Source: an uncultured Mucispirillum sp. (lineage in GTDB: Bacteria; Chrysiogenota; Deferribacteres; Deferribacterales; Mucispirillaceae). Taken from it: 64,000 nt of DNA. The notes under the pieces were generated by a model that made no database searches, was not told where the DNA came from, and worked only from the letters and a program-made list of their open reading frames with translations. Of the stretch, positions 1 through 64,000 are shown in pieces. Location of the stretch: the NCBI GenBank assembly GCA_944325215.1, contig CALUZC010000003.1, positions 1 through 64,000 on the forward strand. The letters run 5' to 3'. Within the stretch, counting starts at the first letter, position 1, and each line of letters opens with the position of its first letter. Made by a program: the position numbers and the translations under genes.

Positions 1-190
1 TTGGTATTCATAGAGCAGGATATGTAAAAATATAATCATAGAAAACTGAATTTACAGACTTTTTTTCACAGGCTCAAGGTTTTTATTATGTTTCACAGTT
101 TATATATGAATGTTGGTATTCTTATTTTTTAAATAATTGATAAAACTTATAGTGAATATTGGTTTTCATTAGTTACTTTAAAATTAAACA

Positions 191-223
191 AATAAAAAGC
201 CCATTTGATAACCAAATGGGCTT
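191..223 (-). terminator. Terminator of the duplicated potD end
   Basis: An 11-bp perfect stem (197-207 with 213-223) around a 5-nt loop is followed on the minus strand by a T-rich run (196-191). It ends the cassette and the truncated potD copy. The whole hairpin is the exact reverse complement of the one at 3512-3538, so the loop is inverted relative to the intact potD copy. Confidence 0.85.
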
Positions 224-386
224 AAATTATTATAACTTATTGATTAACTTTTAATTTATTCCAGTATTCACTGTATATTGGTAGGGCATCTTCAATATTA
301 AGCTGGAATTCAGAATTTTGTAAATCTTCATTAGTAGGGAAGATAATTCTGCTGTTTTTAGCATTTTCATCTAAATATTTTCCAAC
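197..386 (-). repeat. 190-bp direct repeat, copy 1 (potD 3' end plus terminator)
   Basis: This stretch aligns without gaps to 3512-3701. I count 12 mismatches in 190 positions, three of them in the terminator loop. Similarity stops sharply at 386/3701 on one side and at the hairpin on the other. Repeat-to-repeat distance is 3,315 bp. The layout resembles an element inserted at a gene's 3' end that carries its own copy of that end, or a recombination scar. Confidence 0.9.
237..386 (-). pseudogene. Truncated potD 3' end (last ~49 codons)
   Basis: Read on the minus strand, this keeps the potD frame from VGKYLDENAKN to the same LKVNQ ending and stop codon. Against the intact gene it has five synonymous codon changes and three conservative replacements (D to N, E to D, Q to E). 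This looks like divergence under purifying selection, so the fragment probably came from a functional divergent potD allele rather than decaying here. It has no start and begins 10 nt after the stop codon of the nuclease-like gene, so it is not expected to be translated. Confidence 0.85.
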
Positions 387-396
387 ATTTCTTTTT

Positions 397-1398
397 TTAC
401 ATGCACCAATTATCAAACATATCCAAAATATGCTCTATTTTATTGAAACATTCTTCATATGTTCCAGTAAATATATCATTTTTAATATAAGCAATAGGTG
501 TCCATGTATATATTTTTAACCTGCTTACTCTTTCAATATTAATATTATACTTTTCACAAGTTTTGTATGCAATATCAAGCATTTTATTTATTTCATTTCT
601 ATCTTTTGATTCTGTTTTAATAATCAATAAAATCTTATCTTTTTTATCAAAATAATTTTCTATTTGAAAATACATGTTAGATTTATGATAATTTGCAGGA
701 TAAAACCAAAAACCGAGAAACATTCCACCAGGATTATTTACCTGTTCCCAATTACAAACCACATTATCCATAGATTTTTCTTTTAAGCGAGTATATATCC
801 GTTTTTCTAGTTCTTTATAAAATCCACAGCATGCATCATAACTTTTCTTAATAGATGACAAATCAGTTTTATATGAATTTGTTTTTGCTTCGATATTTTT
901 AAGACGTTCAAAATAATCTATAAATATATCATTTTTTATATGGCTGTGTTTTTCAAAAAGTGATAGTAAATCATTTCTTGATATATATTTGTAGTTTTCT
1001 CTTTCTATAGAATTAACAATATATGTGCTGTCATCTCTTGTTTTAAGAAATACACATACAAGTTCTAAATTATTTTCATTGCAATGGTTTTGTGCTTTTT
1101 CTTTATAATTTGCTAACTGGTTTCCATGCTGGTTTGTTCCAGTTTTATCTTCAATAATTATAAAATATTTTTTATTAACTGTAACAGATATATCTATTTT
1201 TTCCCACTGCCTCCAACAATATACTTGTTCTATATTTAGGTTTTCATTACCAATAATCATTTTAATAAAATCTTTTGCCAAAGTATTTAATTCTTTATGT
1301 TCTATATATTGATTATCAGCATAAGAAATAAGCCACGTTAAAAATGCATCTTGAGCAAGTTCATTTGTGCCTATTTCAAATAAATTTGGTTTATTCAT
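397..1398 (-). CDS. PD-(D/E)XK nuclease superfamily protein
   Basis: A 333-residue soluble protein with no signal peptide. The N-terminus (NLFEIGTNELAQDAF, then TWLISYAD) matches my memory of the PDDEXK_4 group. A nuclease core is visible: D69 in KIDI, then E83-x-K85 in IIIEDKTGT, followed by Q94-L95-xx-Y98. The C-terminal half is unassigned. An AGGAG lies 7 nt before the ATG. It is the second gene of a cassette, 16 nt downstream of the RCC1 lipoprotein, and its stop lies 10 nt before the truncated potD end. Such proteins often occur in accessory or defence regions, but substrate and role are unknown. Confidence 0.75.
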   Translation of the reverse strand: MNKPNLFEIGTNELAQDAFLTWLISYADNQYIEHKELNTLAKDFIKMIIGNENLNIEQVYCWRQWEKIDISVTVNKKYFIIIEDKTGTNQHGNQLANYKEKAQNHCNENNLELVCVFLKTRDDSTYIVNSIERENYKYISRNDLLSLFEKHSHIKNDIFIDYFERLKNIEAKTNSYKTDLSSIKKSYDACCGFYKELEKRIYTRLKEKSMDNVVCNWEQVNNPGGMFLGFWFYPANYHKSNMYFQIENYFDKKDKILLIIKTESKDRNEINKMLDIAYKTCEKYNINIERVSRLKIYTWTPIAYIKNDIFTGTYEECFNKIEHILDMFDNWCM

Positions 1399-1414
1399 AT
1401 TAATTCTCCTAATT

Positions 1415-3142
1415 CTAATTAAATATTATTTTTTCAAAAGTGTACCAACCATAAGTTGTATAAAGTGAGCTACTTTCAGTTAAAATATATGTGCTTGCAT
1501 CTACATATGTGCTAAATATTTGTTCATATACATATATAAATGTCATTACTTTTGTAACCTTACCGTTAATATCAGTTACTTTTGTAGGTGAGTTAATGTT
1601 GTCTTCCCTTCCAATCCCAAGCTGACCACCTTTGTTATTACCCCATGCATAAAGAGAGCCATCTTCCAGTATAGCAAAAATTGATTTATAGGTAGTATAA
1701 TTTTTATCACTATTAATTATTAAATCCATAATCTTGCCATTAATAGCTGTTACTTTTGTAGGTGTGTTTTTATCTTCATTACTTCCAATTCCCAGTTCAC
1801 CATAATAATTCTTACCCCATGCATAAAGAGAGCCATCTTCCAGTATAGCATGAGATGCTGAAGAACTAGTTATCAGCTTTTTAATTTTGCCAGGTAAATT
1901 TACTATGGTAGGAGTATTCTTATTTATTTTATCGCCAACCCCTAGCTGACCACTATAATTCTCACCCCATGAATAAAGAGAACTATCTTCCATTAATGCA
2001 TAAACTGATGAACCATTAGTTATTAGTTCTTTAATTTTGCTAGGTAAATTAACCTTAGTAGGTGTGTTTTTATTTACTTCATCACCAACTCCTAGCTCAC
2101 CACTATAATTCTCACCCCATGAATAAAGAGAACTATCTTCCATTAATGCATAAACTGATGAACCATTAGTAGTTATTAGTTCTTTAATTTTGCTAGGTAA
2201 ATTAACCTTAGTAGGTGTGTTTTTATTTACTTCATCACCAACCCCTAGCTGACCATAACTATTCTTACCCCATACATAAAGTGCACCATCTTCCAGTATA
2301 GCATAAACTGATGAACCAGTAGTTATTAGTTCTTTAATTTTGCTAGGTAAATTAACCTTAGTAGGTGTGTTTTTATTTACTTCATCACCAACTCCTAGCC
2401 GACCACTTTCATTATAACCCCATGCATAAAGAGAACTATCTTCCATTAATGCATAAACTGACGAACCAGTAGTTATTAGTTCTTTAATTTTGCTAGGTAA
2501 ATTAACCTTAGTAGGTGTGTTTTTATTTACTTCATCACCAACTCCTAGCCGACCACTTTCATTATAACCCCATGCATAAAGAGAACTATCTTCCATTAAT
2601 GCATAAACTGACGAACCAGTAGTTATTAGTTCTTTAATTTTGCTAGGTAAATTAACCTTAGTAGGTGTGTTTTTATTTACTTCATCACCAACTCCCAGCT
2701 GACCATAACTATTCTTACCCCATACATAAAGTGCACCATCTTCTGTTATAACATAACACGCTGATTCAGTAGGGTTATCACCTGCACATTTAATCAATTT
2801 TACTTTACCTGGAATATCAACTTTTTTATTATAGGCTACATATTCATCAGTAAGTCCTAATCCTAACTGACCATCTTTATTATTGCCCCAGGCATAAAGT
2901 GAACCATTATCTAAAATTGCATATAGGGAGTCTTGCCATAATCTTAAGGTATTATTCCATGTAGTAAAGTGATAAAACTCTTTTACAGCATTTGGATCAG
3001 GCTTTGGTTCTGGTAAAACTGAACCATCACCTCCATTATTTCCACTGTTATTACTTCCATTATTGCTGTCACTACAAGCAGTTATCATAAAAATTGATAA
3101 AACTGCATAAATTAGTGTTATTATAAGTTTTTTCTTTTGCAT
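1415..3142 (-). CDS. RCC1-repeat surface lipoprotein
   Basis: A 575-residue protein with a lipoprotein signal (MITAC, Cys23), then a Gly/Ser/Asn/Pro-rich linker to about residue 50. The rest is RCC1-type beta-propeller repeats, each with a LYAWGxNxxGQLGxG-like core. The central units are almost identical 50-residue repeats. RCC1 propellers are usually protein-binding; here the protein should be tethered to the envelope. AAGGAGT lies 5 nt before the ATG. It heads a two-gene unit with the nuclease-like gene, and its promoter contains a C9 tract suggesting phase variation. The binding target is not known. Confidence 0.8.
   Translation of the reverse strand: MQKKKLIITLIYAVLSIFMITACSDSNNGSNNSGNNGGDGSVLPEPKPDPNAVKEFYHFTTWNNTLRLWQDSLYAILDNGSLYAWGNNKDGQLGLGLTDEYVAYNKKVDIPGKVKLIKCAGDNPTESACYVITEDGALYVWGKNSYGQLGVGDEVNKNTPTKVNLPSKIKELITTGSSVYALMEDSSLYAWGYNESGRLGVGDEVNKNTPTKVNLPSKIKELITTGSSVYALMEDSSLYAWGYNESGRLGVGDEVNKNTPTKVNLPSKIKELITTGSSVYAILEDGALYVWGKNSYGQLGVGDEVNKNTPTKVNLPSKIKELITTNGSSVYALMEDSSLYSWGENYSGELGVGDEVNKNTPTKVNLPSKIKELITNGSSVYALMEDSSLYSWGENYSGQLGVGDKINKNTPTIVNLPGKIKKLITSSSASHAILEDGSLYAWGKNYYGELGIGSNEDKNTPTKVTAINGKIMDLIINSDKNYTTYKSIFAILEDGSLYAWGNNKGGQLGIGREDNINSPTKVTDINGKVTKVMTFIYVYEQIFSTYVDASTYILTESSSLYTTYGWYTFEKIIFN
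1948..2700. repeat. Intragenic tandem array, five ~150-bp units
   Basis: Units lie at 1948-2097, 2098-2250 (153 bp, one extra codon), 2251-2400, 2401-2550 and 2551-2700. The last two differ only at two positions near their ends, indicating recent duplication. Each unit encodes one 50-residue RCC1 repeat, so copy-number change keeps the reading frame. Further, more diverged RCC1 units flank the array. Confidence 0.9.
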
Positions 3143-3171
3143 ACAATACTCCTTTTGATAAAATTTTTATC

Positions 3172-3198
3172 ATTATATCACGGGGGGGGGAATGTCAA
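3172..3198 (-). promoter_or_regulatory. Promoter with C9 tract in the spacer (candidate phase-variable)
   Basis: On the minus strand there is a consensus -35 TTGACA (3198-3193) and a -10 TATAAT (3177-3172) preceded by TGA, an extended -10. The spacer is 15 bp and contains nine consecutive C residues (plus-strand G tract 3182-3190). Slipped-strand changes in the tract would alter the spacing; two extra C would give the usual optimum of 17. The RCC1 lipoprotein start is 30 nt further on. Confidence 0.75.
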
Positions 3199-3505
3199 GT
3201 TCTATATTACCCATTATAACTTTTGTAACTTTAGAAAAACCTTTTAAAATATCCAGACTTAATTGTTTTTCCAAATAATAAAATATATAATGGTTTTTAA
3301 AAAATACTCTTATTGATTTATTAAGATAATCATAATCATACACTACATAGTTTTTATGAATATAAGCAATACATTTATTAAAATGTTACATTGCTATTAT
3401 GTTTGATATTTTATATATGAGTTTTTGTATTATTGATTTTTTAGTAAATTTAGTAAACTTATACTTATATGTTAGTTATATTTTATTGATCGCCTGAATA
3501 TTGTA
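3199..3505. other. AT-rich gene-free spacer
   Basis: About 300 bp between the cassette promoter and the potD terminator. I see no open frame with a ribosome binding site, no RNA gene and no mobile-element motif. It does not obviously match the sequence left of the other repeat copy (1-190). Confidence 0.5.
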
Positions 3506-3538
3506 TTAAAAAAGCCCATTTGGTTATCAAATGGGCTT
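3506..3538 (-). terminator. potABCD terminator
   Basis: An 11-bp perfect stem (3512-3522 with 3528-3538) with a GTTAT loop, followed on the minus strand by a T run. It lies 14 nt after the potD stop codon and ends the polyamine transporter operon. Confidence 0.88.
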
Positions 3539-3701
3539 AAATTATTATAACTTATTGATTAACTTTTAACTTATTCCAGTACTGGCTGTATATTGGTAGA
3601 GCTTCTTCAATATTAAGCTGGAATTCAGAATTTTGTAAATCTTCATCAGTAGGGAATATTATTCTGCTGTTTTTAGCATTTTCATCTAAATATTTTCCAA
3701 C
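3512..3701 (-). repeat. 190-bp direct repeat, copy 2 (intact potD 3' end)
   Basis: Partner of 197-386; it contains the last ~49 codons of intact potD plus its terminator. Same orientation and no gaps. Confidence 0.9.
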
Positions 3702-4592
3702 TACTTCTTGTTTTAAAGGTGACGCATAACCTACATAGTTAGATATTTTTGCAGAAATTTCTGGGCGTATTATAAAATCAATAAATTTATATGCGTTTTC
3801 TACATTTCTTGCTTTGCTAGGAATAACAAGGCTGTCCACCCAAACTGCTGCACCATCTTTTGGGTATATATATTTAATATCTTTATTTTCTAAAGATGCC
3901 ATATATGCTTCACCGCTCCACATAATACCAATATATACTTCTTCATTTAAAAATGGAGTTCTTGGAGAATCAGAGTTAAATAAAGTAACAGAAGGCATTA
4001 ATTTAACTAATTTATTATATGCTTCTTCTATTTCAGCTTTATTTTTACTATTACCAGAATAACCAAGGGAGCGTAATGCAGTATGGAATACTTCCCTAAC
4101 ATCATTTTGCAGCATTAATTTGCCTTTAAATTCTTCTCTCCATAAATCATCCCATGAAGTAATTGTTGCGGGGTCAATATATTTAGCATTTACTCCAATA
4201 GCTGTAGTTCCCCACATAAAAGGAACACTGTATTTATTTTCAGGGTCATAAGGCTGGTTTACAAGCTTTGGGTTAAGGTTATTGAAGTTTGATAGTTTTG
4301 ATTTATCAATAGCTTGAATTAAACCTTCTTTTTGCATTTTTTCAATATAGTAAGTTGATGGCACAGCAATATCATAATCAGCACCACCTGTAAGTTTGAT
4401 TTTTGAATACATTGCTTCATTACTGTCATATGTAGTATAATGAACTTTGATGCCAGTTTCTGCTTCAAACTGTTTGATAACATCATCAGGAATGTATTCA
4501 GACCAGTTATAAACAAATAATTCGTTTTCGTTTTTTTTAGTGCAGGCAAAAAGTGTAAAAGCTGCCATAAGCACAACAAGAATTTTTTTCAT
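3552..4592 (-). CDS. potD: Spermidine/putrescine-binding lipoprotein PotD
   Basis: The substrate-binding protein of a polyamine ABC importer, 346 residues, the usual family length. It has a short signal peptide with lipobox LFAC (Cys17), so it should be a lipid-anchored periplasmic binding protein. The mature N-terminus (NELFVYNWSEYIPDDVI, then FEAETGIKV) is typical of PotD/PotF. The ATG overlaps the potC stop by 4 nt, indicating coupled translation. Its 3' end is duplicated at 197-386. Whether it prefers spermidine or putrescine cannot be told. Confidence 0.93.
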   Translation of the reverse strand: MKKILVVLMAAFTLFACTKKNENELFVYNWSEYIPDDVIKQFEAETGIKVHYTTYDSNEAMYSKIKLTGGADYDIAVPSTYYIEKMQKEGLIQAIDKSKLSNFNNLNPKLVNQPYDPENKYSVPFMWGTTAIGVNAKYIDPATITSWDDLWREEFKGKLMLQNDVREVFHTALRSLGYSGNSKNKAEIEEAYNKLVKLMPSVTLFNSDSPRTPFLNEEVYIGIMWSGEAYMASLENKDIKYIYPKDGAAVWVDSLVIPSKARNVENAYKFIDFIIRPEISAKISNYVGYASPLKQEVVGKYLDENAKNSRIIFPTDEDLQNSEFQLNIEEALPIYSQYWNKLKVNQ

Positions 4593-5362
4593 CTTTTCCT
4601 CTCTTTTAACATTATTTGTGTAACAATAACAATAAGCATTGATACACCAAATATAATAGTACTTAACGCATTTACTTCTGGTTTTACCCCAGTTCTAACC
4701 ATTGCATATATTTTTTGTGGTAATATTTCAAATCTTGGACCAGATGTGAAAAATGCACATATACTATCATCCATAGAAATAGTAAAGCTTAATATCCACG
4801 CAACAACAACAGCAGGGAAAATAGATGGCAGAATAATATGAAAGAAAGTCTGTAATTCATTTGCACCTAAATCTTTTGCTGCTTCTATAATATGTATATC
4901 AAAATTTGAAAGCCTTGTAAAAAGCACAGCCATTACAAAAGGCAGGCACAGGGTAATATGTGTAATAAGTAAAGTCTGAAACCCTAAACTAAGGCTTAGA
5001 AATTTGAATAATAAAAGTAGAGATATACCCATAATGATTTCTGGTGACATTATTAAGATATAAAGTAAGGATATAATAAAGTTTTTACCAAAAAACTTAA
5101 ATCTAAATAAAGTAACAGCAGAAAGAGTGCCTATTATTGTTACTAATGTAGCAGATGATATACCAATAATAAGTGAATTTATAAGCCCTGAAATTAATGT
5201 GCTTGAATGAAACAGTTTTTCGTACCATCTTAAAGAAAAACCTTTCCATACGGCACCAGTAGGGGCATCATTAAAAGAAAATACTATTAAAACTATTAAC
5301 GGCAGGTATAAAAATACGTATACGAAAAAAATGTAAGACCATTGTAATTTTGATGTTTTCAT
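4589..5362 (-). CDS. potC: Polyamine ABC transporter permease PotC
   Basis: A 257-residue inner-membrane permease with about six hydrophobic segments. It has the EAA loop that contacts the ATPase (EAAKDLGANELQTFFHIILP). It pairs with PotB to form the channel. Its start overlaps the potB stop by one base (TAATG), and it is followed by potD with a 4-nt overlap. Confidence 0.93.
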   Translation of the reverse strand: MKTSKLQWSYIFFVYVFLYLPLIVLIVFSFNDAPTGAVWKGFSLRWYEKLFHSSTLISGLINSLIIGISSATLVTIIGTLSAVTLFRFKFFGKNFIISLLYILIMSPEIIMGISLLLLFKFLSLSLGFQTLLITHITLCLPFVMAVLFTRLSNFDIHIIEAAKDLGANELQTFFHIILPSIFPAVVVAWILSFTISMDDSICAFFTSGPRFEILPQKIYAMVRTGVKPEVNALSTIIFGVSMLIVIVTQIMLKERKR

Positions 5363-6219
5363 TACAGCACCTTTGTTTGAAATGATTTAGAGCTTTTATA
5401 ATATGCCCATATCATTAAACCCATAACAACAGTAATTAAAACACTTGCAGCAGAACCAAGCGGCCAGTTTTGTATAACAGATGTAGTAAACTGTTCTTGT
5501 ATAATATTACTTACCATCATTGTTTTACCACCCCCCAGCAGGCTTGGAATATAGAAAAGCCCTAATGCAGGTAAAAATACAAGGACTACACCTGCAATAA
5601 TCCCCGGCGATGTAAGTGGTAGAATTATATGGTAAAAAGTTTTTAGTTTACTTGCCCCTAAATCTTGAGCAGCTTCAACATATTTGAAATCAAATTTTTC
5701 AATAGTAGCATATAATGGAAGTATCATAAATGGCAGCAGGGTATATACAAACCCAAAAATTACAGCACCTTCAGTGTATAATAGTTTTAATGGAGCATCT
5801 ATTATCCCTATTTTTATAAGAATAGTATTAATAAGCCCATTAGCAGCAAGCATATATGATATTGCATAAGTTCTTATTAAAGCACTTGTCCAGTATGGAA
5901 TAACTACCAAAAGGGCAAGAAGTCCTTTATATTTTGATTTTGAACGTGCCAAAATATAAGCAAAAGGATAGCCGATAATTAAGCATAATGCTGTTGCAAT
6001 AGCTGCTATTTTAAAGGAATTAATAAATATTTTAAAATAATTATCAGAAAAAAATTGTTTATAGTTATCAAGAGTAAATACAGCTTTAACAAATGATGAG
6101 CTGTCATACTCCATAAAACTAACAACAAACATAATAATATTAGGTATTAAAGCAAAAAGTAGTAACCATAAAACAATGATACCTATTGTAACTTTATGAA
6201 AAAGGCTATGCTCTTTCAT
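5362..6219 (-). CDS. potB: Polyamine ABC transporter permease PotB
   Basis: A 285-residue permease with six predicted membrane segments and an EAA motif (EAAQDLGASKLKTFYHIILP). Gene order potA-potB-potC-potD and its greater length relative to PotC support PotB. The start lies 14 nt inside potA, so translation is probably coupled. Confidence 0.93.
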   Translation of the reverse strand: MKEHSLFHKVTIGIIVLWLLLFALIPNIIMFVVSFMEYDSSSFVKAVFTLDNYKQFFSDNYFKIFINSFKIAAIATALCLIIGYPFAYILARSKSKYKGLLALLVVIPYWTSALIRTYAISYMLAANGLINTILIKIGIIDAPLKLLYTEGAVIFGFVYTLLPFMILPLYATIEKFDFKYVEAAQDLGASKLKTFYHIILPLTSPGIIAGVVLVFLPALGLFYIPSLLGGGKTMMVSNIIQEQFTTSVIQNWPLGSAASVLITVVMGLMIWAYYKSSKSFQTKVL

Positions 6220-7309
6220 CTTTTAAGATAACCTCCCAGCCAGAAACCCAGCCAACAGATACTTGTTCATTCATATTATAGTCAAAATCTTCATATTCTT
6301 CGTCAAAAAATTCGCTAGCTTTAATAATAGTGCCGTTATTTAATTTGATTGTAGTATCAAGTGTAGCACCTTTATATATTTTTGTTTCAATATTTCCAAC
6401 CATTAACCCTTCAGTATCTGGGTGTTCACTAAGCTTTTCTATTCTCATATCTTCTGGGCGTAAAAGAAGAGTAAATTTATCACCAATATTAAGTTGTTTT
6501 TTAGTTTTAATGTTGCAGATTCTACCTTCTACTTTTGCTTTTACAAGATTATCTTCAAAACCTAATACTTCACCTTTTAATACATTAACATCACCAATAA
6601 AGCTCGCAACAAATATAGAATTTGGCTCTTCATATAGATTTTTAGGTGTTCCACACTGTTCTATAATGCCCTGATTCATAACAATAACTCTATCAGACAT
6701 AGAAAGTGCTTCTTCTCTATCATGAGTAACTAGAACAAATGTAATGCCAAGTTTTCTTTGCAGCTGCTTTAATTCTTTTTGCATATTAATTCTTAATGAT
6801 GCATCTAAAGCACTAAGTGGTTCATCAAGTAAAAGCACTAATGGTTTGTTTACTAAAGCACGGGCTAGTGCAACACGCTGCTGCTGACCACCTGAAAGCT
6901 GGTGTGGCTTTCTATCAATAAATTCTTCTAATTTAACAATACGCAGCACTTCCATTACTTTATCTTTTATTTCAGTTTTTGGAACTTTATGCATTTTAAG
7001 TCCAAAAGCAATATTATCAAACACGGTCATATGTGGAAAAAGAGCATAATTTTGAAAAACTGTATGAACTTCTCTATTATTTGCAGGAATATTATTTATT
7101 CTTTTGCCATTTAAAATAATATCACCACTATCAGCATGCTCAAACCCTGCAATTAACCTTAATGTAGTTGTTTTTCCACAACCAGATGGACCTAATATGG
7201 TAAGAAATTCACCATTATATATTTTTAAATCAAGATTATTAAGGACAGATTTACCATCAAAACTTTTATTTACCTGTCTAAGTTCAACTAAAACCTCTTG
7301 TTTTTCCAT
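6206..7309 (-). CDS. potA: Polyamine ABC transporter ATPase PotA
   Basis: A 367-residue ATPase that powers polyamine import. It has Walker A GPSGCGKTT (40-48), signature LSGGQQQ, Walker B LLLDEP followed by LSALD, and an H-loop in VTHDREEAL. The C-terminal third is a TOBE-type regulatory domain, as in PotA/CysA/MalK ATPases. It is the first gene of potABCD, with AAGGTGA upstream of the ATG. Confidence 0.94.
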   Translation of the reverse strand: MEKQEVLVELRQVNKSFDGKSVLNNLDLKIYNGEFLTILGPSGCGKTTTLRLIAGFEHADSGDIILNGKRINNIPANNREVHTVFQNYALFPHMTVFDNIAFGLKMHKVPKTEIKDKVMEVLRIVKLEEFIDRKPHQLSGGQQQRVALARALVNKPLVLLLDEPLSALDASLRINMQKELKQLQRKLGITFVLVTHDREEALSMSDRVIVMNQGIIEQCGTPKNLYEEPNSIFVASFIGDVNVLKGEVLGFEDNLVKAKVEGRICNIKTKKQLNIGDKFTLLLRPEDMRIEKLSEHPDTEGLMVGNIETKIYKGATLDTTIKLNNGTIIKASEFFDEEYEDFDYNMNEQVSVGWVSGWEVILKDERA

Positions 7310-7341
7310 TCATCACCTTATTTAAAAATAGTAAGGAATGT

Positions 7342-7368
7342 ATTATACTTCCTTGTAAAAATTGTCAA
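7342..7368 (-). promoter_or_regulatory. Promoter of potABCD
   Basis: Minus-strand TTGACA (7368-7363) and TATAAT (7347-7342) with a 15-bp spacer; a weaker TAATAC would give 17 bp. It lies about 33 nt upstream of potA. Confidence 0.6.
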
Positions 7369-7613
7369 GATAATTTTTATAAAATAATATATTTATTTAT
7401 AAATACAACAAAAATTATATAAATGTTAGATTAATATATAGTATAAATTATTGTTATTATTAATAATAATATAAAATATAAAAACAGTAATTTTTTTATA
7501 AAAAACACTAAAATTTATTATAAAATAATTAAAAATTAAAAAAATTAAGTAAATTTATTAATGTAAATCTCAAAATTTAAATAAAAATATAGTTTTTTAT
7601 TAAATTAATTGCC
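7369..7613. other. Very AT-rich divergent intergenic region
   Basis: About 245 bp almost entirely of A and T between the potA promoter and the copA promoter. No gene, strong hairpin or RNA was seen. Probably curved or easily melted DNA. Confidence 0.4.
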
Positions 7614-7642
7614 TTGACATATAATTTTTTTTTAAATATTAT
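7614..7642 (+). promoter_or_regulatory. Promoter of copA-csoR
   Basis: TTGACA (7614-7619), a 17-bp spacer and TATTAT (7637-7642), immediately upstream of the CsoR-like operator. Confidence 0.7.
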
Positions 7643-7649
7643 TATATAT

Positions 7650-7670
7650 TACCCCTATACCTATGGGGTA
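7650..7670 (+). promoter_or_regulatory. CsoR-type copper operator
   Basis: Imperfect inverted repeat with TACCCC at 7650-7655 and GGGGTA at 7665-7670, resembling the G/C-tract operators bound by CsoR repressors. It covers the expected transcription start. csoR is the last gene of the same operon, implying autoregulation with derepression by Cu(I). Confidence 0.7.
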
Positions 7671-7704
7671 GGGTAATAAGTGTGTAAAGTATAAAGGTTG
7701 TTTA

Positions 7705-10191
7705 ATGAAAGAGAAGTTTAATATTACAGGTATGACATGTTCTGCATGTTCTGCTCATGTATATAGGGCAGTATCTAAAGTTGATGGTGTTAAAGATGTA
7801 AATGTTAACCTGCTGTCTAATAATATGGTTGTAGAATATGATGATAATGTTCGTCAGGAAGATATTATAGGTGCAGTTTTAAATGCTGGCTATGGTGCTC
7901 AAATTGCTTCTAGTGAGCATGATAATATAAATAGTAATACTAAACATGTTGATGAAGTTGATGAAATATTTAACAGATTAAAATATTCTTTAATATTTTT
8001 TATTCCTGTATTGTATTTATCTATGGGGTCTATGGTTGGTTTACCAATATTTTCATTTTTTAAAGGATATGAAAACAGCTTTAGTTTAGTATTTACTATA
8101 TTTTTACTTTCCATACCTGTTATTTTTATAAACAGAATATTTTTTACAAGGGGTTTTAAATCCTTAATAAGTGGTGCTCCTAATATGGATACATTAGTAG
8201 CACTTGGTTCATCTTCAGCTATAATATATAGTGTTTTTGCAATTTATAGAATAGGTTATGGGCTTGCAGTATCTAATAATGATTTAGTTTTAAAATATGC
8301 ACATTCTTTATATTTTGAATCAGCTGTTACTATTTTAACATTGATTACTTTAGGTAAATATTTAGAAGCAAAATCAAAGAAAAAAACAAGTAAAGCATTA
8401 GAAAAATTAATGGATTTAGCACCAAAAACTGCCATAATTGAACGAGATGGAAAAGAAATTAGTGTATTAATTGAAGAAGTTAAGGCAGGGGATATTTTAA
8501 TTTTAAAACCTGGTGGTTTGATTGCAGTTGATGGTGAAATTATAGAAGGCAGCACATCAGTAGACCAGTCTGCCATTACAGGTGAAAGTATGCCTGTGGA
8601 AAAAACTGTTGGTGATAAGGTAATTAGTGCTACAGTTAATAAGACAGGTTATATTAAATTTAAAGCCTTGAAAGTAGGTAAAGATACTACAATTTCGCAA
8701 ATTATTTCTTTAGTAGAAGATGCTGCCAATTCAAAAGCACCTATTTCAAAGCTGGCAGATAAAATAAGTGGTATATTTGTTCCTATAGTTATTGCAATAT
8801 CAATAATATCATTTTTGTTTTGGATTTATATGGGTATGTCCTTTGAATTTGCATTATCTATTGCCATATCTGTGCTTGTAATATCCTGCCCGTGTGCTTT
8901 AGGGCTTGCTACTCCAGTAGCTATAATGGTTGGAACAGGCAAGGGAGCAGAAAATGGTATTTTAATCAAATCTGCTGAAAGTTTAGAAACTGCACATATG
9001 ATTAATGCAATAGCAATTGATAAAACAGGGACAATTACAGAAGGTAAAATGTCTGTAGATTCAGTAAAAGTATATAAATATGATGAAAATAAAATTCTTC
9101 AAATTGCATATGCTATGGAAAAAAACTCAGAACACCCTGTTGCAAAAGCTATCGTAAATAAATTTCATAATTTGAATATGGATACTATTTTTGCAGCAGA
9201 CTTTAAATCTTACACAGGTAAAGGGGTAAGCTGTATTATAGATAATAAGTTATATAGTTGTGGCAATATGGGTTTTATGAACGAGTTAGGTGTTATGATT
9301 ACAGAAGATAATAGTTGTGCACAAAATAATATAATTGCTACACCTGTTTATATTTCTGAAGATAACGAGCTTATAGGGATAATATATGTGTCTGATACCA
9401 TAAAGGAATCAAGCATAGAAGCAGTAAAAAGATTTAAAGAAGAAAATATAAAAGTATATATGCTTACAGGAGATAATAAGAGAGTGGCGGAGCATATAGC
9501 TAATCAAGCAGGGATAGATAATGTATATGCAGAACTTATGCCACAGGATAAAGAGAAAGTAATCAAGCAGCTTCAGGCAAATGGTTTAAAAGTGGCTATG
9601 GTGGGAGATGGTATAAATGATGCACCAGCATTAATGCGTTCTGATCTAGGTATAGCAATTGGAGCAGGGACAGATATTGCTATTCAGTCTTCAGATATTG
9701 TTTTAATAAAGAACAATTTACTTGATGCTGTAACTGCTATTAAGTTGAGCAGGGCAACATTAAAAAATATTAAGATGAATTTATTTTGGGCATTTATATA
9801 TAATATAATTGGTATACCTGTTGCAGCTGGTGTTTTTTATATATCATATGGGCTTACACTAAACCCAATGATAGCAGCAGCTGCCATGAGTTTTAGTTCA
9901 ATTTTTGTAGTAACTAATGCTTTAAGGTTAAAAAACTTTAAGGTAGAAAATAATAATATAAAAGGGGAAAAGAAGATGAATGTAATTGTAAATGTTAATG
10001 GTATGAACTGCAACCACTGTAAAATGTCAGTTGAGAAAGCTTTAAATTCTGTTGACGGAGTTGTCTCAGCAGAAGTTGATTTAGCTGCAAAAAATGCAAC
10101 AGTTGTATTATCTAAAGAAGTTGATGATAATACTCTTTTAAATGTAGTAAATGAGGCAGGGTTTCAGGCCGTATCTGTGGAGAAAGCATAA
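7705..10191 (+). CDS. copA: Cu(I)-exporting P1B ATPase CopA with fused C-terminal CopZ domain
   Basis: An 828-residue inner-membrane Cu(I) efflux ATPase. An N-terminal metal-binding domain carries MTCSAC (C12, C15). A TGES actuator loop follows, then the membrane CPC motif (C395-P396-C397), the DKTGT phosphorylation site (D439), SEHPVA for nucleotide binding and GDGINDAP. Unusually, a second metal-binding domain (residues ~758-828, MNCNHC) sits at the C-terminus after the last membrane helices. It looks like a complete CopZ chaperone joined in frame, with its own internal start. Cysteines at positions 395 and 397 mark the copper/silver class. CsoR control is indicated by the upstream operator. 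Confidence 0.93.
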   Translation: MKEKFNITGMTCSACSAHVYRAVSKVDGVKDVNVNLLSNNMVVEYDDNVRQEDIIGAVLNAGYGAQIASSEHDNINSNTKHVDEVDEIFNRLKYSLIFFIPVLYLSMGSMVGLPIFSFFKGYENSFSLVFTIFLLSIPVIFINRIFFTRGFKSLISGAPNMDTLVALGSSSAIIYSVFAIYRIGYGLAVSNNDLVLKYAHSLYFESAVTILTLITLGKYLEAKSKKKTSKALEKLMDLAPKTAIIERDGKEISVLIEEVKAGDILILKPGGLIAVDGEIIEGSTSVDQSAITGESMPVEKTVGDKVISATVNKTGYIKFKALKVGKDTTISQIISLVEDAANSKAPISKLADKISGIFVPIVIAISIISFLFWIYMGMSFEFALSIAISVLVISCPCALGLATPVAIMVGTGKGAENGILIKSAESLETAHMINAIAIDKTGTITEGKMSVDSVKVYKYDENKILQIAYAMEKNSEHPVAKAIVNKFHNLNMDTIFAADFKSYTGKGVSCIIDNKLYSCGNMGFMNELGVMITEDNSCAQNNIIATPVYISEDNELIGIIYVSDTIKESSIEAVKRFKEENIKVYMLTGDNKRVAEHIANQAGIDNVYAELMPQDKEKVIKQLQANGLKVAMVGDGINDAPALMRSDLGIAIGAGTDIAIQSSDIVLIKNNLLDAVTAIKLSRATLKNIKMNLFWAFIYNIIGIPVAAGVFYISYGLTLNPMIAAAAMSFSSIFVVTNALRLKNFKVENNNIKGEKKMNVIVNVNGMNCNHCKMSVEKALNSVDGVVSAEVDLAAKNATVVLSKEVDDNTLLNVVNEAGFQAVSVEKA
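9976..10191 (+). CDS. copZ: Candidate internally initiated CopZ copper chaperone
   Basis: Within the 3' end of copA, an in-frame ATG at 9976 is preceded by a purine-rich AGGGG at 9963-9967 with an 8-nt spacing. The product would be 71 residues with GMNCNHC (C12, C15), the size and motif of a free CopZ. The same sequence is also translated as the CopA C-terminal domain. E. coli makes a CopZ from copA by programmed frameshifting; here internal initiation could give the same outcome. Whether the internal start is used is an inference. Confidence 0.5.
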   Translation: MNVIVNVNGMNCNHCKMSVEKALNSVDGVVSAEVDLAAKNATVVLSKEVDDNTLLNVVNEAGFQAVSVEKA

Positions 10192-10451
10192 TGATGGCAG
10201 ATAAAGATACAGTAATACCTTTATTAAAGACTGCAAAAGGTCATATAGAAGGTATTATTCGTATGATGGAAGATAATAGATATTGTATAGATATTTCCAA
10301 CCAGCTTTTTGCTGTGGAAGCAATTATTCGTAAAACGAATAAAAATGTTCTTAAGGCACATATTTTATCTTGTGTTAGGCATGCTTCTGCCAATGGTGAT
10401 GAGGAAAAATTTAAAGAATTAACTTCATTAATAGATACAGTTTTAAAATAA
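10191..10451 (+). CDS. csoR: Copper-sensing repressor CsoR
   Basis: An 86-residue all-helical repressor of the CsoR/RcnR family that releases DNA on Cu(I) binding. The Cu(I) ligand pattern is intact: C32, H57 and C61, with the same 25- and 4-residue spacing as the C36/H61/C65 set of characterised CsoR. The ATG shares one base with the copA stop (TAATG); a second ATG follows directly. A CsoR-like operator lies upstream of copA. Confidence 0.92.
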   Translation: MMADKDTVIPLLKTAKGHIEGIIRMMEDNRYCIDISNQLFAVEAIIRKTNKNVLKAHILSCVRHASANGDEEKFKELTSLIDTVLK

Positions 10452-10479
10452 TATGGCAAAATAACTGCCATATTATTTT
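10445..10479. terminator. Bidirectional terminator between csoR and the HMA_2 gene
   Basis: A perfect 14-bp stem (10445-10458 with 10466-10479) with a 7-nt loop; A/T runs at both outer ends serve both convergent operons. The stem overlaps the stop codons on both sides. Confidence 0.85.
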
Positions 10480-10775
10480 AATAACTTTTCCATTTCTTTA
10501 ATAATTTTTAGTATATCTTCCACAGATTCTTCGCCATATATTTCATAAAGTTCTTTTATTTTCTCAAAATATGGCATTGCTTTTTTAATTTTTACAAGAG
10601 ATATTTTAACAGGGTTATATTCAATAAGCATACTTCCAGTTATAGTATTTACAGAGACATTTTCAACAGCTTTATTTAATAGTAAAACATTTGTAAGCTG
10701 GCTGCTAATATCATTATTTTTAAATATTGAAGCTTTTAGCCTAACTCTGCCTTCAAAAAAGCTTGTTATTATCAT
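10473..10775 (-). CDS. Small HMA_2-like protein
   Basis: A 100-residue protein. The pattern FFEGRVRLKA, later VSVNTITGSMLIEYNP, matches the metal-binding-like fold (HMA_2) seen at the N-terminus of the ATPase next door, but without the CxxC pair. It may be a stand-alone adaptor or regulatory domain for that ATPase. Its ATG overlaps the ATPase stop by 4 nt, so the two should be made together. Function not established. Confidence 0.65.
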   Translation of the reverse strand: MIITSFFEGRVRLKASIFKNNDISSQLTNVLLLNKAVENVSVNTITGSMLIEYNPVKISLVKIKKAMPYFEKIKELYEIYGEESVEDILKIIKEMEKLLK

Positions 10776-12862
10776 TCTTTATCCTTTAACATAGGCTGCA
10801 TAGCATTTACACTAATAGCTACTGTTAATGTATTATGTATTAGTGCAGCAGTAGCAGGTTTTATTTTCCCTAAAAGTCCAAGCAGTATTAAAAGTGAGTT
10901 GCCAGCAATGATTACTTTATTATTAAAAGATATTCTTTCTAATAAATTTTGCCCTAATATTCTTGTATCTAACAGGCTTTCTATACCTTTATCATTTAGA
11001 ATAATATCAGCTGTTTCTCCTGCAATATCAGAACTTCCTTTCATAGCAATACCTGCATTAGCAGCAGCAAGGGCAGGGGAATCGTTAATTCCATCACCAG
11101 TCATAATTACCTTGTGACCATTGCTTCGCATTTTTTTTACATATGATGTTTTATCTTCTGGTAAAGCCTGAGAAATATATTCATCAGCATCAATAATTTT
11201 AGCTGCTTTAGATGCTGCCTTTTCTCCATCACCTGTAATCATAACAATATTGTTAATACCTGTTTCTCTTAGATTATCAACAATATTTTTTGCATTTGGA
11301 ATAACTGGATCATCAATTAATATGATACCCATTAATTTTCCATCAATTGCAAGGTATAAAATGGAACTACAGTTTTGAGAAACTTTTTCAATTTCTTTTA
11401 ATTCTTCATCAGAAATATTTGTTTTTTCATCATCAAATATAAAATGATAGCTACCAATAGCTACTTTTTTTCCATGTAGTGTAGATGCTATGCCATGTGC
11501 AACAATATATTCAACTTTTGCATGTTCTTCTTTGTGGTCAATACCTTTATCTAATGCTTCCTGCACAACAGCACGTGAAAGTGGATGTGGAAAATGTTCT
11601 TCTAAACATGCAGCAGTTTTTAGCACTTCATCTTTAGAGTAATTATTAAATCCAATAACATCAATCACTTTTGGTGTAGCATGTGTTAAAGTTCCTGTTT
11701 TATCAAAAATAATAGTATCAGCATTAGCTGTTTCTTCAAGAAATTTACTTCCTTTTATAATTATGCCATTATTAGCAGCTTCTTTCATTGCAGAAAGGCT
11801 TGCAATAGGTGCTGCAAGTTTCATAGCACAAGAATAGTCTACCATCAATGTAGATGAAGTTTTTGCAATATCTTTAGTAAGTAAATATGTTGTTCCTGCA
11901 AGTAGAAAATTATAAGGAACAAGTTTATCTGCCAATTGTTCTGCTTTTTCTTGTGCTTGAGATTTTTGATTATTAGCTTCATCAATTAATTTTACAATTT
12001 TACTTACTTTTGTATCATTACCAGCTGCTGTTACTTTAATAACTGCTTCGCCTTCTTCAATATATGTTCCAGCATATACAATATCATTAATCTCTTTTTT
12101 AACAGGCAGTGGTTCACCAGTAATACTTGCTTGGTTAATCATTGATTCACCATCAATTATTACACCATCAGCATGTATTGTTTGCCCACTTCTAACTATA
12201 AAAATATCGCCATTTTTAAGTGCTTTAGCCGGTATTAAATATTCTTCATTATCCTTTATAACTCTTACTTGTTCCTGCATATTAAGCAGTGACTCAGCAA
12301 GATTATCATATGACTTACGTTTTGCATAATCTTCTAAGGTTTCACCCATATCTAATAGGAAATTAATTGAACCTGCTGTTTTATAATCATTATTTGCAAT
12401 AGATAAGCTAATAGCTGCAGCATCTAAAGTTTCAGATATAAGTTTTTTATGGAAAAGTAATGTTTGTATACCTTGTTTTATTCGTGGCAGAGTGTTAAAA
12501 ATTGTAATTAACTTTCTTGCATATAAAGGTAATATCATTTTTCCAAAATGTTTTAATATCATAAAGAAAATAGTAGAAGAAATACTATGTTCTGTTGTTT
12601 GTTCATTAATTGAAGATAACATATCTTCGTCATTTAAATATTTATCATTTAAAGAATGAAATAGTGCTAGTACATGTTGTTCTGTAATATCTTTGTAATA
12701 CACAAGTATAGAGCATGTAACGGGATTAATTGATATGCTAGTAATACCTTCTTGAGTAGATAAAAGTACTTTAACCAGCACAATTTGTTTACTGGTTAAA
12801 GCATTTTTTCTGTATTGAAGGCGTATTCTACCGGGTAGTTTGTGAATAATTTTAACTTCCAT
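10772..12862 (-). CDS. P1B-type metal ATPase with SCA membrane motif
   Basis: A 696-residue P-type ATPase. An N-terminal HMA_2-like domain (HKLPGRIRLQYR, no CxxC) is followed by a cytoplasmic linker and a heavy-metal ATPase core: TGEP actuator loop, DKTGTLT phosphorylation site near residue 386, HPLS and GDGINDSP. The usual CPC or SPC membrane motif is replaced by DYSCAMKLAAP near residue 342. That points to a transporter outside the classical Cu and Zn/Cd/Pb groups; CtpC-like Mn/Zn pumps also have HMA_2 N-termini. The metal cannot be assigned. It is the second gene of an operon with a small membrane protein upstream and an HMA_2-like protein downstream. Confidence 0.85.
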   Translation of the reverse strand: MEVKIIHKLPGRIRLQYRKNALTSKQIVLVKVLLSTQEGITSISINPVTCSILVYYKDITEQHVLALFHSLNDKYLNDEDMLSSINEQTTEHSISSTIFFMILKHFGKMILPLYARKLITIFNTLPRIKQGIQTLLFHKKLISETLDAAAISLSIANNDYKTAGSINFLLDMGETLEDYAKRKSYDNLAESLLNMQEQVRVIKDNEEYLIPAKALKNGDIFIVRSGQTIHADGVIIDGESMINQASITGEPLPVKKEINDIVYAGTYIEEGEAVIKVTAAGNDTKVSKIVKLIDEANNQKSQAQEKAEQLADKLVPYNFLLAGTTYLLTKDIAKTSSTLMVDYSCAMKLAAPIASLSAMKEAANNGIIIKGSKFLEETANADTIIFDKTGTLTHATPKVIDVIGFNNYSKDEVLKTAACLEEHFPHPLSRAVVQEALDKGIDHKEEHAKVEYIVAHGIASTLHGKKVAIGSYHFIFDDEKTNISDEELKEIEKVSQNCSSILYLAIDGKLMGIILIDDPVIPNAKNIVDNLRETGINNIVMITGDGEKAASKAAKIIDADEYISQALPEDKTSYVKKMRSNGHKVIMTGDGINDSPALAAANAGIAMKGSSDIAGETADIILNDKGIESLLDTRILGQNLLERISFNNKVIIAGNSLLILLGLLGKIKPATAALIHNTLTVAISVNAMQPMLKDKE

Positions 12863-12878
12863 CTACGCCCCTTAATAA

Positions 12879-13112
12879 TTATTTTCCACGATTTTTTTTG
12901 CTGTAATGTTTTGCTTCTGCTGCAAAATCTTCTGCATCTTCTTTAATAGATTCTATTAATGCAGCTGCATCTTCTTTTAATTTAAGTCCTTTACCAGCAG
13001 CTTTTGCAAGTAAACCTCTCATTTGAGGAGAACGAGCAGAATATACAATAATACCACCAACAGCAACACCTGCTAAAAAATATAAAAGTTTGTTTCCACC
13101 AATATTATCCAT
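12879..13112 (-). CDS. Small single-pass membrane protein, YtxH-like
   Basis: A 77-residue protein. One hydrophobic segment (LLYFLAGVAVGGIIVY, ~9-24) is followed by an amphipathic Lys/Glu/Ala-rich helical tail. The ATG at 13112 is chosen over an upstream GTG because AAGGAG lies 8 nt before it. It leads the operon with the SCA-type ATPase (16-nt gap), so it may assemble with that pump. Similar small proteins beside HMA_2 ATPases are familiar, but no function is known to me. Confidence 0.7.
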   Translation of the reverse strand: MDNIGGNKLLYFLAGVAVGGIIVYSARSPQMRGLLAKAAGKGLKLKEDAAALIESIKEDAEDFAAEAKHYSKKNRGK

Positions 13113-13147
13113 AAATAACACTCCTTAAACAAAATATAATATATATA

Positions 13148-13180
13148 TTTATACACTCAAAAAAAATTAGTTGCAACTAA
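13148..13180 (-). promoter_or_regulatory. ATPase-operon promoter with palindromic operator
   Basis: Minus-strand TTGCAA (13176-13171), a 17-bp spacer and TATAAA (13153-13148) form a promoter. The -35 box is the centre of a perfect 14-bp palindrome (13167-13180), a likely repressor site controlling the metal ATPase operon and possibly the divergent gene at 13291. Confidence 0.55.
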
Positions 13181-13290
13181 AATTTTTACTACATATAAAG
13201 TTTACAGTAAAAATTGTTAAGAACACTATTAACTCTATTGCATTAATAGTAAAAAAAATATATACATATATATTCGTTATGGGGGTAAAA

Positions 13291-13968
13291 ATGCATAAGA
13301 AGAAAAAATCTAATATTTTATATAAATCAGCAGGCTTTATTGCATTAATTGCTGTTATAGTAGTAATTATAATTATATCCAGCAATATAAAGGTGGAAAA
13401 AAATCACAATGAATTTGTTAAAAAGGTTAAAATTGAACCAGATAAATTAGGGTATGAAACTTTTGAAAATATAAAAAATAATAATAATACTATTGCTTGT
13501 AATGATGCAAAGCAATTAGGTACGTTATTTGTAAAAATAAACAGGAATTTATCTGAAGATGATAATATTACAGCTGAAAATATTCAACAATATGCTGTAT
13601 CAACACCGGATATGCAGCTTGTAGATAAATTTAGTAATGATTTAGTTGATGTTGTTCGTGAAAAATATAGTGATAATCATGATGCTGCAAGTTTAGTGTT
13701 ACGCAAAATATCTCAGGATATATATACAAATATTGTTCAAATATCATTAATGATAGAAACAGGCAATATATCTGAAAAAGAATTTTATGATTTTTTAGAT
13801 ATTAATTATTGTGGTGTAATTCCTCCAGAATCTTATATTTCTCCAAAAGATATTGTGATATATTCTATAAACAACTCTTTAGGTAGTGGTATATTAGATA
13901 ATTATACTGACAGCACTGTTACAGATAATGTTTCATTAGGAGGGGCTGCAGATAATGTAAGCCAGTAA
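13291..13968 (+). CDS. Membrane-anchored protein of unknown function
   Basis: A 225-residue protein. A basic N-terminus (MHKKKK) is followed by one hydrophobic helix (~14-31) and a mostly helical extracytoplasmic domain rich in Asp and Asn. I chose the ATG at 13291 because GGGGG lies 5 nt before it; a longer frame from 13171 begins inside the palindromic operator. It is divergent from the metal ATPase operon. No family recognised. Confidence 0.6.
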   Translation: MHKKKKSNILYKSAGFIALIAVIVVIIIISSNIKVEKNHNEFVKKVKIEPDKLGYETFENIKNNNNTIACNDAKQLGTLFVKINRNLSEDDNITAENIQQYAVSTPDMQLVDKFSNDLVDVVREKYSDNHDAASLVLRKISQDIYTNIVQISLMIETGNISEKEFYDFLDINYCGVIPPESYISPKDIVIYSINNSLGSGILDNYTDSTVTDNVSLGGAADNVSQ

Positions 13969-13975
13969 TTTATTA

Positions 13976-14004
13976 TTGACAAATTTTATTTCATAAAATA
14001 GATT
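13976..14004 (+). promoter_or_regulatory. Promoter of the 71-residue protein gene
   Basis: TTGACA (13976-13981), a 17-bp spacer and TAGATT (13999-14004). A short inverted repeat (ATTAGT ... ACTAAT) follows in the leader just before the ribosome binding site. Confidence 0.5.
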
Positions 14005-14039
14005 AGTATTATTAGTGGTGAACTAATAGGAGCGAATAA

Positions 14040-14255
14040 ATGGCATATGTATCAGGTCTTCCATCTTTTGAGAAGTCGCAAATGTTGGGCATGGAGTATT
14101 CTATTGCAACAGCAAATAAAGCGAAAGGTTTATCTCATCAGCATGGTATTACAGAGCTTACAAATACTGATGCAGCATCTAAACAGGCTAGTTTAGCAGG
14201 TGCAAATGTGGCAGTAGCTAAGGGTGTAGGCCGTATAATCGATGTTGTTGGGTAA
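14040..14255 (+). CDS. Small protein of unknown function
   Basis: A 71-residue soluble protein rich in Ala, Gly, Ser and Thr, without cysteine, signal peptide or membrane segment. AGGAG lies 7 nt before the ATG, with its own promoter and a weak terminator after it, so it looks like a real, separately expressed gene. Its leader shares GTGAACTA and GGAGCGAAT with the tpsB leader at 24945-24971. No family recognised. Confidence 0.6.
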   Translation: MAYVSGLPSFEKSQMLGMEYSIATANKAKGLSHQHGITELTNTDAASKQASLAGANVAVAKGVGRIIDVVG

Positions 14256-14275
14256 ATTCATTTTTTATTACCCAA
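14248..14275 (+). terminator. Weak terminator hairpin
   Basis: An 8-bp stem (14248-14255 with 14268-14275) overlapping the stop codon of the small gene, followed by a moderately T-rich stretch. Confidence 0.4.
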
Positions 14276-14347
14276 TTAACTTTTCTTGACTTAACCGTGA
14301 AATAGTGTTAAAAGTCACCATCTTAAAGTTATTATGAGAGTGGTGTA

Positions 14348-15577
14348 ATGTTTGAACTTAAAAGTTCTTTTAATATTGGGAATATATCTTCTTTTTCTGA
14401 TGGTTATTCTTCTTCATTAAAATTAGTTAAATTTCTTGATGATAATACAATTCTTGCAGTAGAAAATACGAGTGATACATATTACTTTTATAAAATATCT
14501 ATTAATGGGGAGATTTTATATAAATGGGAATATAATTCAGAAGAAGATGTGCTGCTTGATTATGTATATATTAATGATACACTTTATATTGCTATGTATA
14601 TTCAATTTTCATCTTACGAAGAGCAGGTAGTTTTATATAAATCATATGGTAATTCTTTTGACTTTATTGCATCTTTTCCTCGTGCATCATACTTACATGA
14701 TATGGATTATTTTTATATGTTTAATAAAAATAATCAGCTAAGAATGCTTGTTATTCGCCATACAAGGCTGTATTTATATACGATAGATGAAAATAATCCT
14801 TTTATAGAGCAGGGGTTAACTGATGGTTATGAGCAGTTTATAGAGCTTGCATATTTAGAAGGGTATAGGTGGATAATTAATAATGGATATGCAATAAATA
14901 TAAAAGAAGGTGTATGGGAGCTTTATAATACTGATTTAAAATTAATAAAATCATTTAATTTTGATAACAGTATTATAGACTGGCTTGGTATTTCTTTAAG
15001 TAATGATGGTTCTATTATAGCAATAGCTTGTGATAGTTCAGATAAAGATAAAGGTATGCTTTGTGTTTATGATGTTGTAAACGATGAGATTAGCACTCAT
15101 ATACAAAGACATGGTTATTTTAGTGTAGGTATAATTAATAATAGAGTATATACATCAATAGTAAGTTCTCAAACTGATATTGGTGGCATTATGGTTTATG
15201 ATAAAAAGGCTTTTCTCAAATATGCACATATTAAAGATGAAAAGGAAAATAATGCTAGATTGTATAATCCATCACCATTATTTTATCAGGCATTATCAAT
15301 AGAAGAATTACGTGATGGAAAAGGATTAATATCTACAGAAAGTAAATTATTCATAACAGATTTATCCTGTCGTATTATTCAAGAATTACCTTTTGTTGCT
15401 TATGAATGTTTTGCTGTTAACAGTAAAAAAAACAGGTTAGCAGTGTTAATTATTGATGGTAAAAAACAGGAATCAATCCATGAAAAAAAATATAATGCAA
15501 ATATAGAAATTTTTGAATGGTCATCAAAAGAGAATAAGGCTAACATATTGGATTTAAAGGCTTTTCGTAATGAATAG
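14348..15577 (+). CDS. Protein of unknown function, possibly beta-propeller-like
   Basis: A 409-residue soluble protein without a signal peptide. Alternating aromatic/hydrophobic short strands and recurring blocks such as SNDGSIIAIACDSSDKDKG and LCVYDV resemble WD40/YVTN-like propeller blades, but no blade consensus is firm. It stands alone between the 71-residue gene and the dehydratase activase. AGAGTGG before the ATG is a modest ribosome binding site. Confidence 0.5.
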   Translation: MFELKSSFNIGNISSFSDGYSSSLKLVKFLDDNTILAVENTSDTYYFYKISINGEILYKWEYNSEEDVLLDYVYINDTLYIAMYIQFSSYEEQVVLYKSYGNSFDFIASFPRASYLHDMDYFYMFNKNNQLRMLVIRHTRLYLYTIDENNPFIEQGLTDGYEQFIELAYLEGYRWIINNGYAINIKEGVWELYNTDLKLIKSFNFDNSIIDWLGISLSNDGSIIAIACDSSDKDKGMLCVYDVVNDEISTHIQRHGYFSVGIINNRVYTSIVSSQTDIGGIMVYDKKAFLKYAHIKDEKENNARLYNPSPLFYQALSIEELRDGKGLISTESKLFITDLSCRIIQELPFVAYECFAVNSKKNRLAVLIIDGKKQESIHEKKYNANIEIFEWSSKENKANILDLKAFRNE

Positions 15578-15615
15578 GCAAATATTGCAGGTATATCTAT
15601 AAAAGTTTTTTTTAT

Positions 15616-15662
15616 TTGACAATTTAACCAAAATCATATATTTATAAAAATACTATTTTGGT
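15616..15662 (+). promoter_or_regulatory. Overlapping promoter and terminator-like hairpin before the activase gene
   Basis: TTGACA at 15616-15621 has TATATT at 15637-15642 (15-bp spacer) or TATTTA at 15639-15644 (17-bp). The -10 region lies in the loop of an 8-bp stem (15627-15634 with 15655-15662) followed by a long T-rich run. The hairpin may terminate the preceding gene while the duplex form is the activase promoter. Confidence 0.45.
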
Positions 15663-15705
15663 ATTTTTTTATTTTTTTTAAATTTTTTTAAAAAAGAGGT
15701 GGAAT

Positions 15706-18700
15706 ATGAGTAAAAAGATTTATCATATGGGCCTTGATATTGGTTCTACTACAATTAAAATAGTTATTACTGATGAGCATAATAACATGCTTTATCATCA
15801 GTATAGAAGACATTTATCTGATATGCGTAATACACTTACTACCTTAATTAAGGAAGCATACGAAGAATTTAAAGATGCTTTTGTTACAATCAATGTAACA
15901 GGTTCTGGTGGTATCTCGGTATCTCAATGGCTTGGTGTTGGCTTTATTCAAGAAGTTATTGCTTCAACAGAGTGTATTAAAACAAAAATCCCTGAAACAA
16001 ATGTTGCTATTGAGCTTGGTGGTGAAGATGCTAAGCTTACATTTTTTGATAATGGTATAGACCAGCGTATGAATGAAACTTGTGCTGGTGGCACTGGTGC
16101 ATTTATTGACCAGATGGCAGTTGTTCTCCAAACTGATGCAGCAGGCCTTAATGAGATGGCAAAAAATTATAAAACTATATATCCGATTGCTGCTCGTTGT
16201 GGTGTTTTTGCAAAAACAGATGTGCTGCCATTATTAAACGAGGGGGCAGCAAAAGAAGATATTGCAGTATCTATTTTCCAAGCAGTTGTTGACCAGACTA
16301 TCGGTGGGCTTGCATGTGGCAGAACTATTTCTGGTAATGTTGCATTTTTAGGTGGTCCTTTATTTTTCTTATCAGAACTTCGTAAAAGATTTATTGAAAC
16401 ACTTTCATTAAAACCAGATGAAATAATATTCCCAGAACACCCGCAACTTTTTGTTGCTATGGGTGCGGCATTAGTTTCTAAAAATTCAGAGCCTGTATCA
16501 TTTAAATCTATTATAGAAAAAGTTGATGCTCTTTTAACTACAAAAGTTGAAAGCGAAATAGAGCAGTTACCACGTCTTTTTGAAAGTGAGGAAGAATATA
16601 AAGAATTTAAAGAACGTCACTCAAAAGAGGGCGTTTTAAATAAAAAAGAATTATCTCAAGCAGAAGGTAAATTATTTTTAGGGCTTGATGTGGGCTCTAC
16701 TACAACAAAAGCAATATTAATTGATGAAAATGATAATTTACTTTTTGAGTCATATTCATCAAACCTTGGTAACCCAGTTAAATCTGTCTTATTAGTTCTT
16801 GAAAAAATATATGCAGAGCTTCCATCATCAGCATATATTGCAAATTCTTGTATTACAGGTTATGGGGAGGGGCTTATTAAGGCTGCTTTAGGTGTTGATG
16901 AAGGTGAAGTAGAAACAGTTGCCCATTTTACAGCAGCAAGATATTTTGTTCCTAATGTATCTTTCATATTAGATATTGGTGGGCAGGATATGAAATGTAT
17001 GTATGTTCGTAAAGGAGCAATAGATAAAATTGTCCTAAACGAAGCATGTTCATCAGGTTGTGGTTCATTTATAGAAAACTTTGCAAAATCAGTTCAATCT
17101 ACAGTGCAGGATTTTGCTTCAGCAGCTTTAAAAGCAGAACACCCTGTCGATTTAGGTTCCCGCTGCACAGTTTTTATGAACTCAAAAGTAAAACAGGCAC
17201 AGAAAGAGGGTGCATCAGTTAGTGATATATCAGCAGGTCTTTCTTATTCTGTTGTAAGAAATGCTTTATATAAAGTTATCAAAATGAGCAGTGTGGAAGA
17301 TTTAGGCGAACATGTAGTGGTTCAAGGTGGTGCATTTTTTAATGATGCTGTTTTAAGAGCTTTTGAACTTTCAGTTGGTGCAAAAGTAACTCGTTTTGCT
17401 ATATCTGGCCATATGGGTGCATTTGGTTCTGCTTTAATTGCAAAAGATAGATATACTGGTGAAAAATCTACATTAATAGCAGCAGAAGCAATTAGTTCAT
17501 TTGACATGGAATCTATTAACGTTCGTTGTAAAAGATGCTCTAATCACTGCTTATTAACTGTAAATAAATTTGGTGGCAATAAAAAACGTTATATTACTGG
17601 TAATAGATGTGAAAAAGGTGTTCAAGAAGTGGAGGAAGCAAATAACCTTCCAAACCTTTATGCATATAAAAATATGCGTTTATTTGAATATTATTTACCA
17701 TTAAAGGTTGAAAATGCACCAAGAGGTGTTGTTGGTATACCACGAGTATTAAATATATATGAAAACTATCCATTTTGGTTTACATTATTTACAGAACTTG
17801 GTTTTAGGGTTGAAATATCTGATAAATCATCAAAAGAATTATTTAATACAGGTCTTGAGACTATACCATCACAAACAGTATGTTACCCAGCAAAACTTGT
17901 GCATGGTCATATAATGAACTTAATTTCAAAAGGTATTAAACGTATATTCTACCCATGTATTCAAAAAGAAGTTCATGAAGAGGGGGCAGATAATAACTAT
18001 AACTGTCCAGTAGTATGTAGCTATCCAGAAGTTATTAGATTAAATGTTGATGCTCTTGCTAATGAAAAAGTAGAATTTATGGGACCATTTTTACCATTAA
18101 ATGATTCTAAAGTATTAGAAAATACATTGGTAAATATGTTTAAGCAGTTTGATATTCCTGAGCAGGAAGTAAGAATTGCAGCAAGAAAAGCCGAAATAGA
18201 GATGGCAAACTTTAGGCAGGATATAAGAGATAAAGGGGAAGAAACTCTTGCATATATTGAAAAACACAATATTCAAGGTATAGTTCTTTCAGGCAGACCA
18301 TACCATATTGATAATGAAATAAATCATGGTATACCAGAGCTTATTACATCAAATGGGTTAGCAGTTTTAACAGAGGATTCTATTGCTCACCTTGCAACAG
18401 TTGAGCGACCAATGAATGCTGTTGACCAGTGGACATACCATTCAAGGTTATATAAAGCTGCCAGCTTTGTAGCAGAAAGAGATAATATAGAGCTTATTCA
18501 GTTAAACTCATTTGGATGTGGTCTTGATGCTGTAACAACTGAACAGGTTTATGATATATTAAATAGGCATGAAAAATTATATACTGTAATTAAAATAGAT
18601 GAAGGTAGTAATTTAGGTGCTGTTCGTATACGTATCCGTTCATTAATGGCAGCTATTCAGGACAGGAAAAAACGTGGAATTGATAGAAACTTTACACCTG

Positions 18701-19953
18701 CTACAAAAGGTGCAGAATTTACTAAGGAAATGAAAGAAACTCATACAATTGTTATACCACAGCTTTCACCAATCCATATCCATATGATGAAAGAGGCTTT
18801 AACAGCAGAGGGTTATAAAGTAAAAGTTTTAGAAACTACAGATAGAAGTGATATAGAATGTGGCTTAAAACATATTAATAATGATGCATGTTTTCCTGCT
18901 ATTGTTGCAGTTGGTCAGTTATTAAATTATGTAATGAGTCCAAACTGTGACACTGAAAGGGTTGCAGTATTAATATCGCAGACAGCAGGTGGCTGTAGGG
19001 CTACAAATTATATAGGCTGGCTTAAAAATGCATTAAATAGAGCAGGGCTTAGTCATATACCAGTTCTTTCATTTAACCTGCATGGTTTAGAAGCCCATGA
19101 GGGATTTAGAATTACAATGCCTATGATTAGAAGAATGATTATGGGTATCTTATATGGTGATTTATTAATGAGAATGTTATATAGATGCCGTCCTTATGAA
19201 AAAGTGAAAGGCGAAACAGAAGCTTTATATAATAAATGGTCAGATATTTGTGCTAGAAACGTATATAACTATAACTGGCGTCAGTTTAAACGTGATGTTT
19301 ATGATATTGTGGAAGAATTTGATAATATAGAGATGGACGAAACTCGCAAACCACGTGTTGGTGTAGTAGGTGAGATATTAATTAAATTTCACCCAGATGC
19401 TAACAATAAGGCAGTGGAAGTAATTGAGCGTGAAGGTGGGGAAGCAGTAGTGCCAGATTTTATGGACTTTATATTATATAGTGCATATGATGATATTTAT
19501 AGAAGCAAATATATGGCAGGTTCAAAAATCAGACGTTATGTTGCAAGATATATTATTTGGATGATAGAACATAAACGTAACATAATGAGAAAAGCGTTAA
19601 GAAAAAGTAAGCATTTTGAAGCTATGCCAAATATTTTTGAGCTTGCAAATTTAGCAGAAAAAATAGTATCTCTTGGTAATCAGTCAGGTGAAGGCTGGCT
19701 TTTAACTGCTGAAATGGTGGAATTAATTGAAGGTGGTGTTGGTAACATATTATGTGTGCAGCCATTTGCATGTCTTCCAAACCACGTAACTGGTAAAGGT
19801 GTAATGAAAGCACTTCGCGTTGCTTATGATAATGTAAATATAGCAGCAGTGGATTATGATCCAGGTGCAAGTGAAGTTAACCAGCTTAACCGTATTAAGC
19901 TTTTAATGAGTGTAGCACAGAAAAATTTAGCTATAATGAGAAAGCAGATATAG
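15706..19953 (+). CDS. Fused 2-hydroxyacyl-CoA dehydratase activase-type protein
   Basis: A 1415-residue cytoplasmic protein combining parts of the BadF/BadG/BcrA/BcrD activase family and HgdB-like dehydratase subunits. Domain 1 (~1-270) has the ASKHA phosphate loop GLDIGSTT (9-16) and the cluster-ligand region NETCAGGTGAF (C126). Domain 2 (~324-590) repeats it with GLDVGSTTT and EACSSGCGSF (C448, C452). The C-terminal two-thirds has a CxxC-x-HC segment (~610) and HgdB/DUF2229-type sequence with conserved Cys (HEEGADNNYNCPVVCSYPE). Activases of this family pass one electron to dehydratases using ATP and a [4Fe-4S] cluster. Such giant fusions are common in anaerobes, but their substrate is unknown. 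No separate dehydratase genes lie nearby. Confidence 0.85.
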   Translation: MSKKIYHMGLDIGSTTIKIVITDEHNNMLYHQYRRHLSDMRNTLTTLIKEAYEEFKDAFVTINVTGSGGISVSQWLGVGFIQEVIASTECIKTKIPETNVAIELGGEDAKLTFFDNGIDQRMNETCAGGTGAFIDQMAVVLQTDAAGLNEMAKNYKTIYPIAARCGVFAKTDVLPLLNEGAAKEDIAVSIFQAVVDQTIGGLACGRTISGNVAFLGGPLFFLSELRKRFIETLSLKPDEIIFPEHPQLFVAMGAALVSKNSEPVSFKSIIEKVDALLTTKVESEIEQLPRLFESEEEYKEFKERHSKEGVLNKKELSQAEGKLFLGLDVGSTTTKAILIDENDNLLFESYSSNLGNPVKSVLLVLEKIYAELPSSAYIANSCITGYGEGLIKAALGVDEGEVETVAHFTAARYFVPNVSFILDIGGQDMKCMYVRKGAIDKIVLNEACSSGCGSFIENFAKSVQSTVQDFASAALKAEHPVDLGSRCTVFMNSKVKQAQKEGASVSDISAGLSYSVVRNALYKVIKMSSVEDLGEHVVVQGGAFFNDAVLRAFELSVGAKVTRFAISGHMGAFGSALIAKDRYTGEKSTLIAAEAISSFDMESINVRCKRCSNHCLLTVNKFGGNKKRYITGNRCEKGVQEVEEANNLPNLYAYKNMRLFEYYLPLKVENAPRGVVGIPRVLNIYENYPFWFTLFTELGFRVEISDKSSKELFNTGLETIPSQTVCYPAKLVHGHIMNLISKGIKRIFYPCIQKEVHEEGADNNYNCPVVCSYPEVIRLNVDALANEKVEFMGPFLPLNDSKVLENTLVNMFKQFDIPEQEVRIAARKAEIEMANFRQDIRDKGEETLAYIEKHNIQGIVLSGRPYHIDNEINHGIPELITSNGLAVLTEDSIAHLATVERPMNAVDQWTYHSRLYKAASFVAERDNIELIQLNSFGCGLDAVTTEQVYDILNRHEKLYTVIKIDEGSNLGAVRIRIRSLMAAIQDRKKRGIDRNFTPATKGAEFTKEMKETHTIVIPQLSPIHIHMMKEALTAEGYKVKVLETTDRSDIECGLKHINNDACFPAIVAVGQLLNYVMSPNCDTERVAVLISQTAGGCRATNYIGWLKNALNRAGLSHIPVLSFNLHGLEAHEGFRITMPMIRRMIMGILYGDLLMRMLYRCRPYEKVKGETEALYNKWSDICARNVYNYNWRQFKRDVYDIVEEFDNIEMDETRKPRVGVVGEILIKFHPDANNKAVEVIEREGGEAVVPDFMDFILYSAYDDIYRSKYMAGSKIRRYVARYIIWMIEHKRNIMRKALRKSKHFEAMPNIFELANLAEKIVSLGNQSGEGWLLTAEMVELIEGGVGNILCVQPFACLPNHVTGKGVMKALRVAYDNVNIAAVDYDPGASEVNQLNRIKLLMSVAQKNLAIMRKQI

Positions 19954-19962
19954 TAATATAAG

Positions 19963-19994
19963 AAGGGTTATCTATAAGGATAACCCTTTTTTGT
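19963..19994 (+). terminator. Terminator of the activase gene
   Basis: A 10-bp stem (19963-19972 with 19979-19988), a 6-nt loop and a run of T residues. Confidence 0.88.
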
Positions 19995-20100
19995 ATAACA
20001 AAAATATTTTAATTATAAATATTATTATAACTTAACTTAAAATATATTGCATTATTTGTTTAGATTCTATATAAATCTTTCATATTATAATATTGTATTA

Positions 20101-20116
20101 TGGCACAATTTATGCT
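20101..20116 (+). promoter_or_regulatory. Sigma-54-like -24/-12 element
   Basis: TGGCAC at 20101-20106 and ATGC at 20112-20115 place GG and GC at the spacing required for sigma-54 promoters. Start of transcription would be near 20127, 27 nt before the lipoprotein start at 20154. A chance match in AT-rich DNA is possible. Confidence 0.35.
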
Positions 20117-20153
20117 TATACTAACATATCGGATTGCATAACGGGGTTTTGAT

Positions 20154-20690
20154 GTGAAAATCAAAGTTATTTTGATTATATTACTTATTTTTTTTATTTC
20201 ATCTTGTGCTGATGATGTTACAAAACATACGTATCACTTTGCAACGGCATCTGGTTATTTAAATAGTATTAATTCTATTTCTGCAGATGGTAATAATGCT
20301 GTTTGTATAGATGTAAATAACAAACATGTTCTTGATTTAAAATATAGAATGGAATCAAAAGGTAGATATGGTGATGATCCATCATCTGATATAAAAAACA
20401 GCTATTTAAAAGTTATTAATGGCAGGTTTTTTGTAGATGGTTTGGCTATGAATGTTAATTTAGTTGATGAAAGAGTATTAATGTATAACACAACTATTGA
20501 TGATATGGTAGGTGTTGTGGATATTCGTGGTATAGAACAGTTTATAAATCAAGGAGAACATACAGTAGAATTTTATATAACAGCAAGAGAATATAGTGGT
20601 AATCACAATTCTACAAGTAATGAAGAAACATTTGGTGCAGTATTTGGCAAAGTAAAGTTTGATAGCACTGGTTCAAATTGTAATTTCTAA
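20154..20690 (+). CDS. Lipoprotein of unknown function
   Basis: A 178-residue protein starting with GTG. The short signal peptide ends in lipobox ISSC (Cys18), so it should be a lipid-anchored envelope protein. The mature part is a compact mixed alpha/beta domain with Cys at two further positions. No other plausible start exists, since an ATG 3 nt upstream is followed at once by a stop in its frame. First of three unrelated-looking lipoprotein genes within 3 kb. No family recognised. Confidence 0.6.
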   Translation: MKIKVILIILLIFFISSCADDVTKHTYHFATASGYLNSINSISADGNNAVCIDVNNKHVLDLKYRMESKGRYGDDPSSDIKNSYLKVINGRFFVDGLAMNVNLVDERVLMYNTTIDDMVGVVDIRGIEQFINQGEHTVEFYITAREYSGNHNSTSNEETFGAVFGKVKFDSTGSNCNF

Positions 20691-20756
20691 TATTAATCTT
20701 TCTTTAAAAGTAATATATTTTTTCATATAAAAAGGCTTATTTTATCTTTTTATTTG

Positions 20757-20784
20757 TTGACAAATAATGCCATTAGGGTATAAT
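20757..20784 (+). promoter_or_regulatory. Promoter of the lipoprotein gene at 20818
   Basis: Consensus TTGACA (20757-20762), a 16-bp spacer and consensus TATAAT (20779-20784). One of the best sigma-70-type matches in the window, suggesting strong expression. Confidence 0.75.
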
Positions 20785-20817
20785 ACCAACATACAAAATT
20801 TATAAAAGGAGAAGAAA

Positions 20818-21609
20818 ATGAAAAAGTCTTTTTTATTATTTCTTTCAAGCATTATAGCTGTTTTTTTAGTAACAGGTTGTGCTGAAGAAAACAAAAATAA
20901 TGGTGGTTCAACTACTACACCACCTAGTGTAGTTCCTATTGATCCATCTAATCCATCATCATTAACTGACTTATTAGGGAATTATGAAATAGTGTTTTTC
21001 TATACTGATGGAAGTGGTCAACTATCAATTGCTAGTGATTGTTCTAAAGTAGAATATTATACTGGAAAAGCAGATGCAAAATGTGTTCAAGGCACAAATA
21101 ATGTTGATTTTAGAGGTTATGGAAGAGTAGGAGTAGATAATCCAGCCAGTCCAACAACTATTAATATTACAACTAAAATGCAAATGACAAATGAATGTTT
21201 AAAAAATCCTACTGTTGGTGCATGTGCAAATGATGCATTAGGACCAATCAATTATTGGAGCCAAGCTCAAAATAATCAGTATAATTATAATGTATTTACA
21301 CCAATACCAATGGATGCAATTGTAGATGGTGCAGTAAATAATGGTACAAGTGCTGTAACAGGTGTTAAAGGTAGACATCTTAAAGCAAATGTTAATACAA
21401 CAGGTTCAACATATAAGTTTGAATTATTATCTGATGGTTCTATTAGAAATACAATGGTAGACCGTAGTATATTACCAGCTAATGTTACAGTAATTATGAA
21501 AAAAATTGATACTTTTCCTAGCGGTTATACATTAGATAAAGATATTAAATTTCCAGAACCTGTTATAGAAGGTTTTGTTGATAATCCAGCAGCTGCAACT
21601 GCGGAATAA
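20818..21609 (+). CDS. Lipoprotein of unknown function
   Basis: A 263-residue protein with signal peptide and lipobox VTGC (Cys21), then a low-complexity Asn/Gly/Thr/Pro linker and a domain with paired cysteines. AAAGGAG lies upstream of the ATG. It forms a complete single-gene unit with a consensus promoter and a strong terminator. No family recognised. The LTDLLGNYEI segment resembles LDSFIGNYKP in the lipoprotein at 21901, hinting at a shared domain type. Confidence 0.65.
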   Translation: MKKSFLLFLSSIIAVFLVTGCAEENKNNGGSTTTPPSVVPIDPSNPSSLTDLLGNYEIVFFYTDGSGQLSIASDCSKVEYYTGKADAKCVQGTNNVDFRGYGRVGVDNPASPTTINITTKMQMTNECLKNPTVGACANDALGPINYWSQAQNNQYNYNVFTPIPMDAIVDGAVNNGTSAVTGVKGRHLKANVNTTGSTYKFELLSDGSIRNTMVDRSILPANVTVIMKKIDTFPSGYTLDKDIKFPEPVIEGFVDNPAAATAE

Positions 21610-21631
21610 TATATTAAACTCTATATATACG

Positions 21632-21664
21632 AAAATGGCGATAGTTTATCGCCATTTTTTTTTG
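21632..21664 (+). terminator. Strong terminator after the 20818 lipoprotein
   Basis: A stem with ATGGCGATA paired to TATCGCCAT and a 3-nt loop, then a run of nine or more T residues. Confidence 0.9.
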
Positions 21665-21850
21665 ATATAATTTTTATCACTATTTTATTTTTTAAATACA
21701 TACATATATTTATTTCATTTATCATTTAACTATAACCATACTATTATCCTTTTATATTATTATTTAACTGTATTAGATTATATTAGATTATATATAAATA
21801 TATTATATATATTATCATATGTTATATGATGTTTATTTTATATGGAATAT
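21665..21850. other. AT-rich spacer with short TATTAGAT/TATA repeats
   Basis: No gene seen. It holds short direct repeats (TATATTAGAT-like) between two convergent terminators. Confidence 0.35.
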
Positions 21851-21851
21851 A

Positions 21852-21883
21852 AAAAACTACCCACAATATAGCAGGTAGTTTTT
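21852..21883. terminator. Terminator for the minus-strand lipoprotein operon
   Basis: A 10-bp perfect stem (21852-21861 with 21874-21883) with A-rich and T-rich ends. It can act in both directions and lies 17 nt past the stop of the 21901 gene. Confidence 0.8.
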
Positions 21884-21900
21884 AAATTTAATTTAATCTT

Positions 21901-22974
21901 TTATTGATAGTATTTAGTATTTTGTATTTGAACTACTGGAAGTAGATTTAATGAGCTGTTTTGAATATATTTTAAACGCATAGTTACTTTATTGTTACTA
22001 TCTCCAAAAGTCATATCACTGTAATTAGTATCTTTTGGGCTATAGTCAATTTGTGTTGTCCTTATTGTAACATCATCTTCTTTTAAACCAATTAAACCAA
22101 CTTTTTCAAAGGCAGTATTTAAACCACCAGAATAGTCAGTTTCTTTTAATGTGTAGCTTTTTGTGGAATAATATAAATTATCCATACCGCTATCTGTTTT
22201 TATTAAACATGATTTTAAAGTAGGGTTAGTTACTTGTATTTTATAAGTTATTGGTATTGTAACATCTAAATTTTGTGCTAAACTAGGGTTTACTACCATT
22301 TCACCTGCAAAGTCTGTTCCACCATAGTATGTAGTATTAGCACAATTTATATTTTCAATTCTATAATAGCCTATATATTTCATAGCACCATTTGGCGAAG
22401 TGCAACTATTATCATTATTTGTACCAGTTTCTAATGGGTCGCAAATAGTATAATATTTTGTAACTTCTTCTTCTGTTGTGCTGTCTGTAACATTTGTCAT
22501 ACTATCTGCAATTTTTCTAAGTGCTGAAATTTTATAGGTATTACCATTTGTAGTAATAGTTATTGGATTTGTTAAAGTAATATGACTTCTATCATATTCA
22601 GTAGTTTCATCAATTTTTACTTCACCTAAAGGTGTAAGAGTAGGTTGAATAGTAAGTGAACCGTTATCTTTATAGCCTTGGTTATATACAGCATAGTTAT
22701 ATTCTAGTGTATTTGTTGTTTTATTAGGGAAAATATTTATTATTCCATTTAAATAATCTATATCTATTTCTGTTTTTAATGGTTCTGTTACTATTATACT
22801 TGGTTTATAGTTTCCTATAAAAGAGTCTAAATTATTTATATCTAATGGAGTATTTTTTTCTGTTACATACGGTTTTGGGTCTGGCACTGGTTTATCTTCT
22901 AAAGCTGCACAGCCCATAAACACTATAAATGATAGTAATGAAAAAGTTAAGATTTTTAAAAATGATTTATTCAT
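21901..22974 (-). CDS. Lipoprotein of unknown function
   Basis: A 357-residue protein with a signal peptide and lipobox FMGC, followed by a Pro-rich linker and a long Thr/Asn-rich beta-type region. Six cysteines in the mature part could form disulphides. The ATG at 22974 is preferred to an upstream GTG because GAGG lies 9 nt before it. It is co-directional with and 21 nt downstream of the outer-membrane protein gene at 22996, so they are probably one operon. No family recognised. Confidence 0.62.
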   Translation of the reverse strand: MNKSFLKILTFSLLSFIVFMGCAALEDKPVPDPKPYVTEKNTPLDINNLDSFIGNYKPSIIVTEPLKTEIDIDYLNGIINIFPNKTTNTLEYNYAVYNQGYKDNGSLTIQPTLTPLGEVKIDETTEYDRSHITLTNPITITTNGNTYKISALRKIADSMTNVTDSTTEEEVTKYYTICDPLETGTNNDNSCTSPNGAMKYIGYYRIENINCANTTYYGGTDFAGEMVVNPSLAQNLDVTIPITYKIQVTNPTLKSCLIKTDSGMDNLYYSTKSYTLKETDYSGGLNTAFEKVGLIGLKEDDVTIRTTQIDYSPKDTNYSDMTFGDSNNKVTMRLKYIQNSSLNLLPVVQIQNTKYYQ

Positions 22975-22995
22975 AATTATATACCTCACATAATA

Positions 22996-23934
22996 CTAGA
23001 AATTAGCCTGTAATGTTACCATAGCAGTAAGACGAGTTAAAAAGCCAACTTCAGCTAATATATCAAAATACCTGTTTACAGAGTACATAACGCCTGCATT
23101 AAATGTCCAAGGGGAAGCATACTCTGCATCTGCTTTATATTTAGATGTGATTTGTAATGGCTCATTTTGACCTATAATAGTGCCTGCCGGAAGTGTAACA
23201 GTGTATGAGCCTGAAACTTGGTTACCCATTGGCATATATGTGTATTGTGTACCAAGCATAAATGCTACTTTCATATCTTTTGGAAGTGGCACATTCACAC
23301 CAACCCTTGCACCTACAATTAATGTTTGAATAATGTTATCTGTTCTATCTGTTGATGTCCAAGCGTAGTTACCATTTATAACTGCAAATGGCACAACCCT
23401 GCCTAATCTAAAACCATAAGAAAGGGCAGCACCTATTGCACCAGTATCAGCTTTAAATGGGTTTACCTGGTCTAGCTTATAACCATTTGGCATAGCTGCA
23501 TTACCATCTGCTACTGCTGTAAATTTTGACTTACCTTCTGTATGCATATATACACCAAATATAGACATAAATGGAAGCAGGTTAATACCAGCCCTAAAAC
23601 CTACAGAGTTTGTTTCTACTTTTGCATTATACATATTTACAGGTATAGCTGTTGCTTCTGTATTAAAAGCAGGGTGGAAACCCCAGCCTCTAGCGTTAGT
23701 AATATTTTGTGGTATCTGCATATGGTAATAAATGGCAGATACAAAGAATGGTTTTGCTGGCCTCATACCTTGGGCTCTCATTTGTTTACCTAAGATTGGC
23801 AGGTAATCTTCCACAACATGCGTCCTAGGGATAGGAGCAGGGCGTTTTTTTGTGGCATTATCTTGAGCAAATGCTACACTATTACTTGCTATAAATACAA
23901 GTAAAGTAAAAAGTAAAACATTAAATTTTTTCAT
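22996..23934 (-). CDS. Predicted outer-membrane beta-barrel protein
   Basis: A 312-residue protein with a cleavable signal peptide (cleavage probably after VAFA, ~23). The mature part alternates short amphipathic strands with Gly/Asn turns and ends in a C-terminal phenylalanine (TLQANF), the usual barrel-insertion signal. Segments such as GVNVPLPKDMKVAFMLGTQY and PWTFNAGVMYSVNRYFDIL resemble transporter-like porin barrels. Function unknown. First gene of an operon with the 21901 lipoprotein. Confidence 0.65.
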   Translation of the reverse strand: MKKFNVLLFTLLVFIASNSVAFAQDNATKKRPAPIPRTHVVEDYLPILGKQMRAQGMRPAKPFFVSAIYYHMQIPQNITNARGWGFHPAFNTEATAIPVNMYNAKVETNSVGFRAGINLLPFMSIFGVYMHTEGKSKFTAVADGNAAMPNGYKLDQVNPFKADTGAIGAALSYGFRLGRVVPFAVINGNYAWTSTDRTDNIIQTLIVGARVGVNVPLPKDMKVAFMLGTQYTYMPMGNQVSGSYTVTLPAGTIIGQNEPLQITSKYKADAEYASPWTFNAGVMYSVNRYFDILAEVGFLTRLTAMVTLQANF

Positions 23935-24177
23935 GATAAATAAAACCTCATATATACTTTTTTATATATAAAAAACTGCATGCAAATTATATATTATATT
24001 CTACCACTTGTAAAGTAAATTATGCCTTAAATATATGACATTTTTTTAAAAATTGTATTTATTGCAATAGAGTTAATAACAAGTCATTTTAAAATATAAT
24101 TTATAATTGATTTATACAGGATATTATGGTAATTATACTGGTTTAATAATATTTTTTTATAACCTTAAGGAGGAAAA

Positions 24178-24726
24178 ATGAAAAAAGTTTTAATTTTATC
24201 TGTATTTATTTTAGTAGTTTTTCATTCATATTCTGCACATGCTGCAAGGGGCACTCATTATTCATGGCTTACTGTTGGATATGGATACTCTCAAAGTGTT
24301 GGTGGAAGCTGGTCTTCATATGGTCCTTTAAAGTTCACTATCGGTGGTCTTTTATGGAATTATGTAGGTATGGAGCTTGGAGCAGATACCAGCTGGGACG
24401 ATATAGGTGGTAACAATACTTCATGGACGCTTGATTTAAAACCATATGTTTTAATACAATCTACTTTGGGTAATAGAAGTAATGCATTAATTCCATATGT
24501 GGGTATAGCACCTGTCTTTTCTATTGCAGGTATTGATTATAAAAATAAAGAAGATATAGCAGGGTTTGATGTGGGAGTAGCTGCAAAAGGTGGTTTAAGA
24601 GTAAGGATTATTGATGCCTTAATGTTTGGAGCCGGTATTGAATATGTATATCACCATAATAATTTACCTGCATCAAGAAATATGTCACAATTTAATGCAG
24701 TTATTGAGGCTGGTTTTAGCTGGTAA
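24178..24726 (+). CDS. Small outer-membrane beta-barrel protein
   Basis: A 182-residue protein with a signal peptide ending near AHA (~22) and about eight amphipathic strands, ending in an aromatic residue (EAGFSW). This is the size of an eight-stranded OmpW/OmpX-like barrel. AAGGAGG lies 4 nt before the ATG, a strong ribosome binding site that suggests abundant protein. Single gene followed by a hairpin. Specific role unknown. Confidence 0.68.
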   Translation: MKKVLILSVFILVVFHSYSAHAARGTHYSWLTVGYGYSQSVGGSWSSYGPLKFTIGGLLWNYVGMELGADTSWDDIGGNNTSWTLDLKPYVLIQSTLGNRSNALIPYVGIAPVFSIAGIDYKNKEDIAGFDVGVAAKGGLRVRIIDALMFGAGIEYVYHHNNLPASRNMSQFNAVIEAGFSW

Positions 24727-24738
24727 AATTGTATATTT

Positions 24739-24777
24739 ATACAGTCTTTTTAGAAACCATAAACTAAAAGACTGTAT
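24739..24777. terminator. Hairpin after the small barrel gene
   Basis: A 14-bp stem (24739-24753 with 24764-24777, one bulged T) about 12 nt after the stop codon. It lacks a clear T run on either side, so it may be a weak terminator or an mRNA 3'-end protector. Confidence 0.5.
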
Positions 24778-24974
24778 GATTAAACTTATAATTGCAATTT
24801 CTAGCACATTAAATACTTAATTTATTTTCTAGTTATACAATTTTTTTATTGATAAATTTATAAAAATTTATTATTTTAAAGTAATTATGTTACTGTATTG
24901 ATATTTTTTGGCATATTTTTTGATACTATTTCGCATTATACGTAGTGAACTACTCAATACTTGGAGCGAATTTA

Positions 24975-26657
24975 ATGATAAAGCGGTTTTTATTGCCTAT
25001 TTTAGTGTTTTTTTTAATTACTCAGTTTTGTTATGCACAATCTCAAATTGGTATTAGTGGTATTATAGATGATAGTTTTGAAAAAGATTTCAGAAATACA
25101 CCATTTCCTAGAGATAGAAATGCAAAAATAATTACTGAAGAAGAATTATTAGAAAAGCTTCCTAAAGAAACTTCAGCTGAGACTGTATATGTTTCCACTT
25201 TTGATATTACTGGTAACAGGGTAATTAATAAAAAAGAATTACAACTTCTTTTAGGTGATTATATTGAGAGAAACCTTACTTTACAGCAGTTAAATGATGC
25301 TGCAAATGTTATTACAAAATATTATAGAAATAAAGGGTATATTATAAGCTATGCATATATACCACCTCAAGTTGTAAATAACAGCACTATTGTTATTGCA
25401 GTTGTTGAAGGTGAAATAGGGGATATATATGTAGAAGGGCTTTCAGATTATAAAAAAGAATTTGTTTTAAAACATCTTGCTCCACTTCAAAAAGGTCTTA
25501 TTTTAGATACTAAAACTTTAGAAAGGCGATTACTTATTCTTAACAGTTATATGGATTTGAAAGTAAATGCTACATTAAAACCAGGCAAAAGAAAAGGAAC
25601 TTCTGATATTATCATTTATGCTCAAGATACAAATCCATATAGAGCAAGCTTTAGTGTTGATAACTATGGTAATAAGCTTACAAATGAATACAGGCTCAAT
25701 GGGGCAGCTATGATAGGAAATGTTATTAAAAGTGGTGACAGGCTTGCACTGAATTTATCCCTTGGGCTTGATAACTTTAACCCTTGGCAGCTTTTTTTCG
25801 GTAGAATAGATTACAGACTTGCCCTTGGCAGTGAAGGTTTTAAATTGGGTTTTTCTTATGCAAGAAGTAACTATATTGTTACTAATACTTTTGATATGCT
25901 CGGGCTTGAAGGTTATTCAAATGATTATTCTATTTATACAGAATATCCTATTATTTTAAGAAATCAAGGCACTTTAAATTTAGGTGCAGGTATATATGTA
26001 AAAGATACAGCAGATAAAATGAAACTTTTTGGAACAAATATGGGCAGCCATGATGTTCTTGCAACAGTAGGGCTTAGCCTTTTTGGTGAAGCATATCCTT
26101 GGATAGGTGCCAATATGTATTACTCCCTCGCATTTTCTCAAGGTTTAAATGGTTTCTTATCAGCTTCTCATTACAGCCCTAATTCATCAAATCCTTTTGC
26201 TACTGGTTATTATGAAAAACTTTATTTTGATTATGAATACCATCAGTTTATTACATGGTTTTTTAGAATGAGATTATTTTTATCTGGTCAATTTGTTTCA
26301 GATACTACATTCTCTAGTGAACGTTTTTATATTGGTGGAATATATAGTGTTCGTGGTTTTACAAGTGGTTTGGAATCTGGTGATAATGGATACAGACTTA
26401 GTGTAGAAGCAGAGTTTGATTTAGGTATACCACATATAAAAGCATTAGTGTTTTATGATAGAGGCCAAGTTTTTAATTATAATACAGATTATCATTCTTA
26501 TGCAGATGCATCGCTTGATTCCATTGGTGCAGGCCTTAGGTTTTACCCTTGGAAAGGGCTTGCCATTAAAATTGATTACGGATACCCAATAATGTCTTCA
26601 AGAAAACATAATGCAGGCTGGGGTGCAATATATGGGAGGATAAGTTATGATTTCTAA
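24975..26657 (+). CDS. Two-partner secretion outer-membrane transporter (TpsB)
   Basis: A 560-residue member of the ShlB/FhaC/HecB family that exports a TpsA partner across the outer membrane. Signal peptide ends near CYA (~21). Periplasmic POTRA-type domains (~70-210) include VSTFDITGNRVINKKEL and YYRNKGYIISYAYIPPQ. The C-terminal barrel contains the conserved loop segment VRGF (IYSVRGFTSGLESGDNGYR) and ends in phenylalanine (RISYDF). The start is the ATG at 24975 (GGAG 8 nt upstream) rather than a GTG 30 nt earlier. The tpsA stop-start overlap follows directly. Confidence 0.92.
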   Translation: MIKRFLLPILVFFLITQFCYAQSQIGISGIIDDSFEKDFRNTPFPRDRNAKIITEEELLEKLPKETSAETVYVSTFDITGNRVINKKELQLLLGDYIERNLTLQQLNDAANVITKYYRNKGYIISYAYIPPQVVNNSTIVIAVVEGEIGDIYVEGLSDYKKEFVLKHLAPLQKGLILDTKTLERRLLILNSYMDLKVNATLKPGKRKGTSDIIIYAQDTNPYRASFSVDNYGNKLTNEYRLNGAAMIGNVIKSGDRLALNLSLGLDNFNPWQLFFGRIDYRLALGSEGFKLGFSYARSNYIVTNTFDMLGLEGYSNDYSIYTEYPIILRNQGTLNLGAGIYVKDTADKMKLFGTNMGSHDVLATVGLSLFGEAYPWIGANMYYSLAFSQGLNGFLSASHYSPNSSNPFATGYYEKLYFDYEYHQFITWFFRMRLFLSGQFVSDTTFSSERFYIGGIYSVRGFTSGLESGDNGYRLSVEAEFDLGIPHIKALVFYDRGQVFNYNTDYHSYADASLDSIGAGLRFYPWKGLAIKIDYGYPIMSSRKHNAGWGAIYGRISYDF

Positions 26658-29600
26658 AATTAAATCATTTATTGCAGTATTTATTATACTTATATTTAAT
26701 TCCCAATTATATGCAGCTCCAGTAGGTGGTAATGTTGTTCATGGGAATGCAAATATTACTCAAAATGGTTCTAATACAATAATTAATCAGAATAGTAATA
26801 GTGCTATTATTAACTGGGATTCTTTTAATATTGGTAGTGGTGAAAGTGTTCACTTTAACCAAAACTCATCATCTAGTATTGTGCTAAATAGAGTTACTAA
26901 TGGGCTTCCAACAAGTATTTTTGGTAACTTAACAGCCAATGGTAATGTATTTGTAGTAAACCAAGCTGGAGTATTAGTGGGCAATGGTGCTGTAATAAAT
27001 ACTCATGGGTTTCTTGCAGGTGCTGCTAATATTACAGATAATGATTTTATTGCTGGTAAATATAATTTTTATGATGCTAAAGGAAGTGTAATAAATAATG
27101 GCTCTATAAAAGTTCAAAATGGCGGCTATGCTGTTTTGTTAGGTAAAAATGTGGAAAATAATGGGCTTATTGCTGCGAAACTAGGAAAAATATACCTTTC
27201 TTCTGGTGAAGCTTTTAGATTAGATATGAGTGGTAATGATTTAATAGGTGTATATATAGAAAAAGCAGCTAGTAATGCATCTACTAGTAATACAGGTAAG
27301 CTTCATGCAGAAGGTGGCACTATTGTAATGACAGCAAAAAATGCATCTGATGTAATACGTCAGGCTGTCAATAATACTGGTGTTATTGATGCTTCCTCTA
27401 TTTCATATCAAGGTGGTAAAGTAATTCTTGGTGCTGCAAATGGAGAAATAGTTAATAATGGTGAAATTAATGTTTCATCACAAACAGATAGTGCAGGTTC
27501 TATTGAAATAAAATCAGATAATATAATAAATAACGGCACATTAAAGGCTAATGGTTTAAATGGTGGAAAAATTGATTTATATGCTAATAATCTATTACAA
27601 ATTAATGGTAATAGCTTAATTCAAGCAAATGCATTTGGCTATGGTAATGGTGGCAATATTTATCTTATATCTCCAAACCGTGCAGAATCTTATAAAGGTG
27701 CTGTAATTGAAGCTAATTCAGTGTATGGTAAAGGTGGTTTTATTGAATTAAGTGGTCATAAATCTGTATATGCATTTAGTGATTTTTATACTAAATCATT
27801 ATTTGGAGCTTATGGAAGATTTGTTCTTGACCCATCTGATATGTTTATAGGATATTATGCTAATTTAACAGATAATGAAAATAATGTAGTATCGAATGAC
27901 GGAAATACATATATTGATATTACATGGTTAAATAATCAGCTTGCTTCAACTGATGTTGAACTTAAATCTTTACCGGGTAATGGCAGTGGTAATATTACAC
28001 TTAACTCTGGCGTATCCATTAATGGAGTAAATGGATTAACTTTAAATGCTTCTAATAGTATTAATTTATTAGGAAATATTAATGTAGGTAAATTATCATT
28101 ACTTGCTAATGGTGATATTACAGGGAATAATGCTATTGCTACTACTGGTGATATTAATGTTACATCATATAATGGAAATATACAGCTTACAAAATTAAAT
28201 ATAACTGGTAAATCAACCTTTTTAGCAGAAAAAGGTAATGTATTTTTAGTTGGTGACAGTTTAGGCACTATTAACCATATATCAGGCTTAAGTGTTGGTG
28301 TGGAAGCCACTGGAACAGGAACAATTACAGGAGATACCACCGTTACTAATAGAGCTGTAATAGAAGGTGATGATGTTACATTAAAAGCAGGTGGTGCAAT
28401 CAATACTACTGTTGATACAAAACAATTATCAGCAGAAAATACTAGTGGTGCTATTACTATTGAAAATAAAAATACAGATGAAACGATTTTACTAAAATAT
28501 TTTGGTGCAGATGCTTCCACATATACCCAAAATAATGGAATTATTAATTTAAGTAATATTCCACAAGATGCAATAAATACTAGTGGTTTAACGATTAACA
28601 GCACATATGGGACCATATTTGCTCAAAACAGGCTAGATGCAATAAAAGGCTATACTAATTTATCAATGAATGCAAATATTATTCACTTTGTAGAAACAGG
28701 CAATACTGCTTTGACTATCGATGATACAGCAATTAAAGGAACAGCAACAAAATATATATTTGATAATGTAGGAAATATAGAAATAGGTAGTATTACCCCT
28801 ACTAGCTTACAAAATTCAGGTCTTGAAGTTATATCTAGAACAGGCACAGTTAATGCTACTTCACCTATTAATGCTATGTATTTTTCTGCTATTGCTTCAG
28901 GAGATATAAATGTTACATCAATGTTATTAGGCGGTGCAAGTTTTGAAAGCTATCAAGGAAATATTAACTATACACACAATGGTGGTCCTATAAGTATCCG
29001 TGGTCTTAAAGCAATAAACGGTAATATTAATGTTAGTCTTACTAATGCAGGTAATCTTTTTATTTCAAGTATGGCTTCTAATAATCCAGTAAAATTAAAT
29101 GTAAATAATGCATCTACAGTTTCCATTGCTGGTTCTGGTGATACTGCATTAAATGTAGACATAACAAATGGTAATGCAAAATATAAATTAGATGCAAGCA
29201 ATAGTAAAGATTTAACAATTAATACTACTACTAACACATTTACAGAATTGGATTTATCAAGTGGTGGTAATTTATCATTTCCTGTTGCAAATAATACAAT
29301 TACAGCAGATAAAACTATATCATTAACTGGTAATAATATTAACAATAATGTTGATATGACTTTAACAGCGGTAGATGGTGTTTATATTAATTTAAGGCAG
29401 GGAAGTCAGTCATATACCATTGATTCATCAGCAGTTGATTTGAATGGTAATAACTTATCTGTCAGCTTATTAAAAGATACTATTTTTAAAGATATAAATT
29501 TAGATAAAAGTTCAGGAAATATCTATGGAACATTAAATGTGTCAACAGATAAAAATATATCTTTAGATGGTAAAATGAACGTGTCTAATTTAAATCTTAA

Positions 29601-30120
29601 TGCATTAGGTTTTAATTTTGGTAGTAATTTAGGTATTATTGATGGTTCTAACATTAATATTACCACAACTAATGATATTAGTGGGGTTGGTAAAATTTCT
29701 GCATACAAGGTTAATTTGACAGCAAATACTATAGGTGCTATTACTCCACTTTTAATTAATGCTGATTTTGCCTACCTTACATCTACAGCAACAAATAAAA
29801 CTGCTAATGATATATTAATTAATATTAATTCAAATGACTGGATTTATGGGTATAAAACATATTCATTTAAAACAAGTGGGCCAGGAAATTCATATATTGG
29901 TGGCAGACAGATTGATTATGCAGCAAATCAGCAAATTAAAGAATCAAGAATACGTGGTAAGTTACCAATAGAAGCTACTAATATAGATAAAGTAGAAGGC
30001 GATGATTTAATTAAAGGGGGACGTTTACTTGATCCAAGTGAACTTATAACAGTTGAAAAAACAAAACCATCGACAGTTAAAAGTATTAAAAAACGAAATA
30101 AAAATATTGAATTAAAGTAA
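26647..30120 (+). CDS. Secreted TpsA exoprotein with filamentous haemagglutinin N-domain
   Basis: A 1157-residue exoprotein. Signal peptide ends near LYA (~23), followed by the TPS secretion domain (~24-260): VVHGNANITQNGSNTIINQ, INWDSFNIG, VLNRVTNG, and NQAGVLVGNGA in place of the usual NPNG motif. The rest is Asn/Gly/Ser/Thr-rich beta-helix sequence without cysteine. The C-terminus is short, basic and rich in Lys, with no obvious CDI toxin or pretoxin motif. The start overlaps the tpsB stop by 11 nt. It most likely acts as a surface adhesin or haemophore-like protein; the ligand is unknown. Confidence 0.9.
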   Translation: MISKIKSFIAVFIILIFNSQLYAAPVGGNVVHGNANITQNGSNTIINQNSNSAIINWDSFNIGSGESVHFNQNSSSSIVLNRVTNGLPTSIFGNLTANGNVFVVNQAGVLVGNGAVINTHGFLAGAANITDNDFIAGKYNFYDAKGSVINNGSIKVQNGGYAVLLGKNVENNGLIAAKLGKIYLSSGEAFRLDMSGNDLIGVYIEKAASNASTSNTGKLHAEGGTIVMTAKNASDVIRQAVNNTGVIDASSISYQGGKVILGAANGEIVNNGEINVSSQTDSAGSIEIKSDNIINNGTLKANGLNGGKIDLYANNLLQINGNSLIQANAFGYGNGGNIYLISPNRAESYKGAVIEANSVYGKGGFIELSGHKSVYAFSDFYTKSLFGAYGRFVLDPSDMFIGYYANLTDNENNVVSNDGNTYIDITWLNNQLASTDVELKSLPGNGSGNITLNSGVSINGVNGLTLNASNSINLLGNINVGKLSLLANGDITGNNAIATTGDINVTSYNGNIQLTKLNITGKSTFLAEKGNVFLVGDSLGTINHISGLSVGVEATGTGTITGDTTVTNRAVIEGDDVTLKAGGAINTTVDTKQLSAENTSGAITIENKNTDETILLKYFGADASTYTQNNGIINLSNIPQDAINTSGLTINSTYGTIFAQNRLDAIKGYTNLSMNANIIHFVETGNTALTIDDTAIKGTATKYIFDNVGNIEIGSITPTSLQNSGLEVISRTGTVNATSPINAMYFSAIASGDINVTSMLLGGASFESYQGNINYTHNGGPISIRGLKAINGNINVSLTNAGNLFISSMASNNPVKLNVNNASTVSIAGSGDTALNVDITNGNAKYKLDASNSKDLTINTTTNTFTELDLSSGGNLSFPVANNTITADKTISLTGNNINNNVDMTLTAVDGVYINLRQGSQSYTIDSSAVDLNGNNLSVSLLKDTIFKDINLDKSSGNIYGTLNVSTDKNISLDGKMNVSNLNLNALGFNFGSNLGIIDGSNINITTTNDISGVGKISAYKVNLTANTIGAITPLLINADFAYLTSTATNKTANDILININSNDWIYGYKTYSFKTSGPGNSYIGGRQIDYAANQQIKESRIRGKLPIEATNIDKVEGDDLIKGGRLLDPSELITVEKTKPSTVKSIKKRNKNIELK

Positions 30121-30126
30121 ATATAT

Positions 30127-30157
30127 AAACCCCCATTTTATTATAATGGGGGTTTTG
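30127..30157 (+). terminator. Terminator of the tpsBA operon
   Basis: A GC-rich stem of AAACCCCCAT with its complement (to 30155) and a short AT loop, followed by T residues. Confidence 0.88.
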
Positions 30158-30660
30158 CTTTATAGTATTTTATAGAGTATCAAATATTACATAACTATTT
30201 GACATATATGTAAACTTCTAAAAAAGGGCAGGGGATATTTTCATATTAATAAAAATAAAGTTTGAGATTTATATGACTAAATAGTAACTATTTAATATTA
30301 TAATATTAATCTTAATTACTAGAATTTGGATTTATATTAATATAAAGCTAATCATATATAATTGCCTTATAATAAAAAATTAATAGTATTTGTTTATATA
30401 GTTATCTTTATCATGCTTATAACATATTATCTTATTAACATTATACCAAATATATTTACCATAATTTATTATAAAATATATAAAATAGCTAAAATATATA
30501 TATTATGTGATTTAATGTTTTGAATAATAAAGCTCTAATTGTAATGTGTAAATATTATTTACAAAAAATATAAAATATCCATAGATATAAAATTAATTTA
30601 TATATAAAAATTTATAATTGATTTGATTTATATTAAAAAAATTCTTTAATAATATTAATA
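30158..30660. other. 500-bp AT-rich gene-free region
   Basis: Long spacer between convergent operons. No frame with a ribosome binding site, no tRNA, no repeat array. Composition is dominated by A and T with short TATA-like words. No structured RNA was recognised by eye. Confidence 0.45.
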
Positions 30661-30696
30661 AAAAAAAGACTGCCAAAATATATTATTTGACAGTCT
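30661..30696 (-). terminator. Terminator of the pdxA-to-rubredoxin gene series
   Basis: AGACTGxCAAA pairs with TTTGxCAGTCT (one mismatch) around an AT loop. On the minus strand the stem is followed by a run of T residues (complement of 30661-30667). Confidence 0.8.
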
Positions 30697-30732
30697 AAGC
30701 CTTACATATTAAGTTTCATATATTTATTTAAC

Positions 30733-30897
30733 TTAGTCATCAAGAGGACTAAAATCATCTTTTCCCACAAGGCACTGAGGGCAAACCCAATCATCTGGTA
30801 AATCTTCAAATGCTGTTCCCGCTGGAATACCATCTTCAGGAATACCTATTGCAGGATCGTATATCCAACCACAAACGTTACAAACATATTTTTTCAT
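30733..30897 (-). CDS. Rubredoxin
   Basis: A 54-residue electron carrier binding one iron through four cysteines: C6 and C9 (CNVCGW) and C39 and C42 (CPQC). Length and the [14 protein letters not shown] segment are canonical. The ATG at 30897 has GGAGG 6 nt upstream; a longer frame from 30930 is not used. It lies 10 nt after the DHH phosphoesterase gene. Rubredoxins typically serve oxygen or superoxide detoxification in anaerobes, but no partner oxidoreductase is in the window. Confidence 0.95.
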
Positions 30898-30907
30898 AGT
30901 ATCCTCC

Positions 30908-31897
30908 TTATATTTGTTTTTCCTCAACATTTTTTATGCCTAATTTTTTCAAAAGGCGTGATTTTAAAAGCTCCACTATTTGCTCATATGTTTTTGATTT
31001 TAATGGTATCTGCCCACCAGCAGATTTCATGTGTCCACCACCATAACCAATACCTCTTACAATAGATAAAGCTATAGAACCAACTGCCTTTTTACTTGTT
31101 TTATTTCTAATAGAAAAATAGCATACCTGGTCAATTTTGCCTACTACAAATGATGACTTCACTTCACGCATACGTAGTAAATAATCTGATATTTCAGCAA
31201 TTAAATCAGCATTACGAACTTCTTCTAAGTCACAAAAAATTAAATTATCATAAATAATTGCCTGATCAACAGCCTTTTTAATAGTTTTAAAATAATATCT
31301 TGGTAATTCTGGAGTTTCTATTTTATTGAGCTTAGTAAACGATGCGTTAGGAAATACATAACTTATCATATCCATATCAGCTTGAGTATTTCCTCTGCCA
31401 GCACCAAATGTATCTGTTTTTATACCATAATAAAGTGCTGTAGCTGTATTTGTATCTGGAACAATACCTAGTTTTTTATAGTATTCTGCAATAATAGTAG
31501 ATGTAGAACCATAATGTGTTCTAATATCATTAAAAGGTATTGTTGTAGATAAAGCTCTTAAATTATGATGGTCAATAACTGCATCTGGTAAACGCTGCCC
31601 AGTTTCATAAATATTGCCAGCTCCTGGCTGTGTATCTACCAATATAAAATAATCATATCTTGACATATTTAACTTTGTAACATAATGCATATCTATTTTA
31701 CAAAGCTTTACGAATTCTTTATTTTCTGCTCTACCAATAACACCCATATATGCTATTGTGACACGTTTTTTTAGTTTTAATGCAAGTAAGTTTTTTAATG
31801 CAAATGCTGCAGCAATAGTATCAGGATCAGGGTTATTGTGCGTTTGTATCAAAACTTTTCTTTTTGATTTAACTGCTTCTAATAATTTTTCAATCAT
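30908..31897 (-). CDS. DHH/DHHA1 phosphoesterase (NrnA-like)
   Basis: A 329-residue soluble phosphoesterase. Motifs: [11 protein letters not shown] (motif I), VDTQPG (motif II), IDHH (motif III, the DHH signature) and a C-terminal DHHA1 domain with [10 protein letters not shown]. Relatives degrade nanoRNA and pAp or cyclic dinucleotides. Which substrate applies cannot be settled by sequence alone. It sits between the secreted protein gene at 31910 and rubredoxin. Confidence 0.85.
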
Positions 31898-31909
31898 ATA
31901 ACAACCTTT

Positions 31910-32959
31910 TTATTCTGCTGCAAAATCCAACACTAATTCTTTTTTCCCAAAATCCATTCGTGTTGGCTGTTTTGGTAACTGAGAATTAGATACTTTACTA
32001 CTTAATTCCTCAGGTGAAAAGTATGATTCTACTTCAAAAACAACACTCTTTTGGTTATAAGATATAGTTTTAGATGATTTAACTAAACCACGTTTCAATA
32101 ATGTATCCATAATATTTTTTGTTAATACGAAATTATTAGCATTAACAACTTTTATTTCATATTTTTGAAGTCGTGCAGCAGTTTCTGGTAATTTAACAAT
32201 GTTTTCACGAACATAAGCTATGGTATCTGTTGCTGCTTGTTTTACTGCAGTATTATAACAGTATGATTGGTTAGCATTATCTGAACCTGTAGTAATTTGA
32301 ATTGTTTTATTTTCACCTTTCTTATCATGAATAGATACTGTGGTGATTATCTCACATTCATTCCCACCATCTTTAAAATCATCTTTTGATAATACAGGTT
32401 CAAAATCAAATATAATTAACACATTACTATCAACATTTTTAAATGCTTTCTCAATTTGAGTATTATCTTTAATATCTTTAATTTTACCAAGAAAATTACC
32501 TTCATTAGATGTTGAAAACTGCATAGATAAAAGGGCAGAAGTAATCGCTGATCTTAATTGATTATCTGGAAGGGTATTAGCATTAATCCCTCTATATACA
32601 AATACTGCTGAATCCGTATATTGATTTAATAATAATTGTGCATCTTGCAGTGCAGTATCATCTAAATCTACTCTAACTTTAACAGTAATCGTTTTATCAA
32701 CTAATGTTTGTTCTACAATAGTATAACTTTTTATAAATTTTAAATATTCACTTGTTACTTTTACATCTTGGTTATTTTCTTTGTAATACCATCTAATAGA
32801 ACCATACAAAGCACTATTTAATGCAGCATAATATGCATCACGTAATCTGTTTTTCGAAACAGTTGCTTTCCCCGTTATTGTAACAGTAGAAGCATAACTT
32901 TCATATGATGTAATAATAAATATTAAACATATAATAATCTTAAATAATTTACTAAACAT
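31910..32959 (-). CDS. Secreted protein of unknown function, LPP20/FlgT-like N-domain
   Basis: A 349-residue protein with a signal peptide (cleavage near SYAS, ~24). The mature N-terminus (TVTITGKATVSKNRLRDAYYAALNSAL) has the pattern of the FlgT N-terminal/LPP20 type domain found in periplasmic and flagellar-associated proteins. Two later segments (SAITSALL; MDTLLKRGLV) may be further alpha/beta modules. It is directly downstream of lptD (62-nt gap), so an envelope role is plausible. Family assignment is tentative. Confidence 0.55.
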   Translation of the reverse strand: MFSKLFKIIICLIFIITSYESYASTVTITGKATVSKNRLRDAYYAALNSALYGSIRWYYKENNQDVKVTSEYLKFIKSYTIVEQTLVDKTITVKVRVDLDDTALQDAQLLLNQYTDSAVFVYRGINANTLPDNQLRSAITSALLSMQFSTSNEGNFLGKIKDIKDNTQIEKAFKNVDSNVLIIFDFEPVLSKDDFKDGGNECEIITTVSIHDKKGENKTIQITTGSDNANQSYCYNTAVKQAATDTIAYVRENIVKLPETAARLQKYEIKVVNANNFVLTKNIMDTLLKRGLVKSSKTISYNQKSVVFEVESYFSPEELSSKVSNSQLPKQPTRMDFGKKELVLDFAAE

Positions 32960-33021
32960 AAAGCTCCTTTTATATCATCAGTAGTGATTATAATATATTT
33001 TTTTTATTTTTGCAATATTTC

Positions 33022-35241
33022 TTAGAGAGGATTTTCTTGAATAATTGAATAAGCATTTATATTAGTATCCCCAAGACCTCTCAAACTAAATAAAACATAA
33101 AATTTTATTTCATTTTTTCTATATTGTCCATTAATAGCATTGATTGTAGATTGAATAATATCTGCCCTCAACCCTAAACTCCAACATTCAGCATTATAAA
33201 GCAAAGATGCACCAAAACTTTTTGGATTTAAATTGTCAAAACCCATATTTTCATTGTATCCGCTCCAGTTAATATAACCTTGAGCAGCTAATCTCCATAT
33301 ATTTACACCAGCAGATACACCTAAAGTAGTATTAGATACACTATTAATATCCTGTATACCATATATTTGACCATTATAAGTATATGTATTGGTTAGAAAA
33401 AAGTATCTTAAAAATCGTAATGTTAAAGTATTATTAAAATACTGCACTCTAGGCTCACCCTCTTTGACTTTACCAGAATGATTATACAAGAGCTCTGTAG
33501 TATTACTCACAAAACCTAGTGCATTAAGTGTAAATATTGCATCAAGTGGTGTTAAAGGATTTATTGTATCCATAAAATCAACACCTTGATTTAAGGTTAG
33601 TTTCATATACCAGCCACTGCCTATTAAAGCAGTAATAAATTCATAAGAAAGTGTGCTTTGGTATGATGTAATATCGTTGGTTAATAAATTAGGATAAAAA
33701 GTAGTTTCATTAGATTCAGGGTGAAGCAGTTTTGGAGAATACCCCATTATTATATTATTTTGTATAGAATGACGGAAAAGCCCATAATCTTTATATATTT
33801 CCTTCACAGCAAGGGTTAAATCAGCACCGCCCCAATATTTTTGTGCCGTTTTATCATCTATTTTATATATACCACCGAAATCTGGGCTTATTGAATCTGT
33901 AAAGTTAAATGGTTTTGTGCTGTCTTGCCATCTAATATAACCAATATAAGCTGATGGAGTTAATGTTAATACTTTTAAATCAATAGGAGTATAAAGTCTT
34001 CCATATGAACTAAACCTGTTCATTACCCAGTCATTTGATTCATCTGGTCTATTTTGAGTTAAATTATAATAATTTGTTTCCCTGTATGTAAGATAATCAT
34101 AATTTAAATCGTATTCAAAAAATACATAAGGTATATCTTTCACTATTTTATTTAACCTAACAGATGGCATACGAACAAGGTGATTTTGTATATAACCAGT
34201 ATTAGTATCTCTATATAACATATCACGCCTATAATGAACCTGTGAATCAATATAATCATTAATATATTTAAGTCTTAACTCAGCAAAAAACATATTTTGG
34301 TAGTTTTCTTTATCATAAGTTGATATTGAATATTCATCAAAATTTCTTATATATAGATAATCAGATACATAATCACCATTTAAATTTAAATACAAATTTT
34401 TTATTGGAACATATTGGTTTTTCGTTGTTGCTCGCCACCTTGATTTAGTATCTGCTTCAGAATCATAATCTTTTATATGTTCTGCAGAAATATAAAAGGA
34501 ACTTTTTTCATCATGGGCATATCTTGCTTCAAATTGTTCCTGTACACCTCTTTCTGAATATAAACCAAGTCCTATTGTAAAGTCATAATTTATGTCTGGT
34601 GCAATAAAATATTTAATATTACCTATTGCTCCCATTGTTTCAGAATAACCAATCAGTGGCATTAAAAAACCTGTCTTTCTATTTGATGAAATAGGGTAGA
34701 AAAATTTTGGAACATAAATAAAAGGACTGTCCAGCACATTAACAGTAGTATGATTCATTTGCATATATCCATCTAAATCAAGCTTTCCTTCATACATAGA
34801 TAATGACCATTCAGGTACACTACCAGAACAGGCGGAAATTTTAGCATCTTTAATTGTAAATGTAGTAGGTCCTGTTTTATTCATTGTTTTAGCACATAAA
34901 TAGTTAAATGGGGCAATAAAACCTTGAATATTTTCTGCAGTTCCTATCTCTTTATTCATATTATAGTCTATTTTTTCAGCTTCTAACTTTTGTTCTGGAC
35001 TTTCTATTATAACATTACCTTCTGCTTGGATTTGAGTTGTTTCTGCATTATATATCATTTTGTTAGATGTTATCGTTATATTTTTTGACTTTAATAATAC
35101 ATTACCTTCTGCTTCATATACATTACTTCCAAGCCTTACAACCTTATCTGCTTCTAAAATATATTCACTATCATCAGTCTGTGCATAACCTATGTTAAAA
35201 ACAAACATTACATACGCAGCAATCAATAAAAGTCTATACAT
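33022..35241 (-). CDS. lptD: LPS-assembly outer-membrane protein LptD
   Basis: A 739-residue protein that, with LptE, inserts LPS into the outer leaflet. Signal peptide ends near GYA (~20). An N-terminal OstA/LptA-like jellyroll (~27-130) contains VYEAEGNVLLKSKNITI and QAEGNVIIESPEQKLEAEK. A plug/barrel domain follows with the conserved VLDSPFIYVPKFFYPISSNRKTGFL. It is the key evidence that this organism has LPS. The start lies 8 nt inside folC. No lptE was recognised nearby. Confidence 0.93.
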   Translation of the reverse strand: MYRLLLIAAYVMFVFNIGYAQTDDSEYILEADKVVRLGSNVYEAEGNVLLKSKNITITSNKMIYNAETTQIQAEGNVIIESPEQKLEAEKIDYNMNKEIGTAENIQGFIAPFNYLCAKTMNKTGPTTFTIKDAKISACSGSVPEWSLSMYEGKLDLDGYMQMNHTTVNVLDSPFIYVPKFFYPISSNRKTGFLMPLIGYSETMGAIGNIKYFIAPDINYDFTIGLGLYSERGVQEQFEARYAHDEKSSFYISAEHIKDYDSEADTKSRWRATTKNQYVPIKNLYLNLNGDYVSDYLYIRNFDEYSISTYDKENYQNMFFAELRLKYINDYIDSQVHYRRDMLYRDTNTGYIQNHLVRMPSVRLNKIVKDIPYVFFEYDLNYDYLTYRETNYYNLTQNRPDESNDWVMNRFSSYGRLYTPIDLKVLTLTPSAYIGYIRWQDSTKPFNFTDSISPDFGGIYKIDDKTAQKYWGGADLTLAVKEIYKDYGLFRHSIQNNIIMGYSPKLLHPESNETTFYPNLLTNDITSYQSTLSYEFITALIGSGWYMKLTLNQGVDFMDTINPLTPLDAIFTLNALGFVSNTTELLYNHSGKVKEGEPRVQYFNNTLTLRFLRYFFLTNTYTYNGQIYGIQDINSVSNTTLGVSAGVNIWRLAAQGYINWSGYNENMGFDNLNPKSFGASLLYNAECWSLGLRADIIQSTINAINGQYRKNEIKFYVLFSLRGLGDTNINAYSIIQENPL

Positions 35242-36376
35242 TGCTGCACCTTTTCATATATTCTTTTATATACGCACATAAATAAAAGGAACCAGTAACA
35301 AGTATATTTCCTTTATAATACTCCACTGCATAATTAAATGCATCATCAGGCATTTGAATAAATTTTGTATTATCTGAAGTAAAGTTTTCAATACTTCTAA
35401 CATTATTTGGTAATGTTGTTACTATTATATTACTGCATACAGTTTGTAAGATGTTTAAAGTGTCATAAATATCTCTATCATTTGTAACAGTAAATAGTAT
35501 ACACTCAATATTATGTTTCTTCCAACTGTTTTTTATTTTAATAATACCATGCATATTATGAGAGCCATCTAATATAATTCTACCTATTTTTTCCATTCTA
35601 CAAGGTGGCAATTTTAATTTTATTTTATCTGAAAAATCTTTATTTAACAAAGTATTATATATTGTCTTAGCTGTTATATAATTTTCATTATAAGGGTAGG
35701 GGTAATTTTCATTTTCTTTAATCATATCTTTTGATATTATATTAATAGAATTTGAAAGCTGTTTAGATATATAGTTGGTAATAGATATAGAATTATAAGC
35801 TAAAATAACGTTAGAAGTTTCTCTTATAATACCTAATTTTTCATTAATAATACTGTATATATTGTTACCTAAATATGCTGCATGGTCATACCCCATAGAT
35901 GTAATAACACATAGTTTATTATTAATTAATGAAGTATTTGTAGCATCATACCTGCCGCCCATACCAGTTTCTAAAATTGTATAATCAGGTTGATTTATAG
36001 AAAAAAACAAAATAGCAATAAAAAAAATAGCCTCAAAATATGATAGATTATGTTTTATAATAATATTTTCATATTTAATAAAAATATTATTTAACTCATC
36101 ATTTGATATTTCATTACCATTATATACTATTCGTTCATTAATTTTTAAAATATGGGGTGAAGTAAAAAGGGCTGTTTTAAATCCTGCATTTTGAAGCATT
36201 TGATAGATAAAATAAGAAGTAGAACCTTTTCCATTAGTTCCTGCTATATGTATAACTCCACCTAAAGTTGACTGAGTAAACTTAACTTCATTTAAAGCAT
36301 CATTTATTCGAGAAAGTGTTAACTCTAAATTTTTAAACTCATACTTTTCAGCATAATAACTTTCAAACTTATTCAA
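35234..36376 (-). CDS. folC: Folylpolyglutamate synthase / dihydrofolate synthase
   Basis: A 380-residue Mur-ligase-type enzyme that adds glutamate to folates, and probably also makes dihydrofolate from dihydropteroate. HIAGTNGKGST is the ATP-binding loop; TSPHILKINERI and ILETGMGGRYDATN are FolC signatures, and DGSHN stands near the start of the C-terminal domain. It is shorter than the usual ~420 residues, mainly in the C-terminal domain. Overlaps lptD by 8 nt. Confidence 0.88.
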   Translation of the reverse strand: MNKFESYYAEKYEFKNLELTLSRINDALNEVKFTQSTLGGVIHIAGTNGKGSTSYFIYQMLQNAGFKTALFTSPHILKINERIVYNGNEISNDELNNIFIKYENIIIKHNLSYFEAIFFIAILFFSINQPDYTILETGMGGRYDATNTSLINNKLCVITSMGYDHAAYLGNNIYSIINEKLGIIRETSNVILAYNSISITNYISKQLSNSINIISKDMIKENENYPYPYNENYITAKTIYNTLLNKDFSDKIKLKLPPCRMEKIGRIILDGSHNMHGIIKIKNSWKKHNIECILFTVTNDRDIYDTLNILQTVCSNIIVTTLPNNVRSIENFTSDNTKFIQMPDDAFNYAVEYYKGNILVTGSFYLCAYIKEYMKRCSNV

Positions 36377-36443
36377 AATTTATTATCCACCAATATAAAA
36401 AATTAACCCTTGATTATATAGATATTAATATTTTTTTGCAAGC

Positions 36444-37022
36444 TTATAAATGAGAAATACAACAAATCCCTTTATTTGCTAATATTTCCATACATTTAAT
36501 CATTATTATTGCTGTATTTACTGCATCAAATAATGCTCTATGTCTATCACTATCTTTAATATCTAACTTAATATTAAAGTAATCAATTAAATTATCTAAT
36601 TTATATGCTTCTAAATTTGGAACAGCTTTTTTTGATAATGATAAAGTATCAAGCACATGGTTAAAAGGTAAAGGCAGATTACAAAGTTCTGCTTCATGCT
36701 TAATAAAACGCATATCAAAATTAACATTATGCCCTACAATTACACTGTTTTCTGCAAATGATAAAAATGAAGGCATAATTTCCTCTATTACTGGTTTATC
36801 TTTTACCATATCATTAGATATATTATGAACTTTATAAGCATTATATGGAATACTTATTTCTGGATTAATTAATTCAGAAAAAGTGTTTTTGTAATCAATT
36901 GTAAAATCAGGATATATTTTGACTGCGGCAATTTCCACCATTTTTGCATATTTTGGTGTATAACCTGTTGTTTCAGTATCCACAACAGTATAAGTAAGTT
37001 CCTTAAAATGTTTGTGTATCAT
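36444..37022 (-). CDS. DnaQ-like DEDDh 3'-5' exonuclease
   Basis: A 192-residue exonuclease resembling the DNA polymerase III epsilon subunit. Exo I VDTETTG, Exo II VGHNVNFDMRF and Exo III HRALFDAVNTA give the full DEDDh set. There is no visible clamp-binding or polymerase-binding extension, so it could be the proofreading subunit or a stand-alone repair/RNA exonuclease. It overlaps rsmA by 20 nt and is followed by a 67-nt gap to folC. Confidence 0.85.
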   Translation of the reverse strand: MIHKHFKELTYTVVDTETTGYTPKYAKMVEIAAVKIYPDFTIDYKNTFSELINPEISIPYNAYKVHNISNDMVKDKPVIEEIMPSFLSFAENSVIVGHNVNFDMRFIKHEAELCNLPLPFNHVLDTLSLSKKAVPNLEAYKLDNLIDYFNIKLDIKDSDRHRALFDAVNTAIIMIKCMEILANKGICCISHL

Positions 37023-37821
37023 ATATTATACTAAATAACTCCTTAAATTTTTCTAAACTTAATTCTTCAGCTCTTGAAGTGTTTGTAAGCCCAGCCTGCG
37101 CTAATAGATGACTTATATTATCTATTTCCTGTAAATTATTTTTCAATGTTTTACGCTTCTGTTTAAAGGCCATTCTTAAAAATTTAAAAAATGCTTGCTC
37201 TTTTTCTCCAGTATAACATTTTTCATTGTTAGGGCTAAACTTTAAAACTGTGCTCATAACATTAGCATTAGGCCAGAAATTTGCTCCACTAATATCTTTA
37301 ATTTTAGTGGTATTAAACAAATACCTTATAAATACAGAAAGAGAAGTGTATGCTTTTGAACTTGGTTTTGCTATAATTCTATCTGCAACTTCTTTCTGAA
37401 ACATAAATACCATATTTTTTATATTGCTGCGCATCGCTGCTTTTTCCAATATTTTTACTGATAAATTATAAGGCAGGTTACCAATTATAATTACAGGCTC
37501 ATTTTCAAATAACTTATTATAATCAATATCAGAAGCATCTTGATTAATAACTTGCACATTTTTATAAAAAAATAGATATCTATGTAAAAACTCAATGAGT
37601 TCCGTATCTATTTCAAGAGCAATTGTATTTGCTTTAGTTTCAGCTATTAATTGTGTTAACACACCACAACCAGGTCCAATTTCTATTACATTATCATTTT
37701 CATTTATTTCTGCTTCTTCAATTATTTTCTGAAGCAAAGCTTTATTTGTAAGAAAATGTTGGCCAAACTTTTTTTTCGTTAAGCCTGCTTCATTTTTAAA
37801 GGCTTCTAATAGATTTATCAT
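37003..37821 (-). CDS. rsmA: 16S rRNA dimethyladenosine transferase RsmA (KsgA)
   Basis: A 272-residue methyltransferase that dimethylates two adjacent adenines near the 3' end of 16S rRNA. KKKFGQHFLTN at the N-terminus, SAM-binding IEIGPGCGVLTQLIAE, and the catalytic NLPYNLS are all present. The C-terminal helical domain is complete. Overlaps pdxA by 26 nt upstream and the exonuclease gene by 20 nt downstream. Confidence 0.95.
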   Translation of the reverse strand: MINLLEAFKNEAGLTKKKFGQHFLTNKALLQKIIEEAEINENDNVIEIGPGCGVLTQLIAETKANTIALEIDTELIEFLHRYLFFYKNVQVINQDASDIDYNKLFENEPVIIIGNLPYNLSVKILEKAAMRSNIKNMVFMFQKEVADRIIAKPSSKAYTSLSVFIRYLFNTTKIKDISGANFWPNANVMSTVLKFSPNNEKCYTGEKEQAFFKFLRMAFKQKRKTLKNNLQEIDNISHLLAQAGLTNTSRAEELSLEKFKELFSIIYDTQTF

Positions 37822-38764
37822 AATTTACCATCATTTGTGCCATTTTAACAGCTTTATTTAAACTAGAACAAGAGCATATACCTTTACCTGCAATATCAAA
37901 AGCAGTTCCATGGTCGACAGATGTTCTAATAAAAGGCAGATTTAGTGTTATATTAACTGCTTCACCAAAAGAATCCATTTTTACAGCAATCATTCCCTGG
38001 TCATGATACATGGCAATAATAAAATCCCACTCTTGTGCTTTGGTATATATTGTATCAGCAGGGTAAGCTCCATGCACATTAATGCCTTTTAATCTTGCTT
38101 TTTCAATTGTGGGGTTGATTATGTTTAATTCTTCATATCCTAATGCACCATTATCTCCAGCATGAGGGTTTAACCCACACACTGCAATTTTTGGGTTTAA
38201 TGTTCCAAAATATCTTCCTGCATTATAAGCATTTTCTATGGCAGTAAAAACTATTTCTTCAGTAATATGGGAAGCAATATCTTTTACTGGATAATGTGTT
38301 GTTGCAAGGATAGTTTTAACATGGCTTCCAGCAAGCATCATAGATACATTTCCAACTTTTGATAAATAAGCTAAATATTCTGTATGACCTGGAAAATTAT
38401 AACCTGCATCTTTAATAGATTTTTTATTAATAGGGCAGGTAATAACTGCATCAAACTTACCATCTAATGCCCCCTTAACTGCATAATCAATATAACTTAT
38501 AGCTGCTGCACCACATTTTGCACTAATTTTACCATACTCATAATCAAATATATTATTATCTGGCTCTAATATATTTAAATGGGTTGGTATACTAGTTTTT
38601 AGTATATCATTATAAGTTTTTTCCACTATCCATTTGTGACCTATAAGGGCTGTGTCATACTTTTTACTTTCTTCTTGAAGAAAAAATTTACAAGCTGTCT
38701 CGTATCCAATACCAGCAGGGTCTCCCGCCGTTATTACTAAAGAATATTTCTTCATTTTCCCCAT
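37796..38764 (-). CDS. pdxA: 4-hydroxythreonine-4-phosphate dehydrogenase PdxA
   Basis: A 322-residue NAD-dependent enzyme of vitamin B6 synthesis. ITAGDPAGIGYE at the N-terminus, the metal-binding HTEYLA, LNPHAGDNGALGYEE, and the C-terminal AMYHDQGMIAVK followed by RTSVDHGTAFDIAGKG are all typical. An ATG three codons in is an alternative start. First gene of an eight-gene minus-strand series; the pairing pdxA-rsmA is common in bacteria. Confidence 0.94.
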   Translation of the reverse strand: MGKMKKYSLVITAGDPAGIGYETACKFFLQEESKKYDTALIGHKWIVEKTYNDILKTSIPTHLNILEPDNNIFDYEYGKISAKCGAAAISYIDYAVKGALDGKFDAVITCPINKKSIKDAGYNFPGHTEYLAYLSKVGNVSMMLAGSHVKTILATTHYPVKDIASHITEEIVFTAIENAYNAGRYFGTLNPKIAVCGLNPHAGDNGALGYEELNIINPTIEKARLKGINVHGAYPADTIYTKAQEWDFIIAMYHDQGMIAVKMDSFGEAVNITLNLPFIRTSVDHGTAFDIAGKGICSCSSLNKAVKMAQMMVNYDKSIRSL

Positions 38765-38782
38765 CTCAAATATTTTAACTAT

Positions 38783-38811
38783 TATATATTACAAAAATTC
38801 TATATAAATCA
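38783..38811 (-). promoter_or_regulatory. Promoter of pdxA
   Basis: Minus-strand TTGATT (38811-38806), a 17-bp spacer and TATATA (38788-38783), about 20 nt before the pdxA start; an overlapping TATAAT gives a 19-bp spacer. Confidence 0.45.
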
Positions 38812-38924
38812 AGTATTAATTATTTAAAAAATATATTTTACAATTTCATAAATTTATACTATATATTTATAAAAAAATTTGATATAATAGGAATGGATAT
38901 ATATTTATACAAAATGAGGCTAAA

Positions 38925-41765
38925 ATGAGTAATTCAAATGAGAACATTTTTGATGAGTTAAAAAAGAAAATTACTGGAGATATATATACAGATAAAATTA
39001 GACGCTATATGCATTCCACAGATGGTAGTATATTTAGAGTAGAGCCTGCGTGTATTGTTTATCCAAAATCTTCTAATGATGTTATAGAAATAGTTAAATT
39101 TGCAAATAAATACCAATTATCTATGCATAGTCGTGGGGCTGGTTCTGGGCTTTGTGGAGCCGCTATTGGTAGAGGTATTATAATTGATTTTGCAAAATAT
39201 ATGAATAAATTTATAAGTTATGAAAAAATTAATGATACTGAAGCAGTATTTACATGTGAACCTGGTTATAAATATGGAGAGTTAGAAGCTTATCTTAAGG
39301 GAAGTTCAATGTGGTTTCCTGCAGCACCATCAAGTGGTGAATATGCTACTTTTGGTGGTATGTATGGAACTAATGCTGGTGGTGGTTATTCTGTAAAATA
39401 TGGTAATGTTGCTGATTATATTGTAGATGCTGAAGTAGTTTTCCATGATGGTTCTATTAATACCCTTAACAATATAGCAAAAACTAATATTGATGACTTA
39501 TCCATTGAATTAAGAGAGTTATATAATATTTTAAACAGTAATCAAAATGTTATATCAAACGGTTATCCACCTATTGCGTGTAATGTATGTGGATATGAAT
39601 TAAGACAATCTATACAGAATGGTTTTCTCTATTTACATAAAATATTTGGTGGTTCTGAAGGCACATTAGGCATTGTTACTAAACTAACATTTAGAGTTAT
39701 TAGAAAAAAACCTGCCAGTGCATTAGTTATTGCATATTTTAATGATAAAACAAGCAGTTCTAAAGCTGCTCAGGTTGGTTTAAAATATGACCCTGCAGGC
39801 ATTGAGATAATGGATAAATCTTTATTATCACTAGCTGTTACTCATGAACCTAGTTTAGAAGGAAAAATTCCTACTGATATAGATAACGTTTTAATGTTTG
39901 AATTTGAAGGGGAAACAGAAGAAGAAGTTAGAAAATACTCTGAAGAAACAGTTAACAAAATCAAAGCAGAAGGTTATACTGACCAAGCTTTCATTGCAAT
40001 CAGTGAAGAAGAAATGGCTCAATTTTGGGCAGTGAGAAAAGCTGCTGTTCCTATACTTTACTTATTAAAAGGAAAAAAGAAAATATTAGCGTTAGTGGAA
40101 GATGCTGCAGTGCCTACTGAAAAGTTAGTTGAATACTTTGATGGACTATATGAAATTTTTGAAAAATATAAAGTTAATTTTGTAAGTTATGGTCATATTG
40201 CAAAAGGGCTTTTACATAACAGACCATTACTTGATTTAAAAGATCCACACGATATAGGGTTATTAAAAACTATTGCAGATGAAGTTTTTGAACTTGTTCA
40301 CAGGCTTGATGGAACAATTTCTGGTGAACATGGTGATGGCAGACTTCGTTCCTGCTATATAAATAAACAGTACATCACAGAGCTTTATTCTCTATTTTTA
40401 AGAGTTAAGAATATTTTAGACCCTGATAATCTTTTTAACCCTGAAATTAAAACAACAAGTGATGAAATGCAAATGACTAAGCATTTAAGATATGGGGCTG
40501 ATTATGGGGCTAATGATAAAGCACTTAATAAACAGCTTGTTTGGGAAGAAGATTTTATTTTAGAAGCTGAAAAATGTCATGGCTGCTCAAAATGTACAAC
40601 TGTTACAACAGCCACTAGAATGTGCCCAGTATATAAAGTATTAAAAGATGAAGCAGCTGCTCCTAAAGCAAAAGCTAATATTTTACGTGGTCTTCTTAGT
40701 AATGTAATAGATTCTGAAGCTATGTTTCAAGAAGGGTTTCAACATGTAATAAACCACTGTATAAATTGTGGAAGCTGTTCTATTGAATGTCCATCAAAAG
40801 TAAATATTCCAAAACTCGCTTTAGAAGCAAAATCAAGATATGCTGAAAAATTTGGTGTATCTATAGATGCGAAACTTGCTACAAATTTTGAAACAGCAGG
40901 CAGATTAACTCATAAATTAAGCCCATTAGTTTCATCTGTTATGGCTCCTAAATTAATGAGAAAAATTTTAAAATTTACCACTGGTTTAACAAGTGAAAGA
41001 AAGTTTGTTAGATTTGCAACAAAATCATTAAATGAAAGAGTAACACAAACAGAAGGCGGTGGTGAGAAAGTTGTGATGTATTTTGCTGGCTGTTATGCAT
41101 CATACATTAAGCCTGAAATAGGTGAGAGCACTATTAGAGTTTTAAATAAACTTGGCTATAAGGTTGTAACCCCTAAACAACATTGTTGTGGTATACCTCA
41201 TCTTTCAAAAGGCTTAGCAAAAGATGCCAGAAACCAAATTAAGAAAAACTTAAAAGAATGGGGTAATTTAATAGACCAAGTTGATTATATAGTATCGGCA
41301 TGCTCTAGCTGCACATTATCTCTAACAAAAGAATGGCTTTATTATCAAAATGATGAAGTAACTCAAAAAATAAAAGATAAAACAATATTTGTTATGGATT
41401 TAATAGAAAACCATATTAATGAGATAGACTTGAAAGAAAATAATATGTCTTTGGCATATCATATGCCTTGCCATAAAAAACTTTTAAAAAATGCAAATAG
41501 TTCTATTAATGTTTTAAAAAAATTACCAGGAGTAGAAACTGATAAACTTAATACAGGCTGCTGTGGAATGGCTGGCAGTTGGGGAATGTCTGCAAAAAAT
41601 TATGATTTGTCAGTTAAAATAGGCTCACCAATGGTAGATAAATTAAATGAAAGTAAGGCTTCCATTGGTGTTACAGAATGTCCTACATGCACTATGCAGC
41701 TTGAACATCTTGGAAAGAAAAAAATAATACACCCAGTAGAGGTAGTAGATAAATGTATAGACTAA
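38925..41765 (+). CDS. FAD-linked oxidoreductase fused to Fe-S/CCG domain (GlcD-GlcF type)
   Basis: A 946-residue single-chain dehydrogenase for a 2-hydroxy acid. The N-terminal FAD-binding PCMH domain (~30-260) contains HSRGAGSGLCGAAIGRG; a GlcD-like C-terminal FAD oxidase domain follows with SGEHGDGRLR near 460. Then come two 4Fe-4S motifs (CHGCSKCTTVT with CPVY; CINCGSCSIECP) and two CCG repeats (HCCGIPHLSKG, GCCGMAGSWGM). Architecture matches YdiJ-like D-2-hydroxyglutarate or D-lactate dehydrogenases that feed electrons to the membrane. Substrate unproven. An extended -10 (TGATATAAT) lies upstream near 38879-38889. Confidence 0.85.
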   Translation: MSNSNENIFDELKKKITGDIYTDKIRRYMHSTDGSIFRVEPACIVYPKSSNDVIEIVKFANKYQLSMHSRGAGSGLCGAAIGRGIIIDFAKYMNKFISYEKINDTEAVFTCEPGYKYGELEAYLKGSSMWFPAAPSSGEYATFGGMYGTNAGGGYSVKYGNVADYIVDAEVVFHDGSINTLNNIAKTNIDDLSIELRELYNILNSNQNVISNGYPPIACNVCGYELRQSIQNGFLYLHKIFGGSEGTLGIVTKLTFRVIRKKPASALVIAYFNDKTSSSKAAQVGLKYDPAGIEIMDKSLLSLAVTHEPSLEGKIPTDIDNVLMFEFEGETEEEVRKYSEETVNKIKAEGYTDQAFIAISEEEMAQFWAVRKAAVPILYLLKGKKKILALVEDAAVPTEKLVEYFDGLYEIFEKYKVNFVSYGHIAKGLLHNRPLLDLKDPHDIGLLKTIADEVFELVHRLDGTISGEHGDGRLRSCYINKQYITELYSLFLRVKNILDPDNLFNPEIKTTSDEMQMTKHLRYGADYGANDKALNKQLVWEEDFILEAEKCHGCSKCTTVTTATRMCPVYKVLKDEAAAPKAKANILRGLLSNVIDSEAMFQEGFQHVINHCINCGSCSIECPSKVNIPKLALEAKSRYAEKFGVSIDAKLATNFETAGRLTHKLSPLVSSVMAPKLMRKILKFTTGLTSERKFVRFATKSLNERVTQTEGGGEKVVMYFAGCYASYIKPEIGESTIRVLNKLGYKVVTPKQHCCGIPHLSKGLAKDARNQIKKNLKEWGNLIDQVDYIVSACSSCTLSLTKEWLYYQNDEVTQKIKDKTIFVMDLIENHINEIDLKENNMSLAYHMPCHKKLLKNANSSINVLKKLPGVETDKLNTGCCGMAGSWGMSAKNYDLSVKIGSPMVDKLNESKASIGVTECPTCTMQLEHLGKKKIIHPVEVVDKCID

Positions 41766-43039
41766 TTGTATTCATATGTTTTACTTTATTGTTTAGTATT
41801 ATATGTTATGCAGCTGACAATAAAAGTAATAATGGAAATACTAAAAATATACAAAAAGTGCCTGATGCATCATTTAATGATGACTATATTGTTGGTTTGA
41901 AAGCATTTGAAGATAAATTAAATGATGTAGCAATTGCTAGTTTTAATAATTATTTAGCTCACGAAAATAAATCACGAAAAGCTGGTTTTGCTTTATACTT
42001 ATTATACCAACTTTATATGGCAGAATCTGATTATAAATCGGCACAGTTCAGCCTTTCACAGCTTGCCAATTTTAATGACAGCAGGTTTAATAAACAGCAA
42101 ATGTTAAAAGACCAAATGTTTATTGAAACGAAATTAGATTGTATTGGTGCAAAAAACCTTTTAATGTCTGCTAGAAGAAATGAATATTTAGAAGTTTATG
42201 CAAAAAGTTCATGCCCTATGGATAAAGATGTTATAAGCTTAATTAATAAGATAGATGTATCTACAAATGCATTATATGCTGTTTTGGAAAGAGTGCAGGA
42301 TAATAAAGATTTGGTATTTTCTACATATGATAATTTAAGAGCTGATAAACGAACTCCAAAATTAATGAATTTTTATGGTAAATATTTTTATACTAATAAT
42401 ATGAAAACAGAATTTATGGCTTTATATAATAGTTATAAAGATAGTGAATTAACTGCACTGGTTTTAGATGATATTTGGAACCAAAAAGATTATAAAAAAT
42501 ACATTAATACGTTTAATAAGGAAGTAAAAAGTGATTATAATATGCAGAAAGTTGTATATTGTAGAATGATAGAAGCATCAAATAAAGAGGCTTTTAATTT
42601 TGATTGCAATCTAGTTGATAAATGTATTGGTGTAAACAGCCCTGATTATAATAAAAATAAATTAGCATGTTATATGAAAAAAGAAGATAAAGAAAATATT
42701 TCATGGTTTATAGGAACATTGACAAATCAGGAAACTATTAAGCTTTGTGAATATGGTAAGTATATTATTGGTAAAAGATTATACGATTCTAAGTTTGTTC
42801 ATAAATTTGCAGGCTGTCAAGATAAAGCCTCAATGTATAAGTCGTTATTGAAATTTAAAGACTATGATTCAATGATTAAATTAGGTGGTGGTGCTGCTAC
42901 AGATGAAGATGCAGCATATATGGCAATTGCATATTATTATAAAGGCAATACAAACCAATATAATAATTATCTTTCTAAAGTAAAAGATATTGATTTATCA
43001 GGAATGGTAAAAAGAACCATTAGTAGAGGTGGTTTATAA
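41753..43039 (+). CDS. Secreted protein of unknown function, helical-repeat (TPR-like)
   Basis: A 428-residue protein with a signal peptide (cleavage near CYA, ~20), then helical pairs resembling degenerate TPR or Sel1-like repeats (e.g. VGLKAFEDKLNDVAIASFNNYL). Seven or so cysteines are scattered through the mature part. It overlaps the upstream oxidoreductase gene by 13 nt and the next gene by one base. With that gene it may form an envelope scaffold pair. No defined family. Confidence 0.55.
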   Translation: MYRLIVFICFTLLFSIICYAADNKSNNGNTKNIQKVPDASFNDDYIVGLKAFEDKLNDVAIASFNNYLAHENKSRKAGFALYLLYQLYMAESDYKSAQFSLSQLANFNDSRFNKQQMLKDQMFIETKLDCIGAKNLLMSARRNEYLEVYAKSSCPMDKDVISLINKIDVSTNALYAVLERVQDNKDLVFSTYDNLRADKRTPKLMNFYGKYFYTNNMKTEFMALYNSYKDSELTALVLDDIWNQKDYKKYINTFNKEVKSDYNMQKVVYCRMIEASNKEAFNFDCNLVDKCIGVNSPDYNKNKLACYMKKEDKENISWFIGTLTNQETIKLCEYGKYIIGKRLYDSKFVHKFAGCQDKASMYKSLLKFKDYDSMIKLGGGAATDEDAAYMAIAYYYKGNTNQYNNYLSKVKDIDLSGMVKRTISRGGL

Positions 43040-43782
43040 TGTGGAAAATCATTATAGGAACATTAATAATAGTTTTAGGGATTGCTTTCAGTGGTTATAA
43101 ATATTTTACTGGAGAAGAAAATGAGCTTTATGAACAGGCAAAACAGCTTGAAGCAGAAGGAAAAGTTAAAGAAGCTCATGAGGTAATATTAAAAGCTTTA
43201 GAATTAAACCCAACAAATAGAAAGGTACTGGCTTATAAATCACAGCTTTTTTCTGTTGTAGATGGAGATAATAAGCTTAAAAATGCAGTAGCTTTTAGAG
43301 ATGATGCTGTTAGAGCAATGGATAGAGGTGATTATGTAGATGCTGCTGAAAAATTAGATAAGGCAAATACATTAGTTGGAGAAATATTTCCATCATCGCC
43401 AGCTTATGAAAAAGCAGGCGAATTGCAGGCTCAAATTGTAAAAGATACAGAACGTCTCAAAAGAGAGTTACCTGAACGATATTACAATAGAGCAAAAGAG
43501 TTGGCAAATAACGGAGAATATGAAAGAGCTTATAATGCTTTACTTTATATTAAACAACCTAGTGCAAAAATTATTGAGTTGATGGACCAGCTTGCTTATA
43601 CCATAGGTAATGATAAGTATGAACAAATTCAAAAAGATAATAATCCTACAGCGTTTTTAATACGTGATGCTATTAGCTGGTATAATCAGGTAAGCAGTGA
43701 TTCACCAAATCAAGTTGATGCAAAAATTAAAATATCAAATTTAAATAAGAAATTAGAGGGCATAAGTAAAAAACATGAGTAA
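43039..43782 (+). CDS. Membrane-anchored TPR protein
   Basis: A 247-residue protein with one N-terminal membrane helix (IIIGTLIIVLGIAFSGYKYF) and TPR-like repeats: LYEQAKQLEAEGKVKEAHEVILKALELNP is a near-consensus TPR unit and two weaker ones follow. The bulk of the protein should face the periplasm. It overlaps the preceding gene by 1 nt and hldE by 8 nt, so it is translated with the LPS heptose genes. Function unknown. Confidence 0.62.
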   Translation: MWKIIIGTLIIVLGIAFSGYKYFTGEENELYEQAKQLEAEGKVKEAHEVILKALELNPTNRKVLAYKSQLFSVVDGDNKLKNAVAFRDDAVRAMDRGDYVDAAEKLDKANTLVGEIFPSSPAYEKAGELQAQIVKDTERLKRELPERYYNRAKELANNGEYERAYNALLYIKQPSAKIIELMDQLAYTIGNDKYEQIQKDNNPTAFLIRDAISWYNQVSSDSPNQVDAKIKISNLNKKLEGISKKHE

Positions 43783-45202
43783 TATATTATTAGATTATAA
43801 TTTTGCAAAAATAAATATTTTAATTATTGGCGATATTATGCTTGATAGATATTACTATGGAAGTGTATCTAGAATATCTCCAGAAGCACCTGTTCCTGTA
43901 ATAAATGTAAAATCAGAAGTATACACAATGGGTGGAGCAGGTAATGTTGCAAATAATATTAGAGGGCTAACATCTAATTGCTCTATTATTGGTATAGCAA
44001 AGGAAGATGAAGCAGGAAAACTTTTGCAGCAAATGTTTAATAATATAGATGTTAAAACCCACTTTATTGATGCAGATATGCCTACAATTTCAAAATTGAG
44101 AGTAATAGGTGGTAAACAGCAAATTGCACGACTTGATTTTGAAGATATAAAGCCATTAAATGAAAAACTTACTAATCAAGTAAAGTCTATCTATGAAAAT
44201 CAGTTAAAAGAACATGATGTTGTTATAATATCTGATTATGGTAAAGGTATATGTTCTGATGAAATTTGTCCTTTTATAATAAATAAAGCAAATGAACAAA
44301 ATAAAAAAGTTATTATTGACCCAAAGGGTAGTAACTGGGATAAATATAAAAATGCCTATATTGTTACTCCAAATGTTAAAGAATTAAGTGAGGTGTATGG
44401 AAAAGATATACCAAATGAAGATGAAAACGTAATTAAGTGTGGTATTCAAATAAGAGAAAAATATAATCTTACTTATCTTATTGTTACAAGAAGTGAAAAA
44501 GGTATTACAATTATTGGTAAAAACTATAATAAAACTATACCTACGCAGGCAATGGAAGTATTTGATGTATCAGGTGCAGGAGATACTGTTGTAGCATGTA
44601 TTTCTGTTTTTCTAGGGCTTGGTTTAGATATTAATGAAGCTGTATATTTTGCAAATATGGCAGCAGGTGTAGTTGTTGGTAAATTAGGAACTGCTCCTAT
44701 TACGTTATCTGAATTTTCATATTCCCTTAATGGTATACATTCTTCAAAAGTCGTATCGATTAATAGTATTGCAGATATTATTAAAAGAGAAAAATCATTT
44801 GATAAAAAGATTGTTTTTACAAATGGTTGTTTTGATATATTACATAAAGGACATGTTACTTATCTTAAAAAAGCAAAATCACTTGGTGATATTTTAATAC
44901 TAGGTTTAAATAGTGATGATTCTGTTAGGCGCTTAAAAGGAGAAAGCCGTCCTGTAAATAATGAAAATGATAGGGCAGCAGTATTAGAAGCTTTAGAATG
45001 CATTGATTATATTGTTATTTTTACAGAAGATACCCCATTAAATTTAATAAAAAGTGTTATGCCTGATGTATTAGTTAAAGGTGGTGATTATAAGGCTTCT
45101 GATGTTGTTGGTAAAGAGTATGCTGGTAAAGTAGAGATTATAGATTTTGTTAATGGATATTCTACTACTTCAACTATTAAAAAATTAAATGGAGGAAAAT
45201 AG
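43775..45202 (+). CDS. hldE: Bifunctional heptose 7-phosphate kinase / heptose 1-phosphate adenylyltransferase HldE
   Basis: A 475-residue enzyme for ADP-heptose, the precursor of the LPS inner core. N-terminal ribokinase-type domain (~1-320) with GGAGNVANNIRG and VSGAGDTVVACI; C-terminal nucleotidyltransferase domain with TNGCFDILHKGH and later VKGGDY. Length equals the standard fused form. It lies directly before hldD, and free ADP-heptose is known to be sensed by animal cells through ALPK1. Confidence 0.95.
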   Translation: MSNILLDYNFAKINILIIGDIMLDRYYYGSVSRISPEAPVPVINVKSEVYTMGGAGNVANNIRGLTSNCSIIGIAKEDEAGKLLQQMFNNIDVKTHFIDADMPTISKLRVIGGKQQIARLDFEDIKPLNEKLTNQVKSIYENQLKEHDVVIISDYGKGICSDEICPFIINKANEQNKKVIIDPKGSNWDKYKNAYIVTPNVKELSEVYGKDIPNEDENVIKCGIQIREKYNLTYLIVTRSEKGITIIGKNYNKTIPTQAMEVFDVSGAGDTVVACISVFLGLGLDINEAVYFANMAAGVVVGKLGTAPITLSEFSYSLNGIHSSKVVSINSIADIIKREKSFDKKIVFTNGCFDILHKGHVTYLKKAKSLGDILILGLNSDDSVRRLKGESRPVNNENDRAAVLEALECIDYIVIFTEDTPLNLIKSVMPDVLVKGGDYKASDVVGKEYAGKVEIIDFVNGYSTTSTIKKLNGGK

Positions 45203-45203
45203 T

Positions 45204-46145
45204 ATGGTTGTTGTTACTGGTGGAGCAGGGTTTATAGGTTCAAATATTGTTAAAGGACTTAATGATAAAGGTGTAGATAATATATTAATTGTGGATAATC
45301 TTACAAATGCAGTTAAGCATAAAAATTTAAATAAAATAAAATTTTATGATTATATAGATAAGACAGAATTTAATATAGATGATTTTATATCAAAAAATAA
45401 AGTAGAAGCAATTTTTCATCAAGGTGCTTCATCTAATACTATGGAAACAGATGGCAAATATATGATGAAAAATAATTATGAATATACTAAAAATATATTT
45501 TTAGCATGTCAAAAACATAATGTAAGGTTATTTTATGCATCAAGTGCTTCCGTTTATGGTAATGGGGACAATGGTTTTATAGAAAAAGAAACATGTGAAT
45601 ATCCTTTAAATGTGTATGCTTTTAGTAAGTATCAATTTGATAGATTTTTAAATATTAATAGAAAAAATATAAATGCACAAGTTGTAGGTTTAAGATATTT
45701 TAATGTATATGGTCCACAGGAAAACCATAAAGGTAGAATGGCATCAGTTGCATTTCATATGTTTAATCAGATAAAAAATAATGAACCAATGAAACTGTTT
45801 GAAGGTAGCGAAAATTTTAAAAGGGATTTTATTTATGTTGATGATGTAGTATCTGTTAATATGTTCTTCTATGAAAATCCTGATAAAACAGGTATTTTTA
45901 ATTGTGGCACTGGTCATGCTGAAAGTTTTTGTGAAATAGCTAATGCTTTAAAAGAGAAGTATAATAATGCACAAATAGAATATATTCCTTTTCCTGATAG
46001 TCTAGTTGGTAAATATCAAACATTTACACAAAGTGATATTACATCATTACGTAACGCAGGGTATAGTAAACCTTTTACAGCCTTAAAAGAAGGAACATTA
46101 AAATATGCTGATATTTTAGAAAAAACTGGTGGTTATATTCTATAA
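45204..46145 (+). CDS. hldD: ADP-L-glycero-D-manno-heptose 6-epimerase HldD
   Basis: A 313-residue short-chain dehydrogenase/epimerase. NADP-binding VVTGGAGFIGSNIV at the N-terminus and catalytic YAFSK (Y-x3-K) with preceding SSASVYG are present, plus LRYFNVYGPQE typical of HldD. The ATG at 45204 is preferred to one five codons upstream because GGAGG lies 6 nt before it. It completes ADP-L-glycero-D-manno-heptose synthesis begun by hldE. Confidence 0.93.
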   Translation: MVVVTGGAGFIGSNIVKGLNDKGVDNILIVDNLTNAVKHKNLNKIKFYDYIDKTEFNIDDFISKNKVEAIFHQGASSNTMETDGKYMMKNNYEYTKNIFLACQKHNVRLFYASSASVYGNGDNGFIEKETCEYPLNVYAFSKYQFDRFLNINRKNINAQVVGLRYFNVYGPQENHKGRMASVAFHMFNQIKNNEPMKLFEGSENFKRDFIYVDDVVSVNMFFYENPDKTGIFNCGTGHAESFCEIANALKEKYNNAQIEYIPFPDSLVGKYQTFTQSDITSLRNAGYSKPFTALKEGTLKYADILEKTGGYIL

Positions 46146-47281
46146 TGAAGTTTTCTTTTGGTAAAAATAAATTTAAAAAATTAGTTGATAATTCAGTATT
46201 AAAGAAGAAAGATTCTTTAATAGGTTTACCAGTTTTATTTGCACTTTCTGGATTTTCTAATATACGCAATGCATTTAAACCTGAGATTATCAATAAGATT
46301 GCAGTTATAAAGCTTAACTCCGTTAGAGATGTAGTTTTTACTGCTGATGGAATAAAAGCATTAAAAAAAGCTTACCCAAATGCTACAATTACATATTTTG
46401 CAGGGGAAGATAATTTTAATATGTCTTCTGCTTTAGAAGGTATATCTAATACAGTTCGTATTTTTGGTAATGATTTAAGTAAAAGTATGAAAATAGTTAA
46501 AAATGCTGGCCATTTTGATTTATGGATTGATTTTGGTGTATGGTCTAGGTTTGAAGCAATTATGACACAAACTGCAAAAGCATCGTATAAAATAGGTTTT
46601 AAAACTGATGGTGAACACAGACATTTTGCGTATGATAAAGTTGTAGAATATATATTTGAAAGCCATTATAAAGATAATATTCGTTTTTTATTATCATCAA
46701 TTGGTGTTAATGTTGCAGAAGAAAAAACTGATGATGTTAGAAATAGTGAAAATGTTACAAATCAAGTTGTAATAGATATTTTCGCTGATACATTAGAGCA
46801 GAACTGTAGAAAATGGAGTCATAATAATTGGAAAGTAGTAGTAGAATATTTAAATAAGTTAAAATACCGTGTTGCATTAATAGGTAATAAAAAAGATGTT
46901 GAAGAAGCAGAAATATTTAATGAACTTTTAGGTGGTAAAGCAGATGTTGATTTTTTAGTGGGTAGGCTTGATTTTGCAGATAAAGTTAAGTTGTTTAAAC
47001 AATCAGCACTTGTTATTGCTTGTGATAATTCATCACTGCATACTGCTGTATATTATAATGTGCCTGTTATTGCATTATACGGACCAACAAATAGTAAAAG
47101 ATATGGTCCAAAGGGTGATAATGCATATATTTTATCATCTTTAACATGCAATAGCTGCCAGTCATTATATGGTGATGAAAAATGCAGTATGGATAATCCT
47201 GATTGTATGGAAAGTATACAACCACAATCAGTGATAGATAAGATTGACTTGGTATTGGGAGCAAATATTGAAAAAAATTAG
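46145..47281 (+). CDS. LPS heptosyltransferase (GT9 family)
   Basis: A 378-residue glycosyltransferase with the WaaC/WaaF/WaaQ fold. The N-terminal domain begins at about residue 50 (IAVIKLNSVRDVVFTADGIKALKKAYP). The C-terminal nucleotide-sugar site includes VALIGNKKDVEEA, DFLVGR, and ACDNSSLHTAVYYNVPVIALYGPT. It carries an N-terminal extension of ~45 residues. It follows hldD with a one-base overlap (TAATG), consistent with adding heptose to lipid A-Kdo. Which heptose position it adds is not known. Confidence 0.86.
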   Translation: MKFSFGKNKFKKLVDNSVLKKKDSLIGLPVLFALSGFSNIRNAFKPEIINKIAVIKLNSVRDVVFTADGIKALKKAYPNATITYFAGEDNFNMSSALEGISNTVRIFGNDLSKSMKIVKNAGHFDLWIDFGVWSRFEAIMTQTAKASYKIGFKTDGEHRHFAYDKVVEYIFESHYKDNIRFLLSSIGVNVAEEKTDDVRNSENVTNQVVIDIFADTLEQNCRKWSHNNWKVVVEYLNKLKYRVALIGNKKDVEEAEIFNELLGGKADVDFLVGRLDFADKVKLFKQSALVIACDNSSLHTAVYYNVPVIALYGPTNSKRYGPKGDNAYILSSLTCNSCQSLYGDEKCSMDNPDCMESIQPQSVIDKIDLVLGANIEKN

Positions 47282-48704
47282 TTATACTATTAAATTAAAA
47301 ACTTATTTTACCATGTTGATTTTATTTATTGGTGATATTTTATCATATTATCTAGCATTATTTTCAGCATATTTCACTCGTGACTTTTTAGATGTGTTTG
47401 TCCATATCCCTTTCCATTTTTCTTTATTTTATTTAGTAACTGAATATTTTTGGATACCAGCTATTTTAGTTATAGTGATAACATCTAAAGGCTTATACTC
47501 ATTAAGAAAACCTTTCTGGCATGAAGTGAGAAGGATTTTATTTGCTGTATTCATTACATTTTTATTTGTTTTTACTATTGTTTCTCTTGGAAAATTAAGC
47601 GAGTATATATCCAGGTTATTTCTTATTCTTTTATTTAGCTATACATTATTATATCTTATTATTATAAGATTTACTTTAAAATCAAAAATATTAAATAAGA
47701 GAGCTTTTGCAGAAAGCCTTGTTGTTGTTGGTGCTGCAAATCATATAGATAAAATTTGTAATAATTTATATATGGAAAATGGTTTATGTTTCTATATAAA
47801 AGGGATTGTATTAACCAATAGAGAAGAATATACTGGTAAGTATAAAATGCTTGGGTATTTTGATGATTTGGAAGATATAATTATAAAAAATCGAATTGCT
47901 TCTGCTTTTATTATAATAGATGATACAAACAGGCAAATAGATAGTATGCTTAATAAAATACAGCTTAACGTGAACAAGCTTTTAATAAAATATGATTCTC
48001 AGGGAGTTGGTTTTTCTAATACAGAGGCGGTACAATTATTAAAATCAAATTTAAATTACATACAAGTTAATAATAATTTTAAATATTTATTAAATAATAT
48101 TGTAAAAAGATTTTATGATATTATATTATCTATAATACTGCTTCCATTATTGCTCATTATTTTTTTTATTATAGCATTGTTTATAAAATTAACATCTAAA
48201 GGACCTGTATTTTATGGTCATAACCGTGTTGGAAGGTATGGTAAAACAATTAAAGTATTAAAATTTCGTTCTATGTACCAAGATGCAGATGTTAGGCTTA
48301 AAGAAATACTAGAAAATAATATAGAAGCTAAAAAAGAGTGGGAAACATATTACAAACTTAAAGATGACCCTAGGGTAACGCCTATCGGTAAATTTTTACG
48401 TAAAACATCTTTAGATGAATTACCACAAATATTTAATGTTATTAAAGGGGATATGAGTTTTGTAGGACCAAGGCCAGTAATTCAAGATGAAATAGATAAA
48501 TATTATAAAGAACTTGCTTCTTATTACTACATGGTTCGCCCTGGTATAACGGGTTTATGGCAGATAAGCGGTAGAAATGATATAGATTATGACACAAGGG
48601 TTGCAAAAGACTCTTGGTATGTATTAAACTGGTCTGTATGGCTTGATATTGTAATATTATTTAAAACACCGGGTGCAGTTTTACAAAAAAAAGGTGCATA
48701 CTAG
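47268..48704 (+). CDS. Polyprenyl-phosphate sugar-1-phosphate transferase (WbaP/WcaJ type)
   Basis: A 478-residue membrane enzyme that starts surface-polysaccharide repeat units by moving a sugar phosphate onto undecaprenyl phosphate. About four N-terminal membrane helices, a central CoA-binding-like domain, one more helix, then the catalytic domain with KVLKFRSMYQDAD, DELPQIFNVIKGDMSFVGPRPV and GITGLWQISGR. I prefer the TTG at 47268, which has GGGAG 6 nt upstream; a TTG at 47244 and an ATG at 47313 are alternatives. It overlaps the heptosyltransferase gene by 14 nt. Donor sugar unknown. Confidence 0.86.
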   Translation: MKKISYTIKLKTYFTMLILFIGDILSYYLALFSAYFTRDFLDVFVHIPFHFSLFYLVTEYFWIPAILVIVITSKGLYSLRKPFWHEVRRILFAVFITFLFVFTIVSLGKLSEYISRLFLILLFSYTLLYLIIIRFTLKSKILNKRAFAESLVVVGAANHIDKICNNLYMENGLCFYIKGIVLTNREEYTGKYKMLGYFDDLEDIIIKNRIASAFIIIDDTNRQIDSMLNKIQLNVNKLLIKYDSQGVGFSNTEAVQLLKSNLNYIQVNNNFKYLLNNIVKRFYDIILSIILLPLLLIIFFIIALFIKLTSKGPVFYGHNRVGRYGKTIKVLKFRSMYQDADVRLKEILENNIEAKKEWETYYKLKDDPRVTPIGKFLRKTSLDELPQIFNVIKGDMSFVGPRPVIQDEIDKYYKELASYYYMVRPGITGLWQISGRNDIDYDTRVAKDSWYVLNWSVWLDIVILFKTPGAVLQKKGAY

Positions 48705-48726
48705 GAATAAACATATAAGGATATTT

Positions 48727-50040
48727 ATGCAGTCAAAACATTATTTTATATACACATTTGGTTGTGCAATGAATGAATACGATACTGAACGTATTGCAGC
48801 TGCTTTAGAAGCAAAAGGATATATACCTTCAGATAAGGTTGATGATTCTGATTTTATTATTTTAAACACCTGTAGTGTTAGAGAAAAACCACAGGTAAAA
48901 ATATTAAGTTATCTTGGACAGATTAAATTATTAAAAGAAAAACGTCCCAATATGATAGTTGGAATAACTGGCTGTGTTGCTCAGCAGGAAGGTGAGAAAT
49001 TTTTAAAAAATAATAAGGTAGTTAATTTTGTCATGGGAACAGATGCTGTTACTCATATAGATGATATTATAGAAAAGGCAATAAATGGTGAAAGGTTTGC
49101 TGATACACAAACAGACAGCTCATCTTTTTCTATATCTTCTTTTAGTAGAAAAGAAAAAATAGCCGCAAATGTTACTATTATGAAAGGTTGTAATAATTAT
49201 TGCAGCTATTGTATTGTTCCATATGTTAGGGGGCGTGAAGTATCAAGAACTCCTGAAGAGATTATTAATGAAATAAAATCATTGGTAGATAATGGGGTTA
49301 AAGAAGTTTGCCTTTTAGGGCAGAATGTAAATTCATATGGGAGAAATTTATCTGAAAAAATAGATTTTCCAGATTTATTATCATTAGTAAATAAAGTTAA
49401 TGGGCTTGAGCGTATTAGATTTGTAACATCGCACCCAAAAGATTTTTCTGAAAAAATGATATATGCAATGGCCGAAAATGAAAAAGTGTGCAGATACCTT
49501 CACTTGCCATTACAATCTGGTTCTAATGCTGTATTAAAAGCGATGAATAGGAAATATACATATGAAGAGTATAGAGAAAAAATTATAAAAGCAAGAGAAG
49601 TTATGCCAGATATTGAGTTTTCTTCTGATTTTATAGTTGGTTTTCCAAACGAAACAGATGATGATTTTAATGATACTTTAAATGCAGTTCAAGAAATAGG
49701 ATATGATAGAATTTTTGCATTTAATTATTCTAAACGACCAGGCACAAAAGCGTTTGATATGGAAGATAATGTGCCTGCAAATGTAAAGTCCGAAAGGTTA
49801 AATTCTCTTTTTGCACTGCAGGACAGTCTATATGATAAAAGATTACCAGGTATGGAAGGAATAAAAACAGAAGTATTAGTTACAAGCATTAATAATGATA
49901 AAGAATATCCATACTATGGATTAAATATGTATAATAGAAAAGTTGCATTTTCTTCAAATAAAAATTTAACTTTTGGTGATACTGCCAGTGTATTAATTAA
50001 GAATGCAAAAAGAAACTGTATGTATGGGATAGAGGTATAA
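48727..50040 (+). CDS. miaB: tRNA methylthiotransferase MiaB
   Basis: A 437-residue radical SAM enzyme that adds a methylthio group to i6A37 in tRNA. N-terminal UPF0004 domain with three cluster cysteines (TFGCAMNEYD, NTCSVREK, TGCVAQ), radical SAM motif GCNNYCSYCIVP, and a C-terminal TRAM domain. The start at 48727 has AAGG 6 nt upstream and yields the standard MiaB N-terminus. Confidence 0.95.
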   Translation: MQSKHYFIYTFGCAMNEYDTERIAAALEAKGYIPSDKVDDSDFIILNTCSVREKPQVKILSYLGQIKLLKEKRPNMIVGITGCVAQQEGEKFLKNNKVVNFVMGTDAVTHIDDIIEKAINGERFADTQTDSSSFSISSFSRKEKIAANVTIMKGCNNYCSYCIVPYVRGREVSRTPEEIINEIKSLVDNGVKEVCLLGQNVNSYGRNLSEKIDFPDLLSLVNKVNGLERIRFVTSHPKDFSEKMIYAMAENEKVCRYLHLPLQSGSNAVLKAMNRKYTYEEYREKIIKAREVMPDIEFSSDFIVGFPNETDDDFNDTLNAVQEIGYDRIFAFNYSKRPGTKAFDMEDNVPANVKSERLNSLFALQDSLYDKRLPGMEGIKTEVLVTSINNDKEYPYYGLNMYNRKVAFSSNKNLTFGDTASVLIKNAKRNCMYGIEV

Positions 50041-50041
50041 A

Positions 50042-50452
50042 ATGTTGATTCGTCTATTTTTTAAACGTATTATTAAAGAGCCTATAGCTTCTAGATATTT
50101 AATGCTTTTACAGGATAATATGGAAAAAGAAAGATATTTGCAAATTTATATTGGTGATAGAGAAGGTGAGATGGTTGCATCTTGGGAGAGAAATATTGTT
50201 CCACCAAGACCTATGACTTATGATTTAATAACTGAAATACTAAATCTATCTGATAATATAGTGCTGGAAAAAATACTAATAGATGGTTGTAACCAAGATA
50301 TATTTTATGCGAAAATGTTTTTTAATGTAAATGGTGAGGAAAAAATTATTGATTGTAGACCATCTGATGCTATAGCAATCGGTCTTAAAATGAATGTGCC
50401 TATATATGCAGAGTCTTGTGTATTGGAAAAACATGGTGTTGTAATAATATAA
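50042..50452 (+). CDS. Bifunctional nuclease-domain protein (DUF151)
   Basis: A 136-residue protein of the BFN/DUF151 family. The signatures are RPMTYDLITEIL and the C-terminal CRPSDAIAIGLKMNVPIYA. Family members have been reported to have DNase and RNase activity. It follows miaB after one base, so the two are co-translated; this association is frequent across phyla. Confidence 0.88.
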   Translation: MLIRLFFKRIIKEPIASRYLMLLQDNMEKERYLQIYIGDREGEMVASWERNIVPPRPMTYDLITEILNLSDNIVLEKILIDGCNQDIFYAKMFFNVNGEEKIIDCRPSDAIAIGLKMNVPIYAESCVLEKHGVVII

Positions 50453-50495
50453 AATAATATTTATTTTTAATAAGTTTATGTAATTGAGGTATGAA

Positions 50496-52046
50496 ATGAA
50501 GTATGCTAATTTAGGCGAAATGATGACTATACAAGCTAAACGCTGGACAAATAAACCTTTAGTTTATTTTAATAATCAAGTTTATACATATATGCAGGTT
50601 GAAAAAATAGCAAATAAAGCAGCTAGAATGCTTAAAGAACGTGGGCTTAAAAAAGGCGATAGGGTTGCTATTATAATGGAAAATTCTGCACATTATATAA
50701 TCTCTTTAGTCACTATTTTTAAAGCTGGTGCTGTTGCAATTCCTGTAAATAATATGTTACGAGAGGGGGAATTTGCATATATTTTAAATGATAGTACAGC
50801 AAAATTCTTATTTTTATCTGATAAATATGCAGAGTTTGGAGCATATTTATCAGAAAATGTTCCATCTATTCAAGACATATTAAGCTGGGAGAAAATAAAC
50901 TGTAACAGCATTAATATGACTGAAGCTTCTGCACCATTTTCTGATGAACCATTAGAATATAATTTTGGTTATGATGATTTGGTGTTTTTTGTTTATACAT
51001 CAGGCACAACAGGTCACCCAAAAGGTGCTATGCTAACTCATGGAAACATGTTAAGTGATGCAAAATCTATAGATAATACATTAAAATGGCACCCATCTAA
51101 AAAGTTTTTATTATTTTTACCTATATTTCATTCATATACTTTAATGACATCTGTTTTTTATCCTATTTATTTAGGTTGCAGTATTATAATGTTTGGCTCT
51201 GTAATGGAACTTAAAACTAAAAATTTTAGAAAAACTTTAATATTTAAGCGTCCTAGAGTAATGGTGGGCGTTCCACAAGTCTACCAAGCTCTAATTAAAG
51301 CGCCTATGCCAAAATGGTTTATTAAGTTATTTTATCCAATTGAGCTGCATATTTCAGGTGGGGCAGCAATATCTTCAGATACTTTGGAAGCTTTTGAAAA
51401 AAAATTTGGAGTGCCTATATTAGAAGGGTATGGGTTATCTGAAGCGTCACCTGTTGTTTCTTTTAACACTTTCAAAGAACATAGAGCTAATACTGTTGGC
51501 AAACCAATGCCTGGTATAGAAGTAAAAATTGTAGATGATGATGAAAACGAAGTCCCTGTTGGAGAAGTTGGTGAATTAATAGTAAAAGGTGGTAATGTTA
51601 TGAAAGGTTATTACCATATGCCAAAAGCTACAGATGATGCTATCCGTAATGGCTGGCTTTTTACTGGTGACTTTGCAAAGCTTGATGAAGATGGATATAT
51701 TTATATTGTTGACAGGAAAAAAGATTTAATCATATCTAAAGGGATAAATGTATATCCTAGAGAAGTGGAAGATGTTATAAAACAGGTAGAAGGTGTTGAA
51801 GCAGTAGCAGTAATAGGCGTGCCTGACAAAGATAAAGATGAAATGATTGTAGCTTACGTTATGAAAAGTGATAACGCAGATATAAGTATTCAAAAAATTA
51901 AATCACATTTAAAAACTAATTTAGCAAGCTTTAAAACTCCAAAACATATTTTTATAGTTGATGATTTGCCTTTAACAGCAACAGGAAAAGTTTTAAAACG
52001 TAAATTAAAAGAGCAGATTCAAAAAGGTGAAATTAAAATTGATTAA
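50496..52046 (+). CDS. AMP-forming acyl-CoA synthetase (long-chain fatty acid ligase type)
   Basis: A 516-residue ANL-superfamily enzyme that activates a carboxylic acid with ATP and CoA. AMP-binding motif YTSGTTGHPKGAMLTH, then GYGLSEASPV, the hinge TGDFAKLDEDGYIYIVDRKKD, and the C-terminal catalytic lysine in TATGKVLKR. The ATG at 50496 has GAGG 6 nt upstream; a TTG 12 nt earlier is less likely. Sequence style suits medium- or long-chain fatty acids. Chain length not determinable. Confidence 0.88.
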   Translation: MKYANLGEMMTIQAKRWTNKPLVYFNNQVYTYMQVEKIANKAARMLKERGLKKGDRVAIIMENSAHYIISLVTIFKAGAVAIPVNNMLREGEFAYILNDSTAKFLFLSDKYAEFGAYLSENVPSIQDILSWEKINCNSINMTEASAPFSDEPLEYNFGYDDLVFFVYTSGTTGHPKGAMLTHGNMLSDAKSIDNTLKWHPSKKFLLFLPIFHSYTLMTSVFYPIYLGCSIIMFGSVMELKTKNFRKTLIFKRPRVMVGVPQVYQALIKAPMPKWFIKLFYPIELHISGGAAISSDTLEAFEKKFGVPILEGYGLSEASPVVSFNTFKEHRANTVGKPMPGIEVKIVDDDENEVPVGEVGELIVKGGNVMKGYYHMPKATDDAIRNGWLFTGDFAKLDEDGYIYIVDRKKDLIISKGINVYPREVEDVIKQVEGVEAVAVIGVPDKDKDEMIVAYVMKSDNADISIQKIKSHLKTNLASFKTPKHIFIVDDLPLTATGKVLKRKLKEQIQKGEIKID

Positions 52047-52115
52047 CTTATATTAAACTATGTATATTTGTATAGTAAAGTGGTTTTATTAATATTTATG
52101 TTATATGCATTATGA

Positions 52116-52121
52116 TATAAT
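52116..52121 (+). promoter_or_regulatory. Extended -10 element
   Basis: TATAAT preceded by TGA, 9 nt before the start of the gene at 52131, so the leader would be very short or absent. No convincing -35 box, as is common for extended -10 promoters. Confidence 0.4.
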
Positions 52122-52130
52122 GGTGGATTT

Positions 52131-52580
52131 ATGAAAAAAATTATTTTACTTCTCTCACTGTTTTTATTACATTCTAATATATCACATGGTCAGTTTTTTT
52201 CTATGCCAGATTGTTCAAAAGTTAAGTTTGGTGAAGATAATATTACAATAGGAAACTGCAAATTAAATGTATATAAAGCAGAAAACTATGAGCAAAAAGT
52301 TTGTGGTATGCTCAATTTTACAGATGATACTTTTTTAAAAGATGGAATAATATTTGTAGGTGATAACTCAAGAGTCAAAAGTCATAATTTTCATACAGAA
52401 GGTATGCAGATGAATATTAGAATTATGGGAATAGTTTTACAGGGAGATAATACGTATAAAATTTATAATAATGATGCAAAGTATTCACCACCGGGTATTT
52501 CATCAATAATTATATATGGTAATTCAGTATTTGAGACAAGTGAGGAAAAATACAAAAAGTTAAAAAAATGTATTAACTAA
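52131..52580 (+). CDS. Small secreted protein of unknown function
   Basis: A 149-residue protein with a signal peptide (cleavage near SHG, ~20) and a mature domain with five cysteines that could form disulphides. It lies just before pgeF (9-nt gap) in the same direction. No family recognised. Confidence 0.55.
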   Translation: MKKIILLLSLFLLHSNISHGQFFSMPDCSKVKFGEDNITIGNCKLNVYKAENYEQKVCGMLNFTDDTFLKDGIIFVGDNSRVKSHNFHTEGMQMNIRIMGIVLQGDNTYKIYNNDAKYSPPGISSIIIYGNSVFETSEEKYKKLKKCIN

Positions 52581-52589
52581 GGAATATAT

Positions 52590-53339
52590 ATGCATAATGA
52601 ACCAATGTTTGTAGAAGCATTAAAAGCACCAATAGACATAAACATTAAAACGTCAACACGTTTTGGTGGATATTCATGCAGCCCATTTGACAGCTTAAAT
52701 ATGGGTTATTTTACTGGTGATGATATTACATCTGTTATTAAAAACTATTATTTATATGAAAATGTATCTAATACTTATAATATTGTTACGTTAAATCAAG
52801 TTCATGGTAATGAAGTTCTGGAAGTTAGTAAAAATAATGCTCATGAAATTCTTTTTTCTAAAGCAGATGGACTATTTACTTCTGATTATAATCTTCCTTT
52901 AGGTGTCATTACTGCGGACTGTCTTCCTGTTATGCTTGCAGGGGAGAAGTGTATTTCATCACTACATTGTGGCTGGAGAAGTTTGAATAGTGGAATAATA
53001 GATAAGTCGTTTGAGCTGTTTAAAAAATATAATGATAAAGTAATTTATGCATATATTGGCACAGGAATATGTAATAAATGCTATGAAGTTAAAGATGATT
53101 TAGTATCACAGCTTACAGAAAAATATAAACCTAGTGAAGCATTAGTTAAAAAAGATAGTGAACATTATTTATTAGATATGAAAAAACTTGCAAGTAATGC
53201 TTTAATTTATAATGGTTTAAGTGTTGATAATATTGAAATAACTGAATATTCTTCATGTTGTTCTGGAATGTTTTATTCTTATCGATTAGAAAGTGGTAAA
53301 ACAGGTAGAATGGTTACAACGATTATTAGAAATAGGTAA
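52590..53339 (+). CDS. pgeF: Peptidoglycan editing factor / multicopper-type domain protein PgeF (YfiH)
   Basis: A 249-residue member of the YfiH/Cu-oxidase_4 family. Conserved metal/active-site segments: LNQVHGNEV, TADCLPVML, SLHCGWRSL, and the C-terminal YSYRLESGKTGRM. Relatives include PgeF, which removes mis-incorporated serine from cell-wall precursors, and purine-nucleoside-active enzymes. Upstream AAGGA supports the ATG. It precedes yggS by 2 nt, a widespread gene pairing. Confidence 0.88.
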   Translation: MHNEPMFVEALKAPIDINIKTSTRFGGYSCSPFDSLNMGYFTGDDITSVIKNYYLYENVSNTYNIVTLNQVHGNEVLEVSKNNAHEILFSKADGLFTSDYNLPLGVITADCLPVMLAGEKCISSLHCGWRSLNSGIIDKSFELFKKYNDKVIYAYIGTGICNKCYEVKDDLVSQLTEKYKPSEALVKKDSEHYLLDMKKLASNALIYNGLSVDNIEITEYSSCCSGMFYSYRLESGKTGRMVTTIIRNR

Positions 53340-53341
53340 AT

Positions 53342-54013
53342 ATGAGTATTTTAGATAATTATAATAAAATATATAATGAAGTGGAGCTGAGCAGTAAAAA
53401 AGCAGGGCATAAGGTTGAGTTATTAGCTGTTTCTAAAAACCAAAGTTTAGAAAAAATGGAAGAGCTGGCAAAAAATAATGTGCTATTATTTGGTGAAAGC
53501 AAAGTTCAGGAAGCACTTCCAAAAATAGAGTATTTATCTAATAAATACAATAAGTTATCTTTTCACTTTATAGGAAAGGTTCAAACAAATAAATTAAAAA
53601 AAATTGTAGAATATTTTGATTTAATTCATTCTGTTGACAGAGAAGATGTTTTAAAATTAATCAATGACTATGCAAATGAATTAAATAAAACACAGGATAT
53701 TTTAATACAGTTAAATATTGCTCATGAACAGCAAAAAAATGGTATTGCAGTTGACGAACTTGAAAGATTACTAAATAAAGCTGTTAATTTTAAAAATATT
53801 GCTGTAAAGGGTTTGATGTTTATGCCACCTTATGAAGAAGATATTACAAAAAATATAAAATATTTTGAAGTTGCAAATAGTCTTTTTAATAAATACAAAG
53901 ATGACACTTTTAATACATTATCGATGGGTATGAGCCATGATTTTATGCTTGCTATTGAATATGGTGCAACATTAGTAAGAGTTGGCACGTATATTTTTGG
54001 AGAAAGAATTTAA
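53342..54013 (+). CDS. PLP-homeostasis protein YggS/PROSC
   Basis: A 223-residue PLP-binding protein. The PLP lysine is K32 in LLAVSKNQ; FHFIGKVQTNKLK and LSMGMSHDFMLAIEYGATLVRVG are standard signatures. It has no enzyme activity of its own in characterised cases and buffers pyridoxal phosphate. It sits in a pgeF-yggS-yggT neighbourhood. Confidence 0.93.
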   Translation: MSILDNYNKIYNEVELSSKKAGHKVELLAVSKNQSLEKMEELAKNNVLLFGESKVQEALPKIEYLSNKYNKLSFHFIGKVQTNKLKKIVEYFDLIHSVDREDVLKLINDYANELNKTQDILIQLNIAHEQQKNGIAVDELERLLNKAVNFKNIAVKGLMFMPPYEEDITKNIKYFEVANSLFNKYKDDTFNTLSMGMSHDFMLAIEYGATLVRVGTYIFGERI

Positions 54014-54089
54014 TTTTATTGATATTTTATTGATATTTTTTTAAATTTAGTTCAATATAGAAAGTTATATTTGATATTTAGGAGTTATT

Positions 54090-54893
54090 ATGTCGTTTGT
54101 AATTTTTTTAGCAAAGGTATATATTATTATTTTACTTTTAAGGTCTGTATGTAGTAAACAGGAATTAGTTTTTAATCCTTTAGGTAAGGTATTAGCAAAA
54201 TTAACAAATCCAATATTACCTGCTAAAAATTCAAATAAATTTATAGCTTTATGGATATTTGGTATTGTTATTATAACATCATTAATCTCTGCTGTATCCA
54301 CAAATATTACTGAATTTAGTAGTAAGTTTTTAGCGTCATTTACAAATTATGTATATTTTTTTATGGTTTCTTATGTTGCTTTTATGATTATTGGTAGTCT
54401 TGGTAATAGACCTATTGGTGGTGGGATTACTTCTCTCTGTTTTCGTCTTGGGCTCCCATGGGTAAAAATTACAAGAATGTTTATACCAATAAGCAGTGGT
54501 AAGATAGTTATACCAGCCATTATTACTGTATACATTTTATCATCTTTTCTACTGCTTTTAGTCAATACATTAGTGTCTTTATTAGTTTTAAAAACTATTG
54601 GTAATACAGTAGAAATTTTAGTTTCAATTATGGCATCAGGTGCATATAATTTATTTAATTTACTTTTTTATATGAGTGTAATACTAGGTATTAGGGCATT
54701 GATTTCATGGGTAAGCCCAGACCCTAGAAATATGCTTGTTCAGTTCATTTATGTAATTACAGAACCAGTGTTAGAGCCATTAAGAAAACTTATTCCACCT
54801 GTTGGGTTTATTGATTTTTCTGCTTTAATTGCCATTTTAGGTTTTTATTTTTCTTCAATTATATTAAAAGGATTAGTGACTCCATTTGTGTAA
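54090..54893 (+). CDS. YggT-family membrane protein with two repeats
   Basis: A 267-residue inner-membrane protein with about six hydrophobic segments. The second half carries the YggT signature (LISWVSPDPRNMLVQFIYVITEPVLEPLRKLIPP-type sequence, ~205-245). The first half shows a degenerate version (LVFNPLGKVLAKLTNPILP), so the gene seems to be a tandem YggT duplication, longer than the ~90-residue single form. Location after yggS is conserved in many bacteria. Function uncertain. Confidence 0.82.
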   Translation: MSFVIFLAKVYIIILLLRSVCSKQELVFNPLGKVLAKLTNPILPAKNSNKFIALWIFGIVIITSLISAVSTNITEFSSKFLASFTNYVYFFMVSYVAFMIIGSLGNRPIGGGITSLCFRLGLPWVKITRMFIPISSGKIVIPAIITVYILSSFLLLLVNTLVSLLVLKTIGNTVEILVSIMASGAYNLFNLLFYMSVILGIRALISWVSPDPRNMLVQFIYVITEPVLEPLRKLIPPVGFIDFSALIAILGFYFSSIILKGLVTPFV

Positions 54894-54918
54894 TTTATAT
54901 ATTTTATAAGAGGTTTTT

Positions 54919-55896
54919 ATGATATTATTTCGTATAGTTTATGTAATAGTTGTTTTTGCAATTTTTACTATTTTTAGGCAAAGCATGGATTTAAGTGTTT
55001 ATATGGCACTTTTATATGCATGTGTTACTATATTATGTATTTTATTGTTAGATGTTGTTTTAGGTGGTATAAAAAGCTACCGTATAGTTACGTCTTTTTT
55101 AGTTGGTATTGCATTTTTAGTTCTTGGTTATTTATTAATTCAATCATTTCAATCAGTTTTTCAGCAAAAAGAGATAAATTTAATTGTTTTATTCATGTTT
55201 TTATATGCAGGCATTATTATTGGTAACAAAAACCATAAGTTTTTTGAATCTCTCATTACAAATGTCACATTAAAACATAACTCTACAAAAGTAAAAATAG
55301 GTGGTCAGGCTAAAGTTTTAGATACTTCTACATTAATAGATGGCAGAATTGCCAATATTGTTGACTGTGGTTTTATTGAGGGAAGTCTTGTTATTCCTGC
55401 ATTTGTATTAAAAGAATTACAAAATATAGCAGATTCTCATGACCACCTTCGCAGGCAAAAGGGAAGAAGGGGTTTAAATGTATTAAAAAGATTACAGGAA
55501 CAATCAAATGTAAAGGTAGAAATTGATAATACTTCATTTGATGAAATAGGAACAGTTGATGAGAAATTACTGGCATTAAGTATGAAACTACATGCAGCAA
55601 TTATTACTACAGATTTTAATCTTATGAAGGTTGCTGAAATCCAAAATATAAAAGTATTAAATCTTAATAATTTAGCCATAGCTTTAAGGCAAACTATATT
55701 ACCGGGTGAAGATTTAGTCATAACTATTGCCAAAGAAGGCAAAGATCCTTCCCAAGGTGTTGGTTATTTAGATGATGGCACAATGGTTGTTGTAGAAAAT
55801 GGTAAAAAACGTATAGGTGAAACTGTAAAAGTAGAAGCAACATCACTTTTACAAACAGAATCTGGTAGAATAATATTTACAAAGGTTAAAGCGTGA
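54919..55896 (+). CDS. PIN/TRAM-domain membrane protein (YacL-like)
   Basis: A 325-residue protein with about four N-terminal membrane helices (~1-105), a PIN nuclease-type domain and a C-terminal TRAM RNA-binding domain. PIN acidic residues are visible in LDTSTLIDGRI, KELQNIAD and TTDFNLMKVAEI. TRAM begins near GEDLVITIAKEGKDPSQGVGYL. YacL-like proteins often lie beside ispD, as here. Probably an RNA-linked nuclease at the membrane; target unknown. Confidence 0.87.
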   Translation: MILFRIVYVIVVFAIFTIFRQSMDLSVYMALLYACVTILCILLLDVVLGGIKSYRIVTSFLVGIAFLVLGYLLIQSFQSVFQQKEINLIVLFMFLYAGIIIGNKNHKFFESLITNVTLKHNSTKVKIGGQAKVLDTSTLIDGRIANIVDCGFIEGSLVIPAFVLKELQNIADSHDHLRRQKGRRGLNVLKRLQEQSNVKVEIDNTSFDEIGTVDEKLLALSMKLHAAIITTDFNLMKVAEIQNIKVLNLNNLAIALRQTILPGEDLVITIAKEGKDPSQGVGYLDDGTMVVVENGKKRIGETVKVEATSLLQTESGRIIFTKVKA

Positions 55897-56579
55897 AAAC
55901 AATTACACTAATTATCCCTGCTGCTGGTATTGGAAAAAGATTTTCTAATGATAATAAAAAGCAGTTTGTAGAATTTGATGGTAAACCATTAATATACTGG
56001 ACCATAAAAAGATTGTTTGATGCTTATAAGTTCCATGAGCTTGTTATAGGGTTAAATAAAGAAGATATAAACTATATGGAAAACATAGTAAGTGAATTTA
56101 AGCTTAATATACCAGTAAAATATGGAAATGGTGGTGAGGAAAGGGCAAATACAGTGTTAAATTGTATTGAAATTGCAGCTAGTGATTTTGTTGCAGTTCA
56201 TGATAGTGTTCGTCCTTTTGTAAATGACAGCACTATTAGTAATGTTATTGAAAGCGCTTTTACTAACAATGCTTCAATATGTGGGATACCGGTTCGTGAT
56301 ACAGTTAAAAAATGTGATAATAATAAAATATTATCTACTATCCCAAGAGATAATATGTTTTTAGCTCATACACCACAGGTATTTAAAAAAGATGTTATAT
56401 ATAATGCTTTAAAAAAAGCAATTGATGATAAAGTTTTAGTTACAGATGAAGCTTCAGCCTGTGAATATATGGGTATACCTGTAAATATGGTGCTATCTAA
56501 TTATGAAAATGTAAAAGTCACTTATGCTGAAGATATAGAATTAATTAATTTATTTAAAAATGAATTTTTTGGAGTATAA
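55893..56579 (+). CDS. ispD: 2-C-methyl-D-erythritol 4-phosphate cytidylyltransferase IspD
   Basis: A 228-residue MEP-pathway enzyme making CDP-methylerythritol from MEP and CTP. Nucleotide-binding IIPAAGIGKRFSND-x3-KQF, VAVHDSVRPF, and VTDEASACEY are all conserved. It starts with GTG, overlapping the previous stop codon by 3 nt (GTGA). No fused IspF domain. Confidence 0.94.
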   Translation: MKTITLIIPAAGIGKRFSNDNKKQFVEFDGKPLIYWTIKRLFDAYKFHELVIGLNKEDINYMENIVSEFKLNIPVKYGNGGEERANTVLNCIEIAASDFVAVHDSVRPFVNDSTISNVIESAFTNNASICGIPVRDTVKKCDNNKILSTIPRDNMFLAHTPQVFKKDVIYNALKKAIDDKVLVTDEASACEYMGIPVNMVLSNYENVKVTYAEDIELINLFKNEFFGV

Positions 56580-57248
56580 ATGTTTGCAGATTTTAATTTT
56601 AATGAATTTATGGTAAAGCTTGCATTATCTATTGTTCCATTTATGTTTGCAGTAACTATCCATGAAGTAATGCATGGTTATGCAGCTTATAAACTTGGCG
56701 ATAATACAGCAAAAAATGCAGGCAGGCTTACATTAAATCCTATAGCACATATTGACCCTGTGGGGCTTTTAGTGCTTGTTCTTACGCGTATGATAGGTTG
56801 GGCAAAACCTGTGCCTGTAAATTACAATAATTTAAGGCATAAATATGGTGTAGCAATAGTTTCTGTTGCAGGGCCTTTGGCAAATTTTGTAACAGCCTTC
56901 CTATCAGCAGTAATTTTAAAACTATTAACTATGACATTTTATTATATTCCTAGTGCTATTGTTGAGCCCTTATTTTTAATGACATTGTATTCTATTACAA
57001 TAAACCTTGCATTGTGTATATTTAATTTACTGCCAATAATGCCTATGGACGGAGCAAGGATAATTTGGAACTTCCTGCCAAGAGAGCAGGCTATTAAATA
57101 TGAAGAAACAGAAAAATACTATTTTATAATTATTTTAATACTAATATTTACATCAGTATTACACTATATTATAAGTCCAATAATAAGTTTTGTGGCTGGT
57201 GTATTTGGTATGATATTAAATTTTGATATATCAGGGTATATTAGATGA
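56580..57248 (+). CDS. Site-2 protease family (M50) membrane protein
   Basis: A 222-residue intramembrane metalloprotease relative. Zinc motif HEVMH (H28, E29, H32) in the first helix, NPIAHIDPVG downstream, and the second zinc-ligand region LLPIMPMDGARI. There is no PDZ domain, matching the short YwhC/Rv-type M50 subfamily. The ATG abuts the ispD stop. Substrate unknown. Confidence 0.88.
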   Translation: MFADFNFNEFMVKLALSIVPFMFAVTIHEVMHGYAAYKLGDNTAKNAGRLTLNPIAHIDPVGLLVLVLTRMIGWAKPVPVNYNNLRHKYGVAIVSVAGPLANFVTAFLSAVILKLLTMTFYYIPSAIVEPLFLMTLYSITINLALCIFNLLPIMPMDGARIIWNFLPREQAIKYEETEKYYFIIILILIFTSVLHYIISPIISFVAGVFGMILNFDISGYIR

Positions 57249-58225
57249 AAAAACGAGTTTATAGTGCAATGAGACCAACAGGAGAACTTCACATTGGTCA
57301 TTATTTTGGAGCAATTAAAAACTGGGTTAAAATGCAAAGTGAGTATGATTGTTTTTTTGCTGTTGCTGACTGGCATGCTTTGACTACAAATTATGATAAT
57401 CCAGAAAATATTAAAGAAATGCGACGCCAAATGGTATTAACTTGGCTTGCAGCAGGGCTTGATGTGGAAAAAGCACCTATATTTATACAATCCCATAACT
57501 TATATACAGTAGAATTATATCTTCTTTTAGGTATGGTTACACCTGTTGCATGGCTTGAAAGGTGCCCAAGTTATAAAGATATGATAAATGCTTTAAGCCA
57601 TAAAGATTTATCAAACTATGGATTTTTAGGATATCCTGTATTAATGACAGCAGATATTATAATGTATCTTGCAAACCTTGTTCCAGTTGGGGTAGACCAA
57701 GTGCCACATGTGGAGCTTGCCAGAGAAATTGTTAGAAGGTTTAATAATTTTTATGGTGAAATATTTGTTGAGCCTGAAGCAATGCTTACAAATGTGCCAA
57801 AACTTCCAGGACTTGATGGCAGAAAAATGAGCAAAAGCCTTAATAATACAATATTATTAACAGAAGAAACTGATGTAATAGATAAAAAAATAAAAACCAT
57901 GATAACAGATACTAAAAGACAAAGAAAAACAGATGCAGGCGATCCTAATGTTTGCCCAGTATTTGATTATCATAAAGTATTTTCTAATGATGAAGAAAGG
58001 GCAAGTGTAGTAGAAGGCTGCACTAAAGCAACTATTGGCTGTATAGAGTGCAAAAAAATATTAATTAATAATGTAGAAAATTTTATATGCCCAATAAGAG
58101 AAAATAAACAAAAGTTAGAAAGTGATATTAAAGATATAGATGAGTTTTTAGCATTATCTCAGAAAAAGGCAAATGAAATTGCAGCAAATCTTATGGAGAA
58201 AGTAAGAACAGCTATTAAAATATGA
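57245..58225 (+). CDS. trpS: Tryptophanyl-tRNA synthetase
   Basis: A 326-residue class I synthetase. HIGH at 16-19 (GELHIGHYFGA), the second signature GRKMSKSLNN near 195, and ALSHKDLSNYGFLGYPVLMTADI around the tryptophan pocket are typical. Overlaps the M50 gene by 4 nt and scpA by 4 nt. Confidence 0.95.
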   Translation: MKKRVYSAMRPTGELHIGHYFGAIKNWVKMQSEYDCFFAVADWHALTTNYDNPENIKEMRRQMVLTWLAAGLDVEKAPIFIQSHNLYTVELYLLLGMVTPVAWLERCPSYKDMINALSHKDLSNYGFLGYPVLMTADIIMYLANLVPVGVDQVPHVELAREIVRRFNNFYGEIFVEPEAMLTNVPKLPGLDGRKMSKSLNNTILLTEETDVIDKKIKTMITDTKRQRKTDAGDPNVCPVFDYHKVFSNDEERASVVEGCTKATIGCIECKKILINNVENFICPIRENKQKLESDIKDIDEFLALSQKKANEIAANLMEKVRTAIKI

Positions 58226-58953
58226 GTGAATTACTTGATATTAAAATACTAGATTATGAAGGTCCATTAGATTTATTAATACATCTTGTTTATAAAAATG
58301 AGATGAATATTTTTAATGTGTCCATTTCAGACATTACCAGCCAATTTATTGATGAAATAAGGAAAATGAAAGAAATGGATATAGAAGTTGCTGCAGAATT
58401 TATTAACATGGCTTCATATTTAGTATATTTAAAATCAAGAATGCTGCTTCCACGAGATGGCAGTAATGAAGACGATATAGATCCAGAAGAAGCAAAGTTT
58501 CGTTTTAACCAGCTTTTAATTGAATATTCTTTTTATAAAGATATGGCACAAAAATTAAAAGGTTTTGAGATAAATTCTGGGAAATTTTTAGCAAGAACTC
58601 ATTCCATTGTTATATTAAGGGAAGAACTATTTACTGAAGATGCTTATAAACTTGCTTCTGCTTTTTTTAATATGTCTACAGGTAAAAAAGAAAAGAAAAT
58701 GGTTGTAAAAAACTCTAAAATTGCAACTGAACAGGTAGCAAAAAGAGTTAAAGAATTTATTTTATCAAGAGAAAAAACGCTATGGAGTGAAATAGAAAAA
58801 ACCTGTAATGAAAAAATAGAAAAATGTGTATCATTTGGTTCAATATTAGAGTTAATGAAAATAAAAAAAATATCAGCATTTCAGGAAGCTAATTTTGAAG
58901 AAATATTACTAACACTTATTAAGGAAAATGAAACTTATGACCATGAACAATAA
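58222..58953 (+). CDS. scpA: Segregation and condensation protein ScpA
   Basis: A 243-residue kleisin that bridges the SMC head domains. YEGPLDLLIHLV at the N-terminus, the YLVYLKSRMLLP helix, and a C-terminal winged-helix half (VSFGSILELMKIKKISAFQE) are standard. Overlaps trpS (ATGA) and scpB. No smc gene in the window. Confidence 0.92.
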   Translation: MSELLDIKILDYEGPLDLLIHLVYKNEMNIFNVSISDITSQFIDEIRKMKEMDIEVAAEFINMASYLVYLKSRMLLPRDGSNEDDIDPEEAKFRFNQLLIEYSFYKDMAQKLKGFEINSGKFLARTHSIVILREELFTEDAYKLASAFFNMSTGKKEKKMVVKNSKIATEQVAKRVKEFILSREKTLWSEIEKTCNEKIEKCVSFGSILELMKIKKISAFQEANFEEILLTLIKENETYDHEQ

Positions 58954-59839
58954 TGAAGATAACAATAATAATGAAGACGTTTTAGATAAATCACAAGATA
59001 AACAAGAAAATAAAGATGTAGAATATATAGACCCATCTTTATTAGACAGAGATATTAAAGAACTTAGTGATGCTTTTGAAGATTATATGGATAATATAAT
59101 TGATGAAGAAAAAAAATCAGAAATAAATAAAATGACAGCAGAAAGCCCATTAAAAGATATACTTCCTGATTTAACTTCTCCATATAATGCTGATAATATG
59201 GCTGAAGATGGTATTTTAGATGAGGACGATCTATCACAAAAATATGACGATGGATATTTTGAAAGTCAAGATAAAGAAAAAATAGAACAAATACATACTG
59301 ATGATTATGAAGATCTTTCAGAAAATAGAGAAAAACGCATATTCTATGCTGCATTATACTTATCTGGTAAGCCTGTGGAAATATCAACTTTTAGTAAAAT
59401 GCTAAACCCAATTAATCTAGAAAATAGACTTCTTACGTATGCAGAAGAATTTAATCATATGAATATAGGTGTGCGAATTCGCATGGTTTCTGGTGGTTAT
59501 CAAATAGTGGCAGATTCTGAAGTAACTATATTTTTAGAAAAATATTTTGGTGAAAAAACAGAATCATTATCTCGTGCATCTTTAGAAACTGCTGCTATTA
59601 TTGCATACCGCCAGCCTGTAACAAAAGCAGAAGTAGAAGAAATGAGAGAAGTAAACTCATCAGGCACTATGAAATATTTGCTTGATAAAAATTTAATAAA
59701 AGTAGTAGGCAGAAAACAGGTACCGGGAAAACCATTATTATATGCCACCACAAAGTATTTTTTAGAATATTTTGGGCTTAATGATTTATCAGAATTACCA
59801 ACTTTTAGAGAATGGCAGGAGCTAAAACAAAACCAATGA
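58937..59839 (+). CDS. scpB: Segregation and condensation protein ScpB with acidic N-terminal extension
   Basis: About 300 residues, against ~190 for typical ScpB. The C-terminal ~170 residues hold the two winged-helix domains (FYAALYLSGKPVEISTF; LETAAIIAYRQPVTKAEVEEMR; GRKQVPGKPLLYATT). The first ~130 residues are a very acidic, Asn/Asp/Glu-rich, low-complexity extension with no recognised domain. The start is uncertain between ATGs at 58928, 58937 and 58943. It overlaps scpA and is translated with it. Confidence 0.88.
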   Translation: MTMNNNEDNNNNEDVLDKSQDKQENKDVEYIDPSLLDRDIKELSDAFEDYMDNIIDEEKKSEINKMTAESPLKDILPDLTSPYNADNMAEDGILDEDDLSQKYDDGYFESQDKEKIEQIHTDDYEDLSENREKRIFYAALYLSGKPVEISTFSKMLNPINLENRLLTYAEEFNHMNIGVRIRMVSGGYQIVADSEVTIFLEKYFGEKTESLSRASLETAAIIAYRQPVTKAEVEEMREVNSSGTMKYLLDKNLIKVVGRKQVPGKPLLYATTKYFLEYFGLNDLSELPTFREWQELKQNQ

Positions 59840-60564
59840 GCGAATTAGTTAGATTAAATAAATATATTGCATCTATGACTGGCTATTCAAGACGTGAAGC
59901 AGATAAATTAATTGAAGAAGGTAAAGTATCGGTTAACGGTAAACGTGTTAAAGAGCAGGGTATAAAAATTAATGAAAATGAAGATGTAGTTTTTATTAAT
60001 AATGAGCCTATTTATGAAAGTAAACCAGATGTTTTTAAATTTTATAAGCCACGCAGAGTTTTAACTGCATATGGGGAAGGCAGAGGGAAAGATACATTAG
60101 AAAAATTCCCACTTTTTGCAGGAAGAAAATTTCCTTATTCTGGAAGGCTTGATTATGAAAGCGAAGGGCTTTTAATATTTTCAAACGATGGTGAGCTTAT
60201 CCAAAGAATGCAAAAACCAGAATATAAGATGGAGAAAGAATATCTTGTAACAGTAGACAGGCTTTTATCCAGCGTAGAAATGGAAGAATTTGCATCAGGA
60301 CTAAATACTCCAAAAGGAAAATACCAGCCATGCAGTATAAAATTTGCAGGTAAGTATAATTATAAAGTAATAATCAAAGAAGGTAAAAAACACCAAATAA
60401 GAAATATGTTCGGTTATTTTGGCAGTAAAGTAAAAAGACTTGAAAGGGTAAGAATAGGACCTATTACCATAGGGCAGTTAAAACCGGGAGAATATGAAAT
60501 GCTTTCCCGTGATGAAATAAAAAAACTATATAAAGCCACAGGTTTAAATTATAATATAAAATAA
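59836..60564 (+). CDS. RsuA/RluB-family rRNA pseudouridine synthase
   Basis: A 242-residue enzyme. N-terminal S4 RNA-binding domain (RLNKYIASMTGYSRREADKLIEEGKVSVNG), then the catalytic domain with the active Asp in SGRLDYESEGLLIF and GKKHQIRNMFGYFG. The ATG at 59836 overlaps the scpB stop (ATGA), favouring it over an ATG eight codons upstream. It probably modifies 23S rRNA like RluB, as scpA-scpB-rluB is a common order. Confidence 0.88.
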   Translation: MSELVRLNKYIASMTGYSRREADKLIEEGKVSVNGKRVKEQGIKINENEDVVFINNEPIYESKPDVFKFYKPRRVLTAYGEGRGKDTLEKFPLFAGRKFPYSGRLDYESEGLLIFSNDGELIQRMQKPEYKMEKEYLVTVDRLLSSVEMEEFASGLNTPKGKYQPCSIKFAGKYNYKVIIKEGKKHQIRNMFGYFGSKVKRLERVRIGPITIGQLKPGEYEMLSRDEIKKLYKATGLNYNIK

Positions 60565-60577
60565 AAAGAGGTAAAAA

Positions 60578-60940
60578 ATGTATAGAGTAAGAATAAAAAG
60601 TCATTTTTCTTCAGCACATAATTTAAGAGAATATCAGGGAGCATGTGAAAGGCTTCATGGTCACAACTGGAAAGTAGAAGCATATTTAAAATCAGAAACC
60701 TTAGATAAACTAGGTATGGTGGAAGATTTTAAAATGTTTAAAAAACATTTAAATGTTATAATGGATGAATTAGACCATGAATACATTAATGAGCTTGAAT
60801 ACTTTAAAACAGTAAACCCAACAAGCGAAAATATGGCAAAATATATTTTTGATAGGCTTGCAGTTCATTATGGCGAAAAAGTAGATAAAGTAATCGTATG
60901 GGAGACAGATACTTCTGCTGCTGAATACTCAAAAGATTAG
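60578..60940 (+). CDS. queD: 6-carboxy-tetrahydropterin synthase QueD
   Basis: A 120-residue enzyme of the PTPS family in queuosine (7-deazaguanine) synthesis. Zinc ligands H14, H27 and H29 and catalytic C23 are visible in FSSAHNLREYQGACERLHGH, with a C-terminal VIVWETDTSAAEY. The CxxxHGH spacing identifies QueD rather than a BH4 enzyme. No queC or queE nearby. Confidence 0.92.
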   Translation: MYRVRIKSHFSSAHNLREYQGACERLHGHNWKVEAYLKSETLDKLGMVEDFKMFKKHLNVIMDELDHEYINELEYFKTVNPTSENMAKYIFDRLAVHYGEKVDKVIVWETDTSAAEYSKD

Positions 60941-60967
60941 TTAATATTATACATTAGTGGGGAGTTT

Positions 60968-61852
60968 ATGAAAAAATTAATAGTTAGCTTATTTATTTTT
61001 ATAATACCACTATATGCATTTGCAGATGTTGATACTGTTTTTAATGATAATCTAAAAAAATCTTGTAATGGCAGCAACAAATGTGTGGATAATTTTTATA
61101 AATATTTTAATATTATTAGTAGAAGTTGTATTTATACAAATACAGGACCTTGCTATTTTAAATTAAAAGAGCCTTTAACATTGACAGGCACATTAACTTA
61201 TATAATAGATTATAGTTCAAAATATTATACACAAGGAGAAAGGTATCAAATATTTAAACCACATGATGCAGAATTTAGTTTTTTAATAGGTAAAGATTAC
61301 GATGGAGCATATTTTAGAAAATCCTTTAAAGATGTTGAAAATATGCTTCCAAAATGGTTTAAAGATACCATGCTTGCAGGCAGCGTTTCTTTTAATGTGG
61401 AAATAACTCTTGAAAATAAAGGAATTGGTCAGAAAGATAATCCTATATCTGGTTATATGGAAACAGGTTTTATCCAACATAATCCCACAATTAAAGATGA
61501 AGTCACAGTAGAGATTTTTCCTAAATCTGTTAAATTTATAAGTAAGAATCATGAACATAAAACTGGGCTTTCATCATACAAAGACGGTGATATTGAAAAT
61601 TTTTATACATTACATACATCAAATGATTATATAAATCTTAGAGCAACACCAAATGGCAAAATAATATCTAAAATATATAAATCTAATGCAGATAATATAG
61701 TGCTTATTGATTTAGATAAAATACGTAGCTACATTTCTGGAGAATTATATATTACTGAATGGGTGCAGGTTGTTTATTTTCCAGATAAAGAAGATGAAGC
61801 AAATTTTATAGTAGGCTATATTCATAAAGGACAACTTCAGCAGCTGCCTTGA
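60968..61852 (+). CDS. Secreted protein with C-terminal SH3-like domain
   Basis: A 294-residue protein with a signal peptide (cleavage near AFA, ~19). The N-terminal two-thirds has four cysteines near residues 34-62 and is unassigned. The C-terminal ~80 residues (YINLRATPNGKIISKI ... EWVQVVYF ... GYIHKGQL) look like a bacterial SH3 domain, often involved in cell-wall binding. GGGGAG lies 4 nt before the ATG. Role unknown. Confidence 0.62.
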   Translation: MKKLIVSLFIFIIPLYAFADVDTVFNDNLKKSCNGSNKCVDNFYKYFNIISRSCIYTNTGPCYFKLKEPLTLTGTLTYIIDYSSKYYTQGERYQIFKPHDAEFSFLIGKDYDGAYFRKSFKDVENMLPKWFKDTMLAGSVSFNVEITLENKGIGQKDNPISGYMETGFIQHNPTIKDEVTVEIFPKSVKFISKNHEHKTGLSSYKDGDIENFYTLHTSNDYINLRATPNGKIISKIYKSNADNIVLIDLDKIRSYISGELYITEWVQVVYFPDKEDEANFIVGYIHKGQLQQLP

Positions 61853-61929
61853 GAAAGTATTTACTTTTAATACATAATTGTATATAATAAATCATTGATA
61901 TATATTATATAACTTTATAGAGGTGAGCT

Positions 61930-63231
61930 ATCAAAGTTGTATTTATTAGAGTAAATATGTTTGCTTCTTATGGGAAAGATGCAATGAAGCCATTAATTTT
62001 TCCCATAATTGCTACAGCCACTCCAGATGATATTAATATTGAATTTTATGATGACAGAATAGAGCCACTGCCTGCAAATATTGATGCTGATATAATTGCT
62101 TTTTCCACAGAAACTTTTGCAGCAAAAAGAGCATATGAATTATGCAGTAAGTATAAAAATGAAAATAATATTACTGTTATAGGTGGTTTTCACCCTACCT
62201 GCGTTCCAGATGAAGCAGAAAAATATTGCGATGTTGTTATTATTGGTGATGCCGAAGATACTTGGGGCAGCTTTATTAATGACTATAAAAATAACTCGCT
62301 TAAAAAAAGATATATATCCAACTCCAATTTTGTTCTACAATATTTAAACTATAATCATATATGTTTTAGTAATAAAAAATATCTGCCAATAGGTACAGTA
62401 TTTTTTTCTCGTGGATGTAAATTTAACTGTGATTTTTGTTCTATTAAAGCTGTATATCCAAATAAAATACTACAAAAAGATAAATATATTATTCAGCAAG
62501 AATTAAAAGAAATAAAAGAAAAAGTTATATTTTTTATAGATGATAATATATTTAGTGATAAAAACTCTCTTATGGAGTTTTTAGATATTATAAAGCCTCT
62601 TAATAAACGGTGGGCCTGCCAAATCAGCATTGATATTGCTATGCAGGATGATTTACTTTCAATTATGAAAGAAAGTGGATGCTTTTTAGTATTAATAGGG
62701 TTTGAATCGTTAAATATTGATAATCTAAAGGAAATGAATAAAAAAGCAAATATTAATATAGAAAATTATCATAAAGCAGTGAAAAATATCTATAAACATA
62801 AACTTATGATATATGCTACATTTATTTTTGGTTATGATTATGATAAATTTGATGATATTGATACATTAGTAGAATTTGCTATTAAACATAATTTTGCAGT
62901 TGCAAATTTTAACCCATTAATCCCTATGCCTAATACAAAATTATACAAACGGCTTGAAAGCCAAGGCAGGCTTCTTTATGATAAATGGTGGCTTCAAGAA
63001 GGGCTGTGTTATGGAGAAACTGTTTTTAAACCAAGTATGATGACACCAAAAGAGCTGGAGCAGGCCTGCAAAAAAGCACGTTATAGTTTTTACAGTATAA
63101 AAAATATATTGAAAAGGTTTATATTCAATGCTTCTAATCATTCTATAAAAAATGCATTTGTTTATTTGGCAGCAAATATTGTTTCAAGAATAGAAATACA
63201 TAAAAAACAAAACAGGGAGTTTGGTCGTTAA
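61930..63231 (+). CDS. B12-binding radical SAM protein, possible AUC start
   Basis: About 433 residues. N-terminal B12-binding-type Rossmann domain (~1-140) with GGFHPTCVPDEAEKYCDVVIIGDAE, then a radical SAM core with SRGCKFNCDFCSIKA (CxxxCxxC) and FFIDDNIF. The first ATG is at 61957, but it would remove the first beta-strand. An in-frame ATC at 61930 preceded by GAGGTGA (61920-61926) gives IKVVFIRVN, which aligns with MKITLIKPN of the next gene; an in-frame stop lies just before it. Either AUC initiates or the start was lost by mutation. Reaction unknown: these proteins catalyse methylations, cyclisations and other radical chemistry. Confidence 0.78.
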   Translation: MKVVFIRVNMFASYGKDAMKPLIFPIIATATPDDINIEFYDDRIEPLPANIDADIIAFSTETFAAKRAYELCSKYKNENNITVIGGFHPTCVPDEAEKYCDVVIIGDAEDTWGSFINDYKNNSLKKRYISNSNFVLQYLNYNHICFSNKKYLPIGTVFFSRGCKFNCDFCSIKAVYPNKILQKDKYIIQQELKEIKEKVIFFIDDNIFSDKNSLMEFLDIIKPLNKRWACQISIDIAMQDDLLSIMKESGCFLVLIGFESLNIDNLKEMNKKANINIENYHKAVKNIYKHKLMIYATFIFGYDYDKFDDIDTLVEFAIKHNFAVANFNPLIPMPNTKLYKRLESQGRLLYDKWWLQEGLCYGETVFKPSMMTPKELEQACKKARYSFYSIKNILKRFIFNASNHSIKNAFVYLAANIVSRIEIHKKQNREFGR

Positions 63232-63233
63232 AT

Positions 63234-64000
63234 ATGAAAATAACTTTAATTAAACCAAATATCGGCAAAAAAGGTGATAATTTATATGTTGATGAAGGCA
63301 GAATGGAACCTTTACAGCTTGGGATTATTGCAGGGCTTACTCCGTCAGATATAGATGTAGTAATGTATGATGACAGAATGGAAATAATACCATATGATGA
63401 GCCAACAGATTTAGTTGCAATAACAGTGGAAACTTTTACAGCAAAACGAGCATATGAAATAGCAAAAGAATACAGGTCACAGGGTGTAAAAGTATTAATG
63501 GGTGGTATTCATGTTACACTTATACCTGAGGAAGTTGAAAAATACTGTGACAGCATAATAATAGGTGATGCAGAACCTGTGTGGCATATAATGGTTAAAG
63601 ATTTGAAAAACAATAATCTTCAAAAGCGTTATCAAGGCGAGCAGCCTGATATTCCACAAAAAAATGTTATTACAAGACGCGATATTTTTGAAGGAAAAGG
63701 TTACCTGCCAATAACTCTAATGCAGTTTTCAAGGGGATGTAAATACCATTGTAACTTTTGTGCATCAAGTGCATATTTTAAAAGCCGCCATTTTTGCAGA
63801 AATGTAGAAGATGTAGTTTTAGAAATAAAAAGCCAGAAGCGTAAACTTATATTTTTTGTAGATGATAATATTGTATCTGATTTTGATAAAGCAAAAGAGC
63901 TTTTTAGAGCATTAATTCCATTGAAAATAAGGTGGGTAAGTCAAGGCTCAATGGATATGTTATATGATGATGAACTTATGGATTTAATGGTAAAAAGTGG
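63234..64000 (+). CDS. B12-binding radical SAM protein, partial (runs off the window)
   Basis: 255 codons are visible, open at the right edge. It is a paralogue of the preceding gene: MKITLIKPN at the start, VVMYDDRMEIIP, VETFTAKRAYEIA, GGIHVTLIPEEVEKYCDSIIIGDAE, SRGCKYHCNFCASS (radical SAM cluster) and FFVDDNIVSDF. The ATG lies 2 nt after the previous stop. Tandem copies suggest two steps on related substrates. Confidence 0.85.
   Translation, partial: MKITLIKPNIGKKGDNLYVDEGRMEPLQLGIIAGLTPSDIDVVMYDDRMEIIPYDEPTDLVAITVETFTAKRAYEIAKEYRSQGVKVLMGGIHVTLIPEEVEKYCDSIIIGDAEPVWHIMVKDLKNNNLQKRYQGEQPDIPQKNVITRRDIFEGKGYLPITLMQFSRGCKYHCNFCASSAYFKSRHFCRNVEDVVLEIKSQKRKLIFFVDDNIVSDFDKAKELFRALIPLKIRWVSQGSMDMLYDDELMDLMVKS

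What the first reader, a model, noticed from the sequence alone, without database searches (positions are those of the whole stretch)
197..3701. Two-gene cassette bracketed by duplicated potD 3' ends
The RCC1 lipoprotein and nuclease-like genes sit between two 190-bp direct repeats (197-386 and 3512-3701), each the potD 3' end plus terminator. One copy belongs to intact potD; the other is a truncated end with mostly synonymous differences. This mirrors islands that insert at a gene's 3' end, but no integrase is present. The divergence suggests import from another potD allele. Recombination between repeats would remove 3,315 bp and keep one full potD.
Basis: partly seen in the sequence, partly recalled or inferred. 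Interest (0 to 1): 0.72.

Follow-up and report, generated by a model that had tools for sequence, protein, structure and literature searches.

The report
Nuclease cassette bracketed by potD tails
In the gut bacterium Mucispirillum, a two-gene cassette (a repeat-rich lipoprotein and a restriction-like nuclease) has moved between species by ordinary homologous recombination, using a spare copy of a neighbouring gene's tail as a landing strip instead of an integrase.

Summary
In this Mucispirillum genome, window 194-386 and 3509-3701 are 94% identical. Weaker homology runs to 84-399 and 3395-3715, covering the potD 3' end, its terminator and about 110 nt beyond. An RCC1-repeat lipoprotein gene and a PD-(D/E)XK nuclease gene lie between.

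A second species (G007) has the same cassette in the same place. Its nuclease gene is 100% identical over 1,002 bp, although the two genomes are only about 80-86% identical at the leuCD locus. Four other species, and sister species G001, have a single potD end, so the empty site exists.

The intact potD's tail came in with the cassette. Most of the truncated copy is the resident potD end: 138 nt across its terminator equal G001's native DNA. The switch from donor-type to resident sequence is a single breakpoint inside the truncated copy (window 289-311; P about 1.5e-5). That is homologous recombination with the truncated copy as right-hand arm.

[quoted passage not shown] Relatives of the pair occupy a second locus, and RCC1 genes sit beside other restriction-like genes at a third. 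How the first junction formed is inferred, not shown.

The parts
3552..4592 (-). potD, intact; its 3' end is the tail that came with the cassette
   Evidence: SBP_bac_8; closest NCBIfam model is PotD, below its cut-off; 3' end 97-98% identical to G007
3395..3715 (-). left copy of the repeat: potD 3' end, terminator and about 110 nt downstream; donor-type allele
3512..3538 (-). potD terminator hairpin (left copy)
3171..3198 (-). putative promoter of the RCC1 gene, TTGACATT-C9-GTGATATAATG
   Evidence: the same sequence stands before 22 mostly secreted or lipoprotein genes in the genus; not tested for function
1415..3142 (-). RCC1-repeat protein, 575 aa, lipoprotein-like signal sequence, 150-bp internal repeats
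   Evidence: PF00415, nine stretches; repeats
397..1398 (-). PD-(D/E)XK nuclease-like protein, 333 aa; candidate catalytic residues D69, E83, K85
   Evidence: PF14281 E 9.6e-10; PADLOC candidate PDC-S26 E 1.2e-9; conserved residues; 100% DNA identity to G007
387..404 (-). right junction: nuclease gene end (GTGCAT) joined to potD-like GTAAAAAAAGAA, which supplies the stop codon
84..386 (-). right, truncated copy: about 75-100 nt donor-type, then resident potD end, terminator and resident downstream DNA
289..311 (-). interval holding the recombination switch inside the truncated copy
   Evidence: 6 of 6 sites G007-like before it, 18 of 18 sites G001-like after it
197..223 (-). resident potD terminator, now downstream of the nuclease gene
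1..77 (.). end of a multi-copy element at the contig edge, next to the truncated copy
   Evidence: identical or near-identical copies at about 16 contig ends

Best explanation
The stretch is an integrase-less mobile cassette (RCC1 lipoprotein plus PD-(D/E)XK nuclease) at the potD 3' end. It entered this lineage by homologous recombination with DNA from a donor that already carried potD, cassette and truncated potD end. One crossover fell in potC/potD. The other fell inside the truncated potD end, pairing with the resident's own potD tail. The incoming tail therefore completes potD, and the resident tail became the truncated copy, with its terminator now downstream of the nuclease gene. Shown here: the duplication, the empty site, recent cross-species sharing, and the mosaic breakpoint. 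Inferred: that DNA entered by transformation or a similar route; that the first junction arose by one-sided homologous plus illegitimate joining, or by single crossover of a circle; and that the nuclease acts in defence.
For: Same cassette in G007 with 100% nuclease identity (1,002 bp) while the two genomes are about 80-86% identical at the leuCD locus. Intact potD tail and its downstream DNA are G007-like (98.0% and 99.2%), whereas DNA beyond the truncated copy is only 66% identical to G007 and 100% identical to G001 over 138 nt. One clean switch inside the truncated copy. Single potD end in G001, G003, G004, G006 and G009. ComEC-family gene present in all four genomes tested, G000 included. 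Tail, cassette and right junction together are shared by G000 and G007.
Against: The resident allele is represented by one sister species only. G001's own pot operon is itself mosaic, and identity of this genome to G007 dips at 4147-4446, so the left crossover is not sharply placed. Direction between G000 and G007 is undetermined; both may have received the cassette from a third lineage. The 190 nt at 3200-3390 have no known source. DNA uptake is not demonstrated in the genus.
Confidence: 0.82

Rival explanations
1. A site-specific integrative element that targets the potD 3' end and restores it with its own copy, having lost its integrase or using one encoded elsewhere.
For: Outward shape: insertion at a gene's 3' end, direct repeats, incoming tail completes the gene.
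Against: No recombinase in the cassette. The repeat is about 300 nt with no short core. The switch to resident sequence lies inside the repeat, and the left exchange reaches far up into potD/potC. The second locus of the nuclease has no potD repeat.
Confidence: 0.06
2. Within-genome tandem duplication of the potD end, followed by insertion of the cassette between the copies and later divergence.
For: Both copies are potD ends in direct orientation.
Against: The copies match different species (left copy G007, right copy G001) rather than differing at random. Relatives have one copy.
Confidence: 0.06
3. Remnant of an ancient tandem potD paralogue.
For: Only that a truncated potD-like end follows an intact potD.
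Against: Five related species have a single potD end at the locus. The only full-length paralogue in this genome is 35% identical and lies elsewhere. The truncated end is 98-100% identical to the sister species' potD end beyond the switch.
Confidence: 0.01
4. Movement by an insertion sequence, of the kind that sits at window 1-77.
For: A multi-copy element end lies next to the truncated copy; IS-linked movement of a restriction system is documented (PMC3031569).
Against: G007 has the cassette with no such element beside it: its truncated copy runs straight into the conserved downstream genes. The repeat is not an insertion-sequence duplication.
Confidence: 0.04

Closest known systems
Insertion with long target duplication (Nobusato et al. 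2000, Helicobacter pylori; described in PMC1643837 and PMC3031569)
   Same: Restriction-type gene inserted in a chromosome between long direct copies of the target, without a recombinase; an empty site in a related genome.
   Different: Here the two copies are different alleles, one incoming and one resident, and a crossover inside one copy is visible. The sharing is between species, and the unit carries an RCC1 lipoprotein gene and a lone nuclease with no methyltransferase.
Minimal mobile element (Neisseria; discussed for example in PMC3082526; definition from my own knowledge)
   Same: Alternative genes in a fixed slot between conserved genes, exchanged by homologous recombination in the flanks. 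The leuCD and rplO-secY slots fit this.
   Different: The potD site carries a duplicated gene end, which lets the cassette enter an empty site using potD homology alone.
Homology-facilitated illegitimate recombination and single-crossover integration (PMC3240628)
   Same: Candidate routes for the first junction: homology at one end, short-homology join at the other. In the E. coli tests the commoner circle route gave partial duplications of 109-950 bp.
   Different: Only the product is seen here; the route is inferred.
Core defence hotspots (Pseudomonas aeruginosa, PMC10250203)
   Same: Defence-type genes at fixed sites between core genes, without an obvious mobile element; transfer by flank recombination was suggested there.
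   Different: Much smaller slots (one to three genes), and here a recombination breakpoint is visible.
Integrative islands at gene 3' ends
   Same: The incoming element completes the 3' end of the target gene; direct repeats at both sides.
   Different: No integrase, no short attachment core, and breakpoints typical of homologous recombination.

Membership tests
Insertion with long target duplication | Direct repeat of target sequence, about 100 bp or longer, on both sides of the insert | tested here: met
   193 nt at 94%, extending to about 320 nt at 84%
Insertion with long target duplication | Empty site with one copy in a related genome | tested here: met
   G001, G003, G004, G006, G009
Insertion with long target duplication | Insert carries restriction-type gene(s) | tested here: met
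   PDDEXK_4 family nuclease-like gene, no methyltransferase; activity untested
Insertion with long target duplication | Duplication made by copying the target itself during insertion | tested here: not met
   In this genome the two copies are different alleles, one incoming and one resident. This counts against that mechanism at this site; for the first event, elsewhere, it cannot be tested.
Integrative island at a gene 3' end | Integrase or other recombinase in the element | tested here: not met
   Two genes only, neither a recombinase
Integrative island at a gene 3' end | Crossover confined to a short attachment core | tested here: not met
   Right switch within 289-311; left exchange reaches up to about 5050
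Minimal mobile element | Different genes in the same slot between the same conserved genes in different genomes | tested here: inconclusive
   Met at the leuCD and rplO-secY slots; at potD only one cargo or none was seen in the genomes held
PD-(D/E)XK nuclease (PDDEXK_4) | Match to the Pfam model above its curated cut-off | tested here: met
   39.1 bits against a cut-off of 22.3
PD-(D/E)XK nuclease (PDDEXK_4) | D...ExK catalytic residues conserved | tested here: met
   D69, E83, K85 invariant in five aligned sequences; the structure model is too weak to add to this
PD-(D/E)XK nuclease (PDDEXK_4) | Nuclease activity | not testable with these tools
   Needs expression and assay

The most novel reading that the evidence does not exclude
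RCC1-repeat lipoproteins and restriction-like genes form a functional unit: a cell-surface propeller protein made with an exchangeable intracellular nuclease (PDDEXK_4, Mrr-type or GmrSD pair), passed between species through gene-tail landing strips. The link is seen at three loci in this genus; the RCC1 protein had no PADLOC match and no such system turned up in the few paper searches made.
Probability: 0.15. Interest if true: 0.7.

Novelty: new member of a known kind. Interest (0 to 1): 0.5.

Why it matters
Defence and restriction genes often sit between long repeats or at fixed core-gene sites with no visible means of moving. Here the two repeat copies are different alleles, so the route can be read from the sequence: the spare gene tail let the cassette enter a resident copy of the gene by homologous recombination, between species that are only about 80-86% identical at another locus, and left the core gene whole. 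The Pseudomonas aeruginosa hotspot paper (PMC10250203) names transfer by flank recombination as a question for future work; this locus is a concrete, testable case.

Tried and rejected
The origin of the 190-nt stretch 3200-3390 (between the left copy and the promoter) was not found in any of ten genomes. A donor with a single potD end plus the cassette was not found among held genomes. Phage records gave no nuclease match and plasmids only distant matches. An assembly artefact was rejected because G007 is an independent assembly with a near-identical junction. The ancient potD paralogue and integrase models were rejected as described under rivals. A length-variable (phase-variable) promoter tract was considered: all 22 sites matched in ten genomes have the same tract length (one reads C8T), so there is no evidence for variation. 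The AlphaFold model of the nuclease was too poor for a fold search (mean pLDDT 46). The PDB profile search gave only marginal matches (E about 0.002) to a flagellar motor switch protein in the C-terminal half, judged chance. Furuta et al. 2010 on mobile restriction systems is not held.

Full report
What is there. The window is the start of contig C3 of a Mucispirillum genome (G000; genus from the titles of the closest records). potD (3552-4592, minus strand) is intact. Downstream lie an RCC1-repeat gene with a lipoprotein-like signal sequence (1415-3142), a PDDEXK_4 nuclease-like gene (397-1398), and then a second, truncated potD end with its own terminator. The repeats 194-386 and 3509-3701 are 94% identical. 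Homology continues at lower identity to 84 and 3395 in intergenic DNA, 84% overall. Five of the 8 codon differences are synonymous.

Related genomes. Ten Mucispirillum species genomes are held. G007 carries the same cassette between potD and a truncated potD end. G003, G004, G006 and G009 have a single potD end followed by the conserved neighbours (an HD-domain-like gene, an HU-like gene and an asd-like gene, named by eye). G001, the sister species (96-97% identical at the leuCD locus), also has a single potD end. Its two contig ends meet in one insertion element inside the terminator, with TAAC on both sides. The empty site is therefore real.

Recent sharing between distant species. G000 and G007 are about 80-86% identical at the leuCD locus, yet their nuclease genes are identical over 1,002 bp, the intact potD ends are about 97-98% identical, and the RCC1 genes are 95% identical, with differences concentrated in the internal repeats. 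Within the truncated copy identity drops to 78%. The pot operon as a whole shows further exchange: G001 and G007 are 88-100% identical across it despite about 82% at leuCD, so this operon recombines between species.

Which copy came in. Three comparisons agree. (a) The DNA beyond the intact potD terminator is 99.2% identical to G007 and only 72% identical to the DNA beyond the truncated copy. (b) Window 75-212, across the truncated copy's terminator and beyond, is 100% identical to G001's native sequence. (c) At the 24 sites in the truncated copy where G007's truncated copy and G001 differ, this genome follows G007 at the first 6 (378 to 312) and G001 at the remaining 18 (288 to 208). There is one switch; the chance of such perfect segregation is 1.5e-5 if sites are treated as independent. 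The simplest reading is that the incoming DNA carried potD tail, cassette and the start of a truncated potD end, and that the right-hand crossover took place between that truncated end and the resident's potD tail. The left crossover lies in potC/potD: identity to G007 rises from 89% to 99% near 5050, with a dip at 4147-4446 that blurs the picture.

The first junction. At 387-404 the nuclease gene ends in GTGCAT followed by GTAAAAAAAGAA, which is potD-like (G003 and G006 potD read CTGTAAAAAAAGAA). The nuclease stop codon is thus supplied by potD-type DNA, and its last residues differ from those of relatives at the other locus. The junction is shared by G000 and G007 apart from a small indel, so it formed once. 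How it formed is inference. One-sided homology with an illegitimate join, or single crossover of a circle bearing a potD end, would both give it. E. coli experiments with one-sided homology gave mostly partial duplications, of 109-950 bp where sequenced, attributed to the circle route (PMC3240628).

Where the cassette's relatives live. The nuclease (86-89% identical in protein) and an RCC1 gene also occur between a conserved 387-aa gene and a ferredoxin-domain gene near leuCD in G002, G008 and G009 (in G002 and G008 the contig ends within the pair). In G005 an Mrr-type gene takes the nuclease's place. In G003 the nuclease is reduced to about 25 codons by an internal deletion. That slot has no RCC1 or nuclease match in G000, G001, G006 and G007. 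A third site, between rplO and secY, holds RCC1 plus a GmrSD-type pair in G000, RCC1 plus a broken PDDEXK_4 gene in G001, and PDDEXK_4 alone in G006. G007 has a GmrSD-like pair there without RCC1, and G009 has one next to secY (rplO is not on the stretch read); the pairs of G007 and G009 were recognised by eye and not scanned. Other RCC1 genes in G000 (contigs C20, C24, C34) have no such partner, so the link is frequent but not fixed.

How it probably works. The cassette has its own putative promoter, TTGACATT-C9-GTGATATAATG, and gains the resident potD terminator at its end, so it is a self-contained unit. A donor fragment with potD sequence on both sides can enter any sufficiently similar potD by ordinary recombination and leaves potD complete. 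A ComEC-family gene in all four genomes tested makes DNA uptake possible but does not prove it, since the family is also found in bacteria not known for uptake. The nuclease is likely a defence-type enzyme by family, not by test. The role of the RCC1 lipoprotein is unknown; a surface protein is my best guess.

Comparison with known kinds. It meets the structural criteria of insertion with long target duplication, described from H. pylori and linked to restriction genes (PMC1643837, PMC3031569). It adds that the two copies can be different alleles, one incoming and one resident. It is not an integrase-dependent island. The other two slots resemble minimal mobile elements and core defence hotspots (PMC10250203).

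Limits. One genome per species is held. The resident allele is represented by one sister species. Direction between G000 and G007, the original donor, and the source of 3200-3390 remain unknown.

Noticed in passing
window 3171-3198; 22 matches in nine of ten Mucispirillum genomes: A promoter-like sequence TTGACATT-C9-(A/G)TGATA(A/T)AATG stands before RCC1 and many other mostly secreted or lipoprotein genes. The tract between the two hexamers is the same length at every site (one reads C8T), so it looks like a shared promoter class rather than proven phase variation.
   Followed up: partly
G000:C39 (L186 6235-12620), G001:C5 (L163 4416-7885), G006 (L182 4958-6464), G007 (L183 902-4883): The rplO-secY gap inside the ribosomal protein cluster holds alternative restriction-like genes: RCC1 plus a GmrSD-type pair, RCC1 plus a broken PDDEXK_4 gene, PDDEXK_4 alone, or a GmrSD-like pair. 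It looks like a small defence hotspot in an unusual place.
   Followed up: partly
L069:3228-4250 (G005), L068:6220-6536 (G003): At the slot near leuCD, an Mrr-type endonuclease gene replaces the PDDEXK_4 gene in G005, and in G003 the same nuclease is reduced to about 25 codons by an internal deletion.
   Followed up: partly
window 3552-7000 (pot operon): G001 and G007 are 88-100% identical across the pot operon but about 82% at leuCD, so the operon itself seems to be exchanged between species.
   Followed up: partly
G001 contigs C7 (start) and C56 (end): An insertion element sits inside the potD terminator hairpin of G001, with TAAC on both sides; its ends read TGAGGCGAACCC / GGGTTCGCCTCA.
   Followed up: partly
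window 1-77: End of a multi-copy element present at about 16 other contig ends of this genome; a 93% identical copy lies just downstream of potD in G009 (L043 7333-7406).
   Followed up: no
window 1729-2722 (RCC1 repeats): Between G000 and G007 the RCC1 gene differs mainly within its 150-bp repeats (88-97% in sliding windows) while its 5' part is 99.5-100% identical, suggesting reshuffling or diversification among the repeats.
   Followed up: no
window 197-223 and 3512-3538: The two terminator hairpins carry the loop in opposite orientation (GATAAC versus GTTATC), and the loop orientation is also opposite between the two copies of G007.
   Followed up: no

Follow-up and report, generated by a model that had tools for sequence, protein, structure and literature searches.

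Does a run of nine cytosines in the spacer of a consensus promoter (3172-3198) make the surface lipoprotein gene behind it phase-variable? The promoter lies on the minus strand of the window, the 64-kb stretch of Mucispirillum DNA analysed here, where positions 3198-3172 read, 5' to 3', TTGACA-TT-CCCCCCCCC-GTGA-TATAAT, CCCCCCCCC being C9. The -35 box TTGACA (3193..3198) and an extended -10 element, TGA plus TATAAT (3172..3180, hexamer 3172-3177), which is alike in paralogous and orthologous promoters, enclose a 15-bp spacer (3178-3192) that includes the tract (3182..3190; G9 on the plus strand), with a homopolymer of at least 8 bases between recognisable -35 and -10 boxes. This arrangement of TTGACA and extended TATAAT around a 15-bp spacer with nine Cs had been described in the first-pass annotation and is confirmed, as is its remark that the window has no other long G/C homopolymer: the C9 tract is the only G/C run of at least 7 bases in the 64 kb, and the next longest is C6 at 5531-5536. 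From the -10 box to the start codon (first base 3142) is 29 nt, with the ribosome-binding site AAGGAG (3149..3154, minus strand) in between, a position from which the promoter can drive a surface or secreted protein, the ATG being that of a lipobox protein. Upstream, the terminator of the potD operon (3512..3538, minus strand, terminator scan) isolates the promoter. The promoter and terminator scan did not list 3172-3198 as a 15-bp promoter because it admits spacers of 16-18 bp only, and an Rfam search of window positions 1-8000 returned no known RNA. A 56-aa ORF spanning the tract (3173-3343) was rejected as an implausible gene that terminates within the promoter.

Two minus-strand genes follow the promoter. 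The first encodes an RCC1-repeat surface lipoprotein of 575 aa (1415..3142; Pfam RCC1, 8e-98, and orthologs) with the lipobox ITAC and near-identical internal repeats; the second, which starts 16 bp after it, encodes a PD-(D/E)XK nuclease of 333 aa (397..1398; Pfam PDDEXK_4, 1e-9). The two are presumably co-transcribed, and a terminator hairpin (197..223, minus strand, terminator scan) closes the pair. Judged by eye, the nuclease has the D...ExK motif (KIDI...IIIEDK); it is 100% identical in the sister genome G010, and PADLOC gives a weak match to the candidate defence family PDC-S26. A defence role for the nuclease is speculation. The pair sits after potD, and a diverged second potD 3' end, forming the far edge of the inserted cassette, lies beyond it (237..416, minus strand; 323-nt repeat, 84% identity to the potD 3' region). 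G010 is arranged alike, and in G006 the sequence found beyond the pair in the window directly follows potD. By this comparison of gene orders, the pair is an insertion after potD. Duplication of the diverged potD 3' end plus terminator (window 1-460 and 3480-3760) flanks the cassette; insertion by gene-end duplication is suggested. The RCC1 lipoprotein and its C9 promoter also occur at other genomic locations in G006, G009 and G014, where the accompanying nuclease is complete in G006, truncated by the end of the contig in G014 and present as a remnant in G009, which indicates that promoter, lipoprotein and nuclease travel together in several species. The lipoprotein-nuclease pair named by the first-pass annotation is thus real and moves jointly across several species. 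We note that the lipoprotein gene contains near-identical internal repeats of ~150 bp (window 1900-2760), which likely recombine and would vary the repeat number of the protein.

The C9 promoter is real and well beyond chance, because the genome that carries it has 33 C/G tracts where about one is expected and its 27-mer recurs genus-wide. Pattern searches and selected stretches of this genome (G000; 2.55 Mb, 67 contigs) yielded 33 C/G tracts of 8-11 bases (lengths 8/9/10/11 = 2/22/6/3) and only one of exactly 7. The base composition of the 64-kb window predicts ~1.2 runs of at least 8 bases and ~0.2 of at least 9 in 2.55 Mb, compared with the 33 and 31 found. The well-covered Mucispirillum genomes carry ~15-43 such tracts each. 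The exact 27-mer architecture is present in three copies in G000. A search of ~85,000 species for TTGACANN-C8-N(1-9)-TATAAT returned 65 stretches, 15 of them from Mucispirillum and all 15 in the 27-bp form with a 15-bp spacer, and a scan of viral contigs for the poly-C promoter returned no match. Homopolymers are error-prone in assemblies, yet this element recurs in independent assemblies, at orthologous and paralogous sites, across nine Mucispirillum genomes that include a one-contig genome; a chance homopolymer or an assembly artefact is rejected on this recurrence and is extremely improbable. Between -35-like and -10-like boxes lie 12 of the 33 tracts in G000. Most non-promoter tracts in these genomes lie in or near coding genes. 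In G000 these genes include one for a type III DNA methylase (Mod) with a frame break at the tract, one for a formyltransferase, and others for methyltransferases and glycosyltransferases; some of the intragenic tracts coincide with frame breaks.

Poly-C spacer promoters form a family with a preferred class of target. The loci collected from ten family genomes (nine Mucispirillum and G005), a biased census seeded by pattern searches, contain 55 such promoters, with tracts of C7/8/9/10/11 in 3/5/39/7/1 cases and spacers of 12/13/14/15/16/17/19 bp in 1/1/7/38/4/3/1. A predicted lipoprotein lies downstream of 40 of the 52 promoters with an ORF, compared with 6 of 51 control ORFs in the window, with lipoproteins predicted by one simple rule in both sets (p ~1e-11, uncorrected for orthology). 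A second RCC1 lipoprotein in G000 (contig position C20:17564) uses a poly-C promoter too, and the RCC1 lipoprotein orthologs in G006, G009, G010 and G014 have the identical C9 promoter design. Of the 44 tracts in the one-contig genome G007, 9 were assigned to promoters (spacers of 14, 15, 16 and 17 bp), although the assignment at 1921193 is doubtful for its poor -10, and 5 of the 9 lie directly 5' of lipoprotein genes. Mucispirillum therefore has a promoter type that, judging from these gene neighbourhoods, it most likely uses mainly for surface lipoproteins.

We consider it probable that this is a family of phase-variable, or graded, sigma-70 promoters whose C-tract spacers are prone to slippage. 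At 3172-3198, a sigma-70 promoter with an extended -10, slipped-strand mispairing would alter the tract by +/-1 and shift the -35 box relative to the -10 box, giving spacers of 14 bp at C8, 15 at C9, 16 at C10 and 17 at C11, and transcription of the lipoprotein-nuclease operon would change heritably and reversibly with tract length. Judged by how ordinary promoters of the genus are spaced, C9-C11 are predicted to be active, with C10 close to optimal, and tracts of C8 or less to be weak. Between species, tract length differs at several related promoters: the MNKSLISILL lipoprotein promoter is C10 in G000 and G010 and C9 in G008, the MKKFLMPFF lipoprotein promoter is C8 in G009 and G011 and C9 in G014, and the MKKSLLxILL lipoprotein promoters are C9 in G008 and G009 and C7 in G011. 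Such differences among orthologous or related promoters look like the behaviour of slipping tracts. Recurrence of the design in front of dozens of surface-lipoprotein genes across the genus suggests, short of proof, shuffling of surface proteins by run-length change.

The exact flank type of 3172-3198 is more uniform. A search for TTGACATT...RTGATAWAAT with any 5-14 bases between gave 26 matches in nine genomes, all with a 9-base gap, which is pure C9 in 25 of them. In six of those genomes, 139 of the 194 other C tracts are C9 (p = 3e-4 for the difference; p = 5e-3 when the canonical-flank promoters are recounted as 17 independent loci). Because nine bases occur in 26/26, significantly above other tracts, canonical-flank promoters appear to be held at a constrained or strongly preferred length. 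The main rival explanation takes the nine Cs as a fixed-length element that is read as sequence or shape, with no slippage, either by a dedicated regulator or as a rigid GC spacer that suits RNA polymerase at 15 bp; such an element would define a constitutive or co-regulated lipoprotein regulon. It accounts for the constant 9-nt slot, and also for a C tract that is more conserved than the -10 hexamer, for other flank partitions (AAAT+GT, AAT+GTT, ATT+GTG), most of which still total 15 at C9, and for interruptions of the last C (C8T, C8A) that retain 15 bp. However, C9 is the modal length for all C tracts in these genomes, coding ones included, promoters that lack the extended -10 (TTGACAAAT/AAAT-Cn-G...) range from C7 to C11 with spacers of 14-17 bp plus one of 19 bp, certain orthologous promoters differ in length, and no regulator was identified. 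We regard a fixed-length element as unlikely, though it is the strongest competitor. A shade less likely again is its specific form, in which TTGACATT-C9-RTGATAWAAT (27 bp) would be a dedicated class of lipoprotein promoter, the fixed-length poly-C spacer itself being recognised and slippage offering no more than an infrequent way out. The proposal of a phase-variable promoter, made in the first-pass annotation, thus stands in part: the genus-wide set of poly-C lipoprotein promoters, the tract-rich genomes, the spacers of 12-19 bp and the orthologs that differ speak for it, whereas the invariance of the exact flank type (26/26, with the RCC1 orthologs at C9 in 5/5 species) argues against free switching.

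The same annotation had suggested that the present allele may be weakly expressed for its short spacing, which ordinary promoters of the genus do not support. Tract-free, perfect TTGACA/TATAAT pairs that are intergenic and well placed in G000 have spacers of 15 (6), 16 (6), 17 (3) and 18 bp (1), with scattered others, and the potA promoter, TTGACA-N15-TATAAT (7342..7368, minus strand, consensus promoter search), is a tract-free control at exactly 15 bp. With one mismatch per box, pairs upstream of genus ORFs with spacers of 14-18 bp number 3, 6, 10, 6 and 2, compared with ~1-2 per spacer length for permuted -35 controls. Since ordinary consensus promoters peak at 15-17 bp, a 15-bp spacer seems normal in Mucispirillum, slightly below an apparent optimum of 16, and, with potA at 15, C9 is not necessarily a weak allele. 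Nor do these ordinary spacers support reading C9 as an off state owing to a short 15-bp spacer. Instead, C9 is probably the expressed default at the edge of the active range; C10-C11 would match or exceed its expression, and C8 would fall below it. A further natural control without a tract is found at 20757-20784 of the window, where another lipoprotein gene (20818-21609) has consensus promoter boxes separated by an ordinary 16-bp spacer.

Spacer length can matter less to promoters with an extended -10. The tract could thus slip with hardly any change in expression, the extended -10 tolerating the spacing and the tract being a side effect of the spread of the promoter. This would fit the presence of TG 5' of the -10 in all canonical members, and ordinary promoters of 15, 16 and 17 bp that all look functional. 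However, functionless pure tracts should decay by substitution, and the 5-14 base search found no decayed version with canonical flanks; we consider this explanation quite improbable.

The phase-variable reading has precedents in promoters of other bacteria. The number of Cs sets the expression of a surface protein in Neisseria fetA (frpB), which has poly-C between -35 and -10 (PMC5320596), and in Neisseria opc, which has poly-C in its promoter (PMC3447861). The promoters described here likewise join a C tract to a surface protein gene, but fetA and opc are single genes with tracts around 10-14, whereas Mucispirillum has many stereotyped promoters per genome, centred on C9 and 15 bp. In Neisseria meningitidis porA, a poly-G tract also lies in the -35/-10 spacer and one nucleotide alters transcription (PMC3899988); there the tract is G on the coding strand and belongs to one gene, for a porin rather than for lipoproteins. 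Treponema pallidum tp0126 similarly has poly-G between -35 and -10, with best transcription at a total spacing of 17 (PMC7864442), and active tracts probably span shorter lengths in Mucispirillum because its ordinary promoters centre on 15-17. By analogy with the established switches of fetA, porA and tp0126, 3172-3198 would plausibly work in a similar way, if the tract slips; slippage at the population level and its effect on transcription are both inferred. Several features set the Mucispirillum promoters apart: stereotyped copies in large number within a genome, a bias towards lipoproteins, a set point at C9 and 15 bp, and the phylum in which they occur.

Genomes of Campylobacter and Helicobacter carry C/G tracts genome-wide, mostly of 9-10 bases and including surface-sugar genes, which act mainly by frameshift. 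G000 resembles them in its genome-wide C/G tracts, surface-sugar genes included, but 3172-3198, unlike these frameshift loci, acts, if at all, on transcription. The Mucispirillum tracts in glycosyltransferase, methyltransferase and type III methylase genes appear to resemble known contingency-locus systems. Mucispirillum lives in gut mucus and has been linked to inflammation in mouse models (PMC5285517), and neither its genome paper nor the open-access literature searched reports phase variation in it. If the promoters are phase-variable, each gut population would carry a shuffled surface repertoire, through poly-C lipoprotein promoters together with many intragenic tracts. The promoter set would also provide a natural series in which to relate spacer and tract length to expression.

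Several tracts outside the promoter family merit description. A C11/G11 tract at C19:21515-21525 (locus L049, G000:C19:17500-25500) lies where the frame of a type III-like DNA methylase gene is broken; the gene comprises 447 aa plus a 179-aa continuation and adjoins a co-directional 1023-aa ORF, and this methylase is a candidate phase-variable gene. Four other loci in G000 (L043, L044, L045 and L052) have C9-C11 tracts within genes of surface-sugar clusters that encode formyltransferase, methyltransferase and glycosyltransferase functions, and a 135-aa gene at contig position C11:67078, WxcM-like by eye, ends in a tract of C9 in G000 but C10 in G007. At L039, two C9 tracts on opposite strands and 18 bp apart (G000:C4:65850-65858 and 65877-65885) separate two phage-like genes, and the adjoining 249-aa ORF is antirepressor-like. 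G005, from another genus of the same family, has 62 C tracts of at least 8 bases, nearly all C9, of which few show the promoter arrangement; the habit of carrying tracts seems to predate the promoter family or to extend beyond it. Other host-associated bacteria, namely Treponema MAGs (L130, L144, L148, L152, L164 and L167) and Histophilus somni (L145), likewise have promoter patterns with a poly-C spacer and variable spacing.
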